Shown: one piece after another, positions 1 to 64,000 of the stretch
Position numbering within the stretch: position 1 is the stretch's first letter
Layout of the letters: each line of letters opens with the position of its first letter
Assembly: GCF_036226925.1 (NCBI RefSeq)
Contig: NZ_CP109031.1
Coordinates: forward strand, 2,480,001-2,544,000
Length of the DNA: 64,000 nucleotides
DNA from: Streptomyces sp. NBC_00659
GTDB lineage: Bacteria > Actinomycetota > Actinomycetes > Streptomycetales > Streptomycetaceae
Direction of reading: 5' to 3'
Notes under the pieces: generated by a model
Seen by the model: the letters and a program-made list of their open reading frames with translations, nothing else
Databases searched by the model: none
What the model was told of the DNA's origin: nothing
Program-made: the position numbers and the translations under genes

Positions 1-1223
1 TACGCGGAGTGCAGTCGGCGGGTGCCACCCGCACCTCGCCACTGAAGGCCGCGGGCACGACGGACGAGGGCGCGGCGCAGGTGCTGTCCGCCGCCGAGGC
101 CGCCAAGGTCACGAAGAGCGCCGACGCGGGCCAGGAGCCCCTCGAGGCCGACCAGTGGGATCTGCGCGCGATAGGCGCCGACAAGGCGGCCACGATCAAC
201 CCGGGCAGCAAGAAGGTGACCGTCGCGGTGATCGACGTCGGCGTCGACGACACACACCCCGACATCGCGCCGAACTTCTCCGCCTCGCAGTCCGCGAACT
301 GCGTGGGCGGCAAGCCGGACACGACGTACGGTTCCTGGCGCCCGGCGGACGCCGACCACTATCACGGCACGCATGTCGCGGGAGAGATCGCGGCGGCCCG
401 CAACGGCGTGGGCGTCGCGGGTGTCGCGCCGGGCGTGAAGGTATCCGGCATCACCGTCGCCGAGCCCGACTCCACCCAGCTGTTCTTCCCGGAGAGCGTC
501 GTGTGCGCCTTCGTGTTCGCCGCCGACCACGGCGTCGAGATCACCAACAACAGCTACTACGTGGACCCGTGGCTGTACAACTGCCTCGACGACCCCGACC
601 AGAAGGCCATCGTCGACGCCGTCAACCGCGCCCAGCTGTACGCCCAGAAGAAGGGCACGCTGAACGTCGCCGCGGCGGGCAACTCCAACGACGACCTCGA
701 CTCGGACGCGCTCACCGACGCGTCCAGCCCCGACGACTCGACCGCCACGACACGGACGGTCGACCCGCACAAGTGCTTCGACATCCCGACCCAGTTGCCC
801 GGTGTCGTCACGGTCTCCTCGACCGGCGTCAAGGGCGCCAAGTCGTACTTCTCCAGCTACGGCGACGGCGTCATCGACGTCGCGGCGCCCGGCGGCGACC
901 GGTACCAGATCCCGGACACGCCGTCGAAGAACGGACGCATCCTTTCCACGATGCCGAACAACCAGTACGCCTACCTCCAGGGCACCTCGATGGCGACCCC
1001 GCACGTCGCCGGCGTGGCCGCGCTCCTGAAGTCCAAGTACCCCTGGGCCACGCCCGCTCAGCTCCAGCTCCTCCTCAAGGTCCAGGCGGACAACCCGGGT
1101 TGCCCGGCCGAGCCGTACGACGGGAACGGCGACGGCGTCGTCGACGCGACCTGCGTGGGCGGCAAGCGCGTGAACGGCTTCTACGGAGCCGGGATCGTCA
1201 ACGCCCTGCGGGCCGTCAAGTAG
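1..1223 (+). CDS. Subtilisin-like S8 serine peptidase, 5' end outside window
   Basis: Secreted-type subtilisin protease that would hydrolyse peptide bonds outside the cell. The frame is open to the window edge (first whole codon at 3), so the true start and any signal peptide lie upstream. Counting from the GTG at 9, the catalytic triad is visible: D76 in VAVIDVGVDDTHPD, H119 in HGTHVAGEIAA, S327 in GTSMATPHVAG, with the oxyanion Asn in AAAGNSND near 225. A Ca-binding-like stretch DGNGDGVVDATC lies near the C-terminus. It stands alone and is followed by a hairpin terminator. The S8 family call is firm; substrate is unknown. Confidence 0.93.
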   Translation, partial: RGVQSAGATRTSPLKAAGTTDEGAAQVLSAAEAAKVTKSADAGQEPLEADQWDLRAIGADKAATINPGSKKVTVAVIDVGVDDTHPDIAPNFSASQSANCVGGKPDTTYGSWRPADADHYHGTHVAGEIAAARNGVGVAGVAPGVKVSGITVAEPDSTQLFFPESVVCAFVFAADHGVEITNNSYYVDPWLYNCLDDPDQKAIVDAVNRAQLYAQKKGTLNVAAAGNSNDDLDSDALTDASSPDDSTATTRTVDPHKCFDIPTQLPGVVTVSSTGVKGAKSYFSSYGDGVIDVAAPGGDRYQIPDTPSKNGRILSTMPNNQYAYLQGTSMATPHVAGVAALLKSKYPWATPAQLQLLLKVQADNPGCPAEPYDGNGDGVVDATCVGGKRVNGFYGAGIVNALRAVK

Positions 1224-1241
1224 CGCCTGCCGAAACCCTTC

Positions 1242-1279
1242 GTGGCCCCGGCGCCGCCCTGTGCGGCGGCCGGGGCCAC
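1242..1279 (+). terminator. Hairpin terminator after the S8 protease
   Basis: GTGGCCCCGGC (1242-1252) pairs with GCCGGGGCCAC (1269-1279), with a further GCCGC/GCGGC extension offset by one bulged base. It begins 18 bases after the protease stop and precedes the next gene. There is no T-run, as is usual for actinobacterial hairpin terminators. Confidence 0.6.
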
Positions 1280-1331
1280 GCCGTCGGGGCCGCCTCCCGT
1301 GTTGATCGCGTCCACGCTGCATAGTGCCGGT

Positions 1332-2789
1332 ATGACGCATGCACCGATGGCCGCTGTGTGGGAAGAGCTGGGCGGAGACCCGGCACTGCTCCCCGGGGTT
1401 TCGACCGTGGCGCGGGCGGGGGCTCTGGAAGCCGCCCTGCCCGTAAGTGAGTTGGCGCGCGCCTGCGTGGGCGCCTGCGCGCTGGCGGCCGCCGAGCTGG
1501 GGGCCCGGCGGGCCGGGCTCGCGCGGGTGCCACGGGTGAGCGTGGACGACGGCGCCGTCGCCACGGCCTTCGTCAGCGAGCGGCATCTGCGGATCGACGG
1601 GCGCGCTCCCGTGAACTTCGCCCCGCTGTCCCGGTTCTGGCGGACGGCGGACGGCTGGGTGCGGACGCACGCGAACTATCCGCATCACCGGGCCAGGCTG
1701 CTGGACGCGCTGGGCGCGCCGGACGACGCGAGCGCCGAGGACGTGGCCGCGCTGCTCGCCGGGCGGTCCGCGCGGGAGATCGAGGAGAGCGTGTACGACG
1801 CCGGCGGGCTCGCCGTCGCGCTGCGCACAGCGAAGGAGTGGTCGGCCCACGCCCAGGGCCTCGCGCTGGCGGAGCACCCGCTGGTCGAGTGGGGCGGGCC
1901 CGCCGGGCAGGGCGGACCGGTGGGCGCCCGCGCGTCAGCCGGGCAGGACGAACCGGGCGGCCGGCGCGGGCGGGGGCTCGGGCCGTTGTCCGGCGGCGGC
2001 CCGCTGCTGCCCGCCGCCGGGGTGCGCGTCCTGGATCTGACCCGGGTCATCGCGGGCCCGGTCGCCACCCGCACCCTCGCCCTGCTGGGGGCCGACGTGC
2101 TGCGCGTGGACGCGCCGCGGCTGCCCGAGGACCCGGACACGCACGCGGACACGGGCTTCGGCAAGCGCTCGACGCTGCTGGACCTGGCGGCCGGCCACCG
2201 CACCCTCGATGAGCTGCTGGCGTCGGCGGACGTGGTCGTCACCGGGTACCGGCCCGGCGCGCTGGACCGCTTCGGCCTCTCCCCCGAGGCGCTGGCCGAG
2301 CGCGACCCTGGCCTGGTGGTGGCTCAGGTGTCGGCGTGGGGGGCGTACGGGCCCTGGGGCGGCCGGCGGGGATTCGACAGCCTGGTGCAGGTGGCCACCG
2401 GGATCGCGGTGACCGAGGGATCGCCGGAGCGGCCGGGCGCGCTGCCGGCGCAGGCCCTCGACCACGGCACCGGGTATCTGCTGGCGGCGGCCGTCCTGCG
2501 CGCGCTGACCGAGCGGGCGGAGCGGGGCCACGGATGCGTCATACGACTGGCGCTGGCGCGCACGGCGATGTGGCTGACGGACGGGATCGGGCGGGAGGAA
2601 GGACCCGGCGTGCCGGCGGACCTCTCGGTGGCGGAACCGTACGACCGTCCCGACGCCTGGCTGTCGGAGCGGGCCGGCCCCGTCGGCCTTCTCGGACATG
2701 CCCTGCCCCCGGTCTCCTTCGCGGGCGGGCCCACCGACTGGTCACGTCCGCCGGGCCGTTGGGGCACGGACACGGCCCGCTGGACCTGA
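1332..2789 (+). CDS. Family III CoA-transferase (CaiB/BaiF type)
   Basis: Predicted to move CoA between carboxylic acids. The family signature VRVLDLTRVIAGP with ATRTLALLGADVLRVD begins near residue 230 and the expected catalytic Asp lies in ALDHGTGYLLAAAVL (about D377). In most family members this signature is near the N-terminus; here about 230 residues (probably a second, non-signature half) precede it, giving 485 aa instead of about 400. The ATG at 1332 (MTHAPMAAVWEEL) is preferred; upstream in-frame ATG 1242 sits inside the terminator hairpin. A Gly-rich linker around residues 175-225 joins the halves. It is convergent with the alcohol dehydrogenase. Substrate cannot be told. Confidence 0.85.
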   Translation: MTHAPMAAVWEELGGDPALLPGVSTVARAGALEAALPVSELARACVGACALAAAELGARRAGLARVPRVSVDDGAVATAFVSERHLRIDGRAPVNFAPLSRFWRTADGWVRTHANYPHHRARLLDALGAPDDASAEDVAALLAGRSAREIEESVYDAGGLAVALRTAKEWSAHAQGLALAEHPLVEWGGPAGQGGPVGARASAGQDEPGGRRGRGLGPLSGGGPLLPAAGVRVLDLTRVIAGPVATRTLALLGADVLRVDAPRLPEDPDTHADTGFGKRSTLLDLAAGHRTLDELLASADVVVTGYRPGALDRFGLSPEALAERDPGLVVAQVSAWGAYGPWGGRRGFDSLVQVATGIAVTEGSPERPGALPAQALDHGTGYLLAAAVLRALTERAERGHGCVIRLALARTAMWLTDGIGREEGPGVPADLSVAEPYDRPDAWLSERAGPVGLLGHALPPVSFAGGPTDWSRPPGRWGTDTARWT

Positions 2790-2797
2790 GAGACCGC

Positions 2798-2826
2798 GGC
2801 GCCGGGCGGAGCACCCGCCCGGCGCC
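2798..2826. terminator. Bidirectional hairpin terminator
   Basis: Perfect 12-bp inverted repeat GGCGCCGGGCGG / CCGCCCGGCGCC with a 5-base loop, placed between the convergent CoA-transferase and alcohol dehydrogenase genes. It can serve both strands. Confidence 0.7.
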
Positions 2827-2842
2827 TGCGTTCCCGTGCGGG

Positions 2843-3886
2843 TCAGGCCGTGACAAGAACCTTCAGCGCGGTCCGTTCGTCCATCGCCTTGTAGCCCTCG
2901 GGCACGCGGTCCAGGCCGACGGTCATGTCGAAGACCGGCGAGGGGTCCACGGTGCCGTCGAGGACGTCGGGCAGCAGCTCGGGGATGTACGCGCGCACCG
3001 GGGCGACCCCGCCGCGCAGGGCGATGTTCCGGTCGAACATGACGCCCAGGTCGAGGCCCGTACCGCTGCCGTGGGGCACTCCGACGAAGCCGATGGCGCC
3101 GCCGTCGCGGGTGATGTTCACCGCCGTGCTCATGGACTGCTCGGTGCCGACCGCCTCGACGACGCACATCGCGCCCTGGCCCCGGGTCAGTTCGCGGACG
3201 GCCGCGACGGCCGCTTCGCCGCGCTCGGCGACGACGTCCGTGGCGCCGAAGCGGCGCGCGATGTCGGTGCGGACCTGGTGACGGCCGAGCGCGATGATCC
3301 GCTCCGCGCCGAGCCGCTTGGCCGCGAGCACGGCGCACAGTCCGACGGCCCCGTCGCCCACGACGGCGACGGTCGAGCCCTTGCGGACACCGGCGCCGAG
3401 GGCCGCGTGGTGACCGGTGCCGAGGACGTCGGAGAGCGTCAGCAGCGCGGTCAGCAGGTGGTCGTCGGAGGCCGCCTCCTTGGGGAGCTGTACGAGGGTG
3501 CCGTCGGCGAAGGGGACGCGCACGGCCTCGCCCTGGCCGCCGTCGTAGCCGACGGAACCCCAGAAGCCGCCGTGCACGCACGAGGTGGTGAGTCCGTCCC
3601 GGCAGTAGTCGCACACGCCGTCGGACCACATGAACGGGGCGACGACCAGGTCGCCGCGCCGGACGCCGGTCACCTCGGAGCCCGTCTCCTCGACGACGCC
3701 GAGGAACTCGTGCCCGATCCGCTGGCCCGGCTGCCGGGCCGCCTCGCCCCGGTACGCCCACAGGTCGCTGCCGCAGATGCAGGAACGCAGCACCCGCACG
3801 ATCGCGTCGGTGGGCAGCTGCACCATGGGCTCCGGCACCTCCTCCACACGCATGTCGTACGGGGCGTGGATGGTGGTGGCGCGCAT
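2843..3886 (-). CDS. Zinc-dependent alcohol dehydrogenase, MDR superfamily
   Basis: A 347-aa medium-chain dehydrogenase expected to oxidise an alcohol (or reduce an aldehyde) with NAD(P). The catalytic-zinc motif is C38-GSD in SCICGSD and H59-E60 in IGHEFLG; Cys 92, 95 and 103 form most of the structural-zinc lobe (CDYCRDGLTTSC). The nucleotide-binding GDGAVGLCAVLAA lies near residue 175. The length is normal and ATG 3886 gives the canonical MRATTIHAP start. It stands alone, tail-to-tail with the CoA-transferase and just before the lysoplasmalogenase-like gene on the same strand (stop 3928). The substrate is not predictable from sequence. Confidence 0.9.
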   Translation of the reverse strand: MRATTIHAPYDMRVEEVPEPMVQLPTDAIVRVLRSCICGSDLWAYRGEAARQPGQRIGHEFLGVVEETGSEVTGVRRGDLVVAPFMWSDGVCDYCRDGLTTSCVHGGFWGSVGYDGGQGEAVRVPFADGTLVQLPKEAASDDHLLTALLTLSDVLGTGHHAALGAGVRKGSTVAVVGDGAVGLCAVLAAKRLGAERIIALGRHQVRTDIARRFGATDVVAERGEAAVAAVRELTRGQGAMCVVEAVGTEQSMSTAVNITRDGGAIGFVGVPHGSGTGLDLGVMFDRNIALRGGVAPVRAYIPELLPDVLDGTVDPSPVFDMTVGLDRVPEGYKAMDERTALKVLVTA

Positions 3887-3927
3887 GGCGAGGATCCTTC
3901 TCGTTGCGGAGCGTGGGTGAGATGCGC

Positions 3928-4599
3928 TCAGGGGGTGGTTGAGCGCATCTCACCGTACGCCGCCCCGCGCGCGGGACGCGCGGCGAGGGGGCCCAGCACG
4001 CCTCGGACCAGCAGGAACTGGGCCGCGATGTACGTGAGCATGATCCAGAAGGCCACCTTCGGAAGCTGCGGCCAGTCGGCGACTCCGGTGGCGATCAGGG
4101 TGTCCGAGAGCATGAAGAGAGCGCCGCCGAGCGCCGCGGGCGGCCCGAGGCGCGTGGCCCCGTACGCCATCGCGGTCAGCAGCAGGCTGTACCCGGCGAC
4201 GGGGACGCGCAGGCCGGCCGGCAGACCGGGCCACAGCAGCACGACGAGGGCGACGAGAGCGGTGACGTACGCGCCGACGAGCCGTGCGTCCCGCACGCGT
4301 GGCGTCCGGGAGAAGAGCACGAGGTAGCACACGTGCCCGGCCGCGAAGGAGGCCATGCCGGCCAGGAAGGCGGGGTCGGCGTCGGAGAGCAGGGCCAGGT
4401 CGCCGCACCAGCCGAGGAGCAGGGCCGCGAGGAGCAGCCGGGGCGCGCCGCGCACACCGGCGTACGCGGCGAGCAGCGGCATCAGGAGCGCCTTGGCGAT
4501 CCGGTGCCCGGGGTCGGCACCGGCGAGCAGCGAGGCGAGGTCGACGGCCGCCGCCAGCGCGAAGCAGACGAGCAGGACGCGTGGGGTACGGGGGCTCAC
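3928..4599 (-). CDS. YhhN/TMEM86-family lysoplasmalogenase-like membrane protein
   Basis: A 223-aa integral membrane protein of the YhhN family, whose studied animal members (TMEM86A/B) cleave the vinyl-ether bond of lysoplasmalogens. Seen: seven or eight hydrophobic helices and the family's conserved acidic motifs GDLALLSD (near residue 70) and FMLSDTLIA (near 165). The GTG start at 4599 overlaps the stop of the upstream hydroxylase by GTGA, so it is translationally coupled to it. The upstream partner belongs to the alkylglycerol monooxygenase-like group, so both genes fit ether-lipid breakdown. Family assignment is good; the substrate in this bacterium is inferred. Confidence 0.82.
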   Translation of the reverse strand: MSPRTPRVLLVCFALAAAVDLASLLAGADPGHRIAKALLMPLLAAYAGVRGAPRLLLAALLLGWCGDLALLSDADPAFLAGMASFAAGHVCYLVLFSRTPRVRDARLVGAYVTALVALVVLLWPGLPAGLRVPVAGYSLLLTAMAYGATRLGPPAALGGALFMLSDTLIATGVADWPQLPKVAFWIMLTYIAAQFLLVRGVLGPLAARPARGAAYGEMRSTTP

Positions 4600-5486
4600 G
4601 CGACGGGTTCCGTAGCCGGGGCCTGGGCCGGGGCGGTGGCCTGGGCGGTGGCCGTCGGCGCGGGCTGCCAGCCGGGGCCGCCGAGGAGCCGTCCGGCGCG
4701 CTCGCGCCAGTTCGCCGCCGCCCGCACGTCGCGGGCGATGGCGGTGTACTCGTGGGTGGCCACGCGCAGCGGGTTGTACGTGGAGATGTTCTTGGTGAGC
4801 CCGTAGACGGGCCGTTCGGTCTCCGCGACGAACGATCCGAAGAGCCGGTCCCAGACGATGAGGATGCCGCCGAAGTTGCGGTCCAGGTAGCCGCCCTGGG
4901 AGGCGTGGTGGACGCGGTGGTGGGAGGGCGTGTTGAGGGCGAACTCGAACCAGCGGGGCATCTTGTCGATGCGCTCGGTGTGGATCCAGAACTGGTACAC
5001 GAGACTCACCGACGAGCAGAACGCGAGCGCGGCCGGGTGCACCCCGAGGGCGATCATCGGGAGGTAGAAGGGCCACGACGTCCAGCCCGTCCAGGGCTGG
5101 CGCAACGCGGTGGTGAGGTTGAACTTCCTGCTGGAGTGGTGCACGACGTGGCAGGCCCACAGGAGGCGGATCACGTGGTGGCCGCGGTGGGACCAGTAGT
5201 AGAAGAAGTCCTGCGCGAGCAGCATCAGCGGGATCGTCCACCACAGGACGGGCACCCGCAGCGGCGTCAGTGCGTAGACCGCGCTGTAGACGGCGACGAT
5301 CGGGAACTTCCACAGGAAGTCGAAGAGGAGGCTGCCGAGTCCCATGCCGAGGCTCGTCGCGGCGTCCTTCGTCCCGTACCCCGCGGCGTCCTCGTCCGGA
5401 TGGATCCGGACGCTGATCATCTCGATCACGGCGAGGAGGACGAAGGCGGGGATCGACAACAGCACGACATCGGGCAGATTCGGCAT
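4596..5486 (-). CDS. Sterol desaturase/fatty acid hydroxylase family, alkylglycerol monooxygenase-like
   Basis: A 296-aa membrane di-iron hydroxylase. The histidine clusters are H100-RG-HH, H113-VV-HH and SHHRVHH near residue 197. The stretches HHSSRKFNLTTALRQ, YQFWIHTERI and NTPSHHRVHH closely resemble what I remember of animal alkylglycerol monooxygenase (AGMO/TMEM195), which cleaves ether lipids; the ending FGGILIVWDRLFG also fits. Other family members act on sterols or fatty acids, so the substrate remains open. The C-terminal tail (from about residue 270) is Ala/Pro/Thr-rich and probably disordered. The next gene, a lysoplasmalogenase-like protein, overlaps it by 4 bases. Confidence 0.85.
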   Translation of the reverse strand: MPNLPDVVLLSIPAFVLLAVIEMISVRIHPDEDAAGYGTKDAATSLGMGLGSLLFDFLWKFPIVAVYSAVYALTPLRVPVLWWTIPLMLLAQDFFYYWSHRGHHVIRLLWACHVVHHSSRKFNLTTALRQPWTGWTSWPFYLPMIALGVHPAALAFCSSVSLVYQFWIHTERIDKMPRWFEFALNTPSHHRVHHASQGGYLDRNFGGILIVWDRLFGSFVAETERPVYGLTKNISTYNPLRVATHEYTAIARDVRAAANWRERAGRLLGGPGWQPAPTATAQATAPAQAPATEPVA

Positions 5487-5527
5487 GGGTGAACCGTAGA
5501 TGCGCTGGTCGGCCGCGTACAGAGGCT

Positions 5528-5546
5528 GTTACCAACAAGTATTACC
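5528..5546. promoter_or_regulatory. Candidate operator upstream of the hydroxylase/lysoplasmalogenase pair
   Basis: An AT-richer island reading, on the minus strand, GGTAATACTTGTTGGTAAC: two GGTAA units 13 bases apart. It lies 42-60 bases before the hydroxylase start. The repeat is seen directly; a role as operator or promoter element is a guess. Confidence 0.3.
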
Positions 5547-5593
5547 CGCGGTACGCGCTTACTTCTCGGCCATCTCCGCCAAGATCCCCGGGT

Positions 5594-6934
5594 TCACCAC
5601 ACGCGCACCGAGCCTCCTCTCGCGAACACCGGGCTCGTCGCGTCGGAGGGCGGGGTGTCCAGCGGTTCGGCGATCTCGGCCACCGTGGGACCGGCCTTGG
5701 CGGCGATCTCGTCGAGGTACGCCAGGTCGAACCCGTAGACGCGGGCCGCGTTGCCGCCGACCATGGCGGCGATCTCGGCGCGCGGCAGGCCCGCGTAGGC
5801 GATGCGCAGGCCCTCGCGGGTGTAGGGATGGGTGCCTTCGTCGTGCGGGTAGTCGCTGCCCCACATGATCTTGTCGAGGCCGATGCGGTCGCGCAGCGGC
5901 ACCTCGTGGGGGCGCATGAAACTGGCGCCGACGAAGCAGTTCTCGCGCCAGACCTCGGAGGGGCGCTCGCCCATCGTCGCGGCCAGCCCCGCGCCGAACT
6001 TCGACTCGGCCGTCGACGCCCTGCCCGCCGCCGCGACGAGCCGCCCGTGGTAGTAGTCCAGCATGTCGAGCACCCCGGGGATCCAGCCCGATCCCTGCTC
6101 GGTCAGCACCAGTCTCAGGCCGGGGTGCCGGCGGAACGCGCCGCCGAACACCAGGTGCCACAGCGCCCGGTGCGAGAACCAGGTCGTCTCCACCATGAAG
6201 ACCGCGCGGGCCGCCGGTTCGTCCCCGAGCGGCGGCGAGGCGGAGCCCGCGTGGTGGTTCACCGGTACACCCAGCTCGGCGCAGGCGGCCCAGATCGGGT
6301 CGTACGCCCCCGAGTACAGCTCCGGCAGACCCGAACCCGGGGGCGTACCGGGCAGCAGCAGCCCGCCCCTCAGGCCCGCGTCCGCCGAGCGGTGGATCTC
6401 CTCGACCGCCGCGTCGACGTCGTTCAGGAGGATCTGGAAGACGCCCGCGCGCCGGCCGGGCGCCGCCGCGCAGAAGTCGGCGAGCCAGCGGTTGTGGGCC
6501 CGCAGCCCCGCCCAGCGCCGCTCGAACTCCGTCGCCGTCGGGGCCGGTGCCATGAGGGAGGCCGACGGGAAGAACGGCGGGATGGTGTTCGGGAAGACCA
6601 CCTCCGCGACGATGCCGTCCTCCTCCAGCTCCGCGAGGCGCCGCCCGGAGTTCCAGTTCCGGTCGGCGGTGTCGGCGAGCAGGTCCTCGTACGGGTTGAC
6701 GTAGTCGGCCGCCCAGGCGTCGAAGTCGTCGTGGTACCGGCGCTCCAGGTACGGCTTGTAGTCGAGGAGATCGGCGCCCGCGTGGCAGTCGGCGGAGATG
6801 ACGGTGTAGCGCTCCTCGGCACCGGCACGGTCTCCGGCGCCCGCACGGCCCCCGGCGCTCGCGCGCTCCACGGCGGCCAGTCGGTCTCCGGCGGTCGTTC
6901 GCTCCCCGGCGGTCACGGGCTCCCAGGCGCTCAC
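5594..6934 (-). CDS. Amidohydrolase (ACMSD-like, amidohydrolase_2) with repeat-built N-terminus
   Basis: A 446-aa TIM-barrel metal hydrolase or decarboxylase of the amidohydrolase_2 type. The first metal-binding strand is degenerate, VISADCHAG near residue 45; later barrel motifs include NHHAGS and GSDYPHDEGTHPY. Start GTG 6934 overlaps the stop of the upstream paralogue (GTGA). The first 42 residues are an extension with Arg at 12, 18, 24, 30, 36 and 42, a six-residue repeat not seen in the paralogue, whose barrel begins at once. It is the last gene of a four-gene operon and is clearly related to its neighbour. Substrate unknown. Confidence 0.85.
   Translation of the reverse strand: MSAWEPVTAGERTTAGDRLAAVERASAGGRAGAGDRAGAEERYTVISADCHAGADLLDYKPYLERRYHDDFDAWAADYVNPYEDLLADTADRNWNSGRRLAELEEDGIVAEVVFPNTIPPFFPSASLMAPAPTATEFERRWAGLRAHNRWLADFCAAAPGRRAGVFQILLNDVDAAVEEIHRSADAGLRGGLLLPGTPPGSGLPELYSGAYDPIWAACAELGVPVNHHAGSASPPLGDEPAARAVFMVETTWFSHRALWHLVFGGAFRRHPGLRLVLTEQGSGWIPGVLDMLDYYHGRLVAAAGRASTAESKFGAGLAATMGERPSEVWRENCFVGASFMRPHEVPLRDRIGLDKIMWGSDYPHDEGTHPYTREGLRIAYAGLPRAEIAAMVGGNAARVYGFDLAYLDEIAAKAGPTVAEIAEPLDTPPSDATSPVFARGGSVRVW
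6809..6916 (-). repeat. 18-bp coding tandem repeat, six units
   Basis: Six degenerate 18-bp units within the 5' end of the amidohydrolase gene, encoding hexapeptides such as TAGERT, TAGDRL, AAVERA, SAGGRA and GAGDRA, all in register by their Arg residue. Confidence 0.7.
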
Positions 6935-8214
6935 GGGCTCACTCCCAGTACGGGGAAGTCGTGGTCCGTCAGCCAGTGGCGGCCCACCTCGCGCGAGCGC
7001 GCCCAGGACGCCTCGACCGCCGGCTGGTCCTCCCCCTGGCCCAGTTCGGCCGGGGTCGGACCGATCCGCCGGGCGATCGGGGCCAGTTCGGCGACGTCGA
7101 AGCCGAACACCTCGGCCGCCGAGAGGCCGAGCATGCGGCGGGTCTCCGCCACCGGGATGTCGTGGAAGGTCCTGGCCAGCCAGGCCCGGGTGTCGGGCCA
7201 GGTGCCCTCGGGGTGCGGGAAGTCACTGCCCCACAGGATGTTGTCGACGCCGATCTCGTAGCGCTGGGCGAGTTCGCGGCGCTTGGTGTTGGTCGCGCAG
7301 ACGAAGACCTGCCGGTCCAGGTACGCGTGCGGGGGCCGCTTCAGCTCGGCGAAGGGCGACAGCTTCTTGCCGCCGTGCGCGCCCAGGTACAGCCGGTCCA
7401 TGAACCACAGCAGGTTGGGCAGCCACCAGCAGCCCGACTCGGCGACACCGAACCGGAGTCCGGGGTGCCGCTCGAAGGCTCCCGACCAGAGCAGGAACCA
7501 CAGGGGGCGCGCGGGCCACCAGGTGACTTCGGAGACGTAGATCCCCAGGTGGTCGCCGTACTCGTGGCGCGGCGCCGCGCCGGAGTGGGTGAGCACGGGC
7601 ATCGCGCACTCGGCGGCCGCCGCCCACACGGGGTCGTAACGGCGGTCATGGTAGGGCTCCTTGTCGACCCACATGGAGGGGATCATCAGGGCGCCGAGGC
7701 CCGACTCCTTGGCGCGGTACACCTCGGCGACGACTCTGCCCGTCTCCCCTGTGACCGGCAGCAGGGCGACCCCGCAGTGCCGTTCGGGGTGTTCGGAGAC
7801 GAAGTCGGCGAGCCAGCGGTTGTGGGCCTGCGCGCCCGCCATGCCGAGTTCCGGGTCCTGGTCGCCGGAGAGGCCGAGGCCCACGCCGAAGGGGGCCGCG
7901 GTGCGGCTGTCCACGGCGTCCGCGTCGGGGAAGACGACCTCGGCCGCCACCCCATCACCGTCCAGTTCCTTCAGGCGCTGGGCGGTGTCCCAACCGCCGC
8001 GCAGGCCTTCCTCGTTGTCCTGGAACCACTTGTCGGCGAACGCCTCGTTGCGGATGCCGAGACGGTTCATCTCCTCGCGGCGCCGGCCCTGGCCCGCGAG
8101 GAACTCGTCGAAGTCCCGGTGGAACCGGGAGTCCAGATAGGGCCGGTACTCCTCGGTGGGAAGTCCGGCGTGGCAGTCGGAGGAGATGATCAGATACGGG
8201 TCCTGTTCGGTCAC
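6931..8214 (-). CDS. Amidohydrolase (ACMSD-like, amidohydrolase_2)
   Basis: A 427-aa amidohydrolase_2 protein, paralogous to the next gene downstream. Visible: ISSDCHAGLPTEEYRPYLD at the N-terminus (the partner has VISADCHAG), LTHSGAAP for the mid-barrel metal His, and GSDFPHPEGTWPD for the C-terminal Asp. Family members hydrolyse or decarboxylate cyclic or aromatic acids using one zinc ion. ATG 8214 lies 9 bases after the SDR stop, so it is part of the minus-strand operon running from 9905 to 5594. Two adjacent paralogues suggest two related substrates or a heteromer; both ideas are inference. Confidence 0.88.
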   Translation of the reverse strand: MTEQDPYLIISSDCHAGLPTEEYRPYLDSRFHRDFDEFLAGQGRRREEMNRLGIRNEAFADKWFQDNEEGLRGGWDTAQRLKELDGDGVAAEVVFPDADAVDSRTAAPFGVGLGLSGDQDPELGMAGAQAHNRWLADFVSEHPERHCGVALLPVTGETGRVVAEVYRAKESGLGALMIPSMWVDKEPYHDRRYDPVWAAAAECAMPVLTHSGAAPRHEYGDHLGIYVSEVTWWPARPLWFLLWSGAFERHPGLRFGVAESGCWWLPNLLWFMDRLYLGAHGGKKLSPFAELKRPPHAYLDRQVFVCATNTKRRELAQRYEIGVDNILWGSDFPHPEGTWPDTRAWLARTFHDIPVAETRRMLGLSAAEVFGFDVAELAPIARRIGPTPAELGQGEDQPAVEASWARSREVGRHWLTDHDFPVLGVSP

Positions 8215-8223
8215 CGCGCCCCC

Positions 8224-9108
8224 TCAGTCGAGGATGAAACTTTCCAGGTACGACGGATTCGCCCGCTCGAGCATCGACCGCGACCGCGCCCGGATCTGCC
8301 GGTCGCTGTGCTCGCTCTCGGGCAGCAGCCAGAAGCGGCTCTCGCGGATCCCCTCGGCGACAAGGTCGGCGACCTCCTCGACAGGGGTGAACCGCACCTC
8401 GTGGCCCGCCTCGTTCATCGCGGCCTCCCACTGGCCGAGGCTGCGGTAAGGGGTCCTGCGGGGCCGCTCCTTCGCGTACCGCGCGGGCCGGTTGCGGTGC
8501 GACTCCCACAGGCCCGTGCGGAGCATGTGCGGTCCGGGGAACAGCACGGAGGCGCCCACGCGCGCGTGCTCCGCCTTCAGATGCGCGTACAGCGACTCGG
8601 TCATCGTCACCACGGCCGCCTTGGTGACGGCGTACACGGAGGCGGTGGGCAGCGGGGCGATGCCGCCGTCACCGGACGAGGTGTTGACGACGTGGCCGGG
8701 CTCGCCCCCGGCGAGCATCCGGGGCACGAACGCCTGGATGCCGTGGAAGACGCCCCACACGTTGACGGCGAAGGCCCACTTCCAGTCGTTCGGGTCGTGC
8801 TCCCACATCCGGCCCTCGGCGCCGGAGCCGACACCGGCGTTGTTGCACAGGACGTGCACAGCCCCGTAGGTGCCGTACACGTCCTCGGCGAGCGCGACGA
8901 CTTCCGAGCGCTCGCCCACGTCCACCACGCGCGCGTGGACGTCGGCGCCGTCCTCGCGCAGCTCCCCGGCGGCCTTCTCCAGCGCGCCCTCCTCGACGTC
9001 GGCGAGGACCACCCTCAGTCCGTCCGCCGCGAACCGCCGTGCCATGGCGAGCCCGATGCCACTCGCCGCGCCGGTGACCACGGCGACCTGCCCCGCGCGC
9101 AGTTCCAT
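8224..9108 (-). CDS. Short-chain dehydrogenase/reductase
   Basis: A 294-aa classical SDR expected to interconvert an alcohol and a ketone with NAD(P). The cofactor motif TGAASGIG is at residues 12-19, D37 suggests NAD preference, NNAG is at 89-92, the catalytic Ser is at 144/145 and YAVTK gives Y159 and K163. The C-terminal 50 residues are longer than in the shortest SDRs and may cap the active site. ATG 9108 overlaps the upstream decarboxylase stop as TGATG, so translation is coupled. In context it probably acts on the same catabolic chain as the decarboxylase and amidohydrolases. Confidence 0.9.
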   Translation of the reverse strand: MELRAGQVAVVTGAASGIGLAMARRFAADGLRVVLADVEEGALEKAAGELREDGADVHARVVDVGERSEVVALAEDVYGTYGAVHVLCNNAGVGSGAEGRMWEHDPNDWKWAFAVNVWGVFHGIQAFVPRMLAGGEPGHVVNTSSGDGGIAPLPTASVYAVTKAAVVTMTESLYAHLKAEHARVGASVLFPGPHMLRTGLWESHRNRPARYAKERPRRTPYRSLGQWEAAMNEAGHEVRFTPVEEVADLVAEGIRESRFWLLPESEHSDRQIRARSRSMLERANPSYLESFILD

Positions 9109-9905
9109 CAGACGCTTCCCTCGGGCGGCCCGTCGAGGATCTGCCGCGGATCGTCGTAGCGCTGGTGGATGTACGGCAACAGGGCCTGCGCGCTGACGCG
9201 TTCGGCAACCCTGCCCCTCTGGTCGGTGGTCTTCTCGCCGATGGTGATCTCCAGCAGCCTGCGTACGGGCAGATCGGCTACCGGGTCGTACATCGACTCG
9301 CGCAGGACGACGTCCCCGGTGACGCGCTCCAGCCTGCGGACCTTCTCGTTGCGCACGCAGTGCACGAGGACCGGGTCGGCGTCGAAGCCCGAACCATCCA
9401 CCGCGGGAAGGAACTTGAAGTAGAAGTCGGTCTTCTGGGAGGGCTCGGGCAGCGGCAGGGTCCCGCTGACCGCGCCGCGCACCTCGACGAAGGCGATGCC
9501 GTGCCGGGCGAGCACCCCGCGCACGACGAGACCGTCGCGCTCTACGGTCACCTCGCCGAGCTTCTTGGGCTCCCCGAAGACCTCACGGCCGCCGGTCAGG
9601 GCCCGCTCGTGGGTCATCGGCATGACGAGCGGATACCAGCCCTCGACGTCGTCGTGCGCGGCCGCCACGGCGAACGAGCCCGCGCCCAGCGGATATCCGG
9701 GCAGATCGACCTTGCTGACGCTGACCCGCACCAGGGGCCTCGTTGTGGGCTTCAGCGGCGGGGGCAGGACCGCCGCGACCGCGTCCGGGTCGCTCTCCCA
9801 GACGGCCACCACACCGGTGGACCAGATGTCGGGGAGCTTGGAGCTCGCGGCGCGCGAGGCGGCGATCTCCGCCTCGGTCCGCGCGCCGTACCTGACTCGA
9901 GCCAT
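9108..9905 (-). CDS. Acetoacetate decarboxylase family protein
   Basis: A 265-aa member of the acetoacetate decarboxylase (ADC) fold, which removes CO2 from beta-keto acids through a Schiff base on lysine. The expected lysine pair is K114/K115 in EVFGEPKKLGEV; the upstream MPMTHERALTGGRE matches the family core. ATG 9905 gives MARVRYGART, the natural start; the much longer open frame upstream crosses the divergent gene and is not used. It is the first gene of the ADC-SDR-amidohydrolase-amidohydrolase operon. Several ADC-like proteins do other chemistry, so the exact reaction is uncertain. Confidence 0.87.
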   Translation of the reverse strand: MARVRYGARTEAEIAASRAASSKLPDIWSTGVVAVWESDPDAVAAVLPPPLKPTTRPLVRVSVSKVDLPGYPLGAGSFAVAAAHDDVEGWYPLVMPMTHERALTGGREVFGEPKKLGEVTVERDGLVVRGVLARHGIAFVEVRGAVSGTLPLPEPSQKTDFYFKFLPAVDGSGFDADPVLVHCVRNEKVRRLERVTGDVVLRESMYDPVADLPVRRLLEITIGEKTTDQRGRVAERVSAQALLPYIHQRYDDPRQILDGPPEGSV

Positions 9906-9983
9906 GTCCGTACCGCCCTTCGTCGGCGCTACCTGCTGGGGCGCGCAGCACGCTTGCACCGCACGGACGAAAGGTCCATAGCC

Positions 9984-10625
9984 ATGCGCCGACCGGCCGT
10001 CCGGGTTCCGGCCCCGACCGGACCGACCGGCTTCACGAACCCCAGGAAGCCGCTGCCGGCGCACGCGCCTGCCACTCCGGAACGGCTGCCCGCGGACACC
10101 CCCGTCCGTGAGACGAAGACCCTGGTGCTCGGCAGCCTCCTGCTGGACCGGCGCACGCGCGACGCCGTGCGCCCGCTTCACCACCGGCCGTACGACCGGG
10201 CGCCGTCGGGCGGCGAGCTGTGGCACTACGCGCGCGGGGAGAGCGAGACGGACGTGGCCTTCGCCGCCCGGGTGCGGGCACCGGAGCCCCCGGAGCGGCG
10301 GTACCCGGCCGAGGACCCGGAGGGGCTCGCCGCCGAGACGGCCGCGAAGAGGAATGTGCTGCTCGCCCTGGTGCACGGAGGTGTCGCCCCGCCCGAAGCG
10401 AGCGGATCCGTGCACCGGCTGCTGCCCGGCCCGGTCGACGGCTGCGGTCCGGCCGCCCTGACGGCGGGGGACCTGGGGGCGGCGCTGGGCCGAGCGCGTC
10501 AACGCCGGGCCCGCCGTGCCCGGTGGCGGGGCTCACGGGCAGGTGGCCCGGTGGCGGGCCCGCGGGGGCGCCGGTTCCGGGAAGGCGGGGACGGGACTGT
10601 CAGTCACGGCCCGTATCCTCATTGA
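9984..10625 (+). CDS. Hypothetical protein, divergent from the decarboxylase operon
   Basis: A 213-aa product that I do not recognise. Evidence that it is real: very strong G/C third-position bias through about codon 150, a proper ATG, and an unbroken frame ending 2 bases before the next gene. The centre (TKTLVLGSLLLDRRTRDAV, about residues 45-63) is the only plainly hydrophobic part; the N-terminus is Pro-rich and there are no Cys pairs or catalytic signatures apart from scattered acidic/Arg residues. The C-terminal 45 residues are Arg/Gly-rich and built from low-complexity repeats, so the original stop may have been earlier. It shares a 78-bp divergent promoter region with the decarboxylase operon. 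Confidence 0.5.
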   Translation: MRRPAVRVPAPTGPTGFTNPRKPLPAHAPATPERLPADTPVRETKTLVLGSLLLDRRTRDAVRPLHHRPYDRAPSGGELWHYARGESETDVAFAARVRAPEPPERRYPAEDPEGLAAETAAKRNVLLALVHGGVAPPEASGSVHRLLPGPVDGCGPAALTAGDLGAALGRARQRRARRARWRGSRAGGPVAGPRGRRFREGGDGTVSHGPYPH

Positions 10626-10627
10626 CC

Positions 10628-11626
10628 ATGTTCGAAGACCTCACGACCGCAGCGTCCCCTGCCTCCTGGCCGGCCGCGTATCCGCAGGGATACGCGGTCG
10701 TCGACGTGGAGACCACAGGACTGGCCCGCGACGACCGGATAATCTCCGCCGCCGTCTACCGGCTGGACGCGCGCGGCGAGGTCGAGGACCACTGGTACAC
10801 GATGGTCAATCCGGAGCGGGACCCCGGCCCGGTGTGGATCCACGGCCTGACGAGCGAGATACTCGAAGGCGCGCCGCTCTTCAGGGACGTCGCCGAGGAG
10901 TTCGCCGCCCGGCTCGACGGCCGTGTGCTGGTCGCGCACAACGCGATCTTCGACTGGTCGATGATCGCGCGGGAGTACGCGCGCGCGGACCGTGAGGCGC
11001 CTGTGCGCCACCGGCTGTGCACCATCGCGCTCTCCAAGGAGCTGGGCCTGCCGCTGCCCAACCACAAGCTGGAGTCGCTGGCCGCGCACTTCGGTGTCGT
11101 CCAGCAGCGGGCGCACCACGCGCTGGACGACGCGCGCGTGCTGGCCGAGGCGTTCCGGCCGAGCCTGCGGGCCGCCGCGCACGGCGGGGTACGGCTGCCG
11201 CTCCTCGAATGCCTGCCGCTCAAGGAGTGGTCGGACAGCGCCGCGGCTCCGCGGATCGGACGGCAGTCCGGGGGCTACGCGTCCGGCGGTTACCCGTCGG
11301 GAAGTTGGCGCCCCTCCCGCAAGCGCCCCGCGTGCCCCCATCCGAACCCCGGACGCTACACGGCGGACAGACCGCTCAAGCAGGGCATGCGGGTCGCATT
11401 CTCCGGGGACACGTCCATCGATCGCGAGCTGCTGGAGGACCGGGCCGTCGAGGCCGGACTGCATGTCGCGACGAGCCTGTCCCGGCTCACCAGCCTGCTG
11501 GTGACCAACGACCCGGACTCCGGCACCTCAAAGGTGGTCAAAGCAAGACAGTTCGGGACACCGGTGATCGACGAGGCCGCGTTCGGGCAACTCTTGCGAG
11601 ACGTCGAACCCGCGTCGGAAGGGTGA
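10628..11626 (+). CDS. DEDDh 3'-5' exonuclease with C-terminal BRCT-like domain
   Basis: A 332-aa protein of the DNA polymerase III epsilon/DnaQ exonuclease family. Exo I is VVDVETTGLARDD (about residues 24-36), Exo II AHNAIFDWSM, and Exo III HHALDDARVLAE with the DEDDh His/Asp. A Ser/Gly/Arg linker (about 205-240) leads to a BRCT-like domain (about 253-325: MRVAFSGDTSIDRE to QFGTPVIDEAAF), which usually binds phosphoprotein or DNA ends. Such DEDDh-BRCT proteins are common in actinobacteria and are thought to act in DNA repair rather than as the replicative proofreader. The ATG follows the unknown gene by 2 bases, suggesting co-transcription. Confidence 0.9.
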   Translation: MFEDLTTAASPASWPAAYPQGYAVVDVETTGLARDDRIISAAVYRLDARGEVEDHWYTMVNPERDPGPVWIHGLTSEILEGAPLFRDVAEEFAARLDGRVLVAHNAIFDWSMIAREYARADREAPVRHRLCTIALSKELGLPLPNHKLESLAAHFGVVQQRAHHALDDARVLAEAFRPSLRAAAHGGVRLPLLECLPLKEWSDSAAAPRIGRQSGGYASGGYPSGSWRPSRKRPACPHPNPGRYTADRPLKQGMRVAFSGDTSIDRELLEDRAVEAGLHVATSLSRLTSLLVTNDPDSGTSKVVKARQFGTPVIDEAAFGQLLRDVEPASEG

Positions 11627-11704
11627 CGGACGTACGGGTGATTGACGGGCGACTCGCCCCGCGCCCGCTCGCCCGCACGGCCCCGGCACCCCACCCTGTG
11701 GCGC

Positions 11705-11938
11705 ATGGCGAGATGCGAAGTATGCGGCAATGACTACGGAATGACCTTCGAAGTGCACGCCCAGGGCGCTGTGCACGTCTTCGACTGCTTCTCCTGCGCC
11801 ATCCACCGGATGGCCCCGATCTGCGAGCACTGTCGCGTGCAGGTGATCGGCCAGGGTGTGGAGGTCGAGGGCCACTGGTACTGCGGCGCGCACTGTGCCC
11901 GGGCGGAGGGGAAGGCGGGGATCGTCGACAAGGTCTGA
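11705..11938 (+). CDS. Small zinc-ribbon/LIM-like protein
   Basis: A 77-aa cytoplasmic protein with regularly placed metal ligands: CEVCGN at residues 4-7, CFSC and an adjacent His near 28-33, CEHC near 40, and HWYCGAHC near 58-65. This gives two tetradentate zinc sites, like prokaryotic LIM/RING-type ribbons. No enzymatic part. The start ATG 11705 begins exactly at MARCEVCGN. Function unknown; proteins like this usually bind DNA, RNA or another protein. It sits between the exonuclease and SURF1 genes on the same strand, with no overlap. Confidence 0.75.
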   Translation: MARCEVCGNDYGMTFEVHAQGAVHVFDCFSCAIHRMAPICEHCRVQVIGQGVEVEGHWYCGAHCARAEGKAGIVDKV

Positions 11939-12029
11939 GCACCGGCCCGTCCCCCGAACGGGGGCATCGCACGGCCCTCGGCGGGACCCTCCCGTCGGGG
12001 GCCGAATCATGCCGAGTACCGTCAATGGG

Positions 12030-12821
12030 GTGTACCGCTTCCTGTTGACCCGCCAGTGGGTGATCCTCACTCTCGTGGCCCTCGTGCTCATCCCGACGAT
12101 GATCAAGCTGGGCTTCTGGCAGCTCCACCGGCACGAGCACAAGGTCGCCCTGAACACGGTGATCTCCGACTCGCTCGCCGCGAAGCCGGTGCCCGTGGAG
12201 AGCGTCACCGAGCCGGGCCGGCAGATCCGGGACGACGACCTGTACCGCCGCGTGACCGCGAAGGGGCACTTCGACACCGCGCACGAAGAGGTCGTCCGCC
12301 GCCGCACCAACGCCGACGGCGCGGTCGGCTACCACGTCCTGACCCCGTTCGTCCTGGCCGACGGCCGCGTCCTCATGGTCAACCGGGGCTGGGTCCCGGC
12401 GGACGGCGCGCAGACCGCCTTCCCGAAGATCCCGGCCCCCGCCCCGGGCGAGATCACCGTCACCGGCCGGCTGATGGCCGACCAGACGACCGCCGACAGC
12501 GGCATCAAGAACGTGCGGGGCCTGCCCGACCGTCAGGTCATGCTGATCAGCAGCGGGCAGGAGGCACAGCGGCTCGGCAAGCAGGTCCTCGGCGGCTACG
12601 TCGAGCAGACCGCGCCGGCGCCCAAGGGCGGCTCCCCCGAGCTGATCCCGGACCCCGAGCACAGCGACATCGGCCCGCACATGGCGTACGCGATCCAGTG
12701 GTGGCTCTTCTCCGCGGGCGTCCCCTTCGGCTGGGTGGTCCTCGTCCGCCGTGAGCGCCGCGACCGGACGGAGGCCGCCGCCGCGCGGACCGCCCCGGAG
12801 GCGGAACCGGCGGGCGTGTAG
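12030..12821 (+). CDS. SURF1-family cytochrome oxidase biogenesis protein
   Basis: A 263-aa inner-membrane protein of the SURF1 (Shy1) family, which helps insert heme a into cytochrome c oxidase subunit I. Two transmembrane helices bracket the protein: about residues 6-28 ending in the family motif GFWQLHRHEHK, and near 220-240 (HMAYAIQWWLFSAGVPFGW). Between them are the family stretches YHVLTPF and VNRGWVP. GTG 12030 gives the usual VYRFLLTRQ start; an in-frame ATG at 12009 would add seven residues. Tail is Ala/Arg/Glu-rich. No cox genes are adjacent. Confidence 0.88.
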   Translation: MYRFLLTRQWVILTLVALVLIPTMIKLGFWQLHRHEHKVALNTVISDSLAAKPVPVESVTEPGRQIRDDDLYRRVTAKGHFDTAHEEVVRRRTNADGAVGYHVLTPFVLADGRVLMVNRGWVPADGAQTAFPKIPAPAPGEITVTGRLMADQTTADSGIKNVRGLPDRQVMLISSGQEAQRLGKQVLGGYVEQTAPAPKGGSPELIPDPEHSDIGPHMAYAIQWWLFSAGVPFGWVVLVRRERRDRTEAAAARTAPEAEPAGV

Positions 12822-12929
12822 CGCGGCGGCGGGAGCCCCCGGCCGCCCCGCCCTGCCACGGGTGCCCACGCCACTCCGGCGGCCCGATCGGCCGTCACCC
12901 CGGCCGTCACCCCGGTCGGGAACCCGTCC

Positions 12930-13282
12930 ACCGTGCACCGACGCATCGACCGGACGGCTTCCTGGTGCGCCGCTACAGCGCCGCGACGACCGGCGTCGAC
13001 GGGCTCCCGCGCGACGAGGGCGCCTTCGTCGTCTGCTCGTTCCGGCTCGCGGACGCGCTGCACATGACGGGCCGTACGCGGGAGGCGCGCGAGTTGTTCG
13101 AGCGGCTGGTCGTCCTCACCGACGACCTGGGGCTGCCGTCCGAGGAGTACGACCCGGCCGCCGGCCGCCGGCTCGGCGACTTCCCGCGGGCCTTCAGCCA
13201 CATCGGTCCGGTGGTCTCCGCCCTCAGCCTGTTCGGCGTCGACGGGACGGGGGAAGCACCAGGGGCCGGACCACCGGGATAG
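12930..13282 (+). pseudogene. Remnant of a GH15 glycosidase (glucoamylase/trehalase type), C-terminal end only
   Basis: About 105 codons (clear from 12944 to 13255) match the C-terminus of bacterial glycoside hydrolase family 15 enzymes: GVDGLPRDEGAFVVCSF, ADALHMTGRTREARELFERL, SEEYDPAAGRRLGDFPRAFSH. A full GH15 is about 600 aa, so some 80% is missing, including the catalytic region. A possible frameshift lies near 12950, because the preceding STVHRRIDR reads in another frame. The only local start is GTG 12965 with no SD. Third-position G/C bias is still high, so the loss looks recent or the piece is still translated. Confidence 0.7.
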
Positions 13283-13296
13283 GGGAGGATGAGGCC

Positions 13297-14052
13297 ATGG
13301 ATCTTGGACTGAAGGATCGTGTGTACGTCGTCACGGGAGCCACCCGGGGCCTGGGCAACGCCGCCGCGCGCGAACTCGTCGCCGACGGCGCGAAGGTGGT
13401 CGTCACCGGACGCGACGAGGAGACCGCGGCAGGCGCCGCCTCCGCGCTCGGCCCGAACGCCGTCGGCGTCGCGGCCGACAACGGAGCCGCCGAGACCCCG
13501 GCCCGGCTGATCGCCGGTGCCCGTGAGCACTTCGGCGGCTTCGACGGCATCCTGATCAGCGTCGGCGGACCGCCGCCCGGGTTCGCGGCGGACAACACCG
13601 ACGAACAGTGGATGGTGGCGTTCGAGTCGGTCTTCCTCGGTGCGGTACGGCTGGCCCGCGCGGCCGCCGAGGAACTCGGCGAGGGCGGGGTCATCGGCTT
13701 CGTGCTCTCCGGCTCGGTGCACGAGCCGATCCCCGGGCTCACCATCTCCAACGGTCTGCGTCCGGGCCTCGCCGGCTTCGCCAAGTCCCTCGCGAACGAG
13801 CTGGGCCCGCGCGGCATCCGCGTCGTCGGGCTGCTGCCGTCCCGCATCGACACGGACCGCGTACGCCAGCTCGACGGTCTGTCCGCCGACCCCGAGGCCA
13901 CCCGCGCGGCCAACGAGTCCCGCATCCCGTTGCGCCGCTACGGCGCCCCGGAGGAGTTCGGCCGTACGGCCGCGTTCCTGCTCTCCCCCGCCGCGTCGTA
14001 CCTCACGGGCATCATGCTTCCGGTGGACGGCGGGATGCGGGGCGGGTTCTAG
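13297..14052 (+). CDS. Divergent SDR lacking the YxxxK active site
   Basis: A 251-aa Rossmann-fold SDR. Cofactor motif TGATRGLG (13-20), then GGPPPG (90-95) where NNAG is usual, S140 in the catalytic-Ser strand, and SNGLR (151-155) where YxxxK is expected; a Lys follows at 163. The C-terminal TGIMLPVDGGMRGGF is typical. The SNxxR/GGPPxG variant is a known divergent SDR group, so it is probably functional but its chemistry is unclear. ATG 13297 follows an SD-like GGGGAGG. It starts 14 bases after the GH15 remnant and ends before the Asp23 locus. Unlike the other SDR in this window (8224-9108), which has the full Ser-Tyr-Lys set. Confidence 0.87.
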   Translation: MDLGLKDRVYVVTGATRGLGNAAARELVADGAKVVVTGRDEETAAGAASALGPNAVGVAADNGAAETPARLIAGAREHFGGFDGILISVGGPPPGFAADNTDEQWMVAFESVFLGAVRLARAAAEELGEGGVIGFVLSGSVHEPIPGLTISNGLRPGLAGFAKSLANELGPRGIRVVGLLPSRIDTDRVRQLDGLSADPEATRAANESRIPLRRYGAPEEFGRTAAFLLSPAASYLTGIMLPVDGGMRGGF

Positions 14053-14124
14053 GTCGGCACGGTCACCGGCGACAGGCGACAGGCCACCTGTGGTTCCGTC
14101 GGCCGGTCCGCACGGCAGCCCGTC

Positions 14125-14163
14125 GCCGGTCGACAGGTCCGCGCGTCCGCCGGTCGACAGGTC
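14125..14163. repeat. 15-bp direct repeat in a convergent spacer
   Basis: GCCGGTCGACAGGTC occurs at 14125-14139 and 14149-14163, 24 bases apart, inside the 230-bp gap (14053-14282) between the SDR and the Asp23 locus. No gene seen in this gap. Confidence 0.6.
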
Positions 14164-14282
14164 TACTCGTCGGCCGCCCGGACGGCCCGGCCGCACGTCG
14201 GGCAGACTGTCCCGCGCGCCGGGGCTCTGCCCCGGCGGATGCCCGCCCGGGCCTTCGCCGAGCGGGTGGGGCTGGTGCCCGA

Positions 14283-14870
14283 TCAGGTCACGCGCTCGGC
14301 GCGGTGCTTGACCCCGCGCAGCCGCACCTCCGCCGGAAGGGCGGCTAGACCGGCCGAATCCCTGGCGTGCGCGAGCGCCTCCACGGTCAGCAGCCGCAGC
14401 GCGTGCCCCGGGTCCACATGCGGTTCCAGCAGAAGCCGCACGCGCGCCTCGGGCAGGCTGCGCCGGCCGGTCAGGTGGACGTCGGCACGGTCGACGCCGC
14501 CCAGCCGGGCCGATTCGGCGGCCAGCACGCTCTCCAGGGCCCGTCCGCGCAGCAGCGCGCCCGCGCCGTCGCCGGTGTCGACGAGCACGTCGGCCAGCCG
14601 CCGGCGCCGCACGACGGCGACCAGCCACCACAGGGCGAGCAGCAGGAGCACCGCGAGCGCGGCGATGACGGCGGGCCACCACCAGCCCTGCTCCCGCCAC
14701 TTGGTCCGTTCGGCGGTACTGAGCAGCACGTCGTGCCGCCCGTCGTGGATCCACCACGACGGCGGCCGTACACCGAGCCCCACGGCGAGCACGGAACCGC
14801 CGAGGACGATCAGCACGAGCCCGATGAAGCCGATCAGCACACGGTTGACGATCCGCAGCACGGATCTCAC
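14283..14870 (-). CDS. amaP: AmaP-like membrane anchor of the Asp23 locus
   Basis: A 195-aa membrane protein: one helix at about residues 11-33, a second at 63-86, then a cytoplasmic domain (about 95-190). This resembles AmaP, which in staphylococci anchors the Asp23 coat protein to the membrane. The soluble part (AESARLGGVDRADVHL...ARVRLLLEPHVDPGHAL) has the strand-helix rhythm of an Asp23 domain. ATG 14870 overlaps the stop of the DUF6286 gene as ATGA. Last gene of the minus-strand envelope operon. The symbol rests on architecture and context. Confidence 0.72.
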   Translation of the reverse strand: MRSVLRIVNRVLIGFIGLVLIVLGGSVLAVGLGVRPPSWWIHDGRHDVLLSTAERTKWREQGWWWPAVIAALAVLLLLALWWLVAVVRRRRLADVLVDTGDGAGALLRGRALESVLAAESARLGGVDRADVHLTGRRSLPEARVRLLLEPHVDPGHALRLLTVEALAHARDSAGLAALPAEVRLRGVKHRAERVT

Positions 14871-15562
14871 CCCTTCCGTCCGGGACGCGCGACATGCACC
14901 GCCAGGGCAGGCGAACGGGACAGTCCCAGACCCTTGATGCCGTCGGCGAGGGTGATGTCGAGGTCGGCGCGCACGTCGTCGAGCTCCCGGAAGTGCGACA
15001 GCGCGCGGACGTCGACCTTCCGGCGCTTCACGCGCACGCGGACCGACTGCACACCGGCGACCTCCATGGCCCGGTCGCGGAGCGCCATCGCGGCGGCGCC
15101 CCGGTGCAGTCCGGCGCGGACGTCGGCGTGGGTGCGCCGCATCGGCAGCACGTCCCGCAGTCCCGGTGTCGCCGCGAGGACGATCAGCCAGAGTCCCAGC
15201 GCGGCGGCGATTCCGGCGCCGACGAGGACCGCGGTGTCGTCGAGCGGCCGTTCGGCGAGCTGTTCGGCCAGCCAGGTCCGCCAGCGCAGCGCGGACCGTC
15301 CGGCGCGCACGGCCACGACGTCGTACAGGAAGGCGCCCGCCGCGACGAGGAGCACGAGCGCGAGGATGCCCGCGGGGACACGGCGCGCGGACCAGAACCG
15401 GCCCTGCCGGCCGTCCTCGTCCTCGACGGTGGACAGCGGTTCGTAGGCCGCGGCGGAGGCGGACTGCCCGAGGGCGCCCGCGCCGTCCCCCTTCTCCGGG
15501 TGCTCCGGCTTCTCCAGTACGGGCATCTTCCGGGTGTTCTCGGAGCCCTGGGGCTCGCTCAT
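14867..15562 (-). CDS. DUF6286-type membrane protein of the Asp23 locus
   Basis: A 231-aa protein with a charged, probably disordered cytoplasmic N-terminus (1-58), two transmembrane helices (about 63-85 and 108-132), and a C-terminal domain (about 145-228) with the motif ADVRAGLHRGAAAMALRD followed by VQSVRVRVKRRKVDV. Architecture parallels the AmaP-like protein next to it: two helices then an Asp23-like soluble domain. ATG 15562 overlaps the preceding Asp23 gene by ATGA and the stop overlaps the next gene by ATGA, so the three are tightly coupled. DUF6286 is my recollection of the family name. Confidence 0.75.
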   Translation of the reverse strand: MSEPQGSENTRKMPVLEKPEHPEKGDGAGALGQSASAAAYEPLSTVEDEDGRQGRFWSARRVPAGILALVLLVAAGAFLYDVVAVRAGRSALRWRTWLAEQLAERPLDDTAVLVGAGIAAALGLWLIVLAATPGLRDVLPMRRTHADVRAGLHRGAAAMALRDRAMEVAGVQSVRVRVKRRKVDVRALSHFRELDDVRADLDITLADGIKGLGLSRSPALAVHVARPGRKG

Positions 15563-15981
15563 TGCGTCCTCCCCTGTGCCGTGCCGGGCCCGGGTGTCAG
15601 ATGCAGCCGCTCCACGTGGACGGCCACCTCGGGCACTTCCATCCCCGCCAACGCCTCTACCCGCTCGGCGACATGACGACGCACCTCGCCGCACTGGGCA
15701 CCGATGTCGGCGGGGTAGCCGAGTTCGAGGCTGAGCCTGACCCGGGCGCTGTGCGTCGGGGTGCCGTCCGTCCCCCCGGAGCCCGACGCCTGGCGCCGCA
15801 CGACGACCGTCGCGTGCGGGGGCACGGCGTCGGCGGGCGGCGGGGGCAGCGCCTCGCGCGCCGCCCGCGACGCGATCTTCGCGACGACCCGGTCGGCGAT
15901 CCGGGTGGCGCCCCGCTCGGGTGGCGGGACGGTCGTGAGGCCCGGCCTGGTCTCACCGAGCCGGTCGGCCTGACCTGGCAC
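15559..15981 (-). CDS. Asp23/Gls24 family envelope stress protein (divergent)
   Basis: A 140-aa soluble protein. The Asp23 pattern is seen as RGATRIADRVVAKIASRAA (residues 24-42) and, after a short Gly/Ser-rich insert, VRLSLELGYPADIGAQCGEVRR and VAERVEALAGMEVPEVAVHVERL. Asp23 proteins coat the inner face of the membrane and respond to envelope stress. The GTG start at 15981 is the only reasonable one and lies 3 bases past the small membrane gene's stop. It is less conserved than the other Asp23 gene (16258-16743) and may be a specialised partner. Confidence 0.8.
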   Translation of the reverse strand: MPGQADRLGETRPGLTTVPPPERGATRIADRVVAKIASRAAREALPPPPADAVPPHATVVVRRQASGSGGTDGTPTHSARVRLSLELGYPADIGAQCGEVRRHVAERVEALAGMEVPEVAVHVERLHLTPGPGTAQGRTQ

Positions 15982-15984
15982 GCG

Positions 15985-16170
15985 TCACCGCCGCCTGTCG
16001 TCACGGGCGCGGAAGAAGTCGCCGATGTCCAGGTCCCCCTCCACGAGCCGTCCGACGACGAACCCGACGGCCCCCAGGGCGGCCACCAGGAGGAAGGCGC
16101 CGAAGCCGCCGAAGTATCCGGCGAAGCCCAGCGCCATTCCGGCGATCATGCCGATCACGGCCAAGCTCAT
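15985..16170 (-). CDS. Small membrane protein (DUF2273-like) of the Asp23 locus
   Basis: A 61-aa protein that is mostly membrane: hydrophobic, Gly-rich residues 3-42 (probably two close helices with GFAGYFGGFGAFL between) and a charged tail DIGDFFRARDDRRR. In firmicutes a small two-helix DUF2273 protein sits beside asp23 and amaP; this one has the same size and position. ATG 16170 follows a good GGAG ribosome site (minus strand). Calling it DUF2273 is inference. Confidence 0.65.
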   Translation of the reverse strand: MSLAVIGMIAGMALGFAGYFGGFGAFLLVAALGAVGFVVGRLVEGDLDIGDFFRARDDRRR

Positions 16171-16257
16171 GGTGCGCTCCTCAGCAGTCGGTGGCCGCGG
16201 TGATCACTCATGGTGCGGTGGACGGGTGTCCCGGAGTTCCGGTGCCCCGCCCTGGGG

Positions 16258-16743
16258 TCACTGAAGCCGTGACTCCGGCTCCTCGTCCTCTTCCTCGGGA
16301 AGCTTCACGTCACTCACCGCGATGTTGACTTCCACCACTTCGAGCCCTGTCATCCGCTCGACGGCGGCGATGACGTTCTCGCGTACGGCTCGGGCCACTT
16401 CGGTGATCGACACGCCGTAGTCGACGACGATCTCCAGGTCGAGCGCCGTCTGCACCTCGCCGACCTCGGCCTTCACACCCCGCGTCACGGATTTGGTGGA
16501 GCCGCCCGGCACCCGGTCGCGTACCGCTCCGAAGGTCCGGCTCAGCCCGCTGCCCATCGTGTGGACACCGACTACGTCACGGGCGGCGAGCCCGGCGATC
16601 TTCTCCACGACTCCGTCGGCGATCGTGGTCCGTCCCCGCGAGGCGGGATCTCCACCGCCGCGCCTGGTGGGCTTACGGGTCTGCTGGCCCTCCTTCTCGG
16701 TGTCGGGGCTGTCCGTCCGGTTCCGCTCGGTCATGTCGGTCAT
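16258..16743 (-). CDS. Asp23/Gls24 family envelope stress protein
   Basis: A 161-aa protein with the full Asp23 core: TTIADGVVEKIAGLAARDV (about 39-57), GVKAEVGEVQTALDLEI, and AVRENVIAAVERMTGLEVVEV (near 122-142), then an acidic tail LPEEEDEEPESRL. A charged, disordered N-terminus (1-35) precedes it. The product should lie under the membrane, held by the AmaP-like protein. First gene of the minus-strand operon (16743 to 14283); its promoter region (16744-16830) is shared with the divergent two-unit Asp23-like gene. Confidence 0.88.
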   Translation of the reverse strand: MTDMTERNRTDSPDTEKEGQQTRKPTRRGGGDPASRGRTTIADGVVEKIAGLAARDVVGVHTMGSGLSRTFGAVRDRVPGGSTKSVTRGVKAEVGEVQTALDLEIVVDYGVSITEVARAVRENVIAAVERMTGLEVVEVNIAVSDVKLPEEEDEEPESRLQ

Positions 16744-16830
16744 CGCCGTACGTCCCTTTCGGTCGTCCTCCTCTGCTCACATTAGGTCGGGTCGCGCGGT
16801 CGCGCGCCGTGGATGGGGCACGCTGGAGCA

Positions 16831-17727
16831 ATGACGGCGGACCGGTGGACGCAAGTGGTACGGCATCAGCTCGGGCTCGGCAGGCTCCTGCCGCTGGGTC
16901 TCGCGCTCGACGGCGCGTGGATCACGGAGGAGGCGGCCGAGTCGGTGCTGCGGCGGGAGACCGCGGCCGTCGAGGGGGTACGGCTCGGGGCGTTGCGGAT
17001 CGCGCTCGCCGACCCGGACCTGGCCGGAGCACCGGCCGTGCCTCCCCCGCCCAGTGCGCTGCCGCCCGGTCCGCTGCGTGTCACCGCCGAGTTCCGCGCC
17101 TCGGTGAATCCCACGTCCCCGGGCGCAGAGCCCCTTCCGGCCGTCGCGGCCCGGCTGCGCCTGACCGTGGTGTCCGCCGCGACACGGCTCCTGGGTCTCG
17201 ACGTCACGGAGGTGGACCTGCGGGTGACGGGCCTCGTGGACGAGGCCGAGGCGCCCACGGAACACCCGGCGGGCGGTGAACGAGGTGCGGCCGTGGCGGT
17301 CCCGGCCGCCGGCGTACAGGAGCGGGCCGCGGCACCGGCCGACGGCCTACGGGAACACCCCGGCGGTGCGTCGGCCGCCGGGTCGCGGGACGGGGCCGGC
17401 GCCGGGACGGCCGACGACGTGCGGACGGCGTCCGTGCCGAAGGACCCCGAGGAGGTGCGGATCGCGGCGGCCGCCCTGGCCGTCCCGGGCGTCACCCGTC
17501 TGACGGACGTCCTGGGCCGGCCGGTCCACGTGGGGAGCGCGCCCGCCGCCGAAGCGGCCCTGCCACGCCGCCACGTCCGCGTCGAGCTGGAGGTCTCCGG
17601 GGACGAGCGGGCGGTGGACGTGGCACGCGCGGTCAGAGCCGCGATCACTCAGGCCGCCCAGGACACCCCGTCCGTGGCAGTCCTGGTGACCGCCGTGAGC
17701 CGGACCGCCCCTTCCCGGAAGACATGA
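16831..17727 (+). CDS. Two-unit Asp23-like protein (annotated in relatives as P10 family)
   Basis: A 298-aa protein I recognise only as the actinobacterial protein often labelled 'nucleopolyhedrovirus P10 family', a name with no functional value. Two Asp23-like units are visible: residues about 18-145 (ITEEAAESVLRRETAAVEGV, then TRLLGLDVTEVDLRV) and about 208-292 (PEEVRIAAAALAVPGVTRL, then VDVARAVRAAITQAAQD). The connecting 60 residues are Ala/Gly-rich and probably flexible. ATG 16831 has GGAG 5-8 bases upstream and is preferred to 16813. It is divergent from the Asp23 operon. Likely an envelope scaffold; inferred from fold and place. Confidence 0.68.
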   Translation: MTADRWTQVVRHQLGLGRLLPLGLALDGAWITEEAAESVLRRETAAVEGVRLGALRIALADPDLAGAPAVPPPPSALPPGPLRVTAEFRASVNPTSPGAEPLPAVAARLRLTVVSAATRLLGLDVTEVDLRVTGLVDEAEAPTEHPAGGERGAAVAVPAAGVQERAAAPADGLREHPGGASAAGSRDGAGAGTADDVRTASVPKDPEEVRIAAAALAVPGVTRLTDVLGRPVHVGSAPAAEAALPRRHVRVELEVSGDERAVDVARAVRAAITQAAQDTPSVAVLVTAVSRTAPSRKT

Positions 17728-17890
17728 CCGCCACGGGGAAACGGCCCGCAGACCGGGGCACCCCTACCCGGAAAGCAGGACCGCCACGAGTGGGAGCGCC
17801 CGGCCCGAGAACGTGACCCTGTGCGGCGGCAGGCCCGGCCTCACCGGGACCCGCCACAGAGGGAGGGGTGTCTGGTCAGCGGCCGGAGGC

Positions 17891-18694
17891 CTAGTCGCCC
17901 ACGCCCGCGAGGTCGCGGAGCCTGCGGGCCTGGGACGCGCGCTCGGCGGAGCGCTGCTCCTCGTACGACCGTTCCTGGGCCCCGCGCAGCAGCGCCTTCG
18001 TCTCGATCACGGCGTCCCGCGGCGCGGCCAGCAGCGCCGCGGCCAGATCGCCGACCGCGGCGTCGAGCTGCTCGCCGGGCACGGCGAGGTTGGCGAGCCC
18101 GGTGCGCTCGGCCTCCTCGGCCAGGACGAAGCGGCCCGTGGCGCAGATCTCGAGCGCGCGGGCGTATCCCACGAGGCCGACCAGCGGGTGCGTGCCCGTG
18201 AGGTCGGGCACCAGGCCGAGACTGGTCTCGCGCATGGCGAACTGCACGTCGTCGGCGACGACGCGCAGGTCACAGGCGAGTGCGAGCTGGAACCCCGCAC
18301 CGATGGCGTGCCCCCGCACGGCGGCGATGGACACGATGTCACTGCGCCGCCACCAGGTGAACGCCTCCTGGTACTCGGCGATGGTCGCGTCGAGCTCGGC
18401 GTCGGAACCGCGCGCGAGGTCGATGAACGACGGTTCCCCGTCGAAACCCTCGGGCGTGAACGCCTGCCGGTCGAGCCCCGCGGAGAAGGACTGGCCCTCG
18501 GCACGCAGGACGACCACCCGGACGGAGCCCGGCAGTGACTGCCCGGCCTGCGTCAAGGCCCGCCAGAGAGCAGGACTCTGGGCATTGCGCTTGGCCGGAT
18601 TGGTCAGCGTCACCGTGGCGGTCGCGCCGTCGACGGTGAGCCGTACGCCGTCCTTGTCGAGTACCGGGTCGAGATCCTTGTCGAGCGAAGCCAT
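17891..18694 (-). CDS. Enoyl-CoA hydratase/isomerase family protein
   Basis: A 267-aa crotonase-fold enzyme, expected to hydrate or isomerise acyl-CoA. Seen: VTLTNPAKRNAQSPALWRAL near the N-terminus, FSAGLDRQ (first oxyanion loop, about residues 69-76) and AIGAGFQLALACDLRV (second, about 130-145). The usual hydratase glutamate pair is not obvious: RETSLGLVPDLTGTHPL carries one Glu, so another crotonase reaction is possible. A 14-bp perfect hairpin lies upstream. In S. coelicolor, as I recall it, a similar gene also neighbours the gbn gene. Confidence 0.88.
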   Translation of the reverse strand: MASLDKDLDPVLDKDGVRLTVDGATATVTLTNPAKRNAQSPALWRALTQAGQSLPGSVRVVVLRAEGQSFSAGLDRQAFTPEGFDGEPSFIDLARGSDAELDATIAEYQEAFTWWRRSDIVSIAAVRGHAIGAGFQLALACDLRVVADDVQFAMRETSLGLVPDLTGTHPLVGLVGYARALEICATGRFVLAEEAERTGLANLAVPGEQLDAAVGDLAAALLAAPRDAVIETKALLRGAQERSYEEQRSAERASQARRLRDLAGVGD

Positions 18695-18775
18695 GGGGTG
18701 CCTCCGATGGGTGCGGTCGGATCAGACGCGCACCTCGCGAAGACACGAGGAACGCACCTAAGTGACTGCACAGTA

Positions 18776-18809
18776 ACCACCCGGTCGGTCACCCGACCGA
18801 CCGGGTGGT
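18776..18809 (-). terminator. 14-bp perfect inverted repeat, terminator or operator
   Basis: ACCACCCGGTCGGT (18776-18789) and ACCGACCGGGTGGT (18796-18809) are exact reverse complements around a 6-base loop. It starts 31 bases past the stop of the Gbn-like gene, fitting a terminator, but also lies 82 bases before the hydratase start, where it could be a TetR-type operator. Confidence 0.6.
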
Positions 18810-18839
18810 CACCACCGAAGCCGATGGGGACGCCCGGCC

Positions 18840-19061
18840 TCAGGCCGAGGCGGCCTTCTTGCCCCGCGTCGCGCCGCCACGCCCTCGGAGCGTGACGCCC
18901 GACTCGCTGAGCATCCGGTGCACGAAGCCATACGAACGGCCGGTCTCTTCGGCCAGCGCTCGAATGCTCGCACCGGAGTCGTACTTCTTCTTCAGGTCTG
19001 CCGCGAGCTTGTCGCGCGCGGCGCCGGTAACCCGGCTGCCCTTCTTCAGAGTCTCGGCCAC
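18840..19061 (-). CDS. gbn: Gbn-like small helix-turn-helix nucleoid protein
   Basis: A 73-aa basic protein with one HTH: KLAADLKKKYDSGASIRAL (about 14-32) leading to AEETGRSYGFVHRMLSE (33-49) and a Lys/Arg/Gly tail RGRGGATRGKKAASA. Size, sequence style and place match my memory of Gbn (SCO1839), an actinobacterial nucleoid-associated protein that binds GATC and affects development; the symbol is by that resemblance. Start GTG 19061 is decided by GAGGAGGA 6 bases upstream; longer readings to 19337 have no support. It likely binds throughout the chromosome. GATC sites crowd its upstream spacer. Confidence 0.82.
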   Translation of the reverse strand: MAETLKKGSRVTGAARDKLAADLKKKYDSGASIRALAEETGRSYGFVHRMLSESGVTLRGRGGATRGKKAASA

Positions 19062-19184
19062 CCGGTCCTCCTCATGGGAAGTGCGCTCTGGACTCTCATG
19101 ATCACCCCTTTCCGGCGTCATGGCCACCCATTCGGCAAGGTCCGTAAGACAAGGTTTTGACGACAGGAGCCCGTCCCCACGAGT

Positions 19185-19199
19185 GGAATCAATGATTCC
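19185..19199. promoter_or_regulatory. 15-bp palindrome GGAATCAATGATTCC upstream of gbn-like gene
   Basis: Perfect 7-bp arms GGAATCA/TGATTCC around a single A, 124-138 bases before the GTG of the Gbn-like gene. It is AT-rich against a GC-rich background and fits a dimeric regulator's site. Binding factor unknown. Confidence 0.45.
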
Positions 19200-19261
19200 G
19201 GGTGGCGTGGCCCGTACAGCCGAACGGGTTCCTCCGAGAAGTACCTGGTCAGCGACGCAAA

Positions 19262-19296
19262 ACGGCCGAGCCCTTGGGAACAAAGGACTCGGCCGT
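19262..19296 (-). terminator. Intrinsic terminator of the ABC-F gene
   Basis: ACGGCCGAGCCCTT (19262-19275) pairs with AAGGACTCGGCCGT (19283-19296) with one mismatch. Read on the minus strand it is followed by TTTT (19262-19259), giving a classic rho-independent terminator 140 bases after the ABC-F stop. Confidence 0.75.
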
Positions 19297-19329
19297 GAAA
19301 TCGGTGTACGACACACCCCGGTACGAGGA

Positions 19330-19397
19330 GATCTCACACAGATGGTGGATCACGGATCGGCCGAATGATCCATACGTGGTGGATCAGTCAATCGATC
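19330..19397. promoter_or_regulatory. Cluster of six GATC sites
   Basis: GATC at 19330, 19348, 19355, 19367, 19382 and 19394. Within it TGGTGGATCA is repeated (19343-19352 and 19377-19386) and TGGATCA/TGATCCA (19346-19352, 19366-19372) form an inverted repeat. At about 72% G+C one GATC per roughly 400 bases is expected. The neighbouring gene encodes a Gbn-like, GATC-binding-type protein. Confidence 0.55.
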
Positions 19398-19434
19398 AAG
19401 CGGCGCGCGCCCCCTCCAGGAGGCCGCGCGGGAC

Positions 19435-21033
19435 TCAGGCGAGGGCCACCAGGTCGGCGTAGTCGGCGCCCCACAGGTCCTCGACACCGTCCGGCAGCAG
19501 GATGATCCGCTCCGGCTGGAGCGCCTCGACGGCGCCCTCGTCGTGGGTGACGAGAACGACGGCGCCCTTGTAGGTGCGCAGCGCGCCGAGGATCTCCTCG
19601 CGGCTGGCCGGGTCGAGGTTGTTCGTCGGCTCGTCGAGGAGCAGGACGTTCGCGGACGAGACGACGAGGGTCGCGAGCGCGAGCCGGGTCTTCTCGCCGC
19701 CGGAGAGCACACCGGCCGGCTTGTCGACGTCGTCGCCGGAGAAGAGGAACGAGCCGAGCGTCTTGCGGACCTCGACCAGATCCAGGTCGGGGGCGGCGGA
19801 GCGCATGTTCTCCAGGACCGTGCGCTCGGGGTCGAGGGTCTCGTGCTCCTGCGCGTAGTAGCCGAGCTTCAGCCCGTGGCCCTCGATGACCTCTCCGGTG
19901 TCGGGCTTCTCGGCGCCGCCGAGCAGGCGCAGAAGGGTCGTCTTGCCGGCGCCGTTCAGGCCGAGGATGACGACACGGGAGCCCTTGTCGATGGCCAGGT
20001 CGACGTCGGTGAAGATCTCCAGGGAGCCGTACGACTTCGACAGGCCCTCCGCCATGAGCGGGGTCTTGCCGCAAGGCGAGGGCTCGGGGAAGCGCAGCTT
20101 GGCGACCTTGTCGGAGACACGGACGGCGTCCAGGCCGGCGAGCAGCCGGTCGGCGCGCTTGGCCATGTTCTGCGCGGCGACGGTCTTGGTGGCCTTGGCA
20201 CGCATCTTGTCGGCCTGGGCGTTCAGCGCGGCGGCCTTCTTCTCGGCGTTCTGGCGCTCGCGCTTGCGGCGCTTCTCGTCGGCCTCGCGCTGCTGCTGGT
20301 AGAGCTTCCAGCCCATGTTGTAGACGTCGATCTGCGCGCGGTTGGCGTCCAGATAGAAGACCTTGTTGACGACCGTCTCGACGAGGTCGACATCGTGGGA
20401 GATCACGATGAAGCCGCCGCGGTAGGTCTTCAGGTAGTCGCGCAGCCAGACGATCGAGTCGGCGTCGAGGTGGTTCGTCGGCTCGTCGAGCAGCAGGGTG
20501 TCGGCGTCCGAGAAGAGGATGCGCGCCAGCTCGATACGGCGGCGCTGACCACCGGACAGCGTGTGCAGGGGCTGGCCGAGCACCCGGTCGGGCAGGTTGA
20601 GCGCGGCGGCGATGGTGGCGGCCTCGGCCTCGGCGGAATACCCGCCCTTGGTGAGGAACTCCGTCTCCTGGCGCTCGTACTGCCGCATGGCCTTCTCGCG
20701 GGTGGCGCCCGAGCCGTTGGCGATGCGCTGTTCGTTCTCGCGCATCTTGCGGATCAGCACGTCCAGGCCGCGGGCCGACAGGACGCGGTCGCTGGCGAGG
20801 ACGTCGAGGTCGCCGGTGCGCGGGTCCTGCGGAAGGTAACCGACCTCGCCGGAGCGGGCGACGGTCCCGGCGGCGGGCTGGCCCTCGCCCGCGAGGACCT
20901 TGGTGAGGGTCGTCTTGCCCGCGCCGTTGCGGCCGACCAGGCCGATGCGGTCACCCTTCGTGATGCGGAAGGTCGCGGACTCGATGAGGATGCGGGCGCC
21001 GGCGCGCAGCTCGATACCGGAGGCGGAGATCAC
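19435..21033 (-). CDS. ABC-F family ATPase (duplicated ATP-binding cassettes)
   Basis: A 532-aa cytoplasmic protein with two ABC cassettes and no membrane part. First cassette: GRNGAGKTT, LSGGQRRR, LLLDEPTNHLD; second: GLNGAGKTT, LSGGEKTR, LLLDEPTNNLD. The linker (about 245-320) is rich in Lys/Arg/Glu (coiled coil EADEKRRKRERQNAEKKAAA). ABC-F proteins bind the ribosomal E site to relieve stalled translation, and some give antibiotic resistance; this looks like the housekeeping type. GTG 21033 gives the family start VISASGIELRAGA; the frame stays open upstream but crosses a divergent gene. Confidence 0.93.
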   Translation of the reverse strand: MISASGIELRAGARILIESATFRITKGDRIGLVGRNGAGKTTLTKVLAGEGQPAAGTVARSGEVGYLPQDPRTGDLDVLASDRVLSARGLDVLIRKMRENEQRIANGSGATREKAMRQYERQETEFLTKGGYSAEAEAATIAAALNLPDRVLGQPLHTLSGGQRRRIELARILFSDADTLLLDEPTNHLDADSIVWLRDYLKTYRGGFIVISHDVDLVETVVNKVFYLDANRAQIDVYNMGWKLYQQQREADEKRRKRERQNAEKKAAALNAQADKMRAKATKTVAAQNMAKRADRLLAGLDAVRVSDKVAKLRFPEPSPCGKTPLMAEGLSKSYGSLEIFTDVDLAIDKGSRVVILGLNGAGKTTLLRLLGGAEKPDTGEVIEGHGLKLGYYAQEHETLDPERTVLENMRSAAPDLDLVEVRKTLGSFLFSGDDVDKPAGVLSGGEKTRLALATLVVSSANVLLLDEPTNNLDPASREEILGALRTYKGAVVLVTHDEGAVEALQPERIILLPDGVEDLWGADYADLVALA

Positions 21034-21315
21034 GGACAGACTCCAGAGCAATGGGGAGTGGCGGGGTGGGCGGCTGAGGCGTTCCCGCCGTCTAATGCGC
21101 GAGGAGAATGGCCATGGGCCAAGTCTAACGGGGCCGTGCAACCACTTTTCCGGTGCGCACTGTGATGCTCGCCCCCTTCCGGGGATGCTCCGGACGCCCG
21201 GATCGGCCGGGGCCGGCGGCCGGGGGCGCGCGTCGCCCGTTCGGACCGCGGGCCGGGGCCGGGGGTCCGGGAGCGTACGAGGATGGCGCCACGGAGCGAC
21301 GAAAGTGGTGTGCTC

Positions 21316-22203
21316 ATGCGGTTCGACGACGAAGCCGACCTGGACACCTCCGAGGTCCGGGACGTACGCGGCAGTCGCATCCCCGGCGGCAGGGCGACCA
21401 TAGGCGGCGGGCTCGCCGGTCTGATCGCCCTGGTCCTCGGACTGCTCTTCGGAGTGGGTCCCGACCAGCTCGGGCTCACCTCCGGCGGCGACGAGCCGGG
21501 AGCCACCGCCTCCTCCCTCGCCCAGGTGCAGCGGACCTGTCTGAAGGGGCGGGACGCCAACGCCCAGGAGGACTGCCGGATCGTGGCGGTGGTCAACAGC
21601 GTCCAGGCCTACTGGGCCCGGGAGTTCGCGCGCAGGGGCGGCACCTACACCCGTGCCCCGACGGTGGTCTTCAGCGGCCGGGTGAACACCGGGTGCGGCA
21701 CCGCCACATCGTCCGCCGGGCCCTTCTACTGTCCGGTGGACCGCAAGGTCTATCTGGACCTCGGCTTCTTCGACGATCTGCGGACGAAGTTCGGCTCCGG
21801 CGGGGGACCGTTCGCGCAGGCCTATGTGGTGGCGCACGAGTACGGGCATCACGTGCAGAACCTGACGGGCACCCTGGCCCGCTCGCAGGACGGTGTGACC
21901 GGCGCGAACAGCAACTCGGTGAGGACGGAGCTCCAGGCCGACTGCTACGCGGGGGTGTGGGCGCGGAACGCGACCACCACGCCGTCCTCGTCGGGCAAGC
22001 CGCTGCTGACCTCGCTGACGGACACCGACATCCGCGACGGCCTGGACGCGGCGGCGGCCGTCGGTGACGACCGGATCCAGGCGAGGTACCAGGGCCGGGT
22101 GACCCCGGAAACCTGGACGCACGGGTCGGCCGAGCAGCGGCAGCAGTGGTTCTACCAGGGCTTCACCAGCGGCGACATGGCGCAGTGCAACACGTTCCGG
22201 TGA
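21316..22203 (+). CDS. KPN_02809-type neutral zinc metallopeptidase
   Basis: A 295-aa membrane-anchored metalloprotease-like protein of the YpfJ family. It has an N-terminal cytoplasmic part with RFDDEADLD, one transmembrane helix (about residues 29-50), and an outer domain with the zinc motif H174-EYGHH, then [11 protein letters not shown] and the Cys pair of [19 protein letters not shown] 21316 is preferred over 21283 because relatives begin MRFDD. Its 282-bp upstream region is shared with the ABC-F gene and has no gene. Substrate not known; extracytoplasmic protein processing is likely. Confidence 0.88.
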
Positions 22204-22263
22204 GCGGGGCGGCACGCGGTCCGGGCACGGCACCCGCCCGGCGCGGGGCGGCACGCGGTCCGG
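22204..22263. repeat. 21-bp direct repeat with 39-bp period
   Basis: A 21-bp sequence beginning GCGGGGCGGCACGCGG is found at 22204-22224 and identically at 22243-22263, starting one base after the metallopeptidase stop codon. Confidence 0.7.
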
Positions 22264-22376
22264 TACGCCGCCGGGGGGTGGGCCCGGTTCCGGGCCTCGG
22301 GGCGTTGTCAGTGGCCGGTGCCAGACTGGGCGGCGGATCGGAATCCGGCAGTTCGTGACGAGACGGAGTGATCGGT

Positions 22377-22790
22377 ATGGCTGGCATGAGCAACGGGCGC
22401 CCGAGCGTCTACCCCTCGATGCTGTACGCCGACGCGAAGGCGGCGATCAGGCAGCTCACGGAGGCCTTCGGCTTCACCGAGCTGGCGGTCTACGAGGGTG
22501 AGGACGGCTCGGTGATGCACGCCGAGCTGGTGCAGGGCAACGGCGCGGTGATGCTCGGCTCCAAGGGCCGCGGCGGACGCTTCGACGAGGCGATGAAGAG
22601 CGCGGGCCCGTGCGGGGTGTACATCGTCGTGGACGACGTCGACGCACACCACCAGCGGGCCGTGGACCACGGCGCCGAGATCCTGATGGCCCCGACCGAC
22701 CAGGACTACGGCTCGCGGGACTACATGGCCCGCGATATCGAGGGCAACATCTGGAGCTTCGGCACCTACGCCCCGGAGATAGGCGCGTAG
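22377..22790 (+). CDS. VOC superfamily (glyoxalase/bleomycin-resistance-like) protein
   Basis: A 137-aa single-module VOC protein: paired beta-alpha-beta-beta-beta units, with YPSMLYADAKAAIRQLTEAFGF at the N-terminus, MHAELVQGNGAVMLG mid-way, and the end SRDYMARDIEGNIWSFGTY. One such module normally dimerises. Members bind a metal and act as isomerases, dioxygenases or antibiotic-binding proteins; the specific role cannot be told. ATG 22377 is taken, with GGAG 10 bases before; GTG 22368 and ATG 22386 are also in frame. It converges on the large unknown gene. Confidence 0.85.
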   Translation: MAGMSNGRPSVYPSMLYADAKAAIRQLTEAFGFTELAVYEGEDGSVMHAELVQGNGAVMLGSKGRGGRFDEAMKSAGPCGVYIVVDDVDAHHQRAVDHGAEILMAPTDQDYGSRDYMARDIEGNIWSFGTYAPEIGA

Positions 22791-22847
22791 GACGGCGCGC
22801 AGGACCGCTCCGGGATCCGGCCCGCGGCGGTTCCGGGCCGGCCCCGG

Positions 22848-24257
22848 TCAGCTCCCCCCGGTGTGCACCTGGAAGGCGGCCCTGCGTACGGCCTTGGCGA
22901 GTGCCGGGTCCGGGTGGGCGGCGGCGAGCGCGACCAGCACCTGCACCGTGCGCGGGTGCCCGACGGCCCGTACCTCGTCGAGGAGCGCGGGCACGGTGGG
23001 CTGCACCGCGGACTCCAGGTGGCGGACCAGGAGCGGGGCCTCACCGTGGTCGGCTACGGCTGCCGCGGTGTCGACCCACAGCCAGGTGGACTCGGCGCGG
23101 GTGAGGACCTCGTGGGCGTCCTCGGGGTCGTAGCCGTCGTGCTCGGCGAGCCACAGCAGGGCGTAGGGGCGCAGCGGGGTCTCCTCGACCACGGCGCGCA
23201 CGTCCGGCTCGGCGGGGGCGCCGACGACGCGCAGTGCCTCGAAGGCGAGGCCGCGGGTGAGGGCGTCCTCGCCGCGGGCCGCGCCGATGAGTTCGGTGAC
23301 GGCGCCACCGACCGGGCGGGCGGCGAGCCAGGCACGGTACTCGGCGCGGGCGGCGTTGGGGCGGAGCTGGGCGCAGCCGCGGAGCATGTCCTCGGCGGAC
23401 TGCTCGATGTTGCCGGCGGGGCTCTGCGCGGCGACGCAGATCTGCTCCAGCTTGACCCAGACCGCCCAGCTGCCGAGCGCGGTGAGGGTGGCCTGTCCTT
23501 CGCCGTAGGTCAGCGCGCCGACGGAGGCGAGGGCCTGGAGGGCCCATTCGAGGAGCGGGGCGAGGGGGGCGTCCGGGAGCTCGGCGGGCTCCGGGGCGGG
23601 CTCGGTCCCGGGCTCGGGGCCGTAGGAGATCTCGCAGCGCTCGGTGCGCAGTTCCGTGACGCGCTGCCCGAGAAGGTCGAGGAGCTGGTCCACGGGGACG
23701 GGCCCGGCGGAGAGCTGGAGGAAGGAGAGCACCTGGGGCATCGCGGAGACGACCTCGGCGACGGCCGCGGGCTCGCGGTCCAGCGGTTCGGGGTACGCGA
23801 GGGACCAGGCGTCGAAGAGGGCGACCCAGCCGCGCAGGACGGCGCTGTCGTCGCGGCTCCAGGCGCGCAGCCGCCAGCCCGGGCGGGCGTCGTCGCCGTG
23901 CACCTCGATGAGGCCGGCCAGGCGTGCGGTGTCCCAGTCGGCGCGGACCTTGAGCGGGGTCAGTCCGAGATCCGTGGCGGCCCGCTCGGCGGTGGTGTCG
24001 GAGAGGGTGCCCTTGCCGTCGGGGCCGGCGGTGTCGCGCCCCGGGCGCAGGGCGGCGTCGGCCCAGCGCGCCACGCGGGCCGCGTCGGACAGGCCGGTGC
24101 GCGCCATGCGGGCGAGTTCCGCGGGCGGCGGTGTGCCTTCCGGCGGACGCGGTGCGGGGCGGCGGGTGCGGCGCTGGGTCACCGCTCGGGGAGCGGTCGC
24201 GAGGGACCGGGGGCTGACGAGTCGGAGCCTGGAGTCGCGCGGGTTACGGGACGTCAC
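22848..24257 (-). CDS. Large conserved hypothetical protein, helical repeat-like
   Basis: A 469-aa cytoplasmic protein with no catalytic motif I recognise. The first 50 residues are Arg/Pro-rich. Residues about 65-130 (SDAARVARWADAAL, DLGLTPLKVRADWDTARLAGLIEVHG) look like a winged-helix unit. The last 150 (from about 320) consist of helix pairs resembling HEAT repeats: GLAFEALRVVGAPAEPDVRAV, APLLVRHLESAVQPTVPALL, RTVQVLVALAAAHPDPALAKAV. An acidic/Pro-rich segment sits near 255-275. GTG 24257 is chosen because G/C bias and homology-like sequence begin there. Probably a scaffold; uncertain. Confidence 0.75.
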   Translation of the reverse strand: MTSRNPRDSRLRLVSPRSLATAPRAVTQRRTRRPAPRPPEGTPPPAELARMARTGLSDAARVARWADAALRPGRDTAGPDGKGTLSDTTAERAATDLGLTPLKVRADWDTARLAGLIEVHGDDARPGWRLRAWSRDDSAVLRGWVALFDAWSLAYPEPLDREPAAVAEVVSAMPQVLSFLQLSAGPVPVDQLLDLLGQRVTELRTERCEISYGPEPGTEPAPEPAELPDAPLAPLLEWALQALASVGALTYGEGQATLTALGSWAVWVKLEQICVAAQSPAGNIEQSAEDMLRGCAQLRPNAARAEYRAWLAARPVGGAVTELIGAARGEDALTRGLAFEALRVVGAPAEPDVRAVVEETPLRPYALLWLAEHDGYDPEDAHEVLTRAESTWLWVDTAAAVADHGEAPLLVRHLESAVQPTVPALLDEVRAVGHPRTVQVLVALAAAHPDPALAKAVRRAAFQVHTGGS

Positions 24258-24618
24258 GGGTGCAGTCTTGCGGTTGACAGTCCGAAAACCCAAACGGAAT
24301 GCCGTCGCAGGTCGTGGAGCGATGGGAGCGGGGCCCTCTCGGGGTGCCCGGCACGCGGGCAGGAGCGCCGCGAGGAGTTGCCCGGAACCGAAGCGGAAGC
24401 ACACCGTCGCACCCGCCGCGCCGCCTGGCCCGGAGCCCGACCCGAGGCCGGGCCTCCCCCACCGGACGCCCGGGACGCAAGCCCCCGGCCCGCCCACCCG
24501 ACGGCCCCGCCCCGGGCCAAGGCCCCGGCCCGAGCGGGGCCAGGGCCGGCCTGTCCAGGACCGAGTCCCGGCCTCCCCCGCCGGACCGGCCGGGACCAGG
24601 GGCGCCGGACGCTGCGGC
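24258..24618. other. 361-bp spacer, no gene seen
   Basis: Very GC-rich spacer between two minus-strand genes. It contains imperfect copies of GGCCTCCCCCACCGG (24451-24465 and, with one change, 24570-24584) and no SD-supported ORF. The end near 24258 (minus strand: TTTGGGTTTTCGG) is the least GC-rich piece and is the likely promoter of the 22848-24257 gene. Confidence 0.4.
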
Positions 24619-25746
24619 TCACATCAGGGGGGTGAGGAAGCGGCGCAGGGCTTCCTCGTAGGTCGCCGGGTCGGCGTTCCACATGGCGCCGTGCGGGGCG
24701 TTCGGGACGGTGTACAGGGTGACCAGGTCGGGCCTGCTCGCGGCGAGGCGCCGGGAGGCACCCCAGGGGGCGATGCGGTCGTCCGGGCCGTGCACGAGCA
24801 GGGTCGGCACCTTGACCTGGTCGGGGTGCGCGGCGTGCGCGATGCGGTCTCCGCGTACGCCGGTGCGCCCCTGTGCGGCGCGCACCGCGAGCGGCAGCAG
24901 GAATCGCGGGGTGTGGCGGGCGCCGGCGAGAGCGCGCAGCGTCGTCTCCCAGTCGAGGACAGGCGAGTCGAGGACGAGCCCGGAGATCCGCTCGCGCAGC
25001 GCGGAGTGGGCGGCCGCGCGCAGGGCCATCGTGGCGCCCGTGGACCAGCCGTACAGGACGACCCGCTCGGCACCGAACCGCACGGCGTACCGGATGGCCG
25101 CGTCGAGGTCGCGCCACTCGGTCTCGCCGAGGTGGTTCAGGCCGTCGGGCGGGCGGGGTGCCCCGAGGTCGCCCCGGTAGGCGAGGTCGAGGACGGGGAA
25201 GTGCCGGCTGTTCAGGAACCCCATCAGGTTCATGGGGTGTTCCCGGGTGGCGCCCAGGCCGTGGACGGTGATGATCCAGGTGTCACGGACCGCGGGCACG
25301 AACCAGGCGGGCAGGGCGCCGAGTTCGCCCGGCACGTCGACGTCGGCGTGTTCGAGCCCGAGGGCGGACCCGGGGTCGCCGACGTACAGGTTCGGGGTGA
25401 GCCACACCTTGTCGCCGCGCTCCAGGGACCCGTGCGTGACACGTTCCAGGCTGCGTACGACGGTGTCGGCGGTGTGGGGCACGGAGTTCTGGAGGGGGCC
25501 GACGACCGCGTGGGAGCCGTCGCCCGCGAGGCCGTAGGTTCCCGGGCGCCGGGACGCAAGGGCCCGGGTCAGGGTGATTCCGCCCGCCGTCGTGGCGTGC
25601 ACGGTGAGCCGGGGCTCGGTGGGCAGAGGCTTGCCCGGCCTCGTCTTCAGCGCGGCGTCGCTGGCGAACCGGCCCGCCGCCACGGAGGCCACGCCCGCGG
25701 CTAGGGCTACGGTGACGGCCGCTGCCGTGGCTCTTAGGGTGCGCAC
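24619..25746 (-). CDS. Secreted or membrane-anchored alpha/beta hydrolase
   Basis: A 375-aa hydrolase. The first 25 residues look like a signal peptide or anchor (MRTLRATAAAVTVALAAGVA). The serine hydrolase elements are HGLG (162-165, oxyanion), nucleophile S235 in GWSTG, an acid near D322/D323 in HGPDDRIAP and H352 in NAPHGAMW. Length and lid region (80-150) fit the family of uncharacterised streptomycete lipase/esterase-like proteins. GTG/ATG at 25746 supplies the anchor. It sits in the same direction as the aldolase but is separated by 162 bp that carry repeated CTCGCCGGACCCCCGCG (25813, 25869). Confidence 0.87.
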   Translation of the reverse strand: MRTLRATAAAVTVALAAGVASVAAGRFASDAALKTRPGKPLPTEPRLTVHATTAGGITLTRALASRRPGTYGLAGDGSHAVVGPLQNSVPHTADTVVRSLERVTHGSLERGDKVWLTPNLYVGDPGSALGLEHADVDVPGELGALPAWFVPAVRDTWIITVHGLGATREHPMNLMGFLNSRHFPVLDLAYRGDLGAPRPPDGLNHLGETEWRDLDAAIRYAVRFGAERVVLYGWSTGATMALRAAAHSALRERISGLVLDSPVLDWETTLRALAGARHTPRFLLPLAVRAAQGRTGVRGDRIAHAAHPDQVKVPTLLVHGPDDRIAPWGASRRLAASRPDLVTLYTVPNAPHGAMWNADPATYEEALRRFLTPLM

Positions 25747-25908
25747 CCGACCAGTTTCCCGGGGGACCCGGCCATCGGCCAGCGGGAGCGACTCCAGGGG
25801 TGACGGCCGGCGCTCGCCGGACCCCCGCGTCCGGTACTCACCGGACCTGCGCGTCTGCGCGTCCCCTACTCGCCGGACCCCCGCGCCGGGCGGCGCCGCG
25901 GCGGGGCC

Positions 25909-26649
25909 TCACTCCTGCCGGCCGTACCCCCGCAGCCGCTCCCCCGCCTCCGCGAGCTGGTCCGGTGAGAGCAGGGCGGGCGCGAGCCCGGGGACCGAGG
26001 AGGACAGGAGCCAGACGCGGCACATCCATTCCAGCTGGGCCGTGCGGTCGTACGCCTGGTCCAGCGAGTCTCCGTACGCGATGGTGCCGTGGTTCCGCAG
26101 GAGGCAGGCGGTGCGGCCGGCCAGGGCCCGGAGGGTGTTCTCGGCCAGTTCCGGTGTGCCGTAGGCCGCGTAGGGGGCGACGCGGACCGGGCCGCCCAGG
26201 GCCGCCGCCATGTAGTGGACCAGCGGGAGTTCGGGGACGAGGAGCGAGACGGCCGTCGCGTGCGGTGCGTGGGTGTGGACGACGGCCCGCGCCTCGGTCG
26301 CGCGGTAGACCGCGAGATGCATCGGCAGTTCGCTGGTCGGGCGCAGCGATCCGAGCACCTGCCGGCCGTCGAGGCCGACGCCGACGATGCCGTCGTGCGT
26401 CAGCCGGTCGTAGGGCACGCCCGTGGGTGTGACCAGGACGGTGTCTCCGACGCGGACGGAGACGTTGCCGGAGGTGCCGACGACCAGCCCGTCGGCGACC
26501 GTGCGCCGGGCCGTGGAGACCAGTTCGTCCCAGGCCCGCCGGAGGGTGTCCCGCGCGTCCGGCCCGTCTCGCTCGTCTCGCTCGCGGGCCTCGCCTGTCG
26601 TCCGTGCGTGCTCGTGCCCGACCCGTGCGTCCCGGTGCGGCTCAGTCAT
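25909..26649 (-). CDS. Class II aldolase/adducin family protein
   Basis: A 246-aa zinc enzyme of the FucA/AraD type, acting on a sugar phosphate such as fuculose-1-phosphate or ribulose-5-phosphate. The metal ligands are H125 and H127 in VVHTHAPH and H187 in LLRNHG; E107 in TSELPMH is the catalytic acid; GTSGNVS (58-64) binds phosphate. Residues 1-35 are a charged extension beyond the normal start. ATG 26649 is used. A perfect TGTGA-N6-TCACA palindrome 89-104 bases upstream suggests Crp control, fitting sugar use. Confidence 0.86.
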   Translation of the reverse strand: MTEPHRDARVGHEHARTTGEARERDERDGPDARDTLRRAWDELVSTARRTVADGLVVGTSGNVSVRVGDTVLVTPTGVPYDRLTHDGIVGVGLDGRQVLGSLRPTSELPMHLAVYRATEARAVVHTHAPHATAVSLLVPELPLVHYMAAALGGPVRVAPYAAYGTPELAENTLRALAGRTACLLRNHGTIAYGDSLDQAYDRTAQLEWMCRVWLLSSSVPGLAPALLSPDQLAEAGERLRGYGRQE

Positions 26650-26737
26650 GACGCGATCCTGCCAGGCACCGCATTCCACGCACCCCGAGCGAGCGGGCTT
26701 CGGGGCGGCAGCGGGCCGCCAACAGCACACGGTTGTA

Positions 26738-26753
26738 TGTGACTTGCATCACA
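26738..26753. promoter_or_regulatory. CRP-type palindrome TGTGACTTGCATCACA
   Basis: A perfect TGTGA-N6-TCACA consensus, centred 97 bases upstream of the class II aldolase start on the minus strand and 398 bases upstream of PiT on the other. Streptomycetes have a Crp protein; binding here is inferred from the sequence match. Confidence 0.55.
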
Positions 26754-27074
26754 CCGTACCGAGGGAACACCCACGGCGCCCCGGTCGGACATTTGCCGCG
26801 GATCACACCCCGTGGTCGGGTCACTACGGCCCGGTCGGCACTCGGACTCCGTCCTCAGAGTGGCCCTTTCGGGCTTCCTGGCGCTGTGACCACGGCTACA
26901 GCCTGCGAGTGACGGGGATCTCACCGCTCAAACCCGTTCCGACCAGGACGGTCCACCACGAGCTCCGACATCAAGCGGAGTACGGAATTCCGCATCCGTT
27001 CGAACCCGGCGGGCCGCCCGTCGACGTAAGCGGAATGACGATCCACTGTTCAAGACACCATCAAGTCCGACTCA

Positions 27075-27096
27075 GTTCACCTTCCGTTCACCCAGG
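27075..27096 (+). promoter_or_regulatory. PHO box (PhoP direct repeats) upstream of PiT
   Basis: Two GTTCACC units at 27075-27081 and 27086-27092 spaced by exactly 11 bases, the streptomycete PhoP pattern GTTCACCN4. It lies 52-69 bases before the PiT ATG, fitting phosphate-starvation control (activation or repression cannot be told). Confidence 0.75.
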
Positions 27097-27143
27097 TTGC
27101 CTACGGTCCCCCTGCCACTGACGTCCAACAGAAGCCTGGGTAA

Positions 27144-28385
27144 ATGGAACACATCACGCTCCTCCTCGGAATCGTGATCGTCACCGCTCTCGTGTTCGAT
27201 TTCACGAACGGTTTCCACGACACCGCCAACGCGATGGCCACCACCATCTCGACCGGCGCACTCAAGCCCAAGGTCGCGGTGGCCATGTCCGCCGCGCTCA
27301 ACCTTGTCGGCGCCTTCCTCTCGGTGGAGGTCGCCAACACGATCTCCAAAGGCCTCGTCGACGAATCCGGCATCCAGCCAGAAGTGATCTTCGCCGCCCT
27401 CGTCGGCGCGATCCTCTGGAACCTGGTGACGTGGCTCGTCGGACTCCCGTCCAGCTCCTCGCACGCCCTCATGGGCGGCCTGGTCGGCGCCACCATCGCC
27501 TCCGCCGGTACCGGCGCCGTGCACGGGGACGTCCTGGTCGGCAAGGTGCTCCTGCCCGCCGTCGCCGCCCCGATCGTCGCCGGCCTGGCCGCGATGTTCG
27601 CCACCCGGCTGTCGTACAAACTCAGTGGCAACGCCGACACCAAGGCCACCAAGAAGGGCTACCGCGCCGGCCAGATAGCCTCCGCGGGCTTGGTCTCGCT
27701 GGCCCACGGCACCAACGACGCGCAGAAGACGATGGGCATCATCACCCTGGCCCTGGTCGCCGGTGGCGCCGTCGCTCCCGACTCCGACCCGCCGGTCTGG
27801 GTCATCCTCTCCGCCGGTCTGGCCATCGCGCTCGGCACCTACCTGGGCGGCTGGCGCATCATCCGCACGATGGGCAAGGGTCTGACCGACCTCCAGCCGC
27901 GGCAGGGCTTCGCCGCCCAGACCAGCGCGGCGACGGTCATCCTGGCCTCCTCGCACATCGGTTTCTCCCTCTCCACCACGCACTCGGTCTCCGGTTCCGT
28001 GATGGGCGCCGGTCTCGGCCGCAAGGGCGGTGTGGTCCGCTGGTCCACCGCCAAGCGGATGGTCGTCGCCTGGGTCCTCACGCTGCCCGCCGCCGCCCTG
28101 GTCGGCGCGCTCGCCGAATGGGTGACCGGTTTCGGCGCCTGGGGCACCACGCTGGTCGCCGTGTTCCTGGTCGTTTCGAGCTTCGCGATCTGGCGCCGCT
28201 CGCGCCGCGAGGTCATCGACCACACCAACGTGAACGACACCGAGGAGCCCGCCGGTGTGGTGACCGCGGCCATCGCCGCCGTCACCCCGCCCCCGGCCGG
28301 CACCGTGGCCGAAGGCCTCACGGCCACCATCCCGGCTCCGGCCGAGCCCACGGCGAGCACGTCCGCGCCGTCCCCCGTGGCCTGA
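27144..28385 (+). CDS. pit: Low-affinity inorganic phosphate transporter, PiT family
   Basis: A 413-aa membrane transporter moving phosphate (as metal phosphate) with protons. The two inverted PiT signatures are present: FDFTNGFHDTANAMATTIST (residues 19-38) and SLAHGTNDAQKTMGIITLAL (near 185-204). About ten helices; the C-terminal 50 residues are a Thr/Ala/Pro tail in the cytoplasm or outside. ATG 27144 with PHO box upstream. The small membrane gene begins 20 bases after the stop and is likely co-transcribed; a 19-bp hairpin ends the unit. Confidence 0.93.
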   Translation: MEHITLLLGIVIVTALVFDFTNGFHDTANAMATTISTGALKPKVAVAMSAALNLVGAFLSVEVANTISKGLVDESGIQPEVIFAALVGAILWNLVTWLVGLPSSSSHALMGGLVGATIASAGTGAVHGDVLVGKVLLPAVAAPIVAGLAAMFATRLSYKLSGNADTKATKKGYRAGQIASAGLVSLAHGTNDAQKTMGIITLALVAGGAVAPDSDPPVWVILSAGLAIALGTYLGGWRIIRTMGKGLTDLQPRQGFAAQTSAATVILASSHIGFSLSTTHSVSGSVMGAGLGRKGGVVRWSTAKRMVVAWVLTLPAAALVGALAEWVTGFGAWGTTLVAVFLVVSSFAIWRRSRREVIDHTNVNDTEEPAGVVTAAIAAVTPPPAGTVAEGLTATIPAPAEPTASTSAPSPVA

Positions 28386-28405
28386 GAACCGAAGGAACAA
28401 ACAGC

Positions 28406-28624
28406 ATGCACATCGACTGGTCAGCCCTCGGCTCCGTCTTCGGGGTCAGCCTCGGAGTGACCGTGGCCCTCGTCGCCCTCTTCACCCTCGGCGTCGCCGG
28501 CCTCTCCAAGAAGGAGTCCGCCCAGGGCGGATCCGCGGTCGCGGCGGCCACCGGCGCGTACGTCTGCTTCGCGGCCTGCGCCGCGGCGGTGGTGTACGGC
28601 ATCTCCCTGATCATCACCAAGTAA
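28406..28624 (+). CDS. Small two-helix membrane protein, PiT partner
   Basis: A 72-aa protein with two transmembrane helices, at about residues 11-32 (GVSLGVTVALVALFTLGVAG) and 49-70 (AYVCFAACAAAVVYGISLII), joined by a charged loop SKKESAQGGS. It follows the PiT gene by 20 bases and, as I recall, the pair is conserved in streptomycetes. SD-like GAAGGAAC lies 10 bases before ATG 28406. It may help assemble or regulate the transporter; no direct evidence. Confidence 0.75.
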   Translation: MHIDWSALGSVFGVSLGVTVALVALFTLGVAGLSKKESAQGGSAVAAATGAYVCFAACAAAVVYGISLIITK

Positions 28625-28668
28625 CCCGGCAGGCGCCGCCCGGAACCGGGCCGCGCCGAGCGGTACCG

Positions 28669-28710
28669 CGCGTGGGGTGCGGGACGGATCACCGTCCCGC
28701 ACCCCACGCG
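28669..28710. terminator. Perfect 19-bp stem hairpin after the PiT unit
   Basis: Arms 28669-28687 (CGCGTGGGGTGCGGGACGG) and 28692-28710 are exact reverse complements around the loop ATCA, 45 bases after the small protein stop. It separates the phosphate unit from the B12 riboswitch. No T-run follows on the plus strand. Confidence 0.75.
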
Positions 28711-28783
28711 TATGCCGTCCCGCCCCCACGCGTATGTGGGCCTGCGCACACTGTCCCTCCGCAGGTCAACAGCCAGTTGACGG

Positions 28784-28932
28784 CCGTTCTCACCCCGTGG
28801 TGGACTGCCGGAGCCAAGTACGGCGGCATGAGAGGAAGCCGGTGCGAATCCGGCGCGGTCCCGCCACTGTCATCGGGGAAGAAACTCCCCGGGAGCCAGG
28901 AACTCTCACCGCCGGTCTCGTCGAACCAGGGC
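28784..28932 (+). promoter_or_regulatory. Cobalamin riboswitch
   Basis: The conserved core is plain: GAGGAAGCCGGTGCGAATCC (28831-28850), then GCGCGGTCCCGCCACTGT and the B12-box region GGGAGCCAGGAACTC (28890-28904). Upstream, GTGGTGGACTGCCGG supplies the first arms. Cobalamin riboswitches hide the ribosome site or stop transcription when adenosylcobalamin is plenty. After the core, CAGGG/CCCTG (28928-28943) forms a small stem right before the GAGGA ribosome site of the leader ORF, so control of translation is likely. It sits ahead of the whole cob operon. Confidence 0.92.
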
Positions 28933-28961
28933 GTGGACACCCTGAGTGAGGACATATCGCC

Positions 28962-29027
28962 ATGCGCGGCTGCCCGTTGCCCGTTTCGCTGAGTACGAGG
29001 GTTCCGCTCCACCCCACGGCCGGCTGA
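28962..29027 (+). CDS. 21-aa leader ORF between riboswitch and cbiB
   Basis: ATG 28962 is preceded by GAGGA (28948-28952) with 9-base spacing and encodes MRGCPLPVSLSTRVPLHPTAG; stop TGA is at 29025-29027, four bases before the cbiB GTG. cbiB itself has no SD and no other upstream start (its frame has a stop at 28990). This suggests that ribosomes enter at the leader, under riboswitch control, and restart at cbiB. Codon bias cannot be judged over 21 codons. Confidence 0.45.
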   Translation: MRGCPLPVSLSTRVPLHPTAG

Positions 29028-29031
29028 CCCC

Positions 29032-30003
29032 GTGCGTGCCGATCGCGTCTTCGCGTACGGCGCCGCCGCCGGCCTCCTCGGCGACCTGCTGCTCGGCGAT
29101 CCCCGCCGGGGGCATCCGGTCGCCGCGTTCGGGCGGGCCGCCGCGGCCGTGGAGCGGACACTGTGGCGCGACCACCGCGGGTGGGGCGCCCTGCACACCG
29201 CCATCTGCGTCGGCGGCGCCACCGGACTCGCCGCGCTCGCGAGCCATGGCGTACGCGGTTCACGCACCGCCTCCGTCGCCCTGACCGCCGCCGCCACCTG
29301 GGCCGTCGTCGGGGGAACCTCCCTCGGCCGCGAGGCGCGGGCGGTCGGCGGCGCGCTCGCGGCCGGTGACCTCGACGCGGCCCGGGAGCGGCTGCCGCAT
29401 CTGTGCGGACGCGATCCTCAGGCGCTGGACGCCGACGGCGTCGCGCGCGCCGTCGTCGAGTCCGTCGCCGAGAACACCTCCGACGCCGTCGTGGGCGCCC
29501 TGGTCTGGGGCGCCGTCGGCGGAGTGCCGGGACTCGTCGCCTTCCGCGCCGTGAACACGCTCGACGCGATGGTCGGACACAAGTCCCCCCGTCACCGGCG
29601 CTACGGCTGGGCCTCCGCCCGGCTCGACGACGTCGCCGGCTGGCCCGGAGCCCGGCTGACCGCCGTCCTCGCGGCCGTGGCCGGATCCGACCCACGCGGT
29701 GCCGTACGTGCCTGGCGCGCGGACGCCCGCAAGCATCCGAGCCCCAACGCCGGGCCCGTGGAGGCCTCGTTCGCGGGCGCGCTCGGCGTGCGGCTCGGCG
29801 GCACCCTCTCGTACGGCGGACGCGTCGAGCACCGGCCCGTGCTCAACGGCGCGGGGCGCGCCGTCCACGTCCACGACATCGAACGGGCCGTACGGCTGTC
29901 CCGGCGCGTCGGCTGGCTCGCGCTCGGCGTGAGCGCCGCCGGACGGGCTCTGCTCGCCGGAACCGGACGGGATTCGTCCACCAGGAAGGGACGCACCGCA
30001 TGA
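29032..30003 (+). CDS. cbiB: Adenosylcobinamide-phosphate synthase CbiB/CobD
   Basis: A 323-aa membrane protein attaching the aminopropanol (or its phosphate) arm to cobyric acid, giving adenosylcobinamide (phosphate). Family features: DLLLGDPRRGHPVAAFGR near the start, AVVESVAENTSDAVVG (about 139-154), and HKSPRHRRYGWASARLDD with RADARKHPSPNAGPVEA. Four to five hydrophobic stretches. GTG 29032 is the only possible start and lacks an SD, so translation probably depends on the leader ORF. Its stop overlaps cobQ (ATGA). First main gene of the riboswitch-controlled operon. Confidence 0.92.
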   Translation: MRADRVFAYGAAAGLLGDLLLGDPRRGHPVAAFGRAAAAVERTLWRDHRGWGALHTAICVGGATGLAALASHGVRGSRTASVALTAAATWAVVGGTSLGREARAVGGALAAGDLDAARERLPHLCGRDPQALDADGVARAVVESVAENTSDAVVGALVWGAVGGVPGLVAFRAVNTLDAMVGHKSPRHRRYGWASARLDDVAGWPGARLTAVLAAVAGSDPRGAVRAWRADARKHPSPNAGPVEASFAGALGVRLGGTLSYGGRVEHRPVLNGAGRAVHVHDIERAVRLSRRVGWLALGVSAAGRALLAGTGRDSSTRKGRTA

Positions 30004-31591
30004 GCGGCGGGCTGCTGATCGCCGGGACCACCTCGGACGCCGGCAAGAGTGTCGTGACCGCCGGGATCTGCCGGTGGCTGGCGCGCCAGGGCGTCAAGGT
30101 CGCGCCCTTCAAGGCGCAGAACATGTCCCTGAACTCGTTCGTGACGCGCGAGGGCGCCGAGATCGGGCGGGCGCAGGCCATGCAGGCGCAGGCCGCCCGC
30201 GTGGAACCGACCGCGCTGATGAATCCCGTGCTCCTCAAGCCGGGCGGCGACCGCACCAGTCAGGTCGTCCTGATGGGCAAGCCGGTGGGCGAGATGAGCG
30301 CGCGCGGGTTCTTCGGGACGGCCGGGTCCGTGACGGACCCCTCGCCGGGCGCCGTGTCGTCCGGCGACCGGCTGCGCGGGGGTCGCCAGGAAGCACTCCT
30401 GGCGACCGTCCTCGACTGTCTGGCTCAGTTGCGGGGCACGTATGACGCGGTGATCTGTGAGGGAGCCGGCAGCCCGGCCGAGATCAATCTGCGGCGCACC
30501 GACATCGTGAACATGGGGGTGGCGCGCAACGCGGGACTTCCCGTGCTCGTCGTCGGCGACATCGACCGGGGCGGGGTGTTCGCCTCGTTCTTCGGGACGG
30601 TCGCGCTGCTGTCACCCGAGGACCAGGCGCTCGTCGCCGGGTTCCTCGTCAACAAGTTCCGGGGCGACGTCAGTCTGCTGGAGCCCGGGCTCGACATGCT
30701 GCACGGCCTGACCGGGCGGCGCACCTACGGCGTCCTGCCCTTCCAGCACGGACTCGGCATCGACGAGGAGGACGGCCTGCGCGTCTCGCTGCGCGGGGCC
30801 GTCCGCGAGTCGGCCGTCTCCTCCCCCGTCGGCGAGGACATCCTGCGGGTCGCCGTCTGCGCGGTCCCGCTGATGTCCAACTTCACCGACGTGGACGCGC
30901 TGGCCGCCGAACCGGGTGTCGTCGTGCGGTTCGTGGACCGGCCCGAGGAGCTGGCCGACGCGGACCTGGTCGTCGTGCCCGGGACCCGGGGCACCGTGAA
31001 GGCGCTCCGGTGGCTGCGCGAGCGCGGCCTCGCGGACGCGATCGCGCGCCGGGCCGCCGAGGGACGGCCGGTCCTCGGCGTCTGCGGCGGCTACCAGCTC
31101 CTCGGAGAGCACATCGAGGACGACGTCGAATCCCGCGCCGGTCATGTCGAGGGTCTCGGACTCCTCCCCGTACGCGTGAGGTTCGCGCGGGAGAAGACCC
31201 TGGCACGGCCGGTCGGGGAGGCCCTCGGCGAGCACGTCGAGGGGTACGAGATCCATCACGGAGTCGCCGAGGTGACCGGTGGCGAGGCGTTCTTCTCCGA
31301 TGAGCACGGACACAGCCTGGACGGGTGCCGGGCCGGCGCCGTCTGGGGCACGCACTGGCACGGCTCGCTGGAGTCGGACGGTTTCCGGCGGGCGTTCCTG
31401 CGCGAGGTGGCCGCCGCCGCGGGCCGCCGCTTCGTACCGGCCCCCGGCACGTCGTTCGCGGCGCTGCGCGAGGAACAGCTCGACCTGCTCGGCGACCTGA
31501 TCGAGGAACACGCGGACACGGACGCGCTGTGGCGGCTCATCGAGTCCGGCGCGCCGCAAGGACTGCCCTTCATTCCACCGGGAGCACCCGT

Positions 31592-31595
<4 letters not shown>
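30000..31595 (+). CDS. cobQ: Cobyric acid synthase
   Basis: A 531-aa ATP-dependent amidase that converts adenosylcobyrinic a,c-diamide to cobyric acid by adding four amides. N-terminal dethiobiotin-synthetase-like domain: IAGTTSDAGKSVVTAG (about 7-22) and KAQNMSLNS; C-terminal class I glutamine amidotransferase: Cys near 362 in GVCGGYQLLG, His in THWHGSLE. Start ATG overlaps the cbiB stop and the stop overlaps cobN, both as ATGA. The 531-aa length is a little above the 480-510 average, mostly in the tail. Confidence 0.96.
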
Positions 31596-35241
<3,646 letters not shown>

Positions 35242-35245
<4 letters not shown>

Positions 35246-37281
35246 GTACCCCGTTCCCGTTCACGGCTGTTGTCGGCCAGGACGACCTGCGGCTCGCGCT
35301 GCTGCTGAACGCCGTGTCGCCCGCCGTGGGCGGTGTGCTGGTGCGCGGCGAGAAGGGCACCGCCAAGTCGACGGCGGTGCGCGCCCTTTCGGCGCTGCTG
35401 CCGGAGGTCGCCGTCGTACCCGGGTGCCGTTTCTCGTGCGACCCGGCCGCTCCCGACCCGGCGTGCCCGGACGGGCCGCACGAGACGGCGGCCGGAGCGC
35501 AACGCCCGGCCCGTATGGTCGAGTTGCCCGTCGGCGCGTCCGAGGACCGGCTGGTGGGCGCCCTCGACATCGAGCGGGCGCTCGCGGAGGGCGTGAAGGC
35601 CTTCGAGCCGGGCCTACTGGCCGACGCACACCGCGGGATTCTCTACGTCGACGAAGTGAACCTGCTGCACGACCACTTGGTCGACCTGCTGCTGGACGCC
35701 GCCGCGATGGGCGCCTCGTACGTGGAACGCGAGGGTGTCTCCGTACGGCATGCCGCGCGGTTCCTGCTCGTCGGGACGATGAACCCCGAAGAGGGCGAGC
35801 TGCGGCCGCAGTTGCTCGACCGGTTCGGGCTGACCGTCGAGGTGGCCGCCTCACGGGAACCCGATCAGCGGGTCGAGGTCGTGCGGCGCAGGCTCGCCTA
35901 CGACGACGACCCGGTCGGCTTCGCCGCGCGCTGGGCCGACGAGGAGGCCGCCGTGCGGGCCCGGATCGTGGCGGCCCGCGCGCTGCTGCCCTCCGTGCGC
36001 CTCGGCGACGGGCCGCTGCGGCAGATCGCGGCGACCTGCGCGGCCTTCGAAGTGGACGGCATGCGCGCCGACATCGTGATGGCCCGGACCGCGACCGCGC
36101 TCGCCGCGTGGGCGGGACGCACCGAGGTGATCGCCGAGGACGTGCGGCAGGCGGCGCTGCTCGCGCTGCCGCACCGGCGGCGGCGCAACCCGTTCGACGC
36201 GCCCGGACTCGACGAGGACAAGCTCGACGAGACGCTGGAGGAGTTCGCGGGCTCGGACGACACCTCCGGCGAGGGTCCCTCCGACGACGACCCGGACCCG
36301 GATCCGGACGGGCCCGGCGGGGGCGGGCAGCCGCCGCAGGACGGGCCGGACGACGGTTCCCCCGCCGGTGACGTCCCGGCGCAGGGCGAGCCGTCGGACG
36401 ACGGGCAGGCGCCGGCCGGGCAGGGCGCCGGCGAGCGGTCCCCCGTACGGGCCGCCGAGCCGTTCCGCACGAAGGTGCTCAGCGTGCCCGGACTCGGCGA
36501 GGGCGCGGCCGGGCGGCGTTCGCGCGCGCGGACCGAGCACGGCCGCACGACCGGGTCGCGGCGGCCCCGCGGGGCGCTCACCAAGCTGCACCTGGCGGCG
36601 ACCGTGCAGGCCGCCGCCCCGCACCAGCTGGCGCGCGGCCGGTCGGGCCGCGGTCTGGTCGTACGGCGGGACGATCTGCGCCAGGCGACCCACGAGGGCC
36701 GTGAGGGCAACCTCGTGCTGTTCGTCGTGGACGCTTCCGGCTCGATGGCGGCGCGGCAGCGGATGGGCGCGGTCAAGGGCGCCGTGCTGTCGCTGCTGCT
36801 CGACGCCTACCAGCGGCGGGACAAGGTGGGTCTGGTGACCTTCCGCGGTTCGGCCGCCGAGGTCGCGCTGCCGCCCACCTCCTCGGTGGACGCCGCCGCG
36901 TCCCGGCTGGAGTCGCTGCCGACGGGCGGCCGGACGCCGCTCGCGGCCGGGCTGCTGCGGGCGCACGAGGTGCTGCGCGTCGAGCGGCTGCGGGACTCCG
37001 CGCGGCGGCCGCTGGTCGTCGTGGTGACCGACGGACGGGCCACGGGCGGGCCGGAGCCGGTCGCGACGGCCGGGCGCGCTGCACGGCTGTTCGCGGCCGG
37101 CGGGGTCGCGTCCGTGGTCGTCGACTGCGAGACGGGGCCGGTACGGCTCGGGCTCGCGGGGCAGCTCGCGGGGGAACTGGGCGGCACGCCGGTGACCCTG
37201 GACGAGCTGCGGGCCGATTCCATCGCCGGTCTCGTCCGGGACGTGCAGGGTGTGCAGGGGACTTCGAGGAGGGCCGCGTAG
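35242..37281 (+). CDS. Cobaltochelatase AAA+/VWA motor subunit (ChlI-ChlD fusion type)
   Basis: A 679-aa protein that takes the place of CobS and CobT. N-terminal AAA+ ATPase: Walker A GEKGTAKST (36-44), Walker B LYVDEVNLL, sensor TMNPEEGELRPQLLDRFGL. The middle (about 330-410) is an acidic/Pro/Gly linker (DDDPDPDPDG). C-terminal VWA domain with MIDAS DASGSM near residue 497 and DGRATGG later. This fused I-D form is usual in actinobacteria. GTG 35242 overlaps cobN; the stop overlaps cobO (TAGTG). Confidence 0.92.
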
Positions 37282-37880
37282 TGCCGCAGGGACAGCCGAG
37301 TGTCGTACCGGACGACGGCCTGACGACCCGTCAGCGTCGTAACCGGCCGCTGGTCGTCGTGCACACGGGGATCGGCAAGGGCAAGTCCACCGCCGCGTTC
37401 GGGCTCGCGCTGCGCGCCTGGAACCAGGGGTGGCCCATCGGGGTGTTCCAGTTCGTCAAGTCGGCGAAGTGGAAGGTCGGCGAGGAGAACGCGCTGCGCG
37501 TGCTCGGCGCCTCCGGCGAGGGCGGCAGCGTCGACTGGCACAAGATGGGCGAGGGCTGGTCCTGGGTCCAGCGCGACGCCCAGATGGACAACGAGGAGAA
37601 GGCCCGCGAGGGCTGGGAGCAGGTCAAGCGCGACCTCGCCGCCGAGACGTACAAGCTGTACGTGCTCGACGAGTTCGCGTACCCGATGCACTGGGGCTGG
37701 ATCGACACCGACGAGGTCGTCGCGGTGCTGCGGGACCGGCCGGGCACCCAGCACGTGGTGATCACCGGCCGCAACGCCCCCGAGAAGCTGGTGGACCTCG
37801 CCGACCTCGTGACCGACATGTCCAAGGTCAAGCATCCGATGGACGCGGGCCAGAAGGGCCAGAGAGGCATCGAGTGGTGA
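37281..37880 (+). CDS. cobO: Cob(I)yrinic acid a,c-diamide adenosyltransferase
   Basis: A 199-aa enzyme transferring the adenosyl group of ATP to Co(I) in the corrinoid. The P-loop is VVHTGIGKGKSTAAFG (about 26-41), followed by VFQFVKSAKWKVGEE, the conserved region LYVLDEFAYPMHWGWID near 131-147, and VITGRNAP. CobO/BtuR family at normal length. It begins at GTG 37281, overlapping the chelatase gene by one base, and its stop overlaps cobB as TGATG. Acts after cobalt insertion in the aerobic route. Confidence 0.96.
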   Translation: MPQGQPSVVPDDGLTTRQRRNRPLVVVHTGIGKGKSTAAFGLALRAWNQGWPIGVFQFVKSAKWKVGEENALRVLGASGEGGSVDWHKMGEGWSWVQRDAQMDNEEKAREGWEQVKRDLAAETYKLYVLDEFAYPMHWGWIDTDEVVAVLRDRPGTQHVVITGRNAPEKLVDLADLVTDMSKVKHPMDAGQKGQRGIEW

Positions 37881-39271
37881 TGTCCTCCGTTCCCCGGCTC
37901 GTCATCGCCGCGCCCTCCTCGGGCAGCGGCAAGACCACCGTCGCCACGGGGCTGATGGCCGCCTTCGCCGCGCGGGGGCTCGCCGTGTCCCCGCACAAGG
38001 TGGGGCCGGACTACATCGACCCCGGGTATCACGCGCTCGCCACCGGGCGTGTGGGACGGAATCTCGACGCCTACCTGTGCGGCGCGGAGCTGATCGGGCC
38101 GCTGTTCGCGCACGGGGCGCGCGGGTGCGATCTCGCTGTCGTCGAAGGCGTGATGGGGCTGTACGACGGTGCCGCGGGCGAGGGGGAACTCGCGTCCACG
38201 GCCCATGTGGCGAAGCTGCTGCGGGCACCGGTGGTGCTGGTCGTCGACGCGTCCTCGCAGTCGCGGTCCGTGGCCGCACTGGTGCACGGGTTCGCCTCCT
38301 GGGACCCCGAGGTGCGGGTTGCCGGAGTGATCCTCAACAAGGTGGGGTCCGAGCGGCACGAGGCCATGCTCCGGGAGGCGCTGGAGGCGTCCGGGGTACC
38401 GGTGCTGGGGGTGCTGCGAAGGGCTCCGCAGGTCGATACGCCGTCGCGCCATCTGGGGCTGGTACCGGTCGCAGAGCGGCGTTCGGACGCGGTCGAGGCC
38501 GTCGCGGCGATGGCGGAGCAGGTACGCGCCGGGTGTGATCTGGACGCGCTCATGGCGCTGGCCCGGAGCGCCGGTGCGTTGCCGGGGGCGGCGTGGGACG
38601 CGGCCGAGGCCGTTGCCCTGCCCACCCACGACCACCCGGCTCGCTCGGCTCGCTCGGCCCAGGAGCGCACGCCCGTCGTGGCGGTCGCCGGCGGGGAGGC
38701 GTTCACCTTCTCCTACGCCGAGCACGCCGAGCTGCTCACCGCCGCCGGAGCCGAGGTCGTCACCTTCGATCCGCTACGGGACCAGCAACTGCCCGAAGGG
38801 ACGCGCGGGTTGGTCATCGGCGGCGGGTTCCCCGAGATGTACGCACCCGAGCTGTCCGCCAACGAGCCGCTGCGCAAGGCCGTGGCCGAGCTGGCGTTCG
38901 GCGGGGCGCCGGTCGCGGCCGAGTGCGCCGGACTGCTGTATCTGGCCCGGGAACTCGACGGGCAGCCCATGTGCGGGGTCATCGACGCGAAGGCCCGGAT
39001 GCACGAGCGGCTCACCCTCGGCTACCGGGACGCGGTGGCGGTCAGCGACAGCGTGCTCGCCGTGGCCGGCACCCGGATGCGCGGGCACGAGTTCCACCGG
39101 ACCGTCGTGGAGCCCGGCGCCGGGGCGTCTCCCGCCTGGGGGGTGCGCGCCCCCGAGCGGCGCGTCGAAGGTTTCGTGCAGCACGGCGTGCACGCGAGTT
39201 ATCTGCACACGCACTGGGCGTCCGAGCCCGGTGTGACCCGTCGGTTCGTCGAGAGGTGCCTGACGTCATGA
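37880..39271 (+). CDS. cobB: Cobyrinate/hydrogenobyrinate a,c-diamide synthase
   Basis: A 463-aa glutamine-dependent amidase that makes the a,c-diamide of (hydrogeno)byrinic acid, the substrate for cobalt insertion. N-terminal ATPase domain: IAAPSSGSGKTTVATG (8-23), KVGPDYIDPGYH; C-terminal glutamine amidotransferase with Cys about 349 in AAECAGLLYLAREL and a final HTHWASEPGV. A Ser/Ala-rich joint (about 235-265) separates them. ATG 37880 preferred; GTG 37877 would add one codon. The stop overlaps cobI (ATGA). Confidence 0.95.
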   Translation: MSSVPRLVIAAPSSGSGKTTVATGLMAAFAARGLAVSPHKVGPDYIDPGYHALATGRVGRNLDAYLCGAELIGPLFAHGARGCDLAVVEGVMGLYDGAAGEGELASTAHVAKLLRAPVVLVVDASSQSRSVAALVHGFASWDPEVRVAGVILNKVGSERHEAMLREALEASGVPVLGVLRRAPQVDTPSRHLGLVPVAERRSDAVEAVAAMAEQVRAGCDLDALMALARSAGALPGAAWDAAEAVALPTHDHPARSARSAQERTPVVAVAGGEAFTFSYAEHAELLTAAGAEVVTFDPLRDQQLPEGTRGLVIGGGFPEMYAPELSANEPLRKAVAELAFGGAPVAAECAGLLYLARELDGQPMCGVIDAKARMHERLTLGYRDAVAVSDSVLAVAGTRMRGHEFHRTVVEPGAGASPAWGVRAPERRVEGFVQHGVHASYLHTHWASEPGVTRRFVERCLTS

Positions 39272-40017
39272 GCAGCAAGCTGATCGGGGTCGGGGTCGGC
39301 CCCGGCGACCCGGAGCTGGTGACCGTCAAGGGCGTCAACGCCCTGCGCGCCGCGGACGTCGTCGTCGTCCCCGTCATGGCTGCGCCGGACGGGAAGGACG
39401 GCGGCGAGCGGGGACGGGCCGAGGCGACCGTCCTGCACTACGTGCCCGAGGAGAAGGTCCTCCGGGTCGTGTTCGCGCTCAACGAGCGGAGCGACCGGGG
39501 CCGGCGCGAAGCAGCCTGGGACGCCGCCGGCGCGCGGGTCGCGGACCTGCTCGGCCGGCACGCCACGGTCGCCTTCGCCACCATCGGCGACCCCAACGTG
39601 TACTCGACCTTCACCTATCTCGCCCACACGATCGGGGAGCTGGTTCCCGGCACGGTCGTGGAGACGGTGCCGGGCATCACCGCGATGCAGGACCTCGCCG
39701 CGCGCTCGGGGGCCGTTCTCACCGAGGGGACCGAGCCGCTCACGCTCGTCCCGGTGACCGCGGGGGCGACCGTGCTCAAGGACGCGCTGAACGGGCCCGG
39801 CACGGTGGTCGCGTACAAGTTCGGGCGGCAGGCCGCCGAGGTGGCCGAGGCACTGCGGGACAGCGGGCGGATCGACGACGCCGTCTGGGGGTCGGCGCTC
39901 GGTCTGGAGGACGAGTCGATCCGTCCGGCCGCCGAGCTCGACGGGGAGCCGCTCCCGTACCTCTCGACGCTCATCGCGCCCGCGCGCCGCGACGGGAAAC
40001 GCGGCGGCAAACTGTGA
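39268..40017 (+). CDS. cobI: Precorrin-2 C20-methyltransferase
   Basis: A 249-aa SAM-dependent tetrapyrrole methylase making precorrin-3A. The fold's signatures are LIGVGVGPGDPELVTVKGV (about 5-23), TIGDPNVYSTFTYL (about 108-121) and ETVPGITAMQDLAA (near 131-144). Last gene of the first cob block; beyond it lies a repeat-rich spacer and the ZIP gene on the opposite strand. The stop TGA overlaps a GTG that opens a long low-quality frame, which I do not call. Confidence 0.95.
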   Translation: MSSKLIGVGVGPGDPELVTVKGVNALRAADVVVVPVMAAPDGKDGGERGRAEATVLHYVPEEKVLRVVFALNERSDRGRREAAWDAAGARVADLLGRHATVAFATIGDPNVYSTFTYLAHTIGELVPGTVVETVPGITAMQDLAARSGAVLTEGTEPLTLVPVTAGATVLKDALNGPGTVVAYKFGRQAAEVAEALRDSGRIDDAVWGSALGLEDESIRPAAELDGEPLPYLSTLIAPARRDGKRGGKL

Positions 40018-40027
40018 CCCGCGCCCA

Positions 40028-40144
40028 CCCGGCGGCACCCGCGCCGCGTCCGGAGGACCGCACCGTCCCGGCGGCACCCGCGCCACGCTCGGCGGAACGC
40101 GCCCGCCCGGCGGCTTTCGCGCCGGATCCGGCGGTCCGTACGGG
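40028..40144. repeat. 39-bp tandem repeat, three units
   Basis: CCCGGCGGCACCCGCGCC opens the units at 40028 and 40067 exactly and recurs with three changes at 40106. The rest of the unit is degenerate (CCGGNGG core). It fills the spacer between cobI and the ZIP gene. Confidence 0.75.
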
Positions 40145-40145
40145 C

Positions 40146-40874
40146 TCAGCCCGCGAGGCCCACCACCAGCCAGATGAAGGCCACGCCCGCCACCGTGCAC
40201 AGCAGGGTCGAACGGGCGGGGTGCTCGTGGTGTGCCTCCGGGAGGATCTCGGCGGCGGCGAGGTAGAGGAGCACGCCGCCGAAGAGTCCGAGGTAGCCGC
40301 CGAGCAGCGGCTCGGGGATGGTGAAGAAGAGCGTCGAGGCGGCGCCGATCATGGGGGCCGCCGCGTCCGCGTACAGCATGAGCAGGGCCTTGCGCCGGGC
40401 GTTCCCGTACAGGCTCGCGATCGTGTACGTGTTGAAGCCGTCCGCGAAGTCGTGGGCGATCACCGCGAGGGACACCGCGAGTCCCATGCCCCCGCCGACC
40501 TGGAAGGCGGCGCCGATCGCGACGCCGTCCATCGCGCTGTGGCCGACCATGGCACCGGCCGCCGTGAGGCCCACCTCGGGCGCCCGTCCGTCGTGCTCCT
40601 CGCCGCCGTGCGCGGCCTGGCGGTGGGCGAGGAGACGTTCGACCAGATGGGCCAGCAGGAAGCCGGCCACGAAGAGGAGCAGCGCGGCCGGTACGCCGAA
40701 CACCTCGGTGCCCGCCGCGGCCAGCGCCTCCGGCAGCAGGTCGAGGCCGACCACCCCGAGCATCAGGCCCCCGGCCAGGCCGAGCACCAGATGACGGCGG
40801 TCGGTCACCCGCTGCGCCGTCCAGCCGCCGACCAGCGTCATCAGGAACGCGCCGAGCGCGACGAGGACCGCCAT
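40146..40874 (-). CDS. ZIP family divalent metal transporter, antisense inside the cob operon
   Basis: A 242-aa membrane protein of the ZIP family, bringing in zinc or a similar divalent metal. It has eight hydrophobic stretches; the metal path motifs are GHSAMDGVAIGAAF (about 111-124) and AHDFADGFNTYTIAS (about 140-154), with a His/Glu-rich loop HRQAAHGGEEHDG between helices 3 and 4. It lies on the minus strand between cobI and cobM, breaking the cob operon. Cobalt uptake for the chelatase is a reasonable guess from the setting; the sequence does not decide the metal. Confidence 0.88.
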   Translation of the reverse strand: MAVLVALGAFLMTLVGGWTAQRVTDRRHLVLGLAGGLMLGVVGLDLLPEALAAAGTEVFGVPAALLLFVAGFLLAHLVERLLAHRQAAHGGEEHDGRAPEVGLTAAGAMVGHSAMDGVAIGAAFQVGGGMGLAVSLAVIAHDFADGFNTYTIASLYGNARRKALLMLYADAAAPMIGAASTLFFTIPEPLLGGYLGLFGGVLLYLAAAEILPEAHHEHPARSTLLCTVAGVAFIWLVVGLAG

Positions 40875-40983
40875 AGGCCCTTGCTATCCGATGCACCCCC
40901 CTTCGCGCACCCGGGGCGACGGCCCCGCGCCCACCGAAGCCTTCGCAGCACCCCTGATTTTTCGTAGGAGAGGACCGATTCCC

Positions 40984-41829
40984 ATGGCCGATGCCCCCAC
41001 CGGCAAAGTGACCTTCGTCGGTGCCGGCCCCGGCGCCGCCGACCTGCTGACGTTCCGCGCCGCGCGCGCCATCGCCGAGGCCGACGTCGTGATCTGGGCG
41101 GCCAGCCTGGTGCAGGCCGAGGTCCTCGGCCACGCGCGCGAGGGCGCCGAGATCCTCGACTCCGCGACGATGTCGCTGGAGGACGTCGTCGCCGTCTACG
41201 AGCGGGCCCACGCCGAGGGCCTGCGGGTGGCGCGGATCCACTCCGGCGACCCCGCCTTGTGGGGCGGGACGCAGGAGCAGGTCGACCGGTGCGCCGAGCT
41301 CGGTATCGAGACCGAGATCGTGCCGGGTGTCTCGTCCTTCTCCGCCGTGGCCGCGCTCGCGCAGCGCGAGCTGACGATCCCCGAGGTCGCGCAGTCCGTG
41401 ATCCTCACCCGGCTCGGCGGCGGCAAGACGCCGATGCCGCCCGGGGAGGAGGTACGGGAGTTCGCGAAGCACGGCACGACGATGGCGCTGTTCCTGTCGG
41501 CGGCCCGCAGCGGCCAGCTCGTGCGAGAACTGCTGGAGGGCGGCTATCCGACGACCACGCCGGTCGTGGTCGCCTACCAGGCGACCTGGCCGGAGGAGCT
41601 GATCGTGAAGTGCACGATCGGCACGCTGGAGGAGACCGTCAAGGAGCACAAGCTCTGGAAGCACACCCTCTTCCTGGTCGGCCCGGCCCTCGACGCGAGC
41701 GGCACCCGCTCGCACCTCTACCACCCCGGTCACTTCCACGGCTTCCGCAAGGCCGACCCCGAGGCGCGGGCCGAGCTGCGTGCCGCGCGCCGGAGCGGTG
41801 CGGGCGGCGCGCAGGGCCCCGCGTCGTGA
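40984..41829 (+). CDS. cobM: Precorrin-4 C11-methyltransferase
   Basis: A 281-aa SAM tetrapyrrole methylase that methylates C11 on the way to precorrin-5. Motifs: VTFVGAGPGAADLLTFRAAR (about 9-28), HSGDPALWGGTQEQ, PGVSSFSAVAALAQREL, LTRLGGGKTPMP. ATG 40984 has AGGAGAGGA 9 bases before. It opens the second cob block, so a promoter in the 109-bp ZIP-cobM gap (40875-40983) is expected. The stop overlaps cobL (GTGA). Confidence 0.95.
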   Translation: MADAPTGKVTFVGAGPGAADLLTFRAARAIAEADVVIWAASLVQAEVLGHAREGAEILDSATMSLEDVVAVYERAHAEGLRVARIHSGDPALWGGTQEQVDRCAELGIETEIVPGVSSFSAVAALAQRELTIPEVAQSVILTRLGGGKTPMPPGEEVREFAKHGTTMALFLSAARSGQLVRELLEGGYPTTTPVVVAYQATWPEELIVKCTIGTLEETVKEHKLWKHTLFLVGPALDASGTRSHLYHPGHFHGFRKADPEARAELRAARRSGAGGAQGPAS

Positions 41830-43175
41830 GCGTGGACGTCATGGGCGCGGCGGGCCGGCCGGCCGGCGCGACGGGAGGATCCGCCGGTCCGGTGGACCGC
41901 TCCGGCGTGATCACCGTCGTCGGTACGGGCACGGGGGTGCCGCTGTCCCCGGACGCCGGGGCTGTGCTCGCCGGGGCCGGGCTGGTCGTGGGCGCCCGGC
42001 GGCATCTGGCGGCGGCCCGGCTGCCGGAACGGGCGGAGCAGGTGGTGCTCGGGCCGCTGGCACCCGCCCTGGACCGCATCGAGCGGTACACGGACGGCGG
42101 GGCGCGCGGGGGCCCGGTCGTGGTGCTCGCGTCGGGCGACCCGGGGTTCTTCGGGATCGTGCGGGCGCTCGCGGAGCGGTTCGGGACCGGGCGTCTCGAC
42201 GTCCGCCCCGGTGTCTCCTCGGTGGCGACCGCGTTCGCCCGGCTCGGGCTGCCCTGGGACGACGCGGTCGTGGTCAGCGCGCACGGCCGTGATCCGCGGA
42301 CGGCCGTCCAGGTCTGCCGGTCGCGGCCCAAGGTCGCCGTGCTGACCGCTCCCGGGTCCGGTCCGGCCGAGCTGGGCGCCGCCCTCGCCGACGCGGGCGC
42401 GGAGCGCGAACTGGTCGTGGCGAGCGCCCTCGGCGACCCGGAGCACGAGCGCGTCGAGCGGGTCACGCCCGCCGAGGCCGCCGCCCGCGACTGGGGTCCG
42501 GCGGTCAGTGTCGTGCTGTGCCTGGACGCGTCGCGGTCCCTGGCTCCCGTGCGGACCGTCGCCGGTCCGACGGCCGGTCCCGGCCGATGGGCCCTGGACG
42601 AGAGCGAGTTCGCCCACCGCGACTCGATGATCAGCAAGTTCGAGGTGCGGGCGCTGGTGCTGGCCCGGATCGGGCCGCGGCTCGGCGACCTGGTCTGGGA
42701 CATCGGCGCGGGCTCGGGGTCCGTCGCCGTGGAGTGCGCGCGGTTCGGCGCCGCGGTGACCGCGGTCGAGAAGACCCCGGACGGCTGCGACCGGGTCCGT
42801 GCCAACGCGGCTGCGCACGGCGTGGACGTAAGGGTCGTGCAGGGGGCCGCGCCCGGCGTGCTGTCCGGCCTGGACGGTTCCCACGATCCGGACGCGGTCT
42901 TCATCGGCGGCGGCGGGCGTGAACTGCCCGAGATCGTCTCGGTGTGCGCGCGCCGGGCCCGGCGGGCCGTCGTGATCGCGATGGCCTCGCTCGACCGGGT
43001 GCCGGCCGCCCGGGACGCGCTCACCGCCGCCGGGTTCACCTGCGACGGCGTGCTGTTGCAGTCCTCGCGGCTTGCTCCGCTGCCGGGCGGGGTCTCCCGG
43101 CTCGCGGCGGCCAATCCCGTCTTTGTGCTGTGGGGCGTCCGGCCTCCGGCCCGTACCGAAGGAGTTCCCCAGTGA
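41826..43175 (+). CDS. cobL: Precorrin-6Y C5,15-methyltransferase (decarboxylating)
   Basis: A 449-aa fusion of a CbiE-type methylase (about 30-235: VVGTGTGVPLSPDAG, LASGDPGFFG, VRPGVSSVATAFARLGLPW) and a CbiT-type methylase/decarboxylase (about 255-440: DIGAGSGSVAVECARFGA, VEKTPDGCDR, DAVFIGGGG). It methylates C5 and C15 and removes the acetate carboxyl. GTG 41826 overlaps the cobM stop; the first 28 residues are low-complexity and a later start (for example ATG 41841) is possible. The stop overlaps the next gene (GTGA). Confidence 0.94.
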   Translation: MSVDVMGAAGRPAGATGGSAGPVDRSGVITVVGTGTGVPLSPDAGAVLAGAGLVVGARRHLAAARLPERAEQVVLGPLAPALDRIERYTDGGARGGPVVVLASGDPGFFGIVRALAERFGTGRLDVRPGVSSVATAFARLGLPWDDAVVVSAHGRDPRTAVQVCRSRPKVAVLTAPGSGPAELGAALADAGAERELVVASALGDPEHERVERVTPAEAAARDWGPAVSVVLCLDASRSLAPVRTVAGPTAGPGRWALDESEFAHRDSMISKFEVRALVLARIGPRLGDLVWDIGAGSGSVAVECARFGAAVTAVEKTPDGCDRVRANAAAHGVDVRVVQGAAPGVLSGLDGSHDPDAVFIGGGGRELPEIVSVCARRARRAVVIAMASLDRVPAARDALTAAGFTCDGVLLQSSRLAPLPGGVSRLAAANPVFVLWGVRPPARTEGVPQ

Positions 43176-44878
43176 TCGGCCTGATTTCCGCCACGGCGGC
43201 GGGCGCGGCGGCCCGTGACCGGCTCGCCGCGGCCTGGTCCACGCGTACCCGGGTGTACGACGGGCCCGTGGCGGACGCCGTGCGGCGGGCCTTCGCGGAG
43301 TGCGACCAGGTGGTGTGCTTCCTCGCCACGGGCGCGGTCGTACGGCTCGTCGCGCCGCTGCTCTCGGACAAGGGGTCGGACCCCGGGGTGGTGTGCGTCG
43401 ACGAGGCGGGACGGTTCGCCGTGTCGCTGGTCGGCGGCCACGCGGGCGGGGCGAACGAACTCGCCCGTGAGGTGGGCGGGTTGCTGGGCGCCGAGCCGGT
43501 GGTGACGACGGCGACCGACGCGGTGGGGGTGCCCGGTCTCGACACCCTCGGCCTCCCGGTGGAAGGGGATCTCGCCGGGGTCTCGCGGGCCATGCTGGAC
43601 GGCGAACCGGTGGTGCTGGAGCGGGAGTCGCCCTGGCCGCTGCCCGCGCTGCCGCCGAACGTGGGCAGTCCCGCGGCGCCGGGAGCCGCGGTCGTCCGGG
43701 TGAGCGACCGGGTCCGGGAGAGGGCCGCGGGCGAGGTCGTCCTGCGTCCGCCGTCCCTCGTCGTCGGTGTCGGCGCCTCCCGGGGCGCGCCCGTGGAGGA
43801 GGTCCTCGCGCTCGTCCGGGACGCGCTGCGCGAGGCCTCCCTCTCCGTGCGGTCGGTGGCCGGACTCGCCACCGTGGACGCCAAGTCCGAGGAGCCCGGA
43901 ATCGTCGGGGCCGCCGGGCGCCTCGGGGTCCCGCTCGTCACGTACACCGCCGAGGAGCTGGCGGCGGTGACGGTCCCGAACCCCTCCGACGCACCCCTCG
44001 CCGCGGTGGGAACCCCGTCCGTGGCGGAGGCCGCCGCGCTGATGGGCGGCGGCGAACTCCTCGTACCCAAGCGGAAGTCGGTACGGGCGGACGGGCAGCC
44101 CGCGATGGCGACCTGCGCGGTGGTGCGCCGCCCGGCACGCGGCCGGCTCTCGGTCGTCGGCCTCGGCCCCGGGGCCCGCGATCTGCTCACCCCGCGGGCG
44201 ACGGCGGAGCTGCGGCGGGCCGCGGTGCTCGTCGGTCTCGACCAGTACGTCGACCAGATCCGCGACCTGCTGCGGCCCGGCACCCTGATCCTGGAGTCGG
44301 GTCTCGGCGCCGAGGAGGAGCGGGCGCGCACGGCGGTGGCCGAGGCGCGCCGCGGACAGGCCGTCGCGCTGATCGGCAGCGGCGACGCGGGCGTGTACGC
44401 GATGGCGTCGCCCGCGCTGGCCGAGGCGTCCGACGACATCGACGTCGTCGGGGTGCCGGGGGTGACGGCGGCGCTCGCGGCCGGGGCGATCCTCGGCGCG
44501 CCGCTCGGCCACGACCATGTGTCGATCAGCCTGTCCGACCTGCACACTCCGTGGGAGGTCATCGAGCGCCGGGTGCGCGCGGCGGCCGAGGCCGACATCG
44601 TCGTGACCTTCTACAACCCGCGCAGCCGGGGCCGGGACTGGCAGCTCCCCCAGGCGCTCACGATCCTCGCGGAGCACCGGGCGGCGGCGACGCCGGTGGG
44701 TGTGGTGCGCAACGCCTCCCGCCCGGACGAGTCGAGCCGGGTCACGACGCTGGGGTCCCTGGATCCGGGAATCGTGGACATGATGACCGTGGTGACCGTC
44801 GGCAACACGGCGACCCGCGAGATCGCCGGGCGCATGGTGACACCGCGTGGCTACCGCTGGCAGAAGGAGGCCGAGTGA
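43172..44878 (+). CDS. cobJ: Fused CbiG and precorrin-3B C17-methyltransferase (CobJ)
   Basis: A 568-aa fusion. The N-terminal CbiG part (about 1-320) carries VCFLATGAVVRLVAPLLSDK, SLVGGHAGGANELAREV and SVRSVAGLATVDAKSEEPG; CbiG opens the delta-lactone in the anaerobic (cobalt-early) route. The C-terminal CobJ/CbiH methylase (about 325-568) carries VVGLGPGARDLLTPRA, IGSGDAGVYAMASP and TFYNPRSRGRDWQL. Having CbiG joined to CobJ in a pathway with CobN is unusual but known in actinobacteria. GTG 43172 overlaps cobL; the stop overlaps a small ORF. Confidence 0.93.
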   Translation: MIGLISATAAGAAARDRLAAAWSTRTRVYDGPVADAVRRAFAECDQVVCFLATGAVVRLVAPLLSDKGSDPGVVCVDEAGRFAVSLVGGHAGGANELAREVGGLLGAEPVVTTATDAVGVPGLDTLGLPVEGDLAGVSRAMLDGEPVVLERESPWPLPALPPNVGSPAAPGAAVVRVSDRVRERAAGEVVLRPPSLVVGVGASRGAPVEEVLALVRDALREASLSVRSVAGLATVDAKSEEPGIVGAAGRLGVPLVTYTAEELAAVTVPNPSDAPLAAVGTPSVAEAAALMGGGELLVPKRKSVRADGQPAMATCAVVRRPARGRLSVVGLGPGARDLLTPRATAELRRAAVLVGLDQYVDQIRDLLRPGTLILESGLGAEEERARTAVAEARRGQAVALIGSGDAGVYAMASPALAEASDDIDVVGVPGVTAALAAGAILGAPLGHDHVSISLSDLHTPWEVIERRVRAAAEADIVVTFYNPRSRGRDWQLPQALTILAEHRAAATPVGVVRNASRPDESSRVTTLGSLDPGIVDMMTVVTVGNTATREIAGRMVTPRGYRWQKEAE

Positions 44879-45102
44879 GCCCAGTGAGCGAGGTGTTCCC
44901 CGGGACCCGGGGTGTGCGCCTCGTCGAGAAGGAGTCCGTCCGGCGGCCGCTCACCCGCCCGGACACCTCGCGGCGTCCGCCTTCGGCGCGCGCTCTGCCC
45001 CACCCCTTTGTTCCGCGGGCCCACCCGGCCCCGAAGACCGCGCGGGCCGATCCGGCCCCGACGAACGCTGCGGCCCATCCGGCCGCCAAGGAGACATCGT
45101 GA
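44875..45102 (+). CDS. 75-codon bridging ORF between cobJ and cbiX
   Basis: An open frame whose GTG overlaps the cobJ stop by GTGA and whose TGA overlaps the cbiX GTG the same way, so it exactly fills the gap. The N-terminal 30 residues (SEVFPGTRGVRLVEKESVRR) look protein-like; the rest is Pro/Ala-rich low complexity (HPAPKTARADPAPTNAAAHP). About 85% of third positions are G or C, lower than neighbours. No SD is visible. It may be a small protein, a decayed gene or a coupling spacer. I recognise no family. Confidence 0.35.
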   Translation: MSPVSEVFPGTRGVRLVEKESVRRPLTRPDTSRRPPSARALPHPFVPRAHPAPKTARADPAPTNAAAHPAAKETS

Positions 45103-46016
45103 CCACCCCTCCCCCCGCGCTGCTCGTCGCCGGACACGGCACCCGCGACGAGGCCGGAGCCGAGGCCTTCCGTTCCTTCGTACGGGAACTGGGCCGCCGC
45201 CACCCCGAACTGCCCGTCGCCGGCGGGTTCATCGAGCTGTCGCCGCCGCCGCTCGGCGAAGCCGTCGGCGAACTCGTCGGACAGGGCGTACGGCGTTTCG
45301 CCGCCGTGCCGCTGATGCTGGTGTCGGCCGGGCACGCCAAGGGCGACATCCCGGCGGCGCTGGCCCGTGAGAAGGAGCGGCACCCCGGGATCTCGTACAC
45401 GTACGGTCGTCCGCTGGGCCCGCATCCGTCGCTGCTCGCCGTGCTGGAGCGACGGCTGGACGAGGCCCTCGGCGACACTGCGACGACCCCTGAGGAGCGG
45501 GCCGAGGTGACCGTGCTCCTCGTGGGCCGCGGCTCCACCGACCCGGACGCCAACGCCGAGGTGCACAAGGCCGCGAGGCTGCTGTGGGAGGGCCGCGGGT
45601 ACGCGGGCGTCGAGACCGCGTTCGTGTCCCTGGCGGCGCCGGACGTGCCCTCCGGCCTCGACCGCTGTGTGAAGCTGGGCGCGCGCAGGATCGTGGTCCT
45701 GCCCTACTTCCTGTTCACCGGCATCCTCCCGGACCGGGTACGGCGGCAGACGGAGGACTGGGCCGCCGCGCACCCCCGGGTCGAGGTGGGTTCCGCCGAC
45801 GTCATCGGTCCCGAGCCCGAGCTCCTCGACCTGGTCATGGAGCGCTACCGGGAGGCCGTCGCGGGCGATCTGCGGATGAACTGCGACTCGTGCGTGTACC
45901 GGATCGCGCTGCCCGGCTTCGAGGACAAGGTGGGACTCCCCCAGCAGCCCCACTTCCACCCGGACGACGACGGGCACCACCATCACGGGGGACACGCGCA
46001 TTCCCATGCCCACTGA
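45099..46016 (+). CDS. cbiX: CbiX-type sirohydrochlorin/cobalt chelatase with His-rich tail
   Basis: A 305-aa chelatase-fold protein that inserts a metal (cobalt or iron) into sirohydrochlorin. Two repeats are seen: LLVAGHGTRDEAGAEAFR with PLMLVSAGHAKGDIP (metal His), and VLLVGRGSTDPDANAE with VVLPYFLFTGI. The tail from about residue 285 (HFHPDDDGHHHHGGHAHSHAH region) would bind metals; a MNCDSCVYR cluster lies before it. AAGGAG is 5-6 bases before GTG 45099. In a pathway with the late chelatase CobN, it may make siroheme instead, or supply cobalt. Confidence 0.9.
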   Translation: MTTPPPALLVAGHGTRDEAGAEAFRSFVRELGRRHPELPVAGGFIELSPPPLGEAVGELVGQGVRRFAAVPLMLVSAGHAKGDIPAALAREKERHPGISYTYGRPLGPHPSLLAVLERRLDEALGDTATTPEERAEVTVLLVGRGSTDPDANAEVHKAARLLWEGRGYAGVETAFVSLAAPDVPSGLDRCVKLGARRIVVLPYFLFTGILPDRVRRQTEDWAAAHPRVEVGSADVIGPEPELLDLVMERYREAVAGDLRMNCDSCVYRIALPGFEDKVGLPQQPHFHPDDDGHHHHGGHAHSHAH

Positions 46017-47190
46017 AGAGGCCGCCGAGGGCGGACACGATCTGCGGCACCACGGGGACGCCGAGGTGCGCGACGACGGTTCCCAGCTGACCGATCTGGC
46101 CGTGAACGTCCGGGCCGACACCCCGCCCGCGTGGCTGCTGGACCGGATCGCCGCGTCGCTGCCGTCCCTCGCGGCCTACCCGGACGGGCGGGCCGCGCGG
46201 GCGGCGGTGGCGGCGCGGCACGGGCTGCCGGAGGAGCGGGTGCTGCTCACGGCGGGCGCGGCCGAGGCCTTCGTGCTGCTCGCGCGCGCCCTGAAGGTGC
46301 GCCGGCCGGTCGTGGTGCATCCGCAGTTCACGGAGCCCGAGGCCGCCCTGCGGGACGCCGGCCACACGGTGGGCCGGGTCCTGCTGCGTGAGGAGGACGG
46401 CTTCCGGCTCGATACGGCCGCCGTCCCCGAGGACGCCGATCTCGTAGTGATCGGCAATCCGACCAATCCGACATCGGTGCTGCACCCGGCCGGGACCATC
46501 GCCGGACTGGCCCGTCCCGGGCGGGTGCTGGTGGTCGACGAGGCGTTCATGGACGCGGTGCCGGGCGAACGCGAGACCCTGGCCGGGCGGACCGATGTCC
46601 CCGGTCTCGTCGTACTGCGCAGTCTCACGAAGACGTGGGGCCTGGCGGGGCTGCGGATCGGCTACGTACTCGCCGGTCCCGAGACGATCGCCCGGCTGGA
46701 GCGCGCCCAGCCGCTGTGGCCGGTGTCCACACCCGCGCTCGCGGCCGCGGAGGCGTGCGTGTCCTCGCAGGCGCTCGCGGAGGCGGCCCACGCGGCACGG
46801 CGGATCGCCAAGGACCGGGACCATCTGGTCGCGGGTCTGCGGGAGTTCGCCTGCACCGACGGGCTGCGGGTGGTGGAGCCAGCGGAGGGCTCCTTCGTCC
46901 TGGTCCGGCTGCCGCGGGCCGCCGGAGTGCGCCGCGTTCTTCGCGGTCTCGGGTTCGCGGTACGGCGCGGGGACACGTTCCCCGGACTCGGGGACGAGTG
47001 GCTGCGCATCGCGGTGCGGGACCGGGCGACGGTCAACCGGTTCCTTCAGGCCCTGGACCGGGCGATGACCGTCGGCGGGGACGGCGGTGGGGGCGGAACG
47101 GGGATCGTTCCGCCCCACCGGCCCCCGTCGCACGGGCCGCCCCCGCCCGGCCCGCGCCCGGAGTCGCCGCGGACCTCCGCCTCGGCCTGA
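46006..47190 (+). CDS. cobC: CobC-type PLP-dependent aminotransferase-fold protein
   Basis: A 394-aa fold-type I PLP protein, in cobalamin clusters associated with L-threonine phosphate decarboxylation to (R)-1-amino-2-propanol phosphate. Seen: PSLAAYPDGRAARAAVAARH, GAAEAF (PLP phosphate area), NPTNPTSVLHP, DEAFMDAVPGE, and catalytic K209 in SLTKTWGLAGLR. ATG 46006 overlaps the His-rich tail of cbiX by 11 bases. The last 40 residues are Gly/Pro-rich. Last gene of the cob block. Histidinol-phosphate aminotransferase is the main alternative. Confidence 0.88.
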   Translation: MPTEEAAEGGHDLRHHGDAEVRDDGSQLTDLAVNVRADTPPAWLLDRIAASLPSLAAYPDGRAARAAVAARHGLPEERVLLTAGAAEAFVLLARALKVRRPVVVHPQFTEPEAALRDAGHTVGRVLLREEDGFRLDTAAVPEDADLVVIGNPTNPTSVLHPAGTIAGLARPGRVLVVDEAFMDAVPGERETLAGRTDVPGLVVLRSLTKTWGLAGLRIGYVLAGPETIARLERAQPLWPVSTPALAAAEACVSSQALAEAAHAARRIAKDRDHLVAGLREFACTDGLRVVEPAEGSFVLVRLPRAAGVRRVLRGLGFAVRRGDTFPGLGDEWLRIAVRDRATVNRFLQALDRAMTVGGDGGGGGTGIVPPHRPPSHGPPPPGPRPESPRTSASA

Positions 47191-47291
47191 CCGGCTCGTT
47201 CCTCGGGCCCCGGACGTGCTGCGCCCGTTCGGCCGCTCCGGCGCTTGGGGAGCAAGGGTTCAGGCGCCCGCCGGGGCGAGGCCACCGTCAG

Positions 47292-47318
47292 TCGGTCCCA
47301 TCGGTCCCATCGGTCCCA
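47292..47318. repeat. 9-bp tandem repeat TCGGTCCCA, three units
   Basis: TCGGTCCCA repeats perfectly three times (a fourth begins as TCGGTG) in the 280-bp gap (47191-47470) after cobC. No gene seen in that gap. Confidence 0.7.
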
Positions 47319-47470
47319 TCGGTGCCGGGGCAGGGCCACCCTCGCCCCGGGCCGTGGCGCCCGTCGGCCGCAGCACACCCGGTACGGCGGCCTTCGCCCC
47401 CGAGCCGCACCCGAGCCGCACCAGGGGCGAGCCGACCGTCAGCCCCCGCGGCATCGGGGCACATCGGCCG

Positions 47471-48412
47471 TCAGCTGCGGCGGCGACGGGAGACGGCGAC
47501 CGCTCCGCTGCCCGCGGCGAGCAGCGCCACCGCGCCGCCGGCCAGGTACGGCGTCATCGAACTGCCACCGGTCTCGGCGAGTCCGCCCTCCTCGCGAGCG
47601 CCCTGCGGGCTCGGCTCGGCCGCCGGCTCGGCTGTCGGCTCGGCGGACGCCGAGGGCTTGGCCGGCGCGGCCTCCCGAGCGGGCGCGGCCGGTGACTCGC
47701 AGGTGGCCTTCGCCAGGGTCACCGTGCCCTCGACCTCGGCCACGTTCAGCTTCAACGGGTTGACGGACACGTTCAGTTCGAGCGCCGACGCGGCGGCCGT
47801 ACGCGAGGTGGTCCCGGTCTTGGAGAGGTCGAGCCGCACCTCACCGACCCCCGGCACCTTCACGTGCGTCGGGCCGCCCGTCGTCAGGGTGACCTTCTTG
47901 CCGAGAACCTTGACCGATCCCAGCAGGTTGGCGGTGGCGACGGGCTTCTTCCCGGCCTCGCAGGTCGCCTTCGAGGTCACGTCCTGGACCTCGATGAGCG
48001 ACAGCAGCGGCAGCCCGGGGACATGGACGGCGGCGTGCGCGAGGCGGGTGGAGCCCTCGGCCTTCTCCGCGGAGACGGTGGCCTCGGCGGTGGCGACGTC
48101 CGCGCGCAGCACGCTGAACGGACGTCCGTGGTCGACGCCGTCCAACTCCGCGGTGAGCGCGGTCTTCTCGGCACTCCGCGGTGCCTGCACCTCGTTCAGG
48201 GAGACCTCGAGCGGGACGTTCACGGTCTTGTTGAGGAGGGACACGTCGAGTCCGGTGCGGAGCACGACGGCGCTCGCGCGGCCGTGGCCGTGGCCGTCAC
48301 TCGCGTGCGCGGAGCCCGCGCCGGCCAGCGCGGCGGGACCCGCGGCGAGGACGGTGGCGGCCGCGGTGACCGCGAAACGGCGTGCGGGCATGCGGTGGTT
48401 GATGCTGTTCAA
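47471..48412 (-). CDS. LAETG-anchored surface protein (SCO1860 type)
   Basis: A 313-aa secreted protein. Signal peptide 1-37 (cut after AGSAHA), two roughly similar beta-rich halves (about 40-135 and 140-235) containing two conserved Cys (ATCEAGKK and ATCESPAA), a Pro/Ala/Glu linker, then sorting signal LAETG (278-282), a hydrophobic helix and RRRRS. Class E sortase would link it to the cell wall. TTG 48412 is chosen because GGGGGG lies about 9 bases upstream; the alternative ATG 48391 has no SD. Homologues are known to me only as a surface family; function unknown. Confidence 0.88.
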   Translation of the reverse strand: MNSINHRMPARRFAVTAAATVLAAGPAALAGAGSAHASDGHGHGRASAVVLRTGLDVSLLNKTVNVPLEVSLNEVQAPRSAEKTALTAELDGVDHGRPFSVLRADVATAEATVSAEKAEGSTRLAHAAVHVPGLPLLSLIEVQDVTSKATCEAGKKPVATANLLGSVKVLGKKVTLTTGGPTHVKVPGVGEVRLDLSKTGTTSRTAAASALELNVSVNPLKLNVAEVEGTVTLAKATCESPAAPAREAAPAKPSASAEPTAEPAAEPSPQGAREEGGLAETGGSSMTPYLAGGAVALLAAGSGAVAVSRRRRS

Positions 48413-48689
48413 GGGTGGGACCCCCCTAGGAGAAAGCCTGGGACCCGGAAAGAATTACGCACTGAGAGTGAACAGTCAGGCACCTGAAGTGAGTTCACTC
48501 CATCGTGGGCTCTCCGCACGCGCCTTCGAATCCTTGGGCACGGTTGTTCTCCCCTGTCACTCGCTCACCCCATGAGGACGAACGCGCTGGTTGACGCCGC
48601 GGCTGGTGCGCGGTCGGCACGCCGGAGCGCCCGATGGTGCTCAACGAGCACGGCGCCCCGGCCGTCACGCTCCGTCAACCACGCCCGCC

Positions 48690-49781
48690 TCAGCCGACGA
48701 TCCGCCCGTTCAGGACCACCCGTCGCGGATCCGCCAGGACCCGTACGTCGTCGCGCGGGTCCCCTGCGTAGACCACGAGGTCCGCCGGCGCCCCCTCGTC
48801 GAGACCGGGCCGCCCGAGCCAGCGCCGGGCGCCCCAGGCGGTGGCCGAGAGCGCCTCGACGGGCGGGATGCCGGCGGTGACGAGCTCGGCGACCTCGGCG
48901 GCGACGAGGCCGTGCGCGAGGGAGCCGCCCGCGTCGGTGCCCACGTAGACGGGGATTCCGGCGTCGTACGCGGCCCGCACGGTGTCGTAGCGACGCTCGT
49001 GGAGGCGTCGCATGTGCGCGGACCACTGGGGATACCTGGCCTCGCCGCCGTCCGCGAGCCGCGGGAAGGTGGCGATGTTCACGAGGGTCGGGACGATGGC
49101 GACACCGCGCTCGGCGAAGAGCGGGACGGTGTCCTCGGTGAGGCCGGTGGCGTGCTCGATGCAGTCGATGCCCGCCTCGACCAGGTCGCGGAGCGAATCC
49201 TCGGCGAAGCAGTGCGCGGTGACCCGGGCGCCGAGCCGGTGCGCCTCGGCGATCGCCGCCTCGACGGCCTCGCGGGGCCAGCAGTCGCTCAGGTCGCCGG
49301 TGCCGCGGTCGATCCAGTCCCCGACGAGCTTGACCCAGCCGTCGCCGCGCCGGGCCTCCTGGGCCACGTACGCGACGAGGTCCTCGGGTTCGATCTCGTG
49401 GGCGTAGTTGCGGATGTAACGGCGGGTGCGGGCGATGTGCCGGCCCGCGCGGATGATCTTCGGGAGGTCGTCGCGGTCGTCGGTCCAGCGGGTGTCGGAG
49501 GGCGAGCCGGCGTCCCGGATCAGGAGGGTGCCGGCGTCGCGGTCGGTCAGCGCCTGCTTCTCGGAGACGTCCGCGGGGACCGGCCCGTGGGCGTCGAGCC
49601 CGACGTGGCAGTGCGCGTCGACCAGGCCGGGCAGCGCCCAGCCCTCGACGGTGCGGACGTCACGGGCGCCGCCGGGGCGCTCGTACGAGATCCGGCCGCC
49701 GACGACCCACAGCTCGTCGCGGACGTCGTCGGGCCCGACGAGGACCCGCCCCTTCACGTGCAGTACCGGGTGATCGCTCAT
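48690..49781 (-). CDS. Amidohydrolase family protein (imidazolonepropionase/prolidase-like)
   Basis: A 363-aa cyclic amidohydrolase. Binuclear-metal motif DAHCHVGLDAHG (residues about 57-68, HxH), Lys in GWVKLVGD, His in VTAHCFAED and IEHATGL, and the last Asp in GTDAGGSL. The C-terminal EGAPADLVVYAGDPRDD is the usual end. Members hydrolyse dipeptides or amide rings (for example Xaa-Pro). ATG 49781 gives MSDHPVLHVKG. It neighbours a polar amino-acid transporter, consistent with use of an imported peptide or amino-acid derivative. Confidence 0.9.
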   Translation of the reverse strand: MSDHPVLHVKGRVLVGPDDVRDELWVVGGRISYERPGGARDVRTVEGWALPGLVDAHCHVGLDAHGPVPADVSEKQALTDRDAGTLLIRDAGSPSDTRWTDDRDDLPKIIRAGRHIARTRRYIRNYAHEIEPEDLVAYVAQEARRGDGWVKLVGDWIDRGTGDLSDCWPREAVEAAIAEAHRLGARVTAHCFAEDSLRDLVEAGIDCIEHATGLTEDTVPLFAERGVAIVPTLVNIATFPRLADGGEARYPQWSAHMRRLHERRYDTVRAAYDAGIPVYVGTDAGGSLAHGLVAAEVAELVTAGIPPVEALSATAWGARRWLGRPGLDEGAPADLVVYAGDPRDDVRVLADPRRVVLNGRIVG

Positions 49782-49915
49782 GTCACGCACCTTAGTGAGG
49801 CAGCCCGCTCTCCCCGCTCCCCCGGTCCGCTCTCAACCGGCCTCACCCGGCCGCCACCCGCCAAGTCCCGCCAGGTCCCGCCCGCCGGTCCTGCTCCGGT
49901 CCCGCCCGGCCGGTC

Positions 49916-50704
49916 CTACTCCGGGTCCGCGGTGTCCGGTGTCTCCTCCTCGACGTCCGCCATCGCCGGGTCGAGCAGCCGGGACAGGAAGTGCCGTGTC
50001 CGCTCGTGGGCCGGATTGCCGATGACCTGCGCCGGGACACCGTCCTCGACGATCACACCGCCGTCCATGAAGACGACCCGGTCGGCGACCTCGCGCGCGA
50101 AGGTCATCTCGTGGGTGACGACCATCATCGTCATGCCCTCGTCGGCGAGCATCCGCATGACGGCGAGGACGTCACCGACGAGTTCGGGGTCGAGCGCCGA
50201 GGTCGGCTCGTCGAAGAGCATCACGTCGGGGCCCATGGCGAGCGCGCGGGCGATCGCGACGCGCTGCTGCTGGCCGCCGGAGAGCGAGGCCGGATAGGCG
50301 TCCGCCTTCTCCGCGAGGCCCACCCGGGCGAGGTTCTCGGCGGCGGTCCGGGCGGCCTCGTCCTTGCTCCGCCTCAGCACCCGGCGCTGCGGCAGCGTGA
50401 GGTTCGCGGTCACCGACAGATGGGGGAAGAGGTTGAACTGCTGGAAGACCATGCCGATACGGCGGCGTACGGCGTCGATGTCGACGTCGGGGTCCGTGAC
50501 CTCCGTGCCGCCCACGAACACCTGGCCCTTGGTGGGTTCCTCCAGAAGGTTCACACAGCGCAGCAGGGTCGACTTGCCGGAGCCGGAGGGGCCGATGACA
50601 CAGACGACCTCGCCCCGGGCGACCTCCAGGTCGATGCCGCGCAGGACCTCGTTGTCGCCGAAGGACTTGTGCAGGTCCTTCACCTGGATCTCGGGTGTGC
50701 TCAC
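49916..50704 (-). CDS. Polar amino-acid ABC transporter, ATP-binding protein
   Basis: A 262-aa ABC ATPase. Walker [10 protein letters not shown] (about 37-45), Q-loop [12 protein letters not shown], signature [16 protein letters not shown], Walker [16 protein letters not shown]-loop VVTHEM. This set is typical of GlnQ/ArtP-like importers. The C-terminal 25 residues are acidic. GTG 50704 overlaps the permease stop (GTGA). It drives the permease 50701-51534. Confidence 0.93.
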
Positions 50705-51534
50705 TTGGACACCTCCCCCGACTTCGCTTCGAGACGCCGTACGACGAAGCCGAGCGGGATCGTGACGAGCAGGTAGCACAGGCCCGCGACCAGGATCGGC
50801 GTGGAGTTGGCGGTCGTGCTGGCCAGGTCGCGGCCGTACTTGGACAGTTCGCGCTCCTCCAGGGTGACACCGAGGAACAGCACCAGCGAGGAGTCCTTGA
50901 AGAGGGTCACGAGTTCGTTGGTGAGCGGCGGGAGGATGATCCGGAACGCCTGCGGGACGATGATCGAGACCATGGCCCGCGCGTGCGAGAAGCCCAGCGA
51001 ACGGGCCGCCTCCATCTGCCCCTTGGGCACGGCCTGGATGCCCGCGCGGAAGGTCTCGGCCATGTACGCGGCCCCCACCAGACCGAGCGCGATGGCGACC
51101 TTTCCGTACGTTCCGCCCGGGATCTCCGTACCGGGGAACGCGAGCGGCACCGCGACGCCCACGAAGATGAAGATCACCAGGGCGGGCAGCCCGCGGAACA
51201 CTTCGATGTAGATTCCGGCGAACCAGCGGTAGGGGCCCACCGAGGACAGGCGCATCAGGGCGATGACGATGCCCAGCACGAGACCGACGACGAAGCCGAA
51301 CGTCGTGTAGAGGACGGTGTTCTTCAGTGCCAGCGTGATGACTTCCGGGAACATCTGCTTGACCAGGTCCCACTGGAAGAACTGGTTCTGCAGACGGCCC
51401 CAGTCCGCCGTGACCGCGAAGGCGATCACGACGGCGGCGAAGACGACGTACTGCGCGCCGCGCGAGAGCGAGCGCTTCCGGCGCCGGCTCAGGCCGGACC
51501 TGCGGGGCTGGACGGGTGCACCGGCATCACTCAT
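50701..51534 (-). CDS. Polar amino-acid ABC transporter, permease
   Basis: A 277-aa permease of the HisM/GlnP group. Five to six helices; the EAA-loop is [23 protein letters not shown] (about 170-192 of the protein) which contacts the ATPase. Basic N-terminus [18 protein letters not shown] 51534 overlaps the binding-protein stop as ATGA; the stop overlaps the ATPase start. It probably works as a homodimer, since no second permease is present. Confidence 0.92.
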
Positions 51535-52376
51535 GAGGCGGACGGGGAGGCCGCGGCCGCGTCGTACGGGCCGATCCACTTCTCGTAGAGCTTCTTGTAG
51601 GTGCCGTCGTCCTTCGCGTCCGCGAGGGCCTTGTTGATGGCGGCGACGAGCTTGGTGTTGCCCTTCTTCACCGTGAAGCCGTACTGCTCACCGGTGTTGA
51701 TGTTGTCGGCCACCTCGAAGGCGTCGGCGTTCGCCTTGTCCTTGAGCCAGCCCTGGACGACCGGGTAGTCGATGACGACGGCCTGTACCTGACCGCTGCG
51801 CAGTCCGCTGAGGACCGCGTCGGAGGACTCGAAGGAGACCGGGTCGAAGCCCTGCTGCTTCGCGTAGTCCTCGCCGGTGGTCTGCGCCTGGGCGCCGAGC
51901 TTCTTGCCCTTGGCCTTGACGTCGGCGAGGGAGGTGATCCCGCTGTTCTTGTCGACCAGGACGGCCTGGGTGGCGTCGAAGTACGGGTTGGAGAAGTCGA
52001 CGTTCTTCTTGCGCTCCTCGGTGATCGTCATACCGGCGGCGGCGAGGTCGCACTGGTCGGAGTTGAGGAACGCGCCCGTCTTGAAGTTCTCGAAGGGCGT
52101 GTCGACGATGGCCTGCTTCACGCCCAGGTCGTCGGCGACGAGGTCGATCAGCGACACGTCGAAGCCCTGCACCTTGCCGTCGATCTCCGACTGGAAGGGC
52201 GGGTACGGCAGATGGGTGCAGGTGGTGAGCTGACCGCTCTTGACCAGCGGGACCCCGCTCGCGGTCGTGGTCTTGCCGCCTCCGCTGTCCGAGGAGCAGC
52301 CGGCCACGAGCAGCAGCCCGGCCGTGGCGGTGGTGGCGGCCAGAACACGGGTCCGGCGTCCGGGGACCGAGTACAC
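51531..52376 (-). CDS. Polar amino-acid ABC transporter, substrate-binding lipoprotein
   Basis: A 281-aa periplasmic-type binding protein anchored by a lipid: lipobox LLLVAGC with C27, then a Ser/Gly/Thr linker. SBP_bac_3 family features: CTHLPYPPFQSE, GFDVSLIDLVADDLG, CDLAAAGMTITEER. No ligand can be named safely. GTG 52376 has GGAGG 6 bases upstream. First gene of the three-gene importer, in order binding protein, permease, ATPase, all overlapping by 4 bases. Confidence 0.92.
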   Translation of the reverse strand: MYSVPGRRTRVLAATTATAGLLLVAGCSSDSGGGKTTTASGVPLVKSGQLTTCTHLPYPPFQSEIDGKVQGFDVSLIDLVADDLGVKQAIVDTPFENFKTGAFLNSDQCDLAAAGMTITEERKKNVDFSNPYFDATQAVLVDKNSGITSLADVKAKGKKLGAQAQTTGEDYAKQQGFDPVSFESSDAVLSGLRSGQVQAVVIDYPVVQGWLKDKANADAFEVADNINTGEQYGFTVKKGNTKLVAAINKALADAKDDGTYKKLYEKWIGPYDAAAASPSAS

Positions 52377-52552
52377 GGGGACCTCCAGTGGGGGGAAAAG
52401 AGGGTTCTGATTATAAGGAAAGGTTTGGGTCGCTCAAATCAATCCGATGGCCGCTGGGCCGTCTGGCCTCAGAATTCGCCGGTCCGGGTACGCGGGGGCC
52501 GCCGGTTACGCTCTGATCGTCGACCCCACCCGTGAGCGAAGAGAGCACCGCC

Positions 52553-53653
52553 GTGACCCACCCCTTCCTTGACCTGGCGCCGCTGAGCGCCGCCCGCTTC
52601 GCGTCGATCGAGGACCGTGTGGCCCGGCTGCTCGGCACCGCGCAGGACGTCGTGATCATGCAGGGCGAGGCGCTGCTCCCCCTGGAAGGAGCCATCCGGG
52701 GCACCGCCGGTCCGGGCACCACCGCGCTGAACGTCATCACCGGCCCCTACGGCCAGACGTTCGGGAACTGGCTGCGGGACTGCGGGGCCACCGTGATCGA
52801 TCTGGCCGTGCCGTTCCACACCGCGGTCACCGCCGGACAGATCCGCGAGGCCTTCGCCGAGCACCCGTCGATCGACTTCGTGTCGCTCGTGCACGCCGAG
52901 GCCGCGACCGGGAACACCAACCCGGTGGCGGAGATCGGCGAGGTCGTACGCGAGCACGGCGCCCTCTTCTATCTGGACGCCGTCGCGTCGATCGGCGCCG
53001 AGCCGGTGCTGCCGGACGCCTGGGGCGTGGACCTGTGCGTGATCGGGGCACAGAAGGCGATGGGCGGTCCCGCCGGGGTGTCGGCGGTGTCGGTGAGCGA
53101 GCGGGCGTGGGCGCGGATGGCCGCGAACCCCGCCGCGCCGCGCCGTTCCTACCTCTCCCTGCTGGACTGGAAGGAGCGGTGGGTCGACGGCGGCCGTACG
53201 GCGCTGCTCCATGCGCCGGCCCAGCTGGAGATGCTGGCACTCGAGGCCTGTGTCGAGCGGATCGAGGTCGAGGGCCTCGACGCGGTGATGGCCCGTCACG
53301 CCTCGGCCGCCGCGGCCACCCGGGCGGGAACGGTGGCCCTCGGCGGCGGCCTGGCCCCGTACGTGGACGCCGCCCGTGACGCGGCACCCGTCGCCACCAC
53401 CCTGCGCGTGCCCGAGGACGTCGACGCGTCCGCGGTGGTCGCGAAGGCACTGGCCGCGGATCCCGCGCTGCCGCTCGCCGCGGGCGGCGGCGCGCTCGCG
53501 CAGTCGATGATCCGCGTGAACCACTACGGCCCCGACGCCACAAGGAACGCCGTCCAGGCCGGCCTCGCGGGGCTCGGCGCGGCACTGGCGGAGTCCGGCT
53601 TCCCGGTGGACCTGGAGGGAGCGCGCCGGGCCGTGGCCCTGGCCTGGGGCTGA
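52553..53653 (+). CDS. Class V PLP aminotransferase (alanine-glyoxylate type)
   Basis: A 366-aa fold-type I enzyme. PLP lysine K168 in IGAQKAMGGPAG; the D-x-V-x-S-like LDAVASIGAEP precedes it; MIRVNHYGPDATRNAV near the C-terminus. Relatives transfer an amino group between alanine/serine and glyoxylate. GTG 52553 (VTHPFLDLAPLS) is chosen, with GAGAG 9 bases before; GTG 52532 would add seven residues without an SD. It stands next to the transporter (divergent) and upstream of the ect region. Confidence 0.85.
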   Translation: MTHPFLDLAPLSAARFASIEDRVARLLGTAQDVVIMQGEALLPLEGAIRGTAGPGTTALNVITGPYGQTFGNWLRDCGATVIDLAVPFHTAVTAGQIREAFAEHPSIDFVSLVHAEAATGNTNPVAEIGEVVREHGALFYLDAVASIGAEPVLPDAWGVDLCVIGAQKAMGGPAGVSAVSVSERAWARMAANPAAPRRSYLSLLDWKERWVDGGRTALLHAPAQLEMLALEACVERIEVEGLDAVMARHASAAAATRAGTVALGGGLAPYVDAARDAAPVATTLRVPEDVDASAVVAKALAADPALPLAAGGGALAQSMIRVNHYGPDATRNAVQAGLAGLGAALAESGFPVDLEGARRAVALAWG

Positions 53654-53680
53654 TCCGGAGAGGACCGGCGGGGGCGTCCG

Positions 53681-53746
53681 CGCGTCCGCCGGGCCACCGG
53701 ACGGGAGCGTGTGCGCCTCCGCCGGGTCACCGGACGGGAACGCGTG
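53681..53746. repeat. 33-bp tandem repeat, two units
   Basis: Units 53681-53713 and 53714-53746 agree at 29 of 33 bases (shared core CGCNTCCGCCGGGNCACCGG). Directly after the aminotransferase gene. Confidence 0.7.
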
Positions 53747-53818
53747 CGCGTCGCACCCGCGATGGCGCGGGAATTCCAAATCCACTCCCCCGTTCATCCT
53801 GCCGTCAATTCGGACCCG

Positions 53819-53842
53819 AATTCCTTCGGTAATTCCTTCGGT
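53819..53842. repeat. 12-bp perfect tandem repeat AATTCCTTCGGT x2
   Basis: AATTCCTTCGGT at 53819-53830 and 53831-53842, 276-299 bases before ectA, in the AT-rich part. A GAATTC lies nearby at 53771. Could be a tandem regulator site; unproven. Confidence 0.6.
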
Positions 53843-54103
53843 GCAGCTTCCCGCATTCTCCTGCCCGTTCTCTCCTCGCCTAAACGCAAAGATTTTGCGA
53901 ACACGAGGAGGTGGGATTCGGGGAGGTCTCCTGCACATTTCATTCCTGTGACGCACTCCACAATGCGTCCGTTTTCTGTGGTATTTTCTGGGCGAAGCAA
54001 CCCATAAAGTCACTCTCTTCGGTGATCTTTCACGGGCGCGTGATAACACATGACCGCGTCGCGCGTAACCCCGTCCGACGATGCAATCCGAACTTTCCGT
54101 CGG

Positions 54104-54109
54104 TAAATT
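54104..54109 (+). promoter_or_regulatory. ectA: -10-like TAAATT just before ectA
   Basis: TAAATT ends 8 bases before the ectA ATG, placing +1 at or next to the A of the start codon, so the message would be leaderless. No SD precedes ectA, in agreement. A -35 element is not clear (around 54081). Confidence 0.4.
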
Positions 54110-54117
54110 CAACCCGC

Positions 54118-54657
54118 ATGACCGTCGCCCAAGCAGACCTGTCAGCGGAATTCCTGGAAATGCCGGAAGGCCTTCGGATCGACCGTCCGGAGGTGGCCGA
54201 CGGGGCCGCCCTCTGGCGTATCGCCAAGGACTCCCGGACCCTCGACCTGAACTCCTCCTACAGCTACCTGCTGTGGTGCCGTGACTTCGCCGGCACCTCG
54301 GCGGTGGCGCGCGACGCCGAGGGGCGTCCCGTCGGTTTCGTCACCGCATACGTGCGCCCCGAGCGCCCCGAGACCCTCCTCGTGTGGCAGGTGGCCGTCG
54401 ACGCGGCGCACCGCGGCCGCGGGCTGGCCGCGCGGCTGCTCGACGGGCTGACCGCGCGGGTGGCCGCCGAACGCGGGCTGTCCGTCCTCGAGACCACCAT
54501 CACGCCGGGCAACACCGCCTCCGAGCGCCTGTTCACCTCGTACGCGAGGCGTCGTGGCGCGGCCGTCGAGCGCGAGGTGCTGTTCGAGACGGGCCAGTTC
54601 CCCGACGGGCCGCACGACCCCGAAGTGCTGTACCGCATCGGCCCGTTCTCCGTCTGA
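54118..54657 (+). CDS. ectA: L-2,4-diaminobutyrate acetyltransferase
   Basis: A 179-aa GNAT acetyltransferase making N-gamma-acetyl-diaminobutyrate, the second step of ectoine synthesis. Motif A for acetyl-CoA is VAVDAAHRGRGLAARLLDGL (about 92-111); other family marks are NSSYSYLLWCRDFAGTSAVA (about 45-64) and TTITPGNTASERLF. ATG 54118 has no SD and follows a -10-like element by 8 bases. The gene is followed by ectB after 53 bases; all four ect genes run in order. Confidence 0.96.
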   Translation: MTVAQADLSAEFLEMPEGLRIDRPEVADGAALWRIAKDSRTLDLNSSYSYLLWCRDFAGTSAVARDAEGRPVGFVTAYVRPERPETLLVWQVAVDAAHRGRGLAARLLDGLTARVAAERGLSVLETTITPGNTASERLFTSYARRRGAAVEREVLFETGQFPDGPHDPEVLYRIGPFSV

Positions 54658-54710
54658 ACCCCCTCCTTCCTCCCCTCCCCCCACACCCACGCTTCGAGGA
54701 GCGAATCGCC

Positions 54711-55982
54711 TTGACCATCACCCAGCCGGACCTGAGTGTTTTCGAGACCCTGGAGTCGGAGGTCCGCAGCTACTGCCGCAACTGGCCCACCGTCTTCGAC
54801 CGGGCCCGGGGCAGCCGCATGTACGACGAGGACGGGCACGAGTACCTCGACTTCTTCGCCGGCGCCGGATCCCTGAACTACGGGCACAACAACCCCGTGC
54901 TCAAACGGGCCCTGATCGACTACCTGGAGCGCGACGGTGTCACCCACGGGCTCGACATGTCGACAGCCGCCAAACGAGGCTTCCTGGAGACCTTCCAGAA
55001 CCTGGTACTGCGGCCGCGCGACCTGCCGTACAAGGTGATGTTCCCCGGTCCGACCGGCACCAACGCGGTCGAGTCGGCGCTGAAGCTCGCGCGGAAGGTG
55101 AAGGGGCGCGAGGCGATCGTGTCGTTCACCAACGCCTTCCACGGGATGTCGCTCGGCTCGCTCGCCGTGACCGGCAACGCCTTCAAGCGGGCGGGTGCCG
55201 GCGTCCCGCTGGTGCACGGCACCCCGATGCCGTTCGACAACTACTTCGACGGCCGGATACCGGACTTCCTGTGGTTCGAACGGCTCCTGGAGGACCAGGG
55301 TTCGGGGCTCAACCAGCCCGCCGCGGTGATCGTCGAGACCGTGCAGGGCGAGGGCGGCATCAACGTCGCGCGGCCCGAATGGCTGCGCGCCCTGGCCGAC
55401 CTGTGCCGGCGCCGCGACATGCTGCTGATCGTCGACGACATCCAGATGGGCTGCGGGCGGACCGGCGCGTTCTTCTCCTTCGAGGAGGCGGGGATCGTGC
55501 CCGACATCGTGACCGTGTCCAAGTCCATCAGCGGGTACGGGCTGCCGATGTCGCTGTGCCTGTTCAAGCCCGAGCTGGACATCTGGGAGCCGGGCGAGCA
55601 CAACGGCACCTTCCGCGGCAACAACCCGGCGTTCGTCACGGCCGCCGCCGCCCTGGAGGCCTACTGGGCCGACGGGTCCGCTATGGAGAAGCAGACCCGC
55701 GCCCGCGGCGAGCAGATCGAACAGGCGCTGATCTCCATCACCGAGGAGAACCTCGCCGACGTCAAGGAGTACCGGGGCCGCGGGCTCGTCTGGGGCCTGG
55801 AGTTCAAGGACAAGGCCCGCGCCGGGCGGGTCGCGCAGCGCGCCTTCGAACTCGGGCTGCTCATCGAGACGTCGGGACCGGAGAGCGAGGTCGTGAAACT
55901 GCTGCCCGCCCTCACCATCACGCCCGACGAACTCGACGAGGGCCTGCGCACCCTCGAACGCGCCGTCCGCGAGACCGTCTGA
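54711..55982 (+). CDS. ectB: L-2,4-diaminobutyrate-2-oxoglutarate transaminase
   Basis: A 423-aa class III aminotransferase converting aspartate semialdehyde to diaminobutyrate, first step of ectoine synthesis. Key features: PGPTGTNAVESALKLARK (PLP phosphate, about 108-125), VDDIQMGCGRTG and catalytic K271 in VSKSISGYGLPMS. Start is TTG 54711 (TTG ACC ATC ACC), with GAGGAG about 8 bases before; there is no ATG or GTG of suitable length. Normal length. Second gene of ectABCD. Confidence 0.96.
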   Translation: MTITQPDLSVFETLESEVRSYCRNWPTVFDRARGSRMYDEDGHEYLDFFAGAGSLNYGHNNPVLKRALIDYLERDGVTHGLDMSTAAKRGFLETFQNLVLRPRDLPYKVMFPGPTGTNAVESALKLARKVKGREAIVSFTNAFHGMSLGSLAVTGNAFKRAGAGVPLVHGTPMPFDNYFDGRIPDFLWFERLLEDQGSGLNQPAAVIVETVQGEGGINVARPEWLRALADLCRRRDMLLIVDDIQMGCGRTGAFFSFEEAGIVPDIVTVSKSISGYGLPMSLCLFKPELDIWEPGEHNGTFRGNNPAFVTAAAALEAYWADGSAMEKQTRARGEQIEQALISITEENLADVKEYRGRGLVWGLEFKDKARAGRVAQRAFELGLLIETSGPESEVVKLLPALTITPDELDEGLRTLERAVRETV

Positions 55983-56039
55983 CCGGACGGCCGCACCCCG
56001 CAAGAAGCACGACCAGCACGAGAGAGGTATCGCACCAGC

Positions 56040-56444
56040 GTGATAGTCCGTTCGTTCAAGGATGTCGAAGGCACCGACCGGCACGTGAAAGCGGCGACCG
56101 GCACGTGGGAGAGCAAGCGCATCGTCCTCGCCAGGGAGAAGGTCGGCTTCTCCCTGCACGAGACGATCCTGTACGCGGGTACGGAGACGTCGATGTGGTA
56201 CGCGAACCACATCGAGGCCGTGCTCTGCGTGGAGGGCGAGGCCGAACTCACCGACGAGGAGACCGGCGAGAAGCACTGGATCGCCCCCGGGACGATGTAC
56301 CTGCTGAACGGCCACGAGCGCCACACCCTGCGTCCCAGGACCGATTTCCGGTGCGTCTGCGTCTTCAACCCGCCCGTCACCGGACGGGAGGACCACGACG
56401 AGAACGGCGTCTACCCGCTGCTCACCGAACCCGAGGAGGTGTGA
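56040..56444 (+). CDS. ectC: L-ectoine synthase
   Basis: A 134-aa cupin closing the ring of N-gamma-acetyl-diaminobutyrate to ectoine with one iron. Typical marks: [16 protein letters not shown] at the start, [20 protein letters not shown] (about 49-68, with Glu and Tyr metal ligands in the family), and the His of [15 protein letters not shown] 56040 has GAGAGG about 12 bases upstream. 57 bases after ectB and 7 before ectD. Confidence 0.97.
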
Positions 56445-56451
56445 CAGACCG

Positions 56452-57339
56452 ATGACCACACTCACCGATCCGTACCCCAGCCGCGCCGCCACCGAAGTGG
56501 CCGTGCCCCGACAGGACCCGGTCGTCTGGGGCGCGCCGGACGCGCCCGGCCCGATCTCGGTCCCCGAACTCCACTCCTACGAGCGCGACGGGTTCCTCTC
56601 CGTCGAGCAGCTCATCGGCGAGGACGAGGCCGCCGTCTACCGGCAGGAGCTGGAACGGCTCGTCACCGACCCGGCGGTCCGCGCCGACGAGCGCTCGATC
56701 ATCGAGCCGCAGACGCAGGAGATCCGGTCCGTCTTCGAGGTGCACCGGATCAGCGAGGTCTTCGCCCGTCTCGTACGTGACGAGCGCGTCGTCGGCCGGG
56801 CGCGGCAGATCCTCGGCTCGGACGTGTACGTCCACCAGTCGCGGATCAACGTCAAGCCGGGCTTCGGGGCCAGTGGCTTCTACTGGCACTCGGACTTCGA
56901 GACCTGGCACGCGGAGGACGGTCTGCCGAACATGCGGGCCGTGTCCGTGTCGATCGCGCTGACCGAGAACCACGACACCAACGGCGGCCTCATGATCATG
57001 CCGGGGTCGCACAGGACGTTCCTCGGGTGTGCGGGGGCCACGCCGAAGGACAACTACAAGAAGTCGCTCCAGATGCAGGACGCCGGAACTCCCTCCGACG
57101 AGGCGCTCACCGGCCTCGCGAGCCGGCACGGCATCAAGCTCTTCACGGGCAGGGCCGGTTCGGCGACCTGGTTCGACTGCAACTGCATGCACGGCTCGGG
57201 GGACAACATCACCCCGTTCCCGCGCAGCAACGTCTTCATCGTGTTCAACAGCGTGGACAACGCCGCGGTGGAGCCGTTCGCGGCACCGGTGCGCAGGCCG
57301 GAGTTCATCGGGGCGCGGGACTTCACTCCGGTGCGGTGA
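56452..57339 (+). CDS. ectD: Ectoine 5-hydroxylase
   Basis: A 295-aa Fe(II)/2-oxoglutarate dioxygenase turning ectoine into 5-hydroxyectoine. Iron ligands H146, D148 and H247; the ectoine hydroxylase signature FYWHSDFETWHAEDGLP (143-159) is complete; NHDTNGGLMIMPGSH follows. ATG 56452 has GAGGAGGTG 9 bases before, overlapping the end of ectC. Last of the ect operon; a 14-bp perfect hairpin lies 30 bases downstream. Confidence 0.97.
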   Translation: MTTLTDPYPSRAATEVAVPRQDPVVWGAPDAPGPISVPELHSYERDGFLSVEQLIGEDEAAVYRQELERLVTDPAVRADERSIIEPQTQEIRSVFEVHRISEVFARLVRDERVVGRARQILGSDVYVHQSRINVKPGFGASGFYWHSDFETWHAEDGLPNMRAVSVSIALTENHDTNGGLMIMPGSHRTFLGCAGATPKDNYKKSLQMQDAGTPSDEALTGLASRHGIKLFTGRAGSATWFDCNCMHGSGDNITPFPRSNVFIVFNSVDNAAVEPFAAPVRRPEFIGARDFTPVR

Positions 57340-57368
57340 GGTCTCCGGCGGGGTGAGCGGGAGACGGG

Positions 57369-57400
57369 CGGCCCCGGGGAGCGCGTGCTCCCCGGGGCCG
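57369..57400. terminator. Bidirectional hairpin terminator after ectD
   Basis: CGGCCCCGGGGAGC (57369-57382) and GCTCCCCGGGGCCG (57387-57400) are exact reverse complements around GCGT. It lies between the convergent ectD and aminotransferase genes. Confidence 0.75.
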
Positions 57401-57409
57401 TCGGCCGTG

Positions 57410-58462
57410 TCAGCCGGCCAGCACGTCCAGGAGACGGTCGACGTCGGCGGGTGTGTTGTAGAGGTGGAACGACGCCCGCAGGTTGCCCGCGCGGTCGGAC
57501 ACCGCGATGCCGGCCCGACCCAACTCGCCCTGCCGGTGGCCGAGTCCGGGCACGGAGACGATGGCGGAACCGGGCGCGGGCAGCGCCTCGTGGTCCAGTG
57601 CGGCCAGCCCGGCACGGAACCGTCCGGCGAGGGCCAGGTCGTGCTCGCGCACGGCGTCCACGCCGAGTTCCTCGATCAGGGCGAGGGAGTGGCGCATCCC
57701 GGCATGGGTGAACAGGGCGGGGCTGACGTCGAACCGGCGGGCGGAGTGGGCGAGTTCCTGCACCGGGCCGTAACAGGCGTCCCAGGGCCGCTCCGCGGCG
57801 ACCCAGCCCGCGTACAGCGGGGTGAGCCCGCCGAAGTCCTCGGGCACCACGAGGTAGGCCGCGCCGTGCGGGCCCAGCAGCCATTTGAAGGTGGTGCACA
57901 CGGTGAAGTCGTAGCCGTCCGCGTCGATCGGCAGCCAGCCCGCCGCCTGGGAGAAGTCGACGTAGGTGCGCGCCCCGTGGGCGCGGGCCGCCTCGCGCAG
58001 CGCGGGCAGGTCGGCGATCCGGCCGTCGGCGGACTGGGCGGCGCTGACCGCGACGAGCGCCGTGCCGGGCCGTACGGACTCGGCGAGCCGCTCCAGCGGT
58101 ACGGCGCGCACCTTGAGGTCACCGCGGACGTGGAACGGGTTCAGCACGGAGGTGAAGTCGTCCTCGGCGGTGAGGACTTCGGACCCCGGGGCCAGCCCGG
58201 AGGCGACCAGCGCGGTCTGGGCCGCGACGGACGGGCCGGCCGCGACCCGGGAGGCCGGGACACCGGCCAGCCGGGCGAAGGAGGCGCGGGCCAGCTCGAC
58301 GTCCTCGAAGAGGGAGTCGATCGGCCTGCCCGCGGCCCGCAGGGCCACCGCCTCGTGCAGGGCCGCTACGGTACGGGCGGGGAGCAGGCCGGTGCTCGCG
58401 GTGTTCAGAAACGTGTTCTTCGGGGCGAACTCGGCACGGACGAGGGTCTCGAAGGTCTCCAT
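57410..58462 (-). CDS. Class V PLP aminotransferase-fold protein (cysteine desulfurase-like)
   Basis: A 350-aa fold-type I protein. K193 in CTTFKWLLGPHG binds PLP, with D169 in YVDFSQAAGWLPID. ATG 58462 (METFETLVRAEF) is preferred; ATG 58498 would add 12 residues without improving the match to relatives. It lacks the C-terminal Cys loop of true cysteine desulfurases, so it may be a lyase, epimerase or aminotransferase. It converges on ectD through a shared terminator. Role in ectoine metabolism is not indicated. Confidence 0.85.
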   Translation of the reverse strand: METFETLVRAEFAPKNTFLNTASTGLLPARTVAALHEAVALRAAGRPIDSLFEDVELARASFARLAGVPASRVAAGPSVAAQTALVASGLAPGSEVLTAEDDFTSVLNPFHVRGDLKVRAVPLERLAESVRPGTALVAVSAAQSADGRIADLPALREAARAHGARTYVDFSQAAGWLPIDADGYDFTVCTTFKWLLGPHGAAYLVVPEDFGGLTPLYAGWVAAERPWDACYGPVQELAHSARRFDVSPALFTHAGMRHSLALIEELGVDAVREHDLALAGRFRAGLAALDHEALPAPGSAIVSVPGLGHRQGELGRAGIAVSDRAGNLRASFHLYNTPADVDRLLDVLAG

Positions 58463-58586
58463 GGAACCACTGTGGGCCCGGACTGTTCTCAAGTCCATTG
58501 CGAAGTTTTACGCGGTTTCCCCAAGCAGCGCTTATGAATGGGCCCCGACCTGCGTCTTCCGGCGCCGGGGCCCTCTCCCGCCCTTC

Positions 58587-59306
58587 TCAGTTCTGCGGAA
58601 CGGCGCAGCCGTCCGGACCACAGGCCTCGGCGTCGGCGCCCTCGTCCTGGAGCAGCGTGAGCGGCGGACGCTCACCCCAGGCCTGGGTCAGCGCCTGGGC
58701 GAAGACCTCGGCGGGCTGCGCGCCGGAGACACCGTACGTGCGGTCCAGCACGAAGAAGGGGACGCCGTTCGCGCCCAGCTCGGCGGCCTCGCGCTCGTCG
58801 GCGCGGACGTCGTCGGCGTAGGCGGCCGGGTCGGCGAGCACCCGGCGGGCCTCGTCGGCGTCGAGCCCGGCGGCGACGGCCAGCTCCACGAGCCGCTCGT
58901 CGTCGCCGAAGACGGTCCGCTCCTCGGCGAAGTTGGCCTGGTAGAACAGGCCTATCAGCTCGTCCTGGCGGCCGCGCGCCTTGGCGAGATGCAGCAGGCG
59001 GTGCATGTCGAAGGTGTTGCCGTGGTCGCGGTCCCGGGTGCGGTACGCGAGTCCCTCGGCGGCGGCCTGCGTGCCGAGGTTCTCCTCGCCCGCCTGCGCC
59101 TGGGCCTCGCTCATGCCGTACTTCTTGGTGAGCATCGTGAGCACCGGCTGGATGTCGCCCTTGGCGCGGCCGGGGTCCAGCTCGAACGAACGGTGCACGA
59201 CCTCGACCTCGTCACGGTGCGGGAAGGCGTCGAGCGCCTTCTCGAAACGGGCCTTTCCGACATAGCACCAGGGACAGGCGATGTCGGACCAGATCTCGAC
59301 GCGCAT
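58587..59306 (-). CDS. DsbA-family oxidoreductase (FrnE-like)
   Basis: A 239-aa cytoplasmic thioredoxin-fold protein with an inserted helical domain. The active site is C11-PWC14 (SDIACPWCYVGK) and the cis-Pro loop is GVPFFVLD near residue 190. No signal peptide. A second Cys pair lies at the very C-terminus (EACGPDGCAVPQN), which may be a resolving or metal site. FrnE-like proteins take part in thiol-disulfide exchange and sometimes in polyketide formation. ATG 59306 gives MRVEIWSDI, the family start. Confidence 0.92.
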   Translation of the reverse strand: MRVEIWSDIACPWCYVGKARFEKALDAFPHRDEVEVVHRSFELDPGRAKGDIQPVLTMLTKKYGMSEAQAQAGEENLGTQAAAEGLAYRTRDRDHGNTFDMHRLLHLAKARGRQDELIGLFYQANFAEERTVFGDDERLVELAVAAGLDADEARRVLADPAAYADDVRADEREAAELGANGVPFFVLDRTYGVSGAQPAEVFAQALTQAWGERPPLTLLQDEGADAEACGPDGCAVPQN

Positions 59307-59395
59307 TCTTCGGCTCTCTCCAGGTCGTACGGATACGGGACGGTACGGGACACCCTCCAGGGACGTCGTTTAAGTGAACGTTCAAGCGGCTCGGG

Positions 59396-59947
59396 TCATT
59401 CCCCGGTCGTGTCCGCACTCCGGGCCGCGCCGTCGGTCCCCTCCGAGCGCCCGGGCACGGCGTACCGCAGACACAGGTGGTGATCACCCTCCTCCGGTGG
59501 GTTCTCCGGGTCGGGGATCCAGCCCAGACGGGTGTAAAAGGCCTGGGCGCGCAGGTTGTCGGTGTGCACGTCGAGCGTCGCCGTGCGCTTCCCGTCCGCC
59601 TGCCACTCCTCCACGCAGGCAGCGTGCAGGGTCCTTCCGATACCGGCGCGCCAGCGGTCGGGGTCGACGTGGAACTGGAAGAGCCTGACCGTGTCGGCGG
59701 GCCGGCCATCGTCCGTACGGAAGGAGGCGATGCCGACGATCCGGCCCTGCGCGACGGCACACAGCACATGTGCGTCGGGGCGGGCGATGGAGCCGCGCCA
59801 GGCCTCGGCCCAGTCGAGGTCGCCCTGCGGGGCGCCGTCCGGGTAGTACGTCGAACGGGCCCGGAAGTGCAGATCGGCGATGGTCTCGGCCTCGACGGGC
59901 ACGGCGGTGCGGATCACCAGCGCGCCGGTCACACGTTCACTGATCAT
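59396..59947 (-). CDS. GNAT family N-acetyltransferase
   Basis: A 183-aa acetyltransferase. Acetyl-CoA motif RAGIGRTLHAACVEEWQ (about 105-121) follows FQFHVDPDRW; C-terminal LDVHTDNLRAQAFYTRLGW is typical of small-molecule or peptide acetyltransferases. ATG 59947 overlaps the regulator's stop as ATGA, so both come from one message. Substrate not known; a self-protection or drug-modifying role with the nearby MFS exporter is conceivable. Confidence 0.88.
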   Translation of the reverse strand: MISERVTGALVIRTAVPVEAETIADLHFRARSTYYPDGAPQGDLDWAEAWRGSIARPDAHVLCAVAQGRIVGIASFRTDDGRPADTVRLFQFHVDPDRWRAGIGRTLHAACVEEWQADGKRTATLDVHTDNLRAQAFYTRLGWIPDPENPPEEGDHHLCLRYAVPGRSEGTDGAARSADTTGE

Positions 59948-60939
59948 GCAACGGAGGACGTCACGGCTCCGGTCACGGTTCCGTGCCGGCTGAACTGGGT
60001 CCGGTAGGCGCTCGGGGTGAGACCGGTCCGGCGGACCACGTGGGCGCGCAGCGAGTCGGCCGTGCCGAGTCCGCAGGCCGCGGCCACCTGGTCCATCGGC
60101 AGGGTCGTGGTCTCCAGGAGTTCCTTCGCGCGTTCGACGCGCTGGTGCAGCAGCCACTGAAGGGGACTGACCCCGCTCTCGGCGTGGAACCGGCGGGTGA
60201 GGGTGCGCACACTGACACCCGCGTGCCGGGCCAGGTCGGTGAGGGTGAGCGGCTTGTCGAGGTTGCGCATGGCGAAGCCGCGGGTGTCGGCACAGGCGTT
60301 GCCGCGCTCGGGGGGCAGCGGGGTCTGGGTGAACTGGGTCTGGCCGCCCGGCCGTACGGGGGCGACCAGGGCCAGGCGTGCGACCTCGTTGGCCACGGCG
60401 GCGCCGTAGTCGGTGCGGATGACGTGCAGACACAGGTCGATGCCGGCGGCGTAGCCGGACGACGTCAGGAACGGCCCGTCCTGCACGTACAGCACGTCTC
60501 CGCGCAGCTCGACCTGCGGGTAGCGCCGGCGCATCACCTCGGCGTGGGCCCAGTACGTGGTGGCCCTGCGGCCCTGGAGCAGGCCCGCCTCGGCGAGCTG
60601 GAAGGCGCCGGTGCAGATGGACGCGATGCGCTTGCCCGCGGCGGCCGCCTCGCGGAGCGCAGCCACGATCCGCGGGTCCGGCTCGAACGGCGCCCCGGTG
60701 CCCGCGACGACCACCGTGTCCGCCTCCCGCACGGCCTCCAGACCGTGCGGGACGTGCAGGTCGAGTCCACCGGTCGTGGGCACGGGTCCCGGCTCGGCCG
60801 TGCAGACGACCACCTCGTAACCCGGCCGGCCGTCCACCACGACCTTGCCGAACAGCATCTCCGGCATCGCAAGGTTGAACAGCGCGACGGGGGAAGGGGC
60901 GATGACGGTGACGCGGTGCGGGGCGAGTCGCTCGGGCAT
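59944..60939 (-). CDS. GlxA-type transcriptional regulator (DJ-1/PfpI plus AraC HTH)
   Basis: A 331-aa regulator: amidotransferase-like domain (about 5-170) with SICTGAFQLAEAGLLQGRRA (nucleophile-elbow Cys), then an AraC-type double HTH (about 220-320: LARHAGVSVRTLTRRFHAES, VAAACGLGTADSLRAHVVRR). ATG 60939 is chosen because GGAGG lies 8 bases upstream; an upstream ATG at 60960 is possible. Divergent from the MFS gene by 70 bp, so it may control it and itself. Effector unknown. Confidence 0.9.
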   Translation of the reverse strand: MPERLAPHRVTVIAPSPVALFNLAMPEMLFGKVVVDGRPGYEVVVCTAEPGPVPTTGGLDLHVPHGLEAVREADTVVVAGTGAPFEPDPRIVAALREAAAAGKRIASICTGAFQLAEAGLLQGRRATTYWAHAEVMRRRYPQVELRGDVLYVQDGPFLTSSGYAAGIDLCLHVIRTDYGAAVANEVARLALVAPVRPGGQTQFTQTPLPPERGNACADTRGFAMRNLDKPLTLTDLARHAGVSVRTLTRRFHAESGVSPLQWLLHQRVERAKELLETTTLPMDQVAAACGLGTADSLRAHVVRRTGLTPSAYRTQFSRHGTVTGAVTSSVA

Positions 60940-61009
60940 GGCCAGAACCTCCGGAAGCATGGCATTCAGGCCACTACTGTACGGCGCCGCGGGTCCGCAG
61001 CATGGGGAC

Positions 61010-62410
61010 ATGCCAACGAACCAGATGTCCAGGGCCTCCGAACCCGTCCTCGGTCAGGGGGAGTTGAGGTCGGAGTCGGGGTCGGGGAAGCCCTCCTCCG
61101 CACTCACCCTCACCGCCTCGCTGCTCGGCTTCGCGCTGACCTGTCTCGACGCGTCCGTGGTGAACGTGGCCCTGCCCACGATCGGCTCCTCCTTCGGCGC
61201 CGGGATGTCCGGCCTCCAGTGGGTCGTGGACGCCTACACCCTCGCCTTCGCCGCGTTGATGCTGTCCACCGGCGCCTTCTCGGACCGGGCCGGGGCGAGC
61301 CGGGCGTACGCGCTGGGCACCGTGGTGTTCACTCTCGCCTCGGCGGCCTGCGGACTGGCGCCGAACCTGCCGGCCCTCGTCGGTGCCCGGGTGGTGCAGG
61401 GTGTGGCGGCGGCGGTCGTGCTCCCGGCCTCGCTGGCGCTGGTGCGGCAGGCGTACGCGGAACCGGCGCGGCGGGCACGCGCGGTGGCCGCCTGGGCGGC
61501 GGGCGGTTCGCTGGCGGTGGCGCTCGGGCCGGTGGCCGGCGGCGCGCTGATCGCGGCCTGGAACTGGCGGGGCATCTTCTTCGTCAATCTGCCGGTGGGA
61601 GCGGTGATCCTGCTGCTGCTCCTCCGGGCCCCGCGCTCGCGGCCCCGCCCGGCTCCGCTGGACCTGCCCGGCCAACTGACGGCGGTGGTGGCCCTCACGG
61701 CGCTGACCTTCGCGGTGATCGAGGGCGGGACGGCCGGCCTGGTGGCGCTGCTGACGGCCGTGGTCGCGGGCGCCGCGTTCCTGCGGATCGAGGCGCGCCA
61801 GGCGCACCCCGTGGTGCCGCTCGGCCTGTTCCGCAACCGGACCGTGGCCACGACGGTCGCCGTGGGCTCGGCGGTCAGCGTGGCCTTCTACAGCATGGTG
61901 TTCGTCTTCTCGCTCTTCTTCCAGCAGGTCCAGCATCACTCCGCGCTGTACGCCGGGCTGCTGTTCCTGCCGATGACGAGCCTGATCGCGGTGACGAACG
62001 TGGTGGCCGGCAAGATCACGGGGCGCTACGGGCCGCGGCTGCCGATGCTGGTGGGACAGCCCGTGGCCGCCGCCGGGCTGATCGCCCTCCTCTGCGTCGA
62101 CGCCCGCACGTCCCCGGTGCTGGTGGCCGTCCTGCTGGTCCCGCTGGCGCTGGGGTGCGCTCTGACGGTGCCGCCGCTCACCGCCGCGATGATGGACGCC
62201 GTGCCCGCCGAGCGGGCGGGGCTGGCGGCCGGTGTGCTCAACGCGGCCCGGCAGGTGTCCGGGGGCCTGGGCATCGCGGTGTTCGGGGCGCTGGTCGCGA
62301 GCGGTTTCGAGACCGGGATGCGGCTGAGCCTGGCCGTCAGCGCGGCCCTGCTCACCGTGACGTTCGCCCTCAGCTTCCGTCTCTCAGGTCGCTCGGCCAG
62401 TCAGGCCTGA
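61010..62410 (+). CDS. MFS drug:H+ antiporter, DHA2 (14-helix, EmrB/QacA) type
   Basis: A 466-aa exporter with about 14 hydrophobic helices. Motif A-like GAFSDRAGASRAYALG lies after helix 2; motif C-like AWAAGGSLAVALGPVAGGALI near helix 5; LDASVVNVALPTI at the N-terminus is the DHA2 signature. ATG 61010 (MPTNQMSRA) used. It is divergent from the GlxA-type regulator, a common layout for substrate-induced efflux. Its 3' end overlaps the convergent DUF1349 gene by 41 bases. Confidence 0.92.
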   Translation: MPTNQMSRASEPVLGQGELRSESGSGKPSSALTLTASLLGFALTCLDASVVNVALPTIGSSFGAGMSGLQWVVDAYTLAFAALMLSTGAFSDRAGASRAYALGTVVFTLASAACGLAPNLPALVGARVVQGVAAAVVLPASLALVRQAYAEPARRARAVAAWAAGGSLAVALGPVAGGALIAAWNWRGIFFVNLPVGAVILLLLLRAPRSRPRPAPLDLPGQLTAVVALTALTFAVIEGGTAGLVALLTAVVAGAAFLRIEARQAHPVVPLGLFRNRTVATTVAVGSAVSVAFYSMVFVFSLFFQQVQHHSALYAGLLFLPMTSLIAVTNVVAGKITGRYGPRLPMLVGQPVAAAGLIALLCVDARTSPVLVAVLLVPLALGCALTVPPLTAAMMDAVPAERAGLAAGVLNAARQVSGGLGIAVFGALVASGFETGMRLSLAVSAALLTVTFALSFRLSGRSASQA

Positions 62411-62978
62411 ACTCGATGCCGTCGTAGGTCACTACGCAGCCCTCCCCCATCGGCGACTGGGTCATGAAGCCCACCAGCGCAGCCCCGGTCTCCTTCTCGC
62501 CGTCCAGGGTGAACAGACGGACGAAGGTCCAGCGCTCGCCGTCGCGGGAGGCGTGGAAGGCGAAGGCGCGGCCCGTGCGGCTGACCCGCAGCCAGACGGA
62601 ACTGCCGTCCACGGTGAAGGAGTTGGCATCGTCGGAGTGTCCCCGGGTGACCACCGTGCAGACGGTGGGCACGTCCGGGGAGTACTCCAGGCACAGCTTC
62701 GCCCAGGCCCGCTCCCCGACATGGACGTACAGCACGCCCGCGTCGAAGGCCGCCCCGAAGCCCACCGTCACGCGGGCGATCAGCTGGAAGTCCCCCTCCG
62801 GCGAACCGAGCAGCCTCGGCGCGTCGGAAGCCGGGTCGAGTCCTTCGCCGGTGGGCGGCACGAAGCGGTCCTGCCGAGGCCCGGCCCAGCCGGTGAGGAC
62901 ACCGTCCTCGTACGACCAGTTCCCGTCGGGGCCGTAGGTACGAAGGGAGAAGGGGAGTTCGGGGAGTGTGACGTCCAT
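62370..62978 (-). CDS. DUF1349 (concanavalin-like) protein
   Basis: A 202-aa all-beta protein of the DUF1349 family, a concanavalin-like jelly roll often seen next to sugar enzymes. Marks: FQLIARVTVGFGAAFDAGVL (about 73-92), AGVLYVHVGERAWAKLCLE, VWLRVSRTGRAFAFHASRDG. No signal peptide, so probably cytoplasmic. ATG 62978 follows GGAA at a reasonable distance. Overlaps the end of the MFS gene tail to tail. Binding to a glycan is family knowledge, not proven. Confidence 0.85.
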   Translation of the reverse strand: MDVTLPELPFSLRTYGPDGNWSYEDGVLTGWAGPRQDRFVPPTGEGLDPASDAPRLLGSPEGDFQLIARVTVGFGAAFDAGVLYVHVGERAWAKLCLEYSPDVPTVCTVVTRGHSDDANSFTVDGSSVWLRVSRTGRAFAFHASRDGERWTFVRLFTLDGEKETGAALVGFMTQSPMGEGCVVTYDGIEFRPDWPSDLRDGS

Positions 62979-63108
62979 GGTCGGAAGTCTCTCAGGTTCT
63001 CGGCCGGCCCCTCCGGGAAAGGTCCGGCTCCTTCGGGAGAGGGAACCGGGCCGTCCCCCGAACGAGCCGGCCCGGCACACAACCGACCGCACACTGAACC
63101 GGTCCGGA

Positions 63109-63148
63109 CCGGCACGGAACCGGCCCGCCCGGCACGGAACCGGCCCGG
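63109..63148. repeat. 20-bp direct repeat, two units
   Basis: CCGGCACGGAACCGGCCCG at 63109-63127 and 63129-63147 in the 182-bp gap between the dehydrogenase stop and the DUF1349 start; period 20. Confidence 0.65.
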
Positions 63149-63160
63149 CGCGGACCCGAC

Positions 63161-64000
63161 CTAGCGCTCCAGGCGCCCGTCGTACCGTCGGGGCAGCCCC
63201 AGCGGGTTGTCGTCGCGCAGCTCGGGCGGCAGCAGCGCCTCGGGCACGCCCTGGTAGGCGACCGGCCGCATCCAGCGCTCGATGGCGGTGCCGCCGACCG
63301 AGGTGGACGTCGAGGTCGTCGCGGGGTACGGCCCTCCGTGGTGCTGGGCCGCCGCGACGGCGACCCCGGTCGGCCAGCCGTTCACCAGGACCCGGCCCGC
63401 GAGGGGGGTGAGTTCGGCGAGGATCTCCGCACCGCGCCCCTCGCCCGCGGCCTCCTCCGCGGAGAGCTGCACCGTGGCCGTGAGGTTGCCGGGGAGCCGG
63501 GAGAGCACCGCGCCCGCCTCGGACTCGTCCTCGTAGCGCGCCACGACCGTGAGCGGCCCGAAGCACTCCTCGAGCAGCAGATCGTGCTCGCCCTCGGCCG
63601 CGAGCCTGCTCGCGGGCACGGTCAGGAAGCCGGGGCTCACCGTGTGCGCGCCGGCCGCACCCGGCGTCACCGGGGCCTGGACGTCCGGGAGCCCGGCACG
63701 CTCGGCGACCCCGGCGATGAAGTTGTCGCGCATGCGGTGGTCGAGCAGGACCCCGGCGGCGGTGTCGCTCACCGCGTCGGTCAGGGACTTCAGCAGACGG
63801 TCGCCCGCCGCGCCGGCCGGAGCGAGCACCAGGCCCGGCTTCACACAGAACTGGCCGACACCCAGGGTCATCGAGCCGGCGAGTCCCGCGCCGATCTCCT
63901 CGGCGCGCTCGGCGGCCGCGGCCTCGGTGACGACCACGGGGTTCAGGGAGCCCAGCTCGCCGTGGAACGGAATCGGCACCGGACGCGCGGAAGCCGCGTC
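63161..64000 (-). CDS. Aldehyde dehydrogenase (ketoglutarate-semialdehyde type), N-terminus outside window
   Basis: The C-terminal 279 residues of an NAD(P) aldehyde dehydrogenase; the start lies past 64000. Seen: GELGSLNPVVV (the catalytic Glu region), catalytic Cys in LGVGQFCVKPG, LLEECFGPLTVV, and the closing GNPLGLPRR-type end DDNPLGLPRRYDGRLER. The ELGSLNP/GQFC combination is typical of alpha-ketoglutaric semialdehyde dehydrogenases used in sugar-acid or hydroxyproline breakdown. Full length should be about 510 aa. Upstream context is not in view. Confidence 0.87.
   Translation of the reverse strand, partial: DAASARPVPIPFHGELGSLNPVVVTEAAAAERAEEIGAGLAGSMTLGVGQFCVKPGLVLAPAGAAGDRLLKSLTDAVSDTAAGVLLDHRMRDNFIAGVAERAGLPDVQAPVTPGAAGAHTVSPGFLTVPASRLAAEGEHDLLLEECFGPLTVVARYEDESEAGAVLSRLPGNLTATVQLSAEEAAGEGRGAEILAELTPLAGRVLVNGWPTGVAVAAAQHHGGPYPATTSTSTSVGGTAIERWMRPVAYQGVPEALLPPELRDDNPLGLPRRYDGRLER

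What the first reader, a model, noticed from the sequence alone, without database searches (positions are those of the whole stretch)
3928..5486. Coupled AGMO-like hydroxylase and lysoplasmalogenase: possible bacterial ether-lipid breakdown pair
Seen: a di-iron hydroxylase with HHSSRKFNLTTALRQ, YQFWIHTERI and NTPSHHRVHH overlaps by GTGA a YhhN/TMEM86 protein with GDLALL and FMLSDTLIA. Known: animal AGMO cleaves alkyl ether lipids and TMEM86 cleaves lysoplasmalogens. Two enzyme families of ether-lipid catabolism fused into one translation unit suggests a functional pair, not described to my knowledge in streptomycetes.
Basis: partly seen in the sequence, partly recalled or inferred. Interest (0 to 1): 0.7.

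Follow-up and report, generated by a model that had tools for sequence, protein, structure and literature searches.

The report
Possible ether-lipid-cleaving enzyme pair
In this Streptomyces genome two membrane enzymes resembling the animal enzymes that break ether lipids, AGMO and TMEM86, are translated as one coupled unit that relatives often keep or lose together, which suggests an untested bacterial way of breaking down such lipids.

Summary
In detail: a di-iron hydroxylase (4596-5486, minus) overlaps a YhhN-family gene (3928-4599, minus) by GTGA. The 4-nt overlap is kept in 68 of 69 related loci. In 246 Streptomyces genomes both genes occur in 146 and neither in 77. In 16 of 16 pair-less loci read, flanking genes remain but both pair genes are gone. 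Single-gene states exist too (7 and 16 genomes). Outside the genus, 0 of 31 genomes with both families have them within 10 kb.

The YhhN protein has all eight residues tested in human TMEM86A/B and eight predicted helices, so lysoplasmalogenase is a good guess. The hydroxylase belongs to an AGMO-like clade: 14 of 15 residues reported essential in human AGMO are present (Y236 is F). It lacks AGMO's pterin-binding glutamate (E137 is V) and C-terminal domain, so I do not file it as AGMO. Deep-branching actinobacterial relatives do carry that glutamate.

Best explanation: a two-enzyme membrane unit that cleaves alkyl- and vinyl-ether lysolipids, probably scavenged, to fatty aldehydes, the hydroxylase using an electron donor other than tetrahydrobiopterin. 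Substrates are inferred. A bacterial AGMO-like enzyme acting on prodigiosin is a serious warning.

The parts
4596..5486 (-). AGMO-like membrane di-iron hydroxylase (sterol-desaturase family, PF04116), 296 aa; nine conserved histidines H100, H104, H113, H116, H117, H169, H190, H193, H194 plus Q130, D202, N204, W212, D213; V105 where AGMO has its pterin glutamate
3928..4599 (-). YhhN/TMEM86-family protein (PF07947), putative lysoplasmalogenase, 223 aa, GTG start, eight predicted helices; K36, G66, D67, H89, G158, S165, D166, Y190
4596..4599 (-). GTGA: stop of the hydroxylase overlapping the start of YhhN (translational coupling)
   Evidence: conserved in 68 of 69 loci
2843..3886 (-). Zn-dependent alcohol dehydrogenase 41 nt downstream of YhhN; possible but unproved aldehyde-handling partner (in 32 of 80 loci; also kept in 8 of 16 loci that lack the pair)
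5594..9905 (-). Upstream genes on the same strand: two amidohydrolases, SDR, acetoacetate decarboxylase-like protein; a separate, variable catabolic operon (each gene in 24 to 33 of 80 loci), not part of the core unit

Best explanation
The two genes form one functional membrane unit for cleaving ether-linked lysolipids. The AGMO-like di-iron hydroxylase oxidises the carbon next to the ether oxygen of alkyl lysolipids or alkylglycerols; the hemiacetal falls apart to a fatty aldehyde and a glycerol compound. The YhhN protein hydrolyses the vinyl-ether bond of lysoplasmalogens, giving the same kind of aldehyde. Because these aerobes have no known plasmalogen pathway, the substrates are probably scavenged from animals, protists or anaerobes in soil, or are toxic lysolipids to be cleared. 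The hydroxylase lacks the AGMO pterin glutamate, so electrons probably come from a redox protein rather than tetrahydrobiopterin. Shown here: the genes, coupling, joint absence at the locus, residue conservation and clade. Inferred: both substrates, the electron donor, the origin of the lipids and the common purpose.
For: Start-stop overlap in 68 of 69 loci. Genus sample of 246 genomes: both 146, orthologous hydroxylase only 7, YhhN only 16, neither 77 (17 of these 77 have a more distant hydroxylase) (not corrected for descent). 16 of 16 pair-less loci read keep the flanking exonuclease and S8 protease but lack both genes; on a tree of those flanks the 'neither' state needs 10 changes, at least 7 forced by well-supported branches. 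A second, divergent Streptomyces hydroxylase lineage (53-56% identical) also has a YhhN gene abutting in 2 of 9 loci and a remnant in a third. All eight TMEM86-tested residues are present in the window and in 68 of 69 loci, the other locus unresolved at one site (PMC11994398 passages); eight helices, pLDDT 90.1. The YhhN protein of M. tuberculosis is a measured lysoplasmalogenase in an organism without plasmalogens (PMC9052158 abstract and passages). The hydroxylase keeps 14 of 15 residues essential in human AGMO, including Q162, where the 12 nearest hydroxylases outside the clade have H (PMC3617469 and PMC7911779 passages). A Streptomyces phospholipase A1 turns plasmalogens into lysoplasmalogens (PMC5095149 passage).
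Against: E137 is replaced by V (none of 159 close relatives has E) and the AGMO C-terminal domain is absent. No plasmalogen synthesis genes found (PlsA-type 0 of 15 genomes; CarF-type none in this genome, control silent). Each gene survives alone in some genomes: in L184-L189 the hydroxylase has lost the stretch with its first histidines while YhhN stays, and YhhN is missing behind the hydroxylase in 7 loci. Outside the genus the two families are not neighbours (0 of 31). Flanking genes are also syntenic (S8 protease in 70 of 80 loci), so kept order is weak evidence by itself, and two adjacent genes can go in one deletion. The divergent YhhN copies lack the conserved histidine. The alcohol dehydrogenase persists in 8 of 16 pair-less loci. 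A bacterial AGMO-like enzyme is titled as a prodigiosin cyclase (title only).
Confidence: 0.4

Rival explanations
1. The hydroxylase oxidises something other than an ether lipid (an acyl or amino lipid, a terpenoid, or a secondary metabolite), as other AGMO-like or sterol-desaturase-family enzymes do, and YhhN clears lysolipids; the two share membrane remodelling or stress, not one pathway.
For: A bacterial AGMO-like enzyme is reported to cyclise prodigiosin (De Rond 2017, title seen in reference lists only). The pterin glutamate and C-terminal domain of AGMO are missing. Similarity to the ornithine-lipid hydroxylase model OlsE: 36.4 bits for the window protein, and 45 of 46 family members match it, the best at E 1.7e-44. 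No endogenous ether-lipid pathway found.
Against: The AGMO residue set is nearly complete and the partner is a family whose studied members cleave a neighbouring class of ether lysolipids. The window protein's OlsE score is far below the cut-off of 475.
Confidence: 0.32
2. The genes are neighbours by descent only; short operons with 4-nt overlaps are common in Streptomyces and persist without a shared pathway.
For: The whole region is syntenic (DEDD exonuclease in 53, S8 protease in 70 of 80 loci). Another pair (AH2/AH1) keeps a -4 overlap in 26 of 31 loci. Single-gene states in 7 and 16 genomes. No adjacency outside the genus in the phylum sample.
Against: Both genes are absent together while the flanks stay, in several separate lineages, and a divergent hydroxylase lineage carries its own YhhN. 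Loss of two adjacent genes by one deletion could still explain part of this.
Confidence: 0.18
3. The hydroxylase desaturates or dehydrates an alkyl ether to a vinyl ether (a plasmalogen-like product) and YhhN turns that product over: a synthesis-and-breakdown pair.
For: The Pfam family of the hydroxylase also holds desaturases (established knowledge, no call), the attacked carbon would be the same, and YhhN needs a vinyl ether made somewhere; no known vinyl-ether synthase was found.
Against: No vinyl-ether lipid of Streptomyces is mentioned in the passages seen; the closest studied animal relative hydroxylates.
Confidence: 0.06

Closest known systems
Animal alkylglycerol monooxygenase (AGMO, TMEM195, EC 1.14.16.5)
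   Same: Fatty-acid-hydroxylase family with nine essential histidines at matching spacing; Q162, D233, N235, W243 and D244 equivalents present (against residues in PMC3617469 and PMC7911779)
   Different: E137, needed for tetrahydrobiopterin binding, is V105; Y236 is F205; 296 aa against 445 aa, no AGMP_C domain; substrate unknown
YhhN/TMEM86 lysoplasmalogenases (human TMEM86A/B, M. tuberculosis Rv1401, L. pneumophila Lpg1991)
   Same: PF07947 over cut-off, all eight mutagenised residues, eight predicted helices, 7TM-receptor/rhodopsin-like arrangement
   Different: Coupled to a hydroxylase gene; activity not measured
Bacterial AGMO-like prodigiosin cyclase (De Rond 2017)
   Same: AGMO-like oxidase by its title (reference lists)
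   Different: Sequence not seen; works on a pigment, not a lipid; a YhhN neighbour is not known to me
E-type actinobacterial AGMO-like hydroxylases (named sources include Egicoccus and Ilumatobacter)
   Same: Same clade; those compared are 40-53% identical to the window protein
   Different: 119 of 120 keep the pterin glutamate and one has D; no YhhN gene in the loci read, about 3 kb either side
Ornithine-lipid hydroxylase OlsE
   Same: Same Pfam superfamily, weak model match
   Different: 36.4 bits against a curated cut-off of 475

Membership tests
AGMO (alkylglycerol monooxygenase) | Nine histidines essential in human AGMO (132, 136, 145, 148, 149, 201, 221, 224, 225) | tested here: met
   H100, 104, 113, 116, 117, 169, 190, 193, 194, constant offset 32 up to H201 and 31 after it; mapped by published numbers, not by an alignment with an animal sequence
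AGMO (alkylglycerol monooxygenase) | Six further essential residues Q162, D233, N235, Y236, W243, D244 | tested here: inconclusive
   Five of six present; Y236 is F205, a mild change, in the window and in 68 of 72 Streptomyces orthologs
AGMO (alkylglycerol monooxygenase) | Glutamate E137 next to the second histidine, for tetrahydrobiopterin | tested here: not met
   V105; no E in any of 159 close relatives or 72 locus orthologs
AGMO (alkylglycerol monooxygenase) | C-terminal domain (AGMP_C, PF24858; transmembrane segments 6-9 of the human protein) | tested here: not met
   No match in P0001 or in any of the 46 proteins of A1 nor in the genome (control silent); the protein ends at 296 aa
AGMO (alkylglycerol monooxygenase) | Cleavage of alkyl ether bonds with tetrahydrobiopterin | not testable with these tools
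   Needs enzyme assay
YhhN/TMEM86 family | PF07947 above curated cut-off | tested here: met
   122.2 bits, cut-off 25.6
YhhN/TMEM86 family | Eight residues tested in TMEM86A/B (K43, G81, D82, H104, G182, S189, D190, Y213 in TMEM86A) | tested here: met
   K36, G66, D67, H89, G158, S165, D166, Y190; 68 of 69 loci complete, the other unresolved at one site; mapped by spacing and motif
YhhN/TMEM86 family | Eight transmembrane helices | tested here: met
Lysoplasmalogenase (EC 3.3.2.2) | Hydrolysis of lysoplasmalogen | not testable with these tools
   Needs enzyme assay
OlsE ornithine-lipid hydroxylase | NCBIfam NF052566 cut-off 475 bits | tested here: not met
   36.4 bits
Plasmalogen producer (PlsA route) | PlsA-type domain DUF2229 (PF09989; its link to PlsA is recalled) | tested here: not met
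   0 of 15 Streptomyces genomes incl. this one; 4 of 14 control genomes rang
Plasmalogen producer (CarF/PEDS1 route) | Lipid_desat PF10520 | tested here: inconclusive
   No match in this genome, but no control genome rang either

The most novel reading that the evidence does not exclude
Streptomyces carry an undescribed ether-lipid-cleaving operon: a pterin-independent AGMO-type monooxygenase for alkyl lysolipids, coupled to a lysoplasmalogenase for vinyl lysolipids, so that both kinds of ether lysolipid are opened by one membrane unit. Its hydroxylase belongs to a bacterial AGMO-like clade whose deep-branching actinobacterial members still have the animal-type pterin glutamate and may be true pterin-dependent AGMOs.
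Probability: 0.33. Interest if true: 0.75.

Novelty: new variant of a known kind. Interest (0 to 1): 0.5.

Why it matters
If true, it would be, to my knowledge, the first genetic system for ether-lysolipid breakdown in aerobic bacteria that have no known ether lipids of their own, and the question could be settled in easy laboratory organisms. It would also give a natural AGMO-like enzyme without the pterin site, and bacterial relatives with it, to study how AGMO takes electrons; animal AGMO has resisted purification (PMC3617469 and PMC7911779 passages). Even if the substrates differ, the coupling and joint absence define a two-gene unit that can be deleted and assayed.

Tried and rejected

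Selection of rows: I called 153 of 179 hydroxylase-positive genomes orthologous (E below about 1e-140) and set 26 weaker ones aside; nine of those 26 have YhhN and are among the 16 'YhhN only'. Of 150 listed hydroxylase rows 139 had a listed YhhN row and 134 were adjacent; three of the 5 others look like contig breaks. In some searches, four fetched loci gave no hydroxylase by my profile (L141, L146, L149, L150), 15 distant hydroxylases and three over 450 aa were left out of the tree, and Streptomyces orthologs were thinned to every eighth. In one search, only loci with both flanking proteins long enough were used (58). The 18 pair-less genomes came from the no-match rows shown, not from a random draw; five shown rows were dropped (G441 and G468 have YhhN; G396, G444 and G471 are incomplete); 17 of the 18 had a strong exonuclease match and 16 were fetched (G439 lay at a contig edge, G424 had no strong match). 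The YhhN-only genomes G529 and G586 were not looked at.

Full report
What is there. On the minus strand of this Streptomyces window a 296-aa hydroxylase (4596-5486) ends in TGA, and that stop shares GTGA with the GTG start of a 223-aa YhhN-family protein (3928-4599). Pfam places them in FA_hydroxylase (98.8 bits) and YhhN (122.2 bits), both far above the curated cut-offs. Each is the only member of its family found in the 9.66-Mb genome.

Neighbourhood. Upstream on the same strand lie two amidohydrolases, an SDR and an acetoacetate-decarboxylase-like protein; downstream, 41 nt after YhhN, a Zn-alcohol dehydrogenase. In the 80 related loci from named genomes (the best 80 of 582, so biased to close kin) the counts are: YhhN 69, S8 protease 70, DEDD exonuclease 53, SURF1 42, amidohydrolases 33 and 32, alcohol dehydrogenase 32, CoA-transferase 29, SDR 26, ADC 24 (floors, because loci end about 6 kb from the hydroxylase). 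So the hydroxylase-YhhN unit sits in a conserved chromosomal frame, while the catabolic genes around it come and go. YhhN is found in 69 of the 76 loci with more than 100 nt beyond the hydroxylase.

Coupling. In 68 of the 69 loci a start codon lies exactly at the 4-nt overlap, although the hydroxylase tail differs in length; in 15 of the 69 a later start fits the aligned YhhN end better, so the true start is not proved there. As a control the AH2/AH1 pair of the same loci keeps a -4 overlap in 26 of 31, ADC/SDR in 1 of 23, SDR/AH2 in 0 of 26 and YhhN/ADH in 0 of 32, the last with gaps of 15-87 nt. The overlap is strongly kept, but is not unique.

Presence and absence. In a sample of 246 genomes of the genus the orthologous hydroxylase is in 153 and YhhN in 162; both in 146, hydroxylase only 7, YhhN only 16, neither 77, of which 17 have a more distant hydroxylase (odds ratio 100, not corrected for descent). 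Of 139 genomes with both rows listed, 134 have YhhN within 1 kb downstream on the same strand; three of the five others look like contig breaks. I then read 16 loci from genomes that lack both: all 16 keep the exonuclease and the S8 protease, and none shows either gene, though 8 still have the alcohol dehydrogenase. On a tree of the two flanking proteins from 58 loci the 'neither' state needs 10 changes, at least 7 forced by supported branches. Against a strict pair: single-gene states exist. In the YhhN-only genomes G484, G573, G581, G623, G566 and G526 only pieces of the hydroxylase are left beside an apparently whole YhhN at the usual locus, and in all six the stretch with the first histidines (H100 to H117) is missing; G441, G494, G570 and G468 hold YhhN alone there, and in G407 a rearrangement has parted the two.

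Beyond the main lineage. A divergent Streptomyces hydroxylase group (L152-L160, 53-56% identical) has a GntR/FCD regulator gene directly upstream in 9 of 9 loci (similarity; Pfam for L155 and L157), a YhhN gene directly downstream in 2 of 9 (L155, L157) and a 31-codon YhhN remnant in L159. These two YhhN copies have Q where the family has the conserved H. In the phylum sample of 396 genomes, 31 genomes outside the genus have both families and 0 of 31 have them within 10 kb; 22 of these have them on different contigs.

Hydroxylase residues. Reviews list nine histidines and Q162, D233, N235, Y236, W243, D244 as essential in human AGMO and E137 as needed for tetrahydrobiopterin (PMC3617469 and PMC7911779, passages and a figure legend). 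By spacing (offset 32 up to H201, 31 after it) the window protein has all nine histidines and Q130, D202, N204, W212, D213; Y236 is F205 and E137 is V105. Among 159 close relatives none has E at this place and 154 have V. In contrast 119 of the 120 listed relatives of a six-protein profile from deep-branching actinobacteria have E and one has D, and 113 match all 16 positions (the profile itself had E, so this is not a fair sample). The mapping rests on spacing to published numbers, not on an alignment with an animal sequence. The 12 nearest hydroxylases outside the clade have H where AGMO has Q162; more remote ones vary, and L133 and L142 have Q; the divergent Streptomyces proteins L161 and L162 have R. 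The tree separates the AGMO-like group from the 12 (97/95 support), with the window and its orthologs as one clade (100/100), the divergent Streptomyces group near the R-type (80/87; most of that group from one other family of the class, handle f3, which I take to be mycobacterial) and the E-type on other branches of an open fork. No AGMO C-terminal domain is found in any of 46 proteins. I therefore call it AGMO-like and do not file it as AGMO.

Substrates. Plasmalogens are said not to occur in aerobic bacteria other than myxobacteria (PMC10191378, passage). The PlsA-type domain is absent from 15 of 15 Streptomyces genomes searched, with working controls, and a CarF-type desaturase is not found in this genome, with silent controls. 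A Streptomyces phospholipase A1 produces lysoplasmalogens from plasmalogens (PMC5095149, passage), so such cells could meet the substrate when feeding on other organisms' lipids. This is why I favour scavenging or detoxification over turnover of own lipids. It is inference.

Verdict. A real, conserved two-gene unit with one partner that is very probably a lysoplasmalogenase-family enzyme and one AGMO-like oxidase of unknown substrate. A joint role in ether-lysolipid cleavage is the best single reading (0.4). The main rival is an oxidase with another substrate (0.32): a bacterial AGMO-like enzyme is titled as a prodigiosin cyclase (De Rond 2017, title only; the paper itself is not held). In the searches made no listed paper is about the pair; most listed papers were not opened.

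Noticed in passing
L092, L093, L099, L101, L112, L120 and P0162-P0281: Deep-branching actinobacterial AGMO-like hydroxylases carry the glutamate next to the second histidine that a review describes as special to AGMO (113 of 120 listed proteins match all 16 positions checked). They may be true bacterial pterin-dependent AGMOs.
   Followed up: partly
L152-L160: Divergent Streptomyces hydroxylases have a GntR/FCD regulator gene directly upstream in 9 of 9 loci, hinting at induction by an acid or lipid.
   Followed up: partly
L002:5148-5876 and 24 further loci: A VIT1-family transporter gene (PF01988, 237.9 bits for the L002 copy) ends less than 400 nt before the hydroxylase in 25 of the 33 loci that have it; it is not in the window. 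It could handle iron for the di-iron enzyme or be a chance neighbour.
   Followed up: partly
L184-L189: Hydroxylase pieces without the H100-H117 stretch lie beside an apparently whole YhhN gene at the usual locus in six genomes: the oxidase core is lost while YhhN is kept.
   Followed up: partly
window 5594-9905: An operon of two amidohydrolases, SDR and acetoacetate-decarboxylase-like protein, with a -4 overlap between the amidohydrolases in 26 of 31 loci; present near the hydroxylase in about a third of the 80 loci.
   Followed up: no
G407 (L190, L193): Hydroxylase (near the amidohydrolase block) and YhhN (with alcohol dehydrogenase and S8 protease) lie about 1.4 Mb apart on one contig, a natural test of whether linkage is needed.
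   Followed up: no
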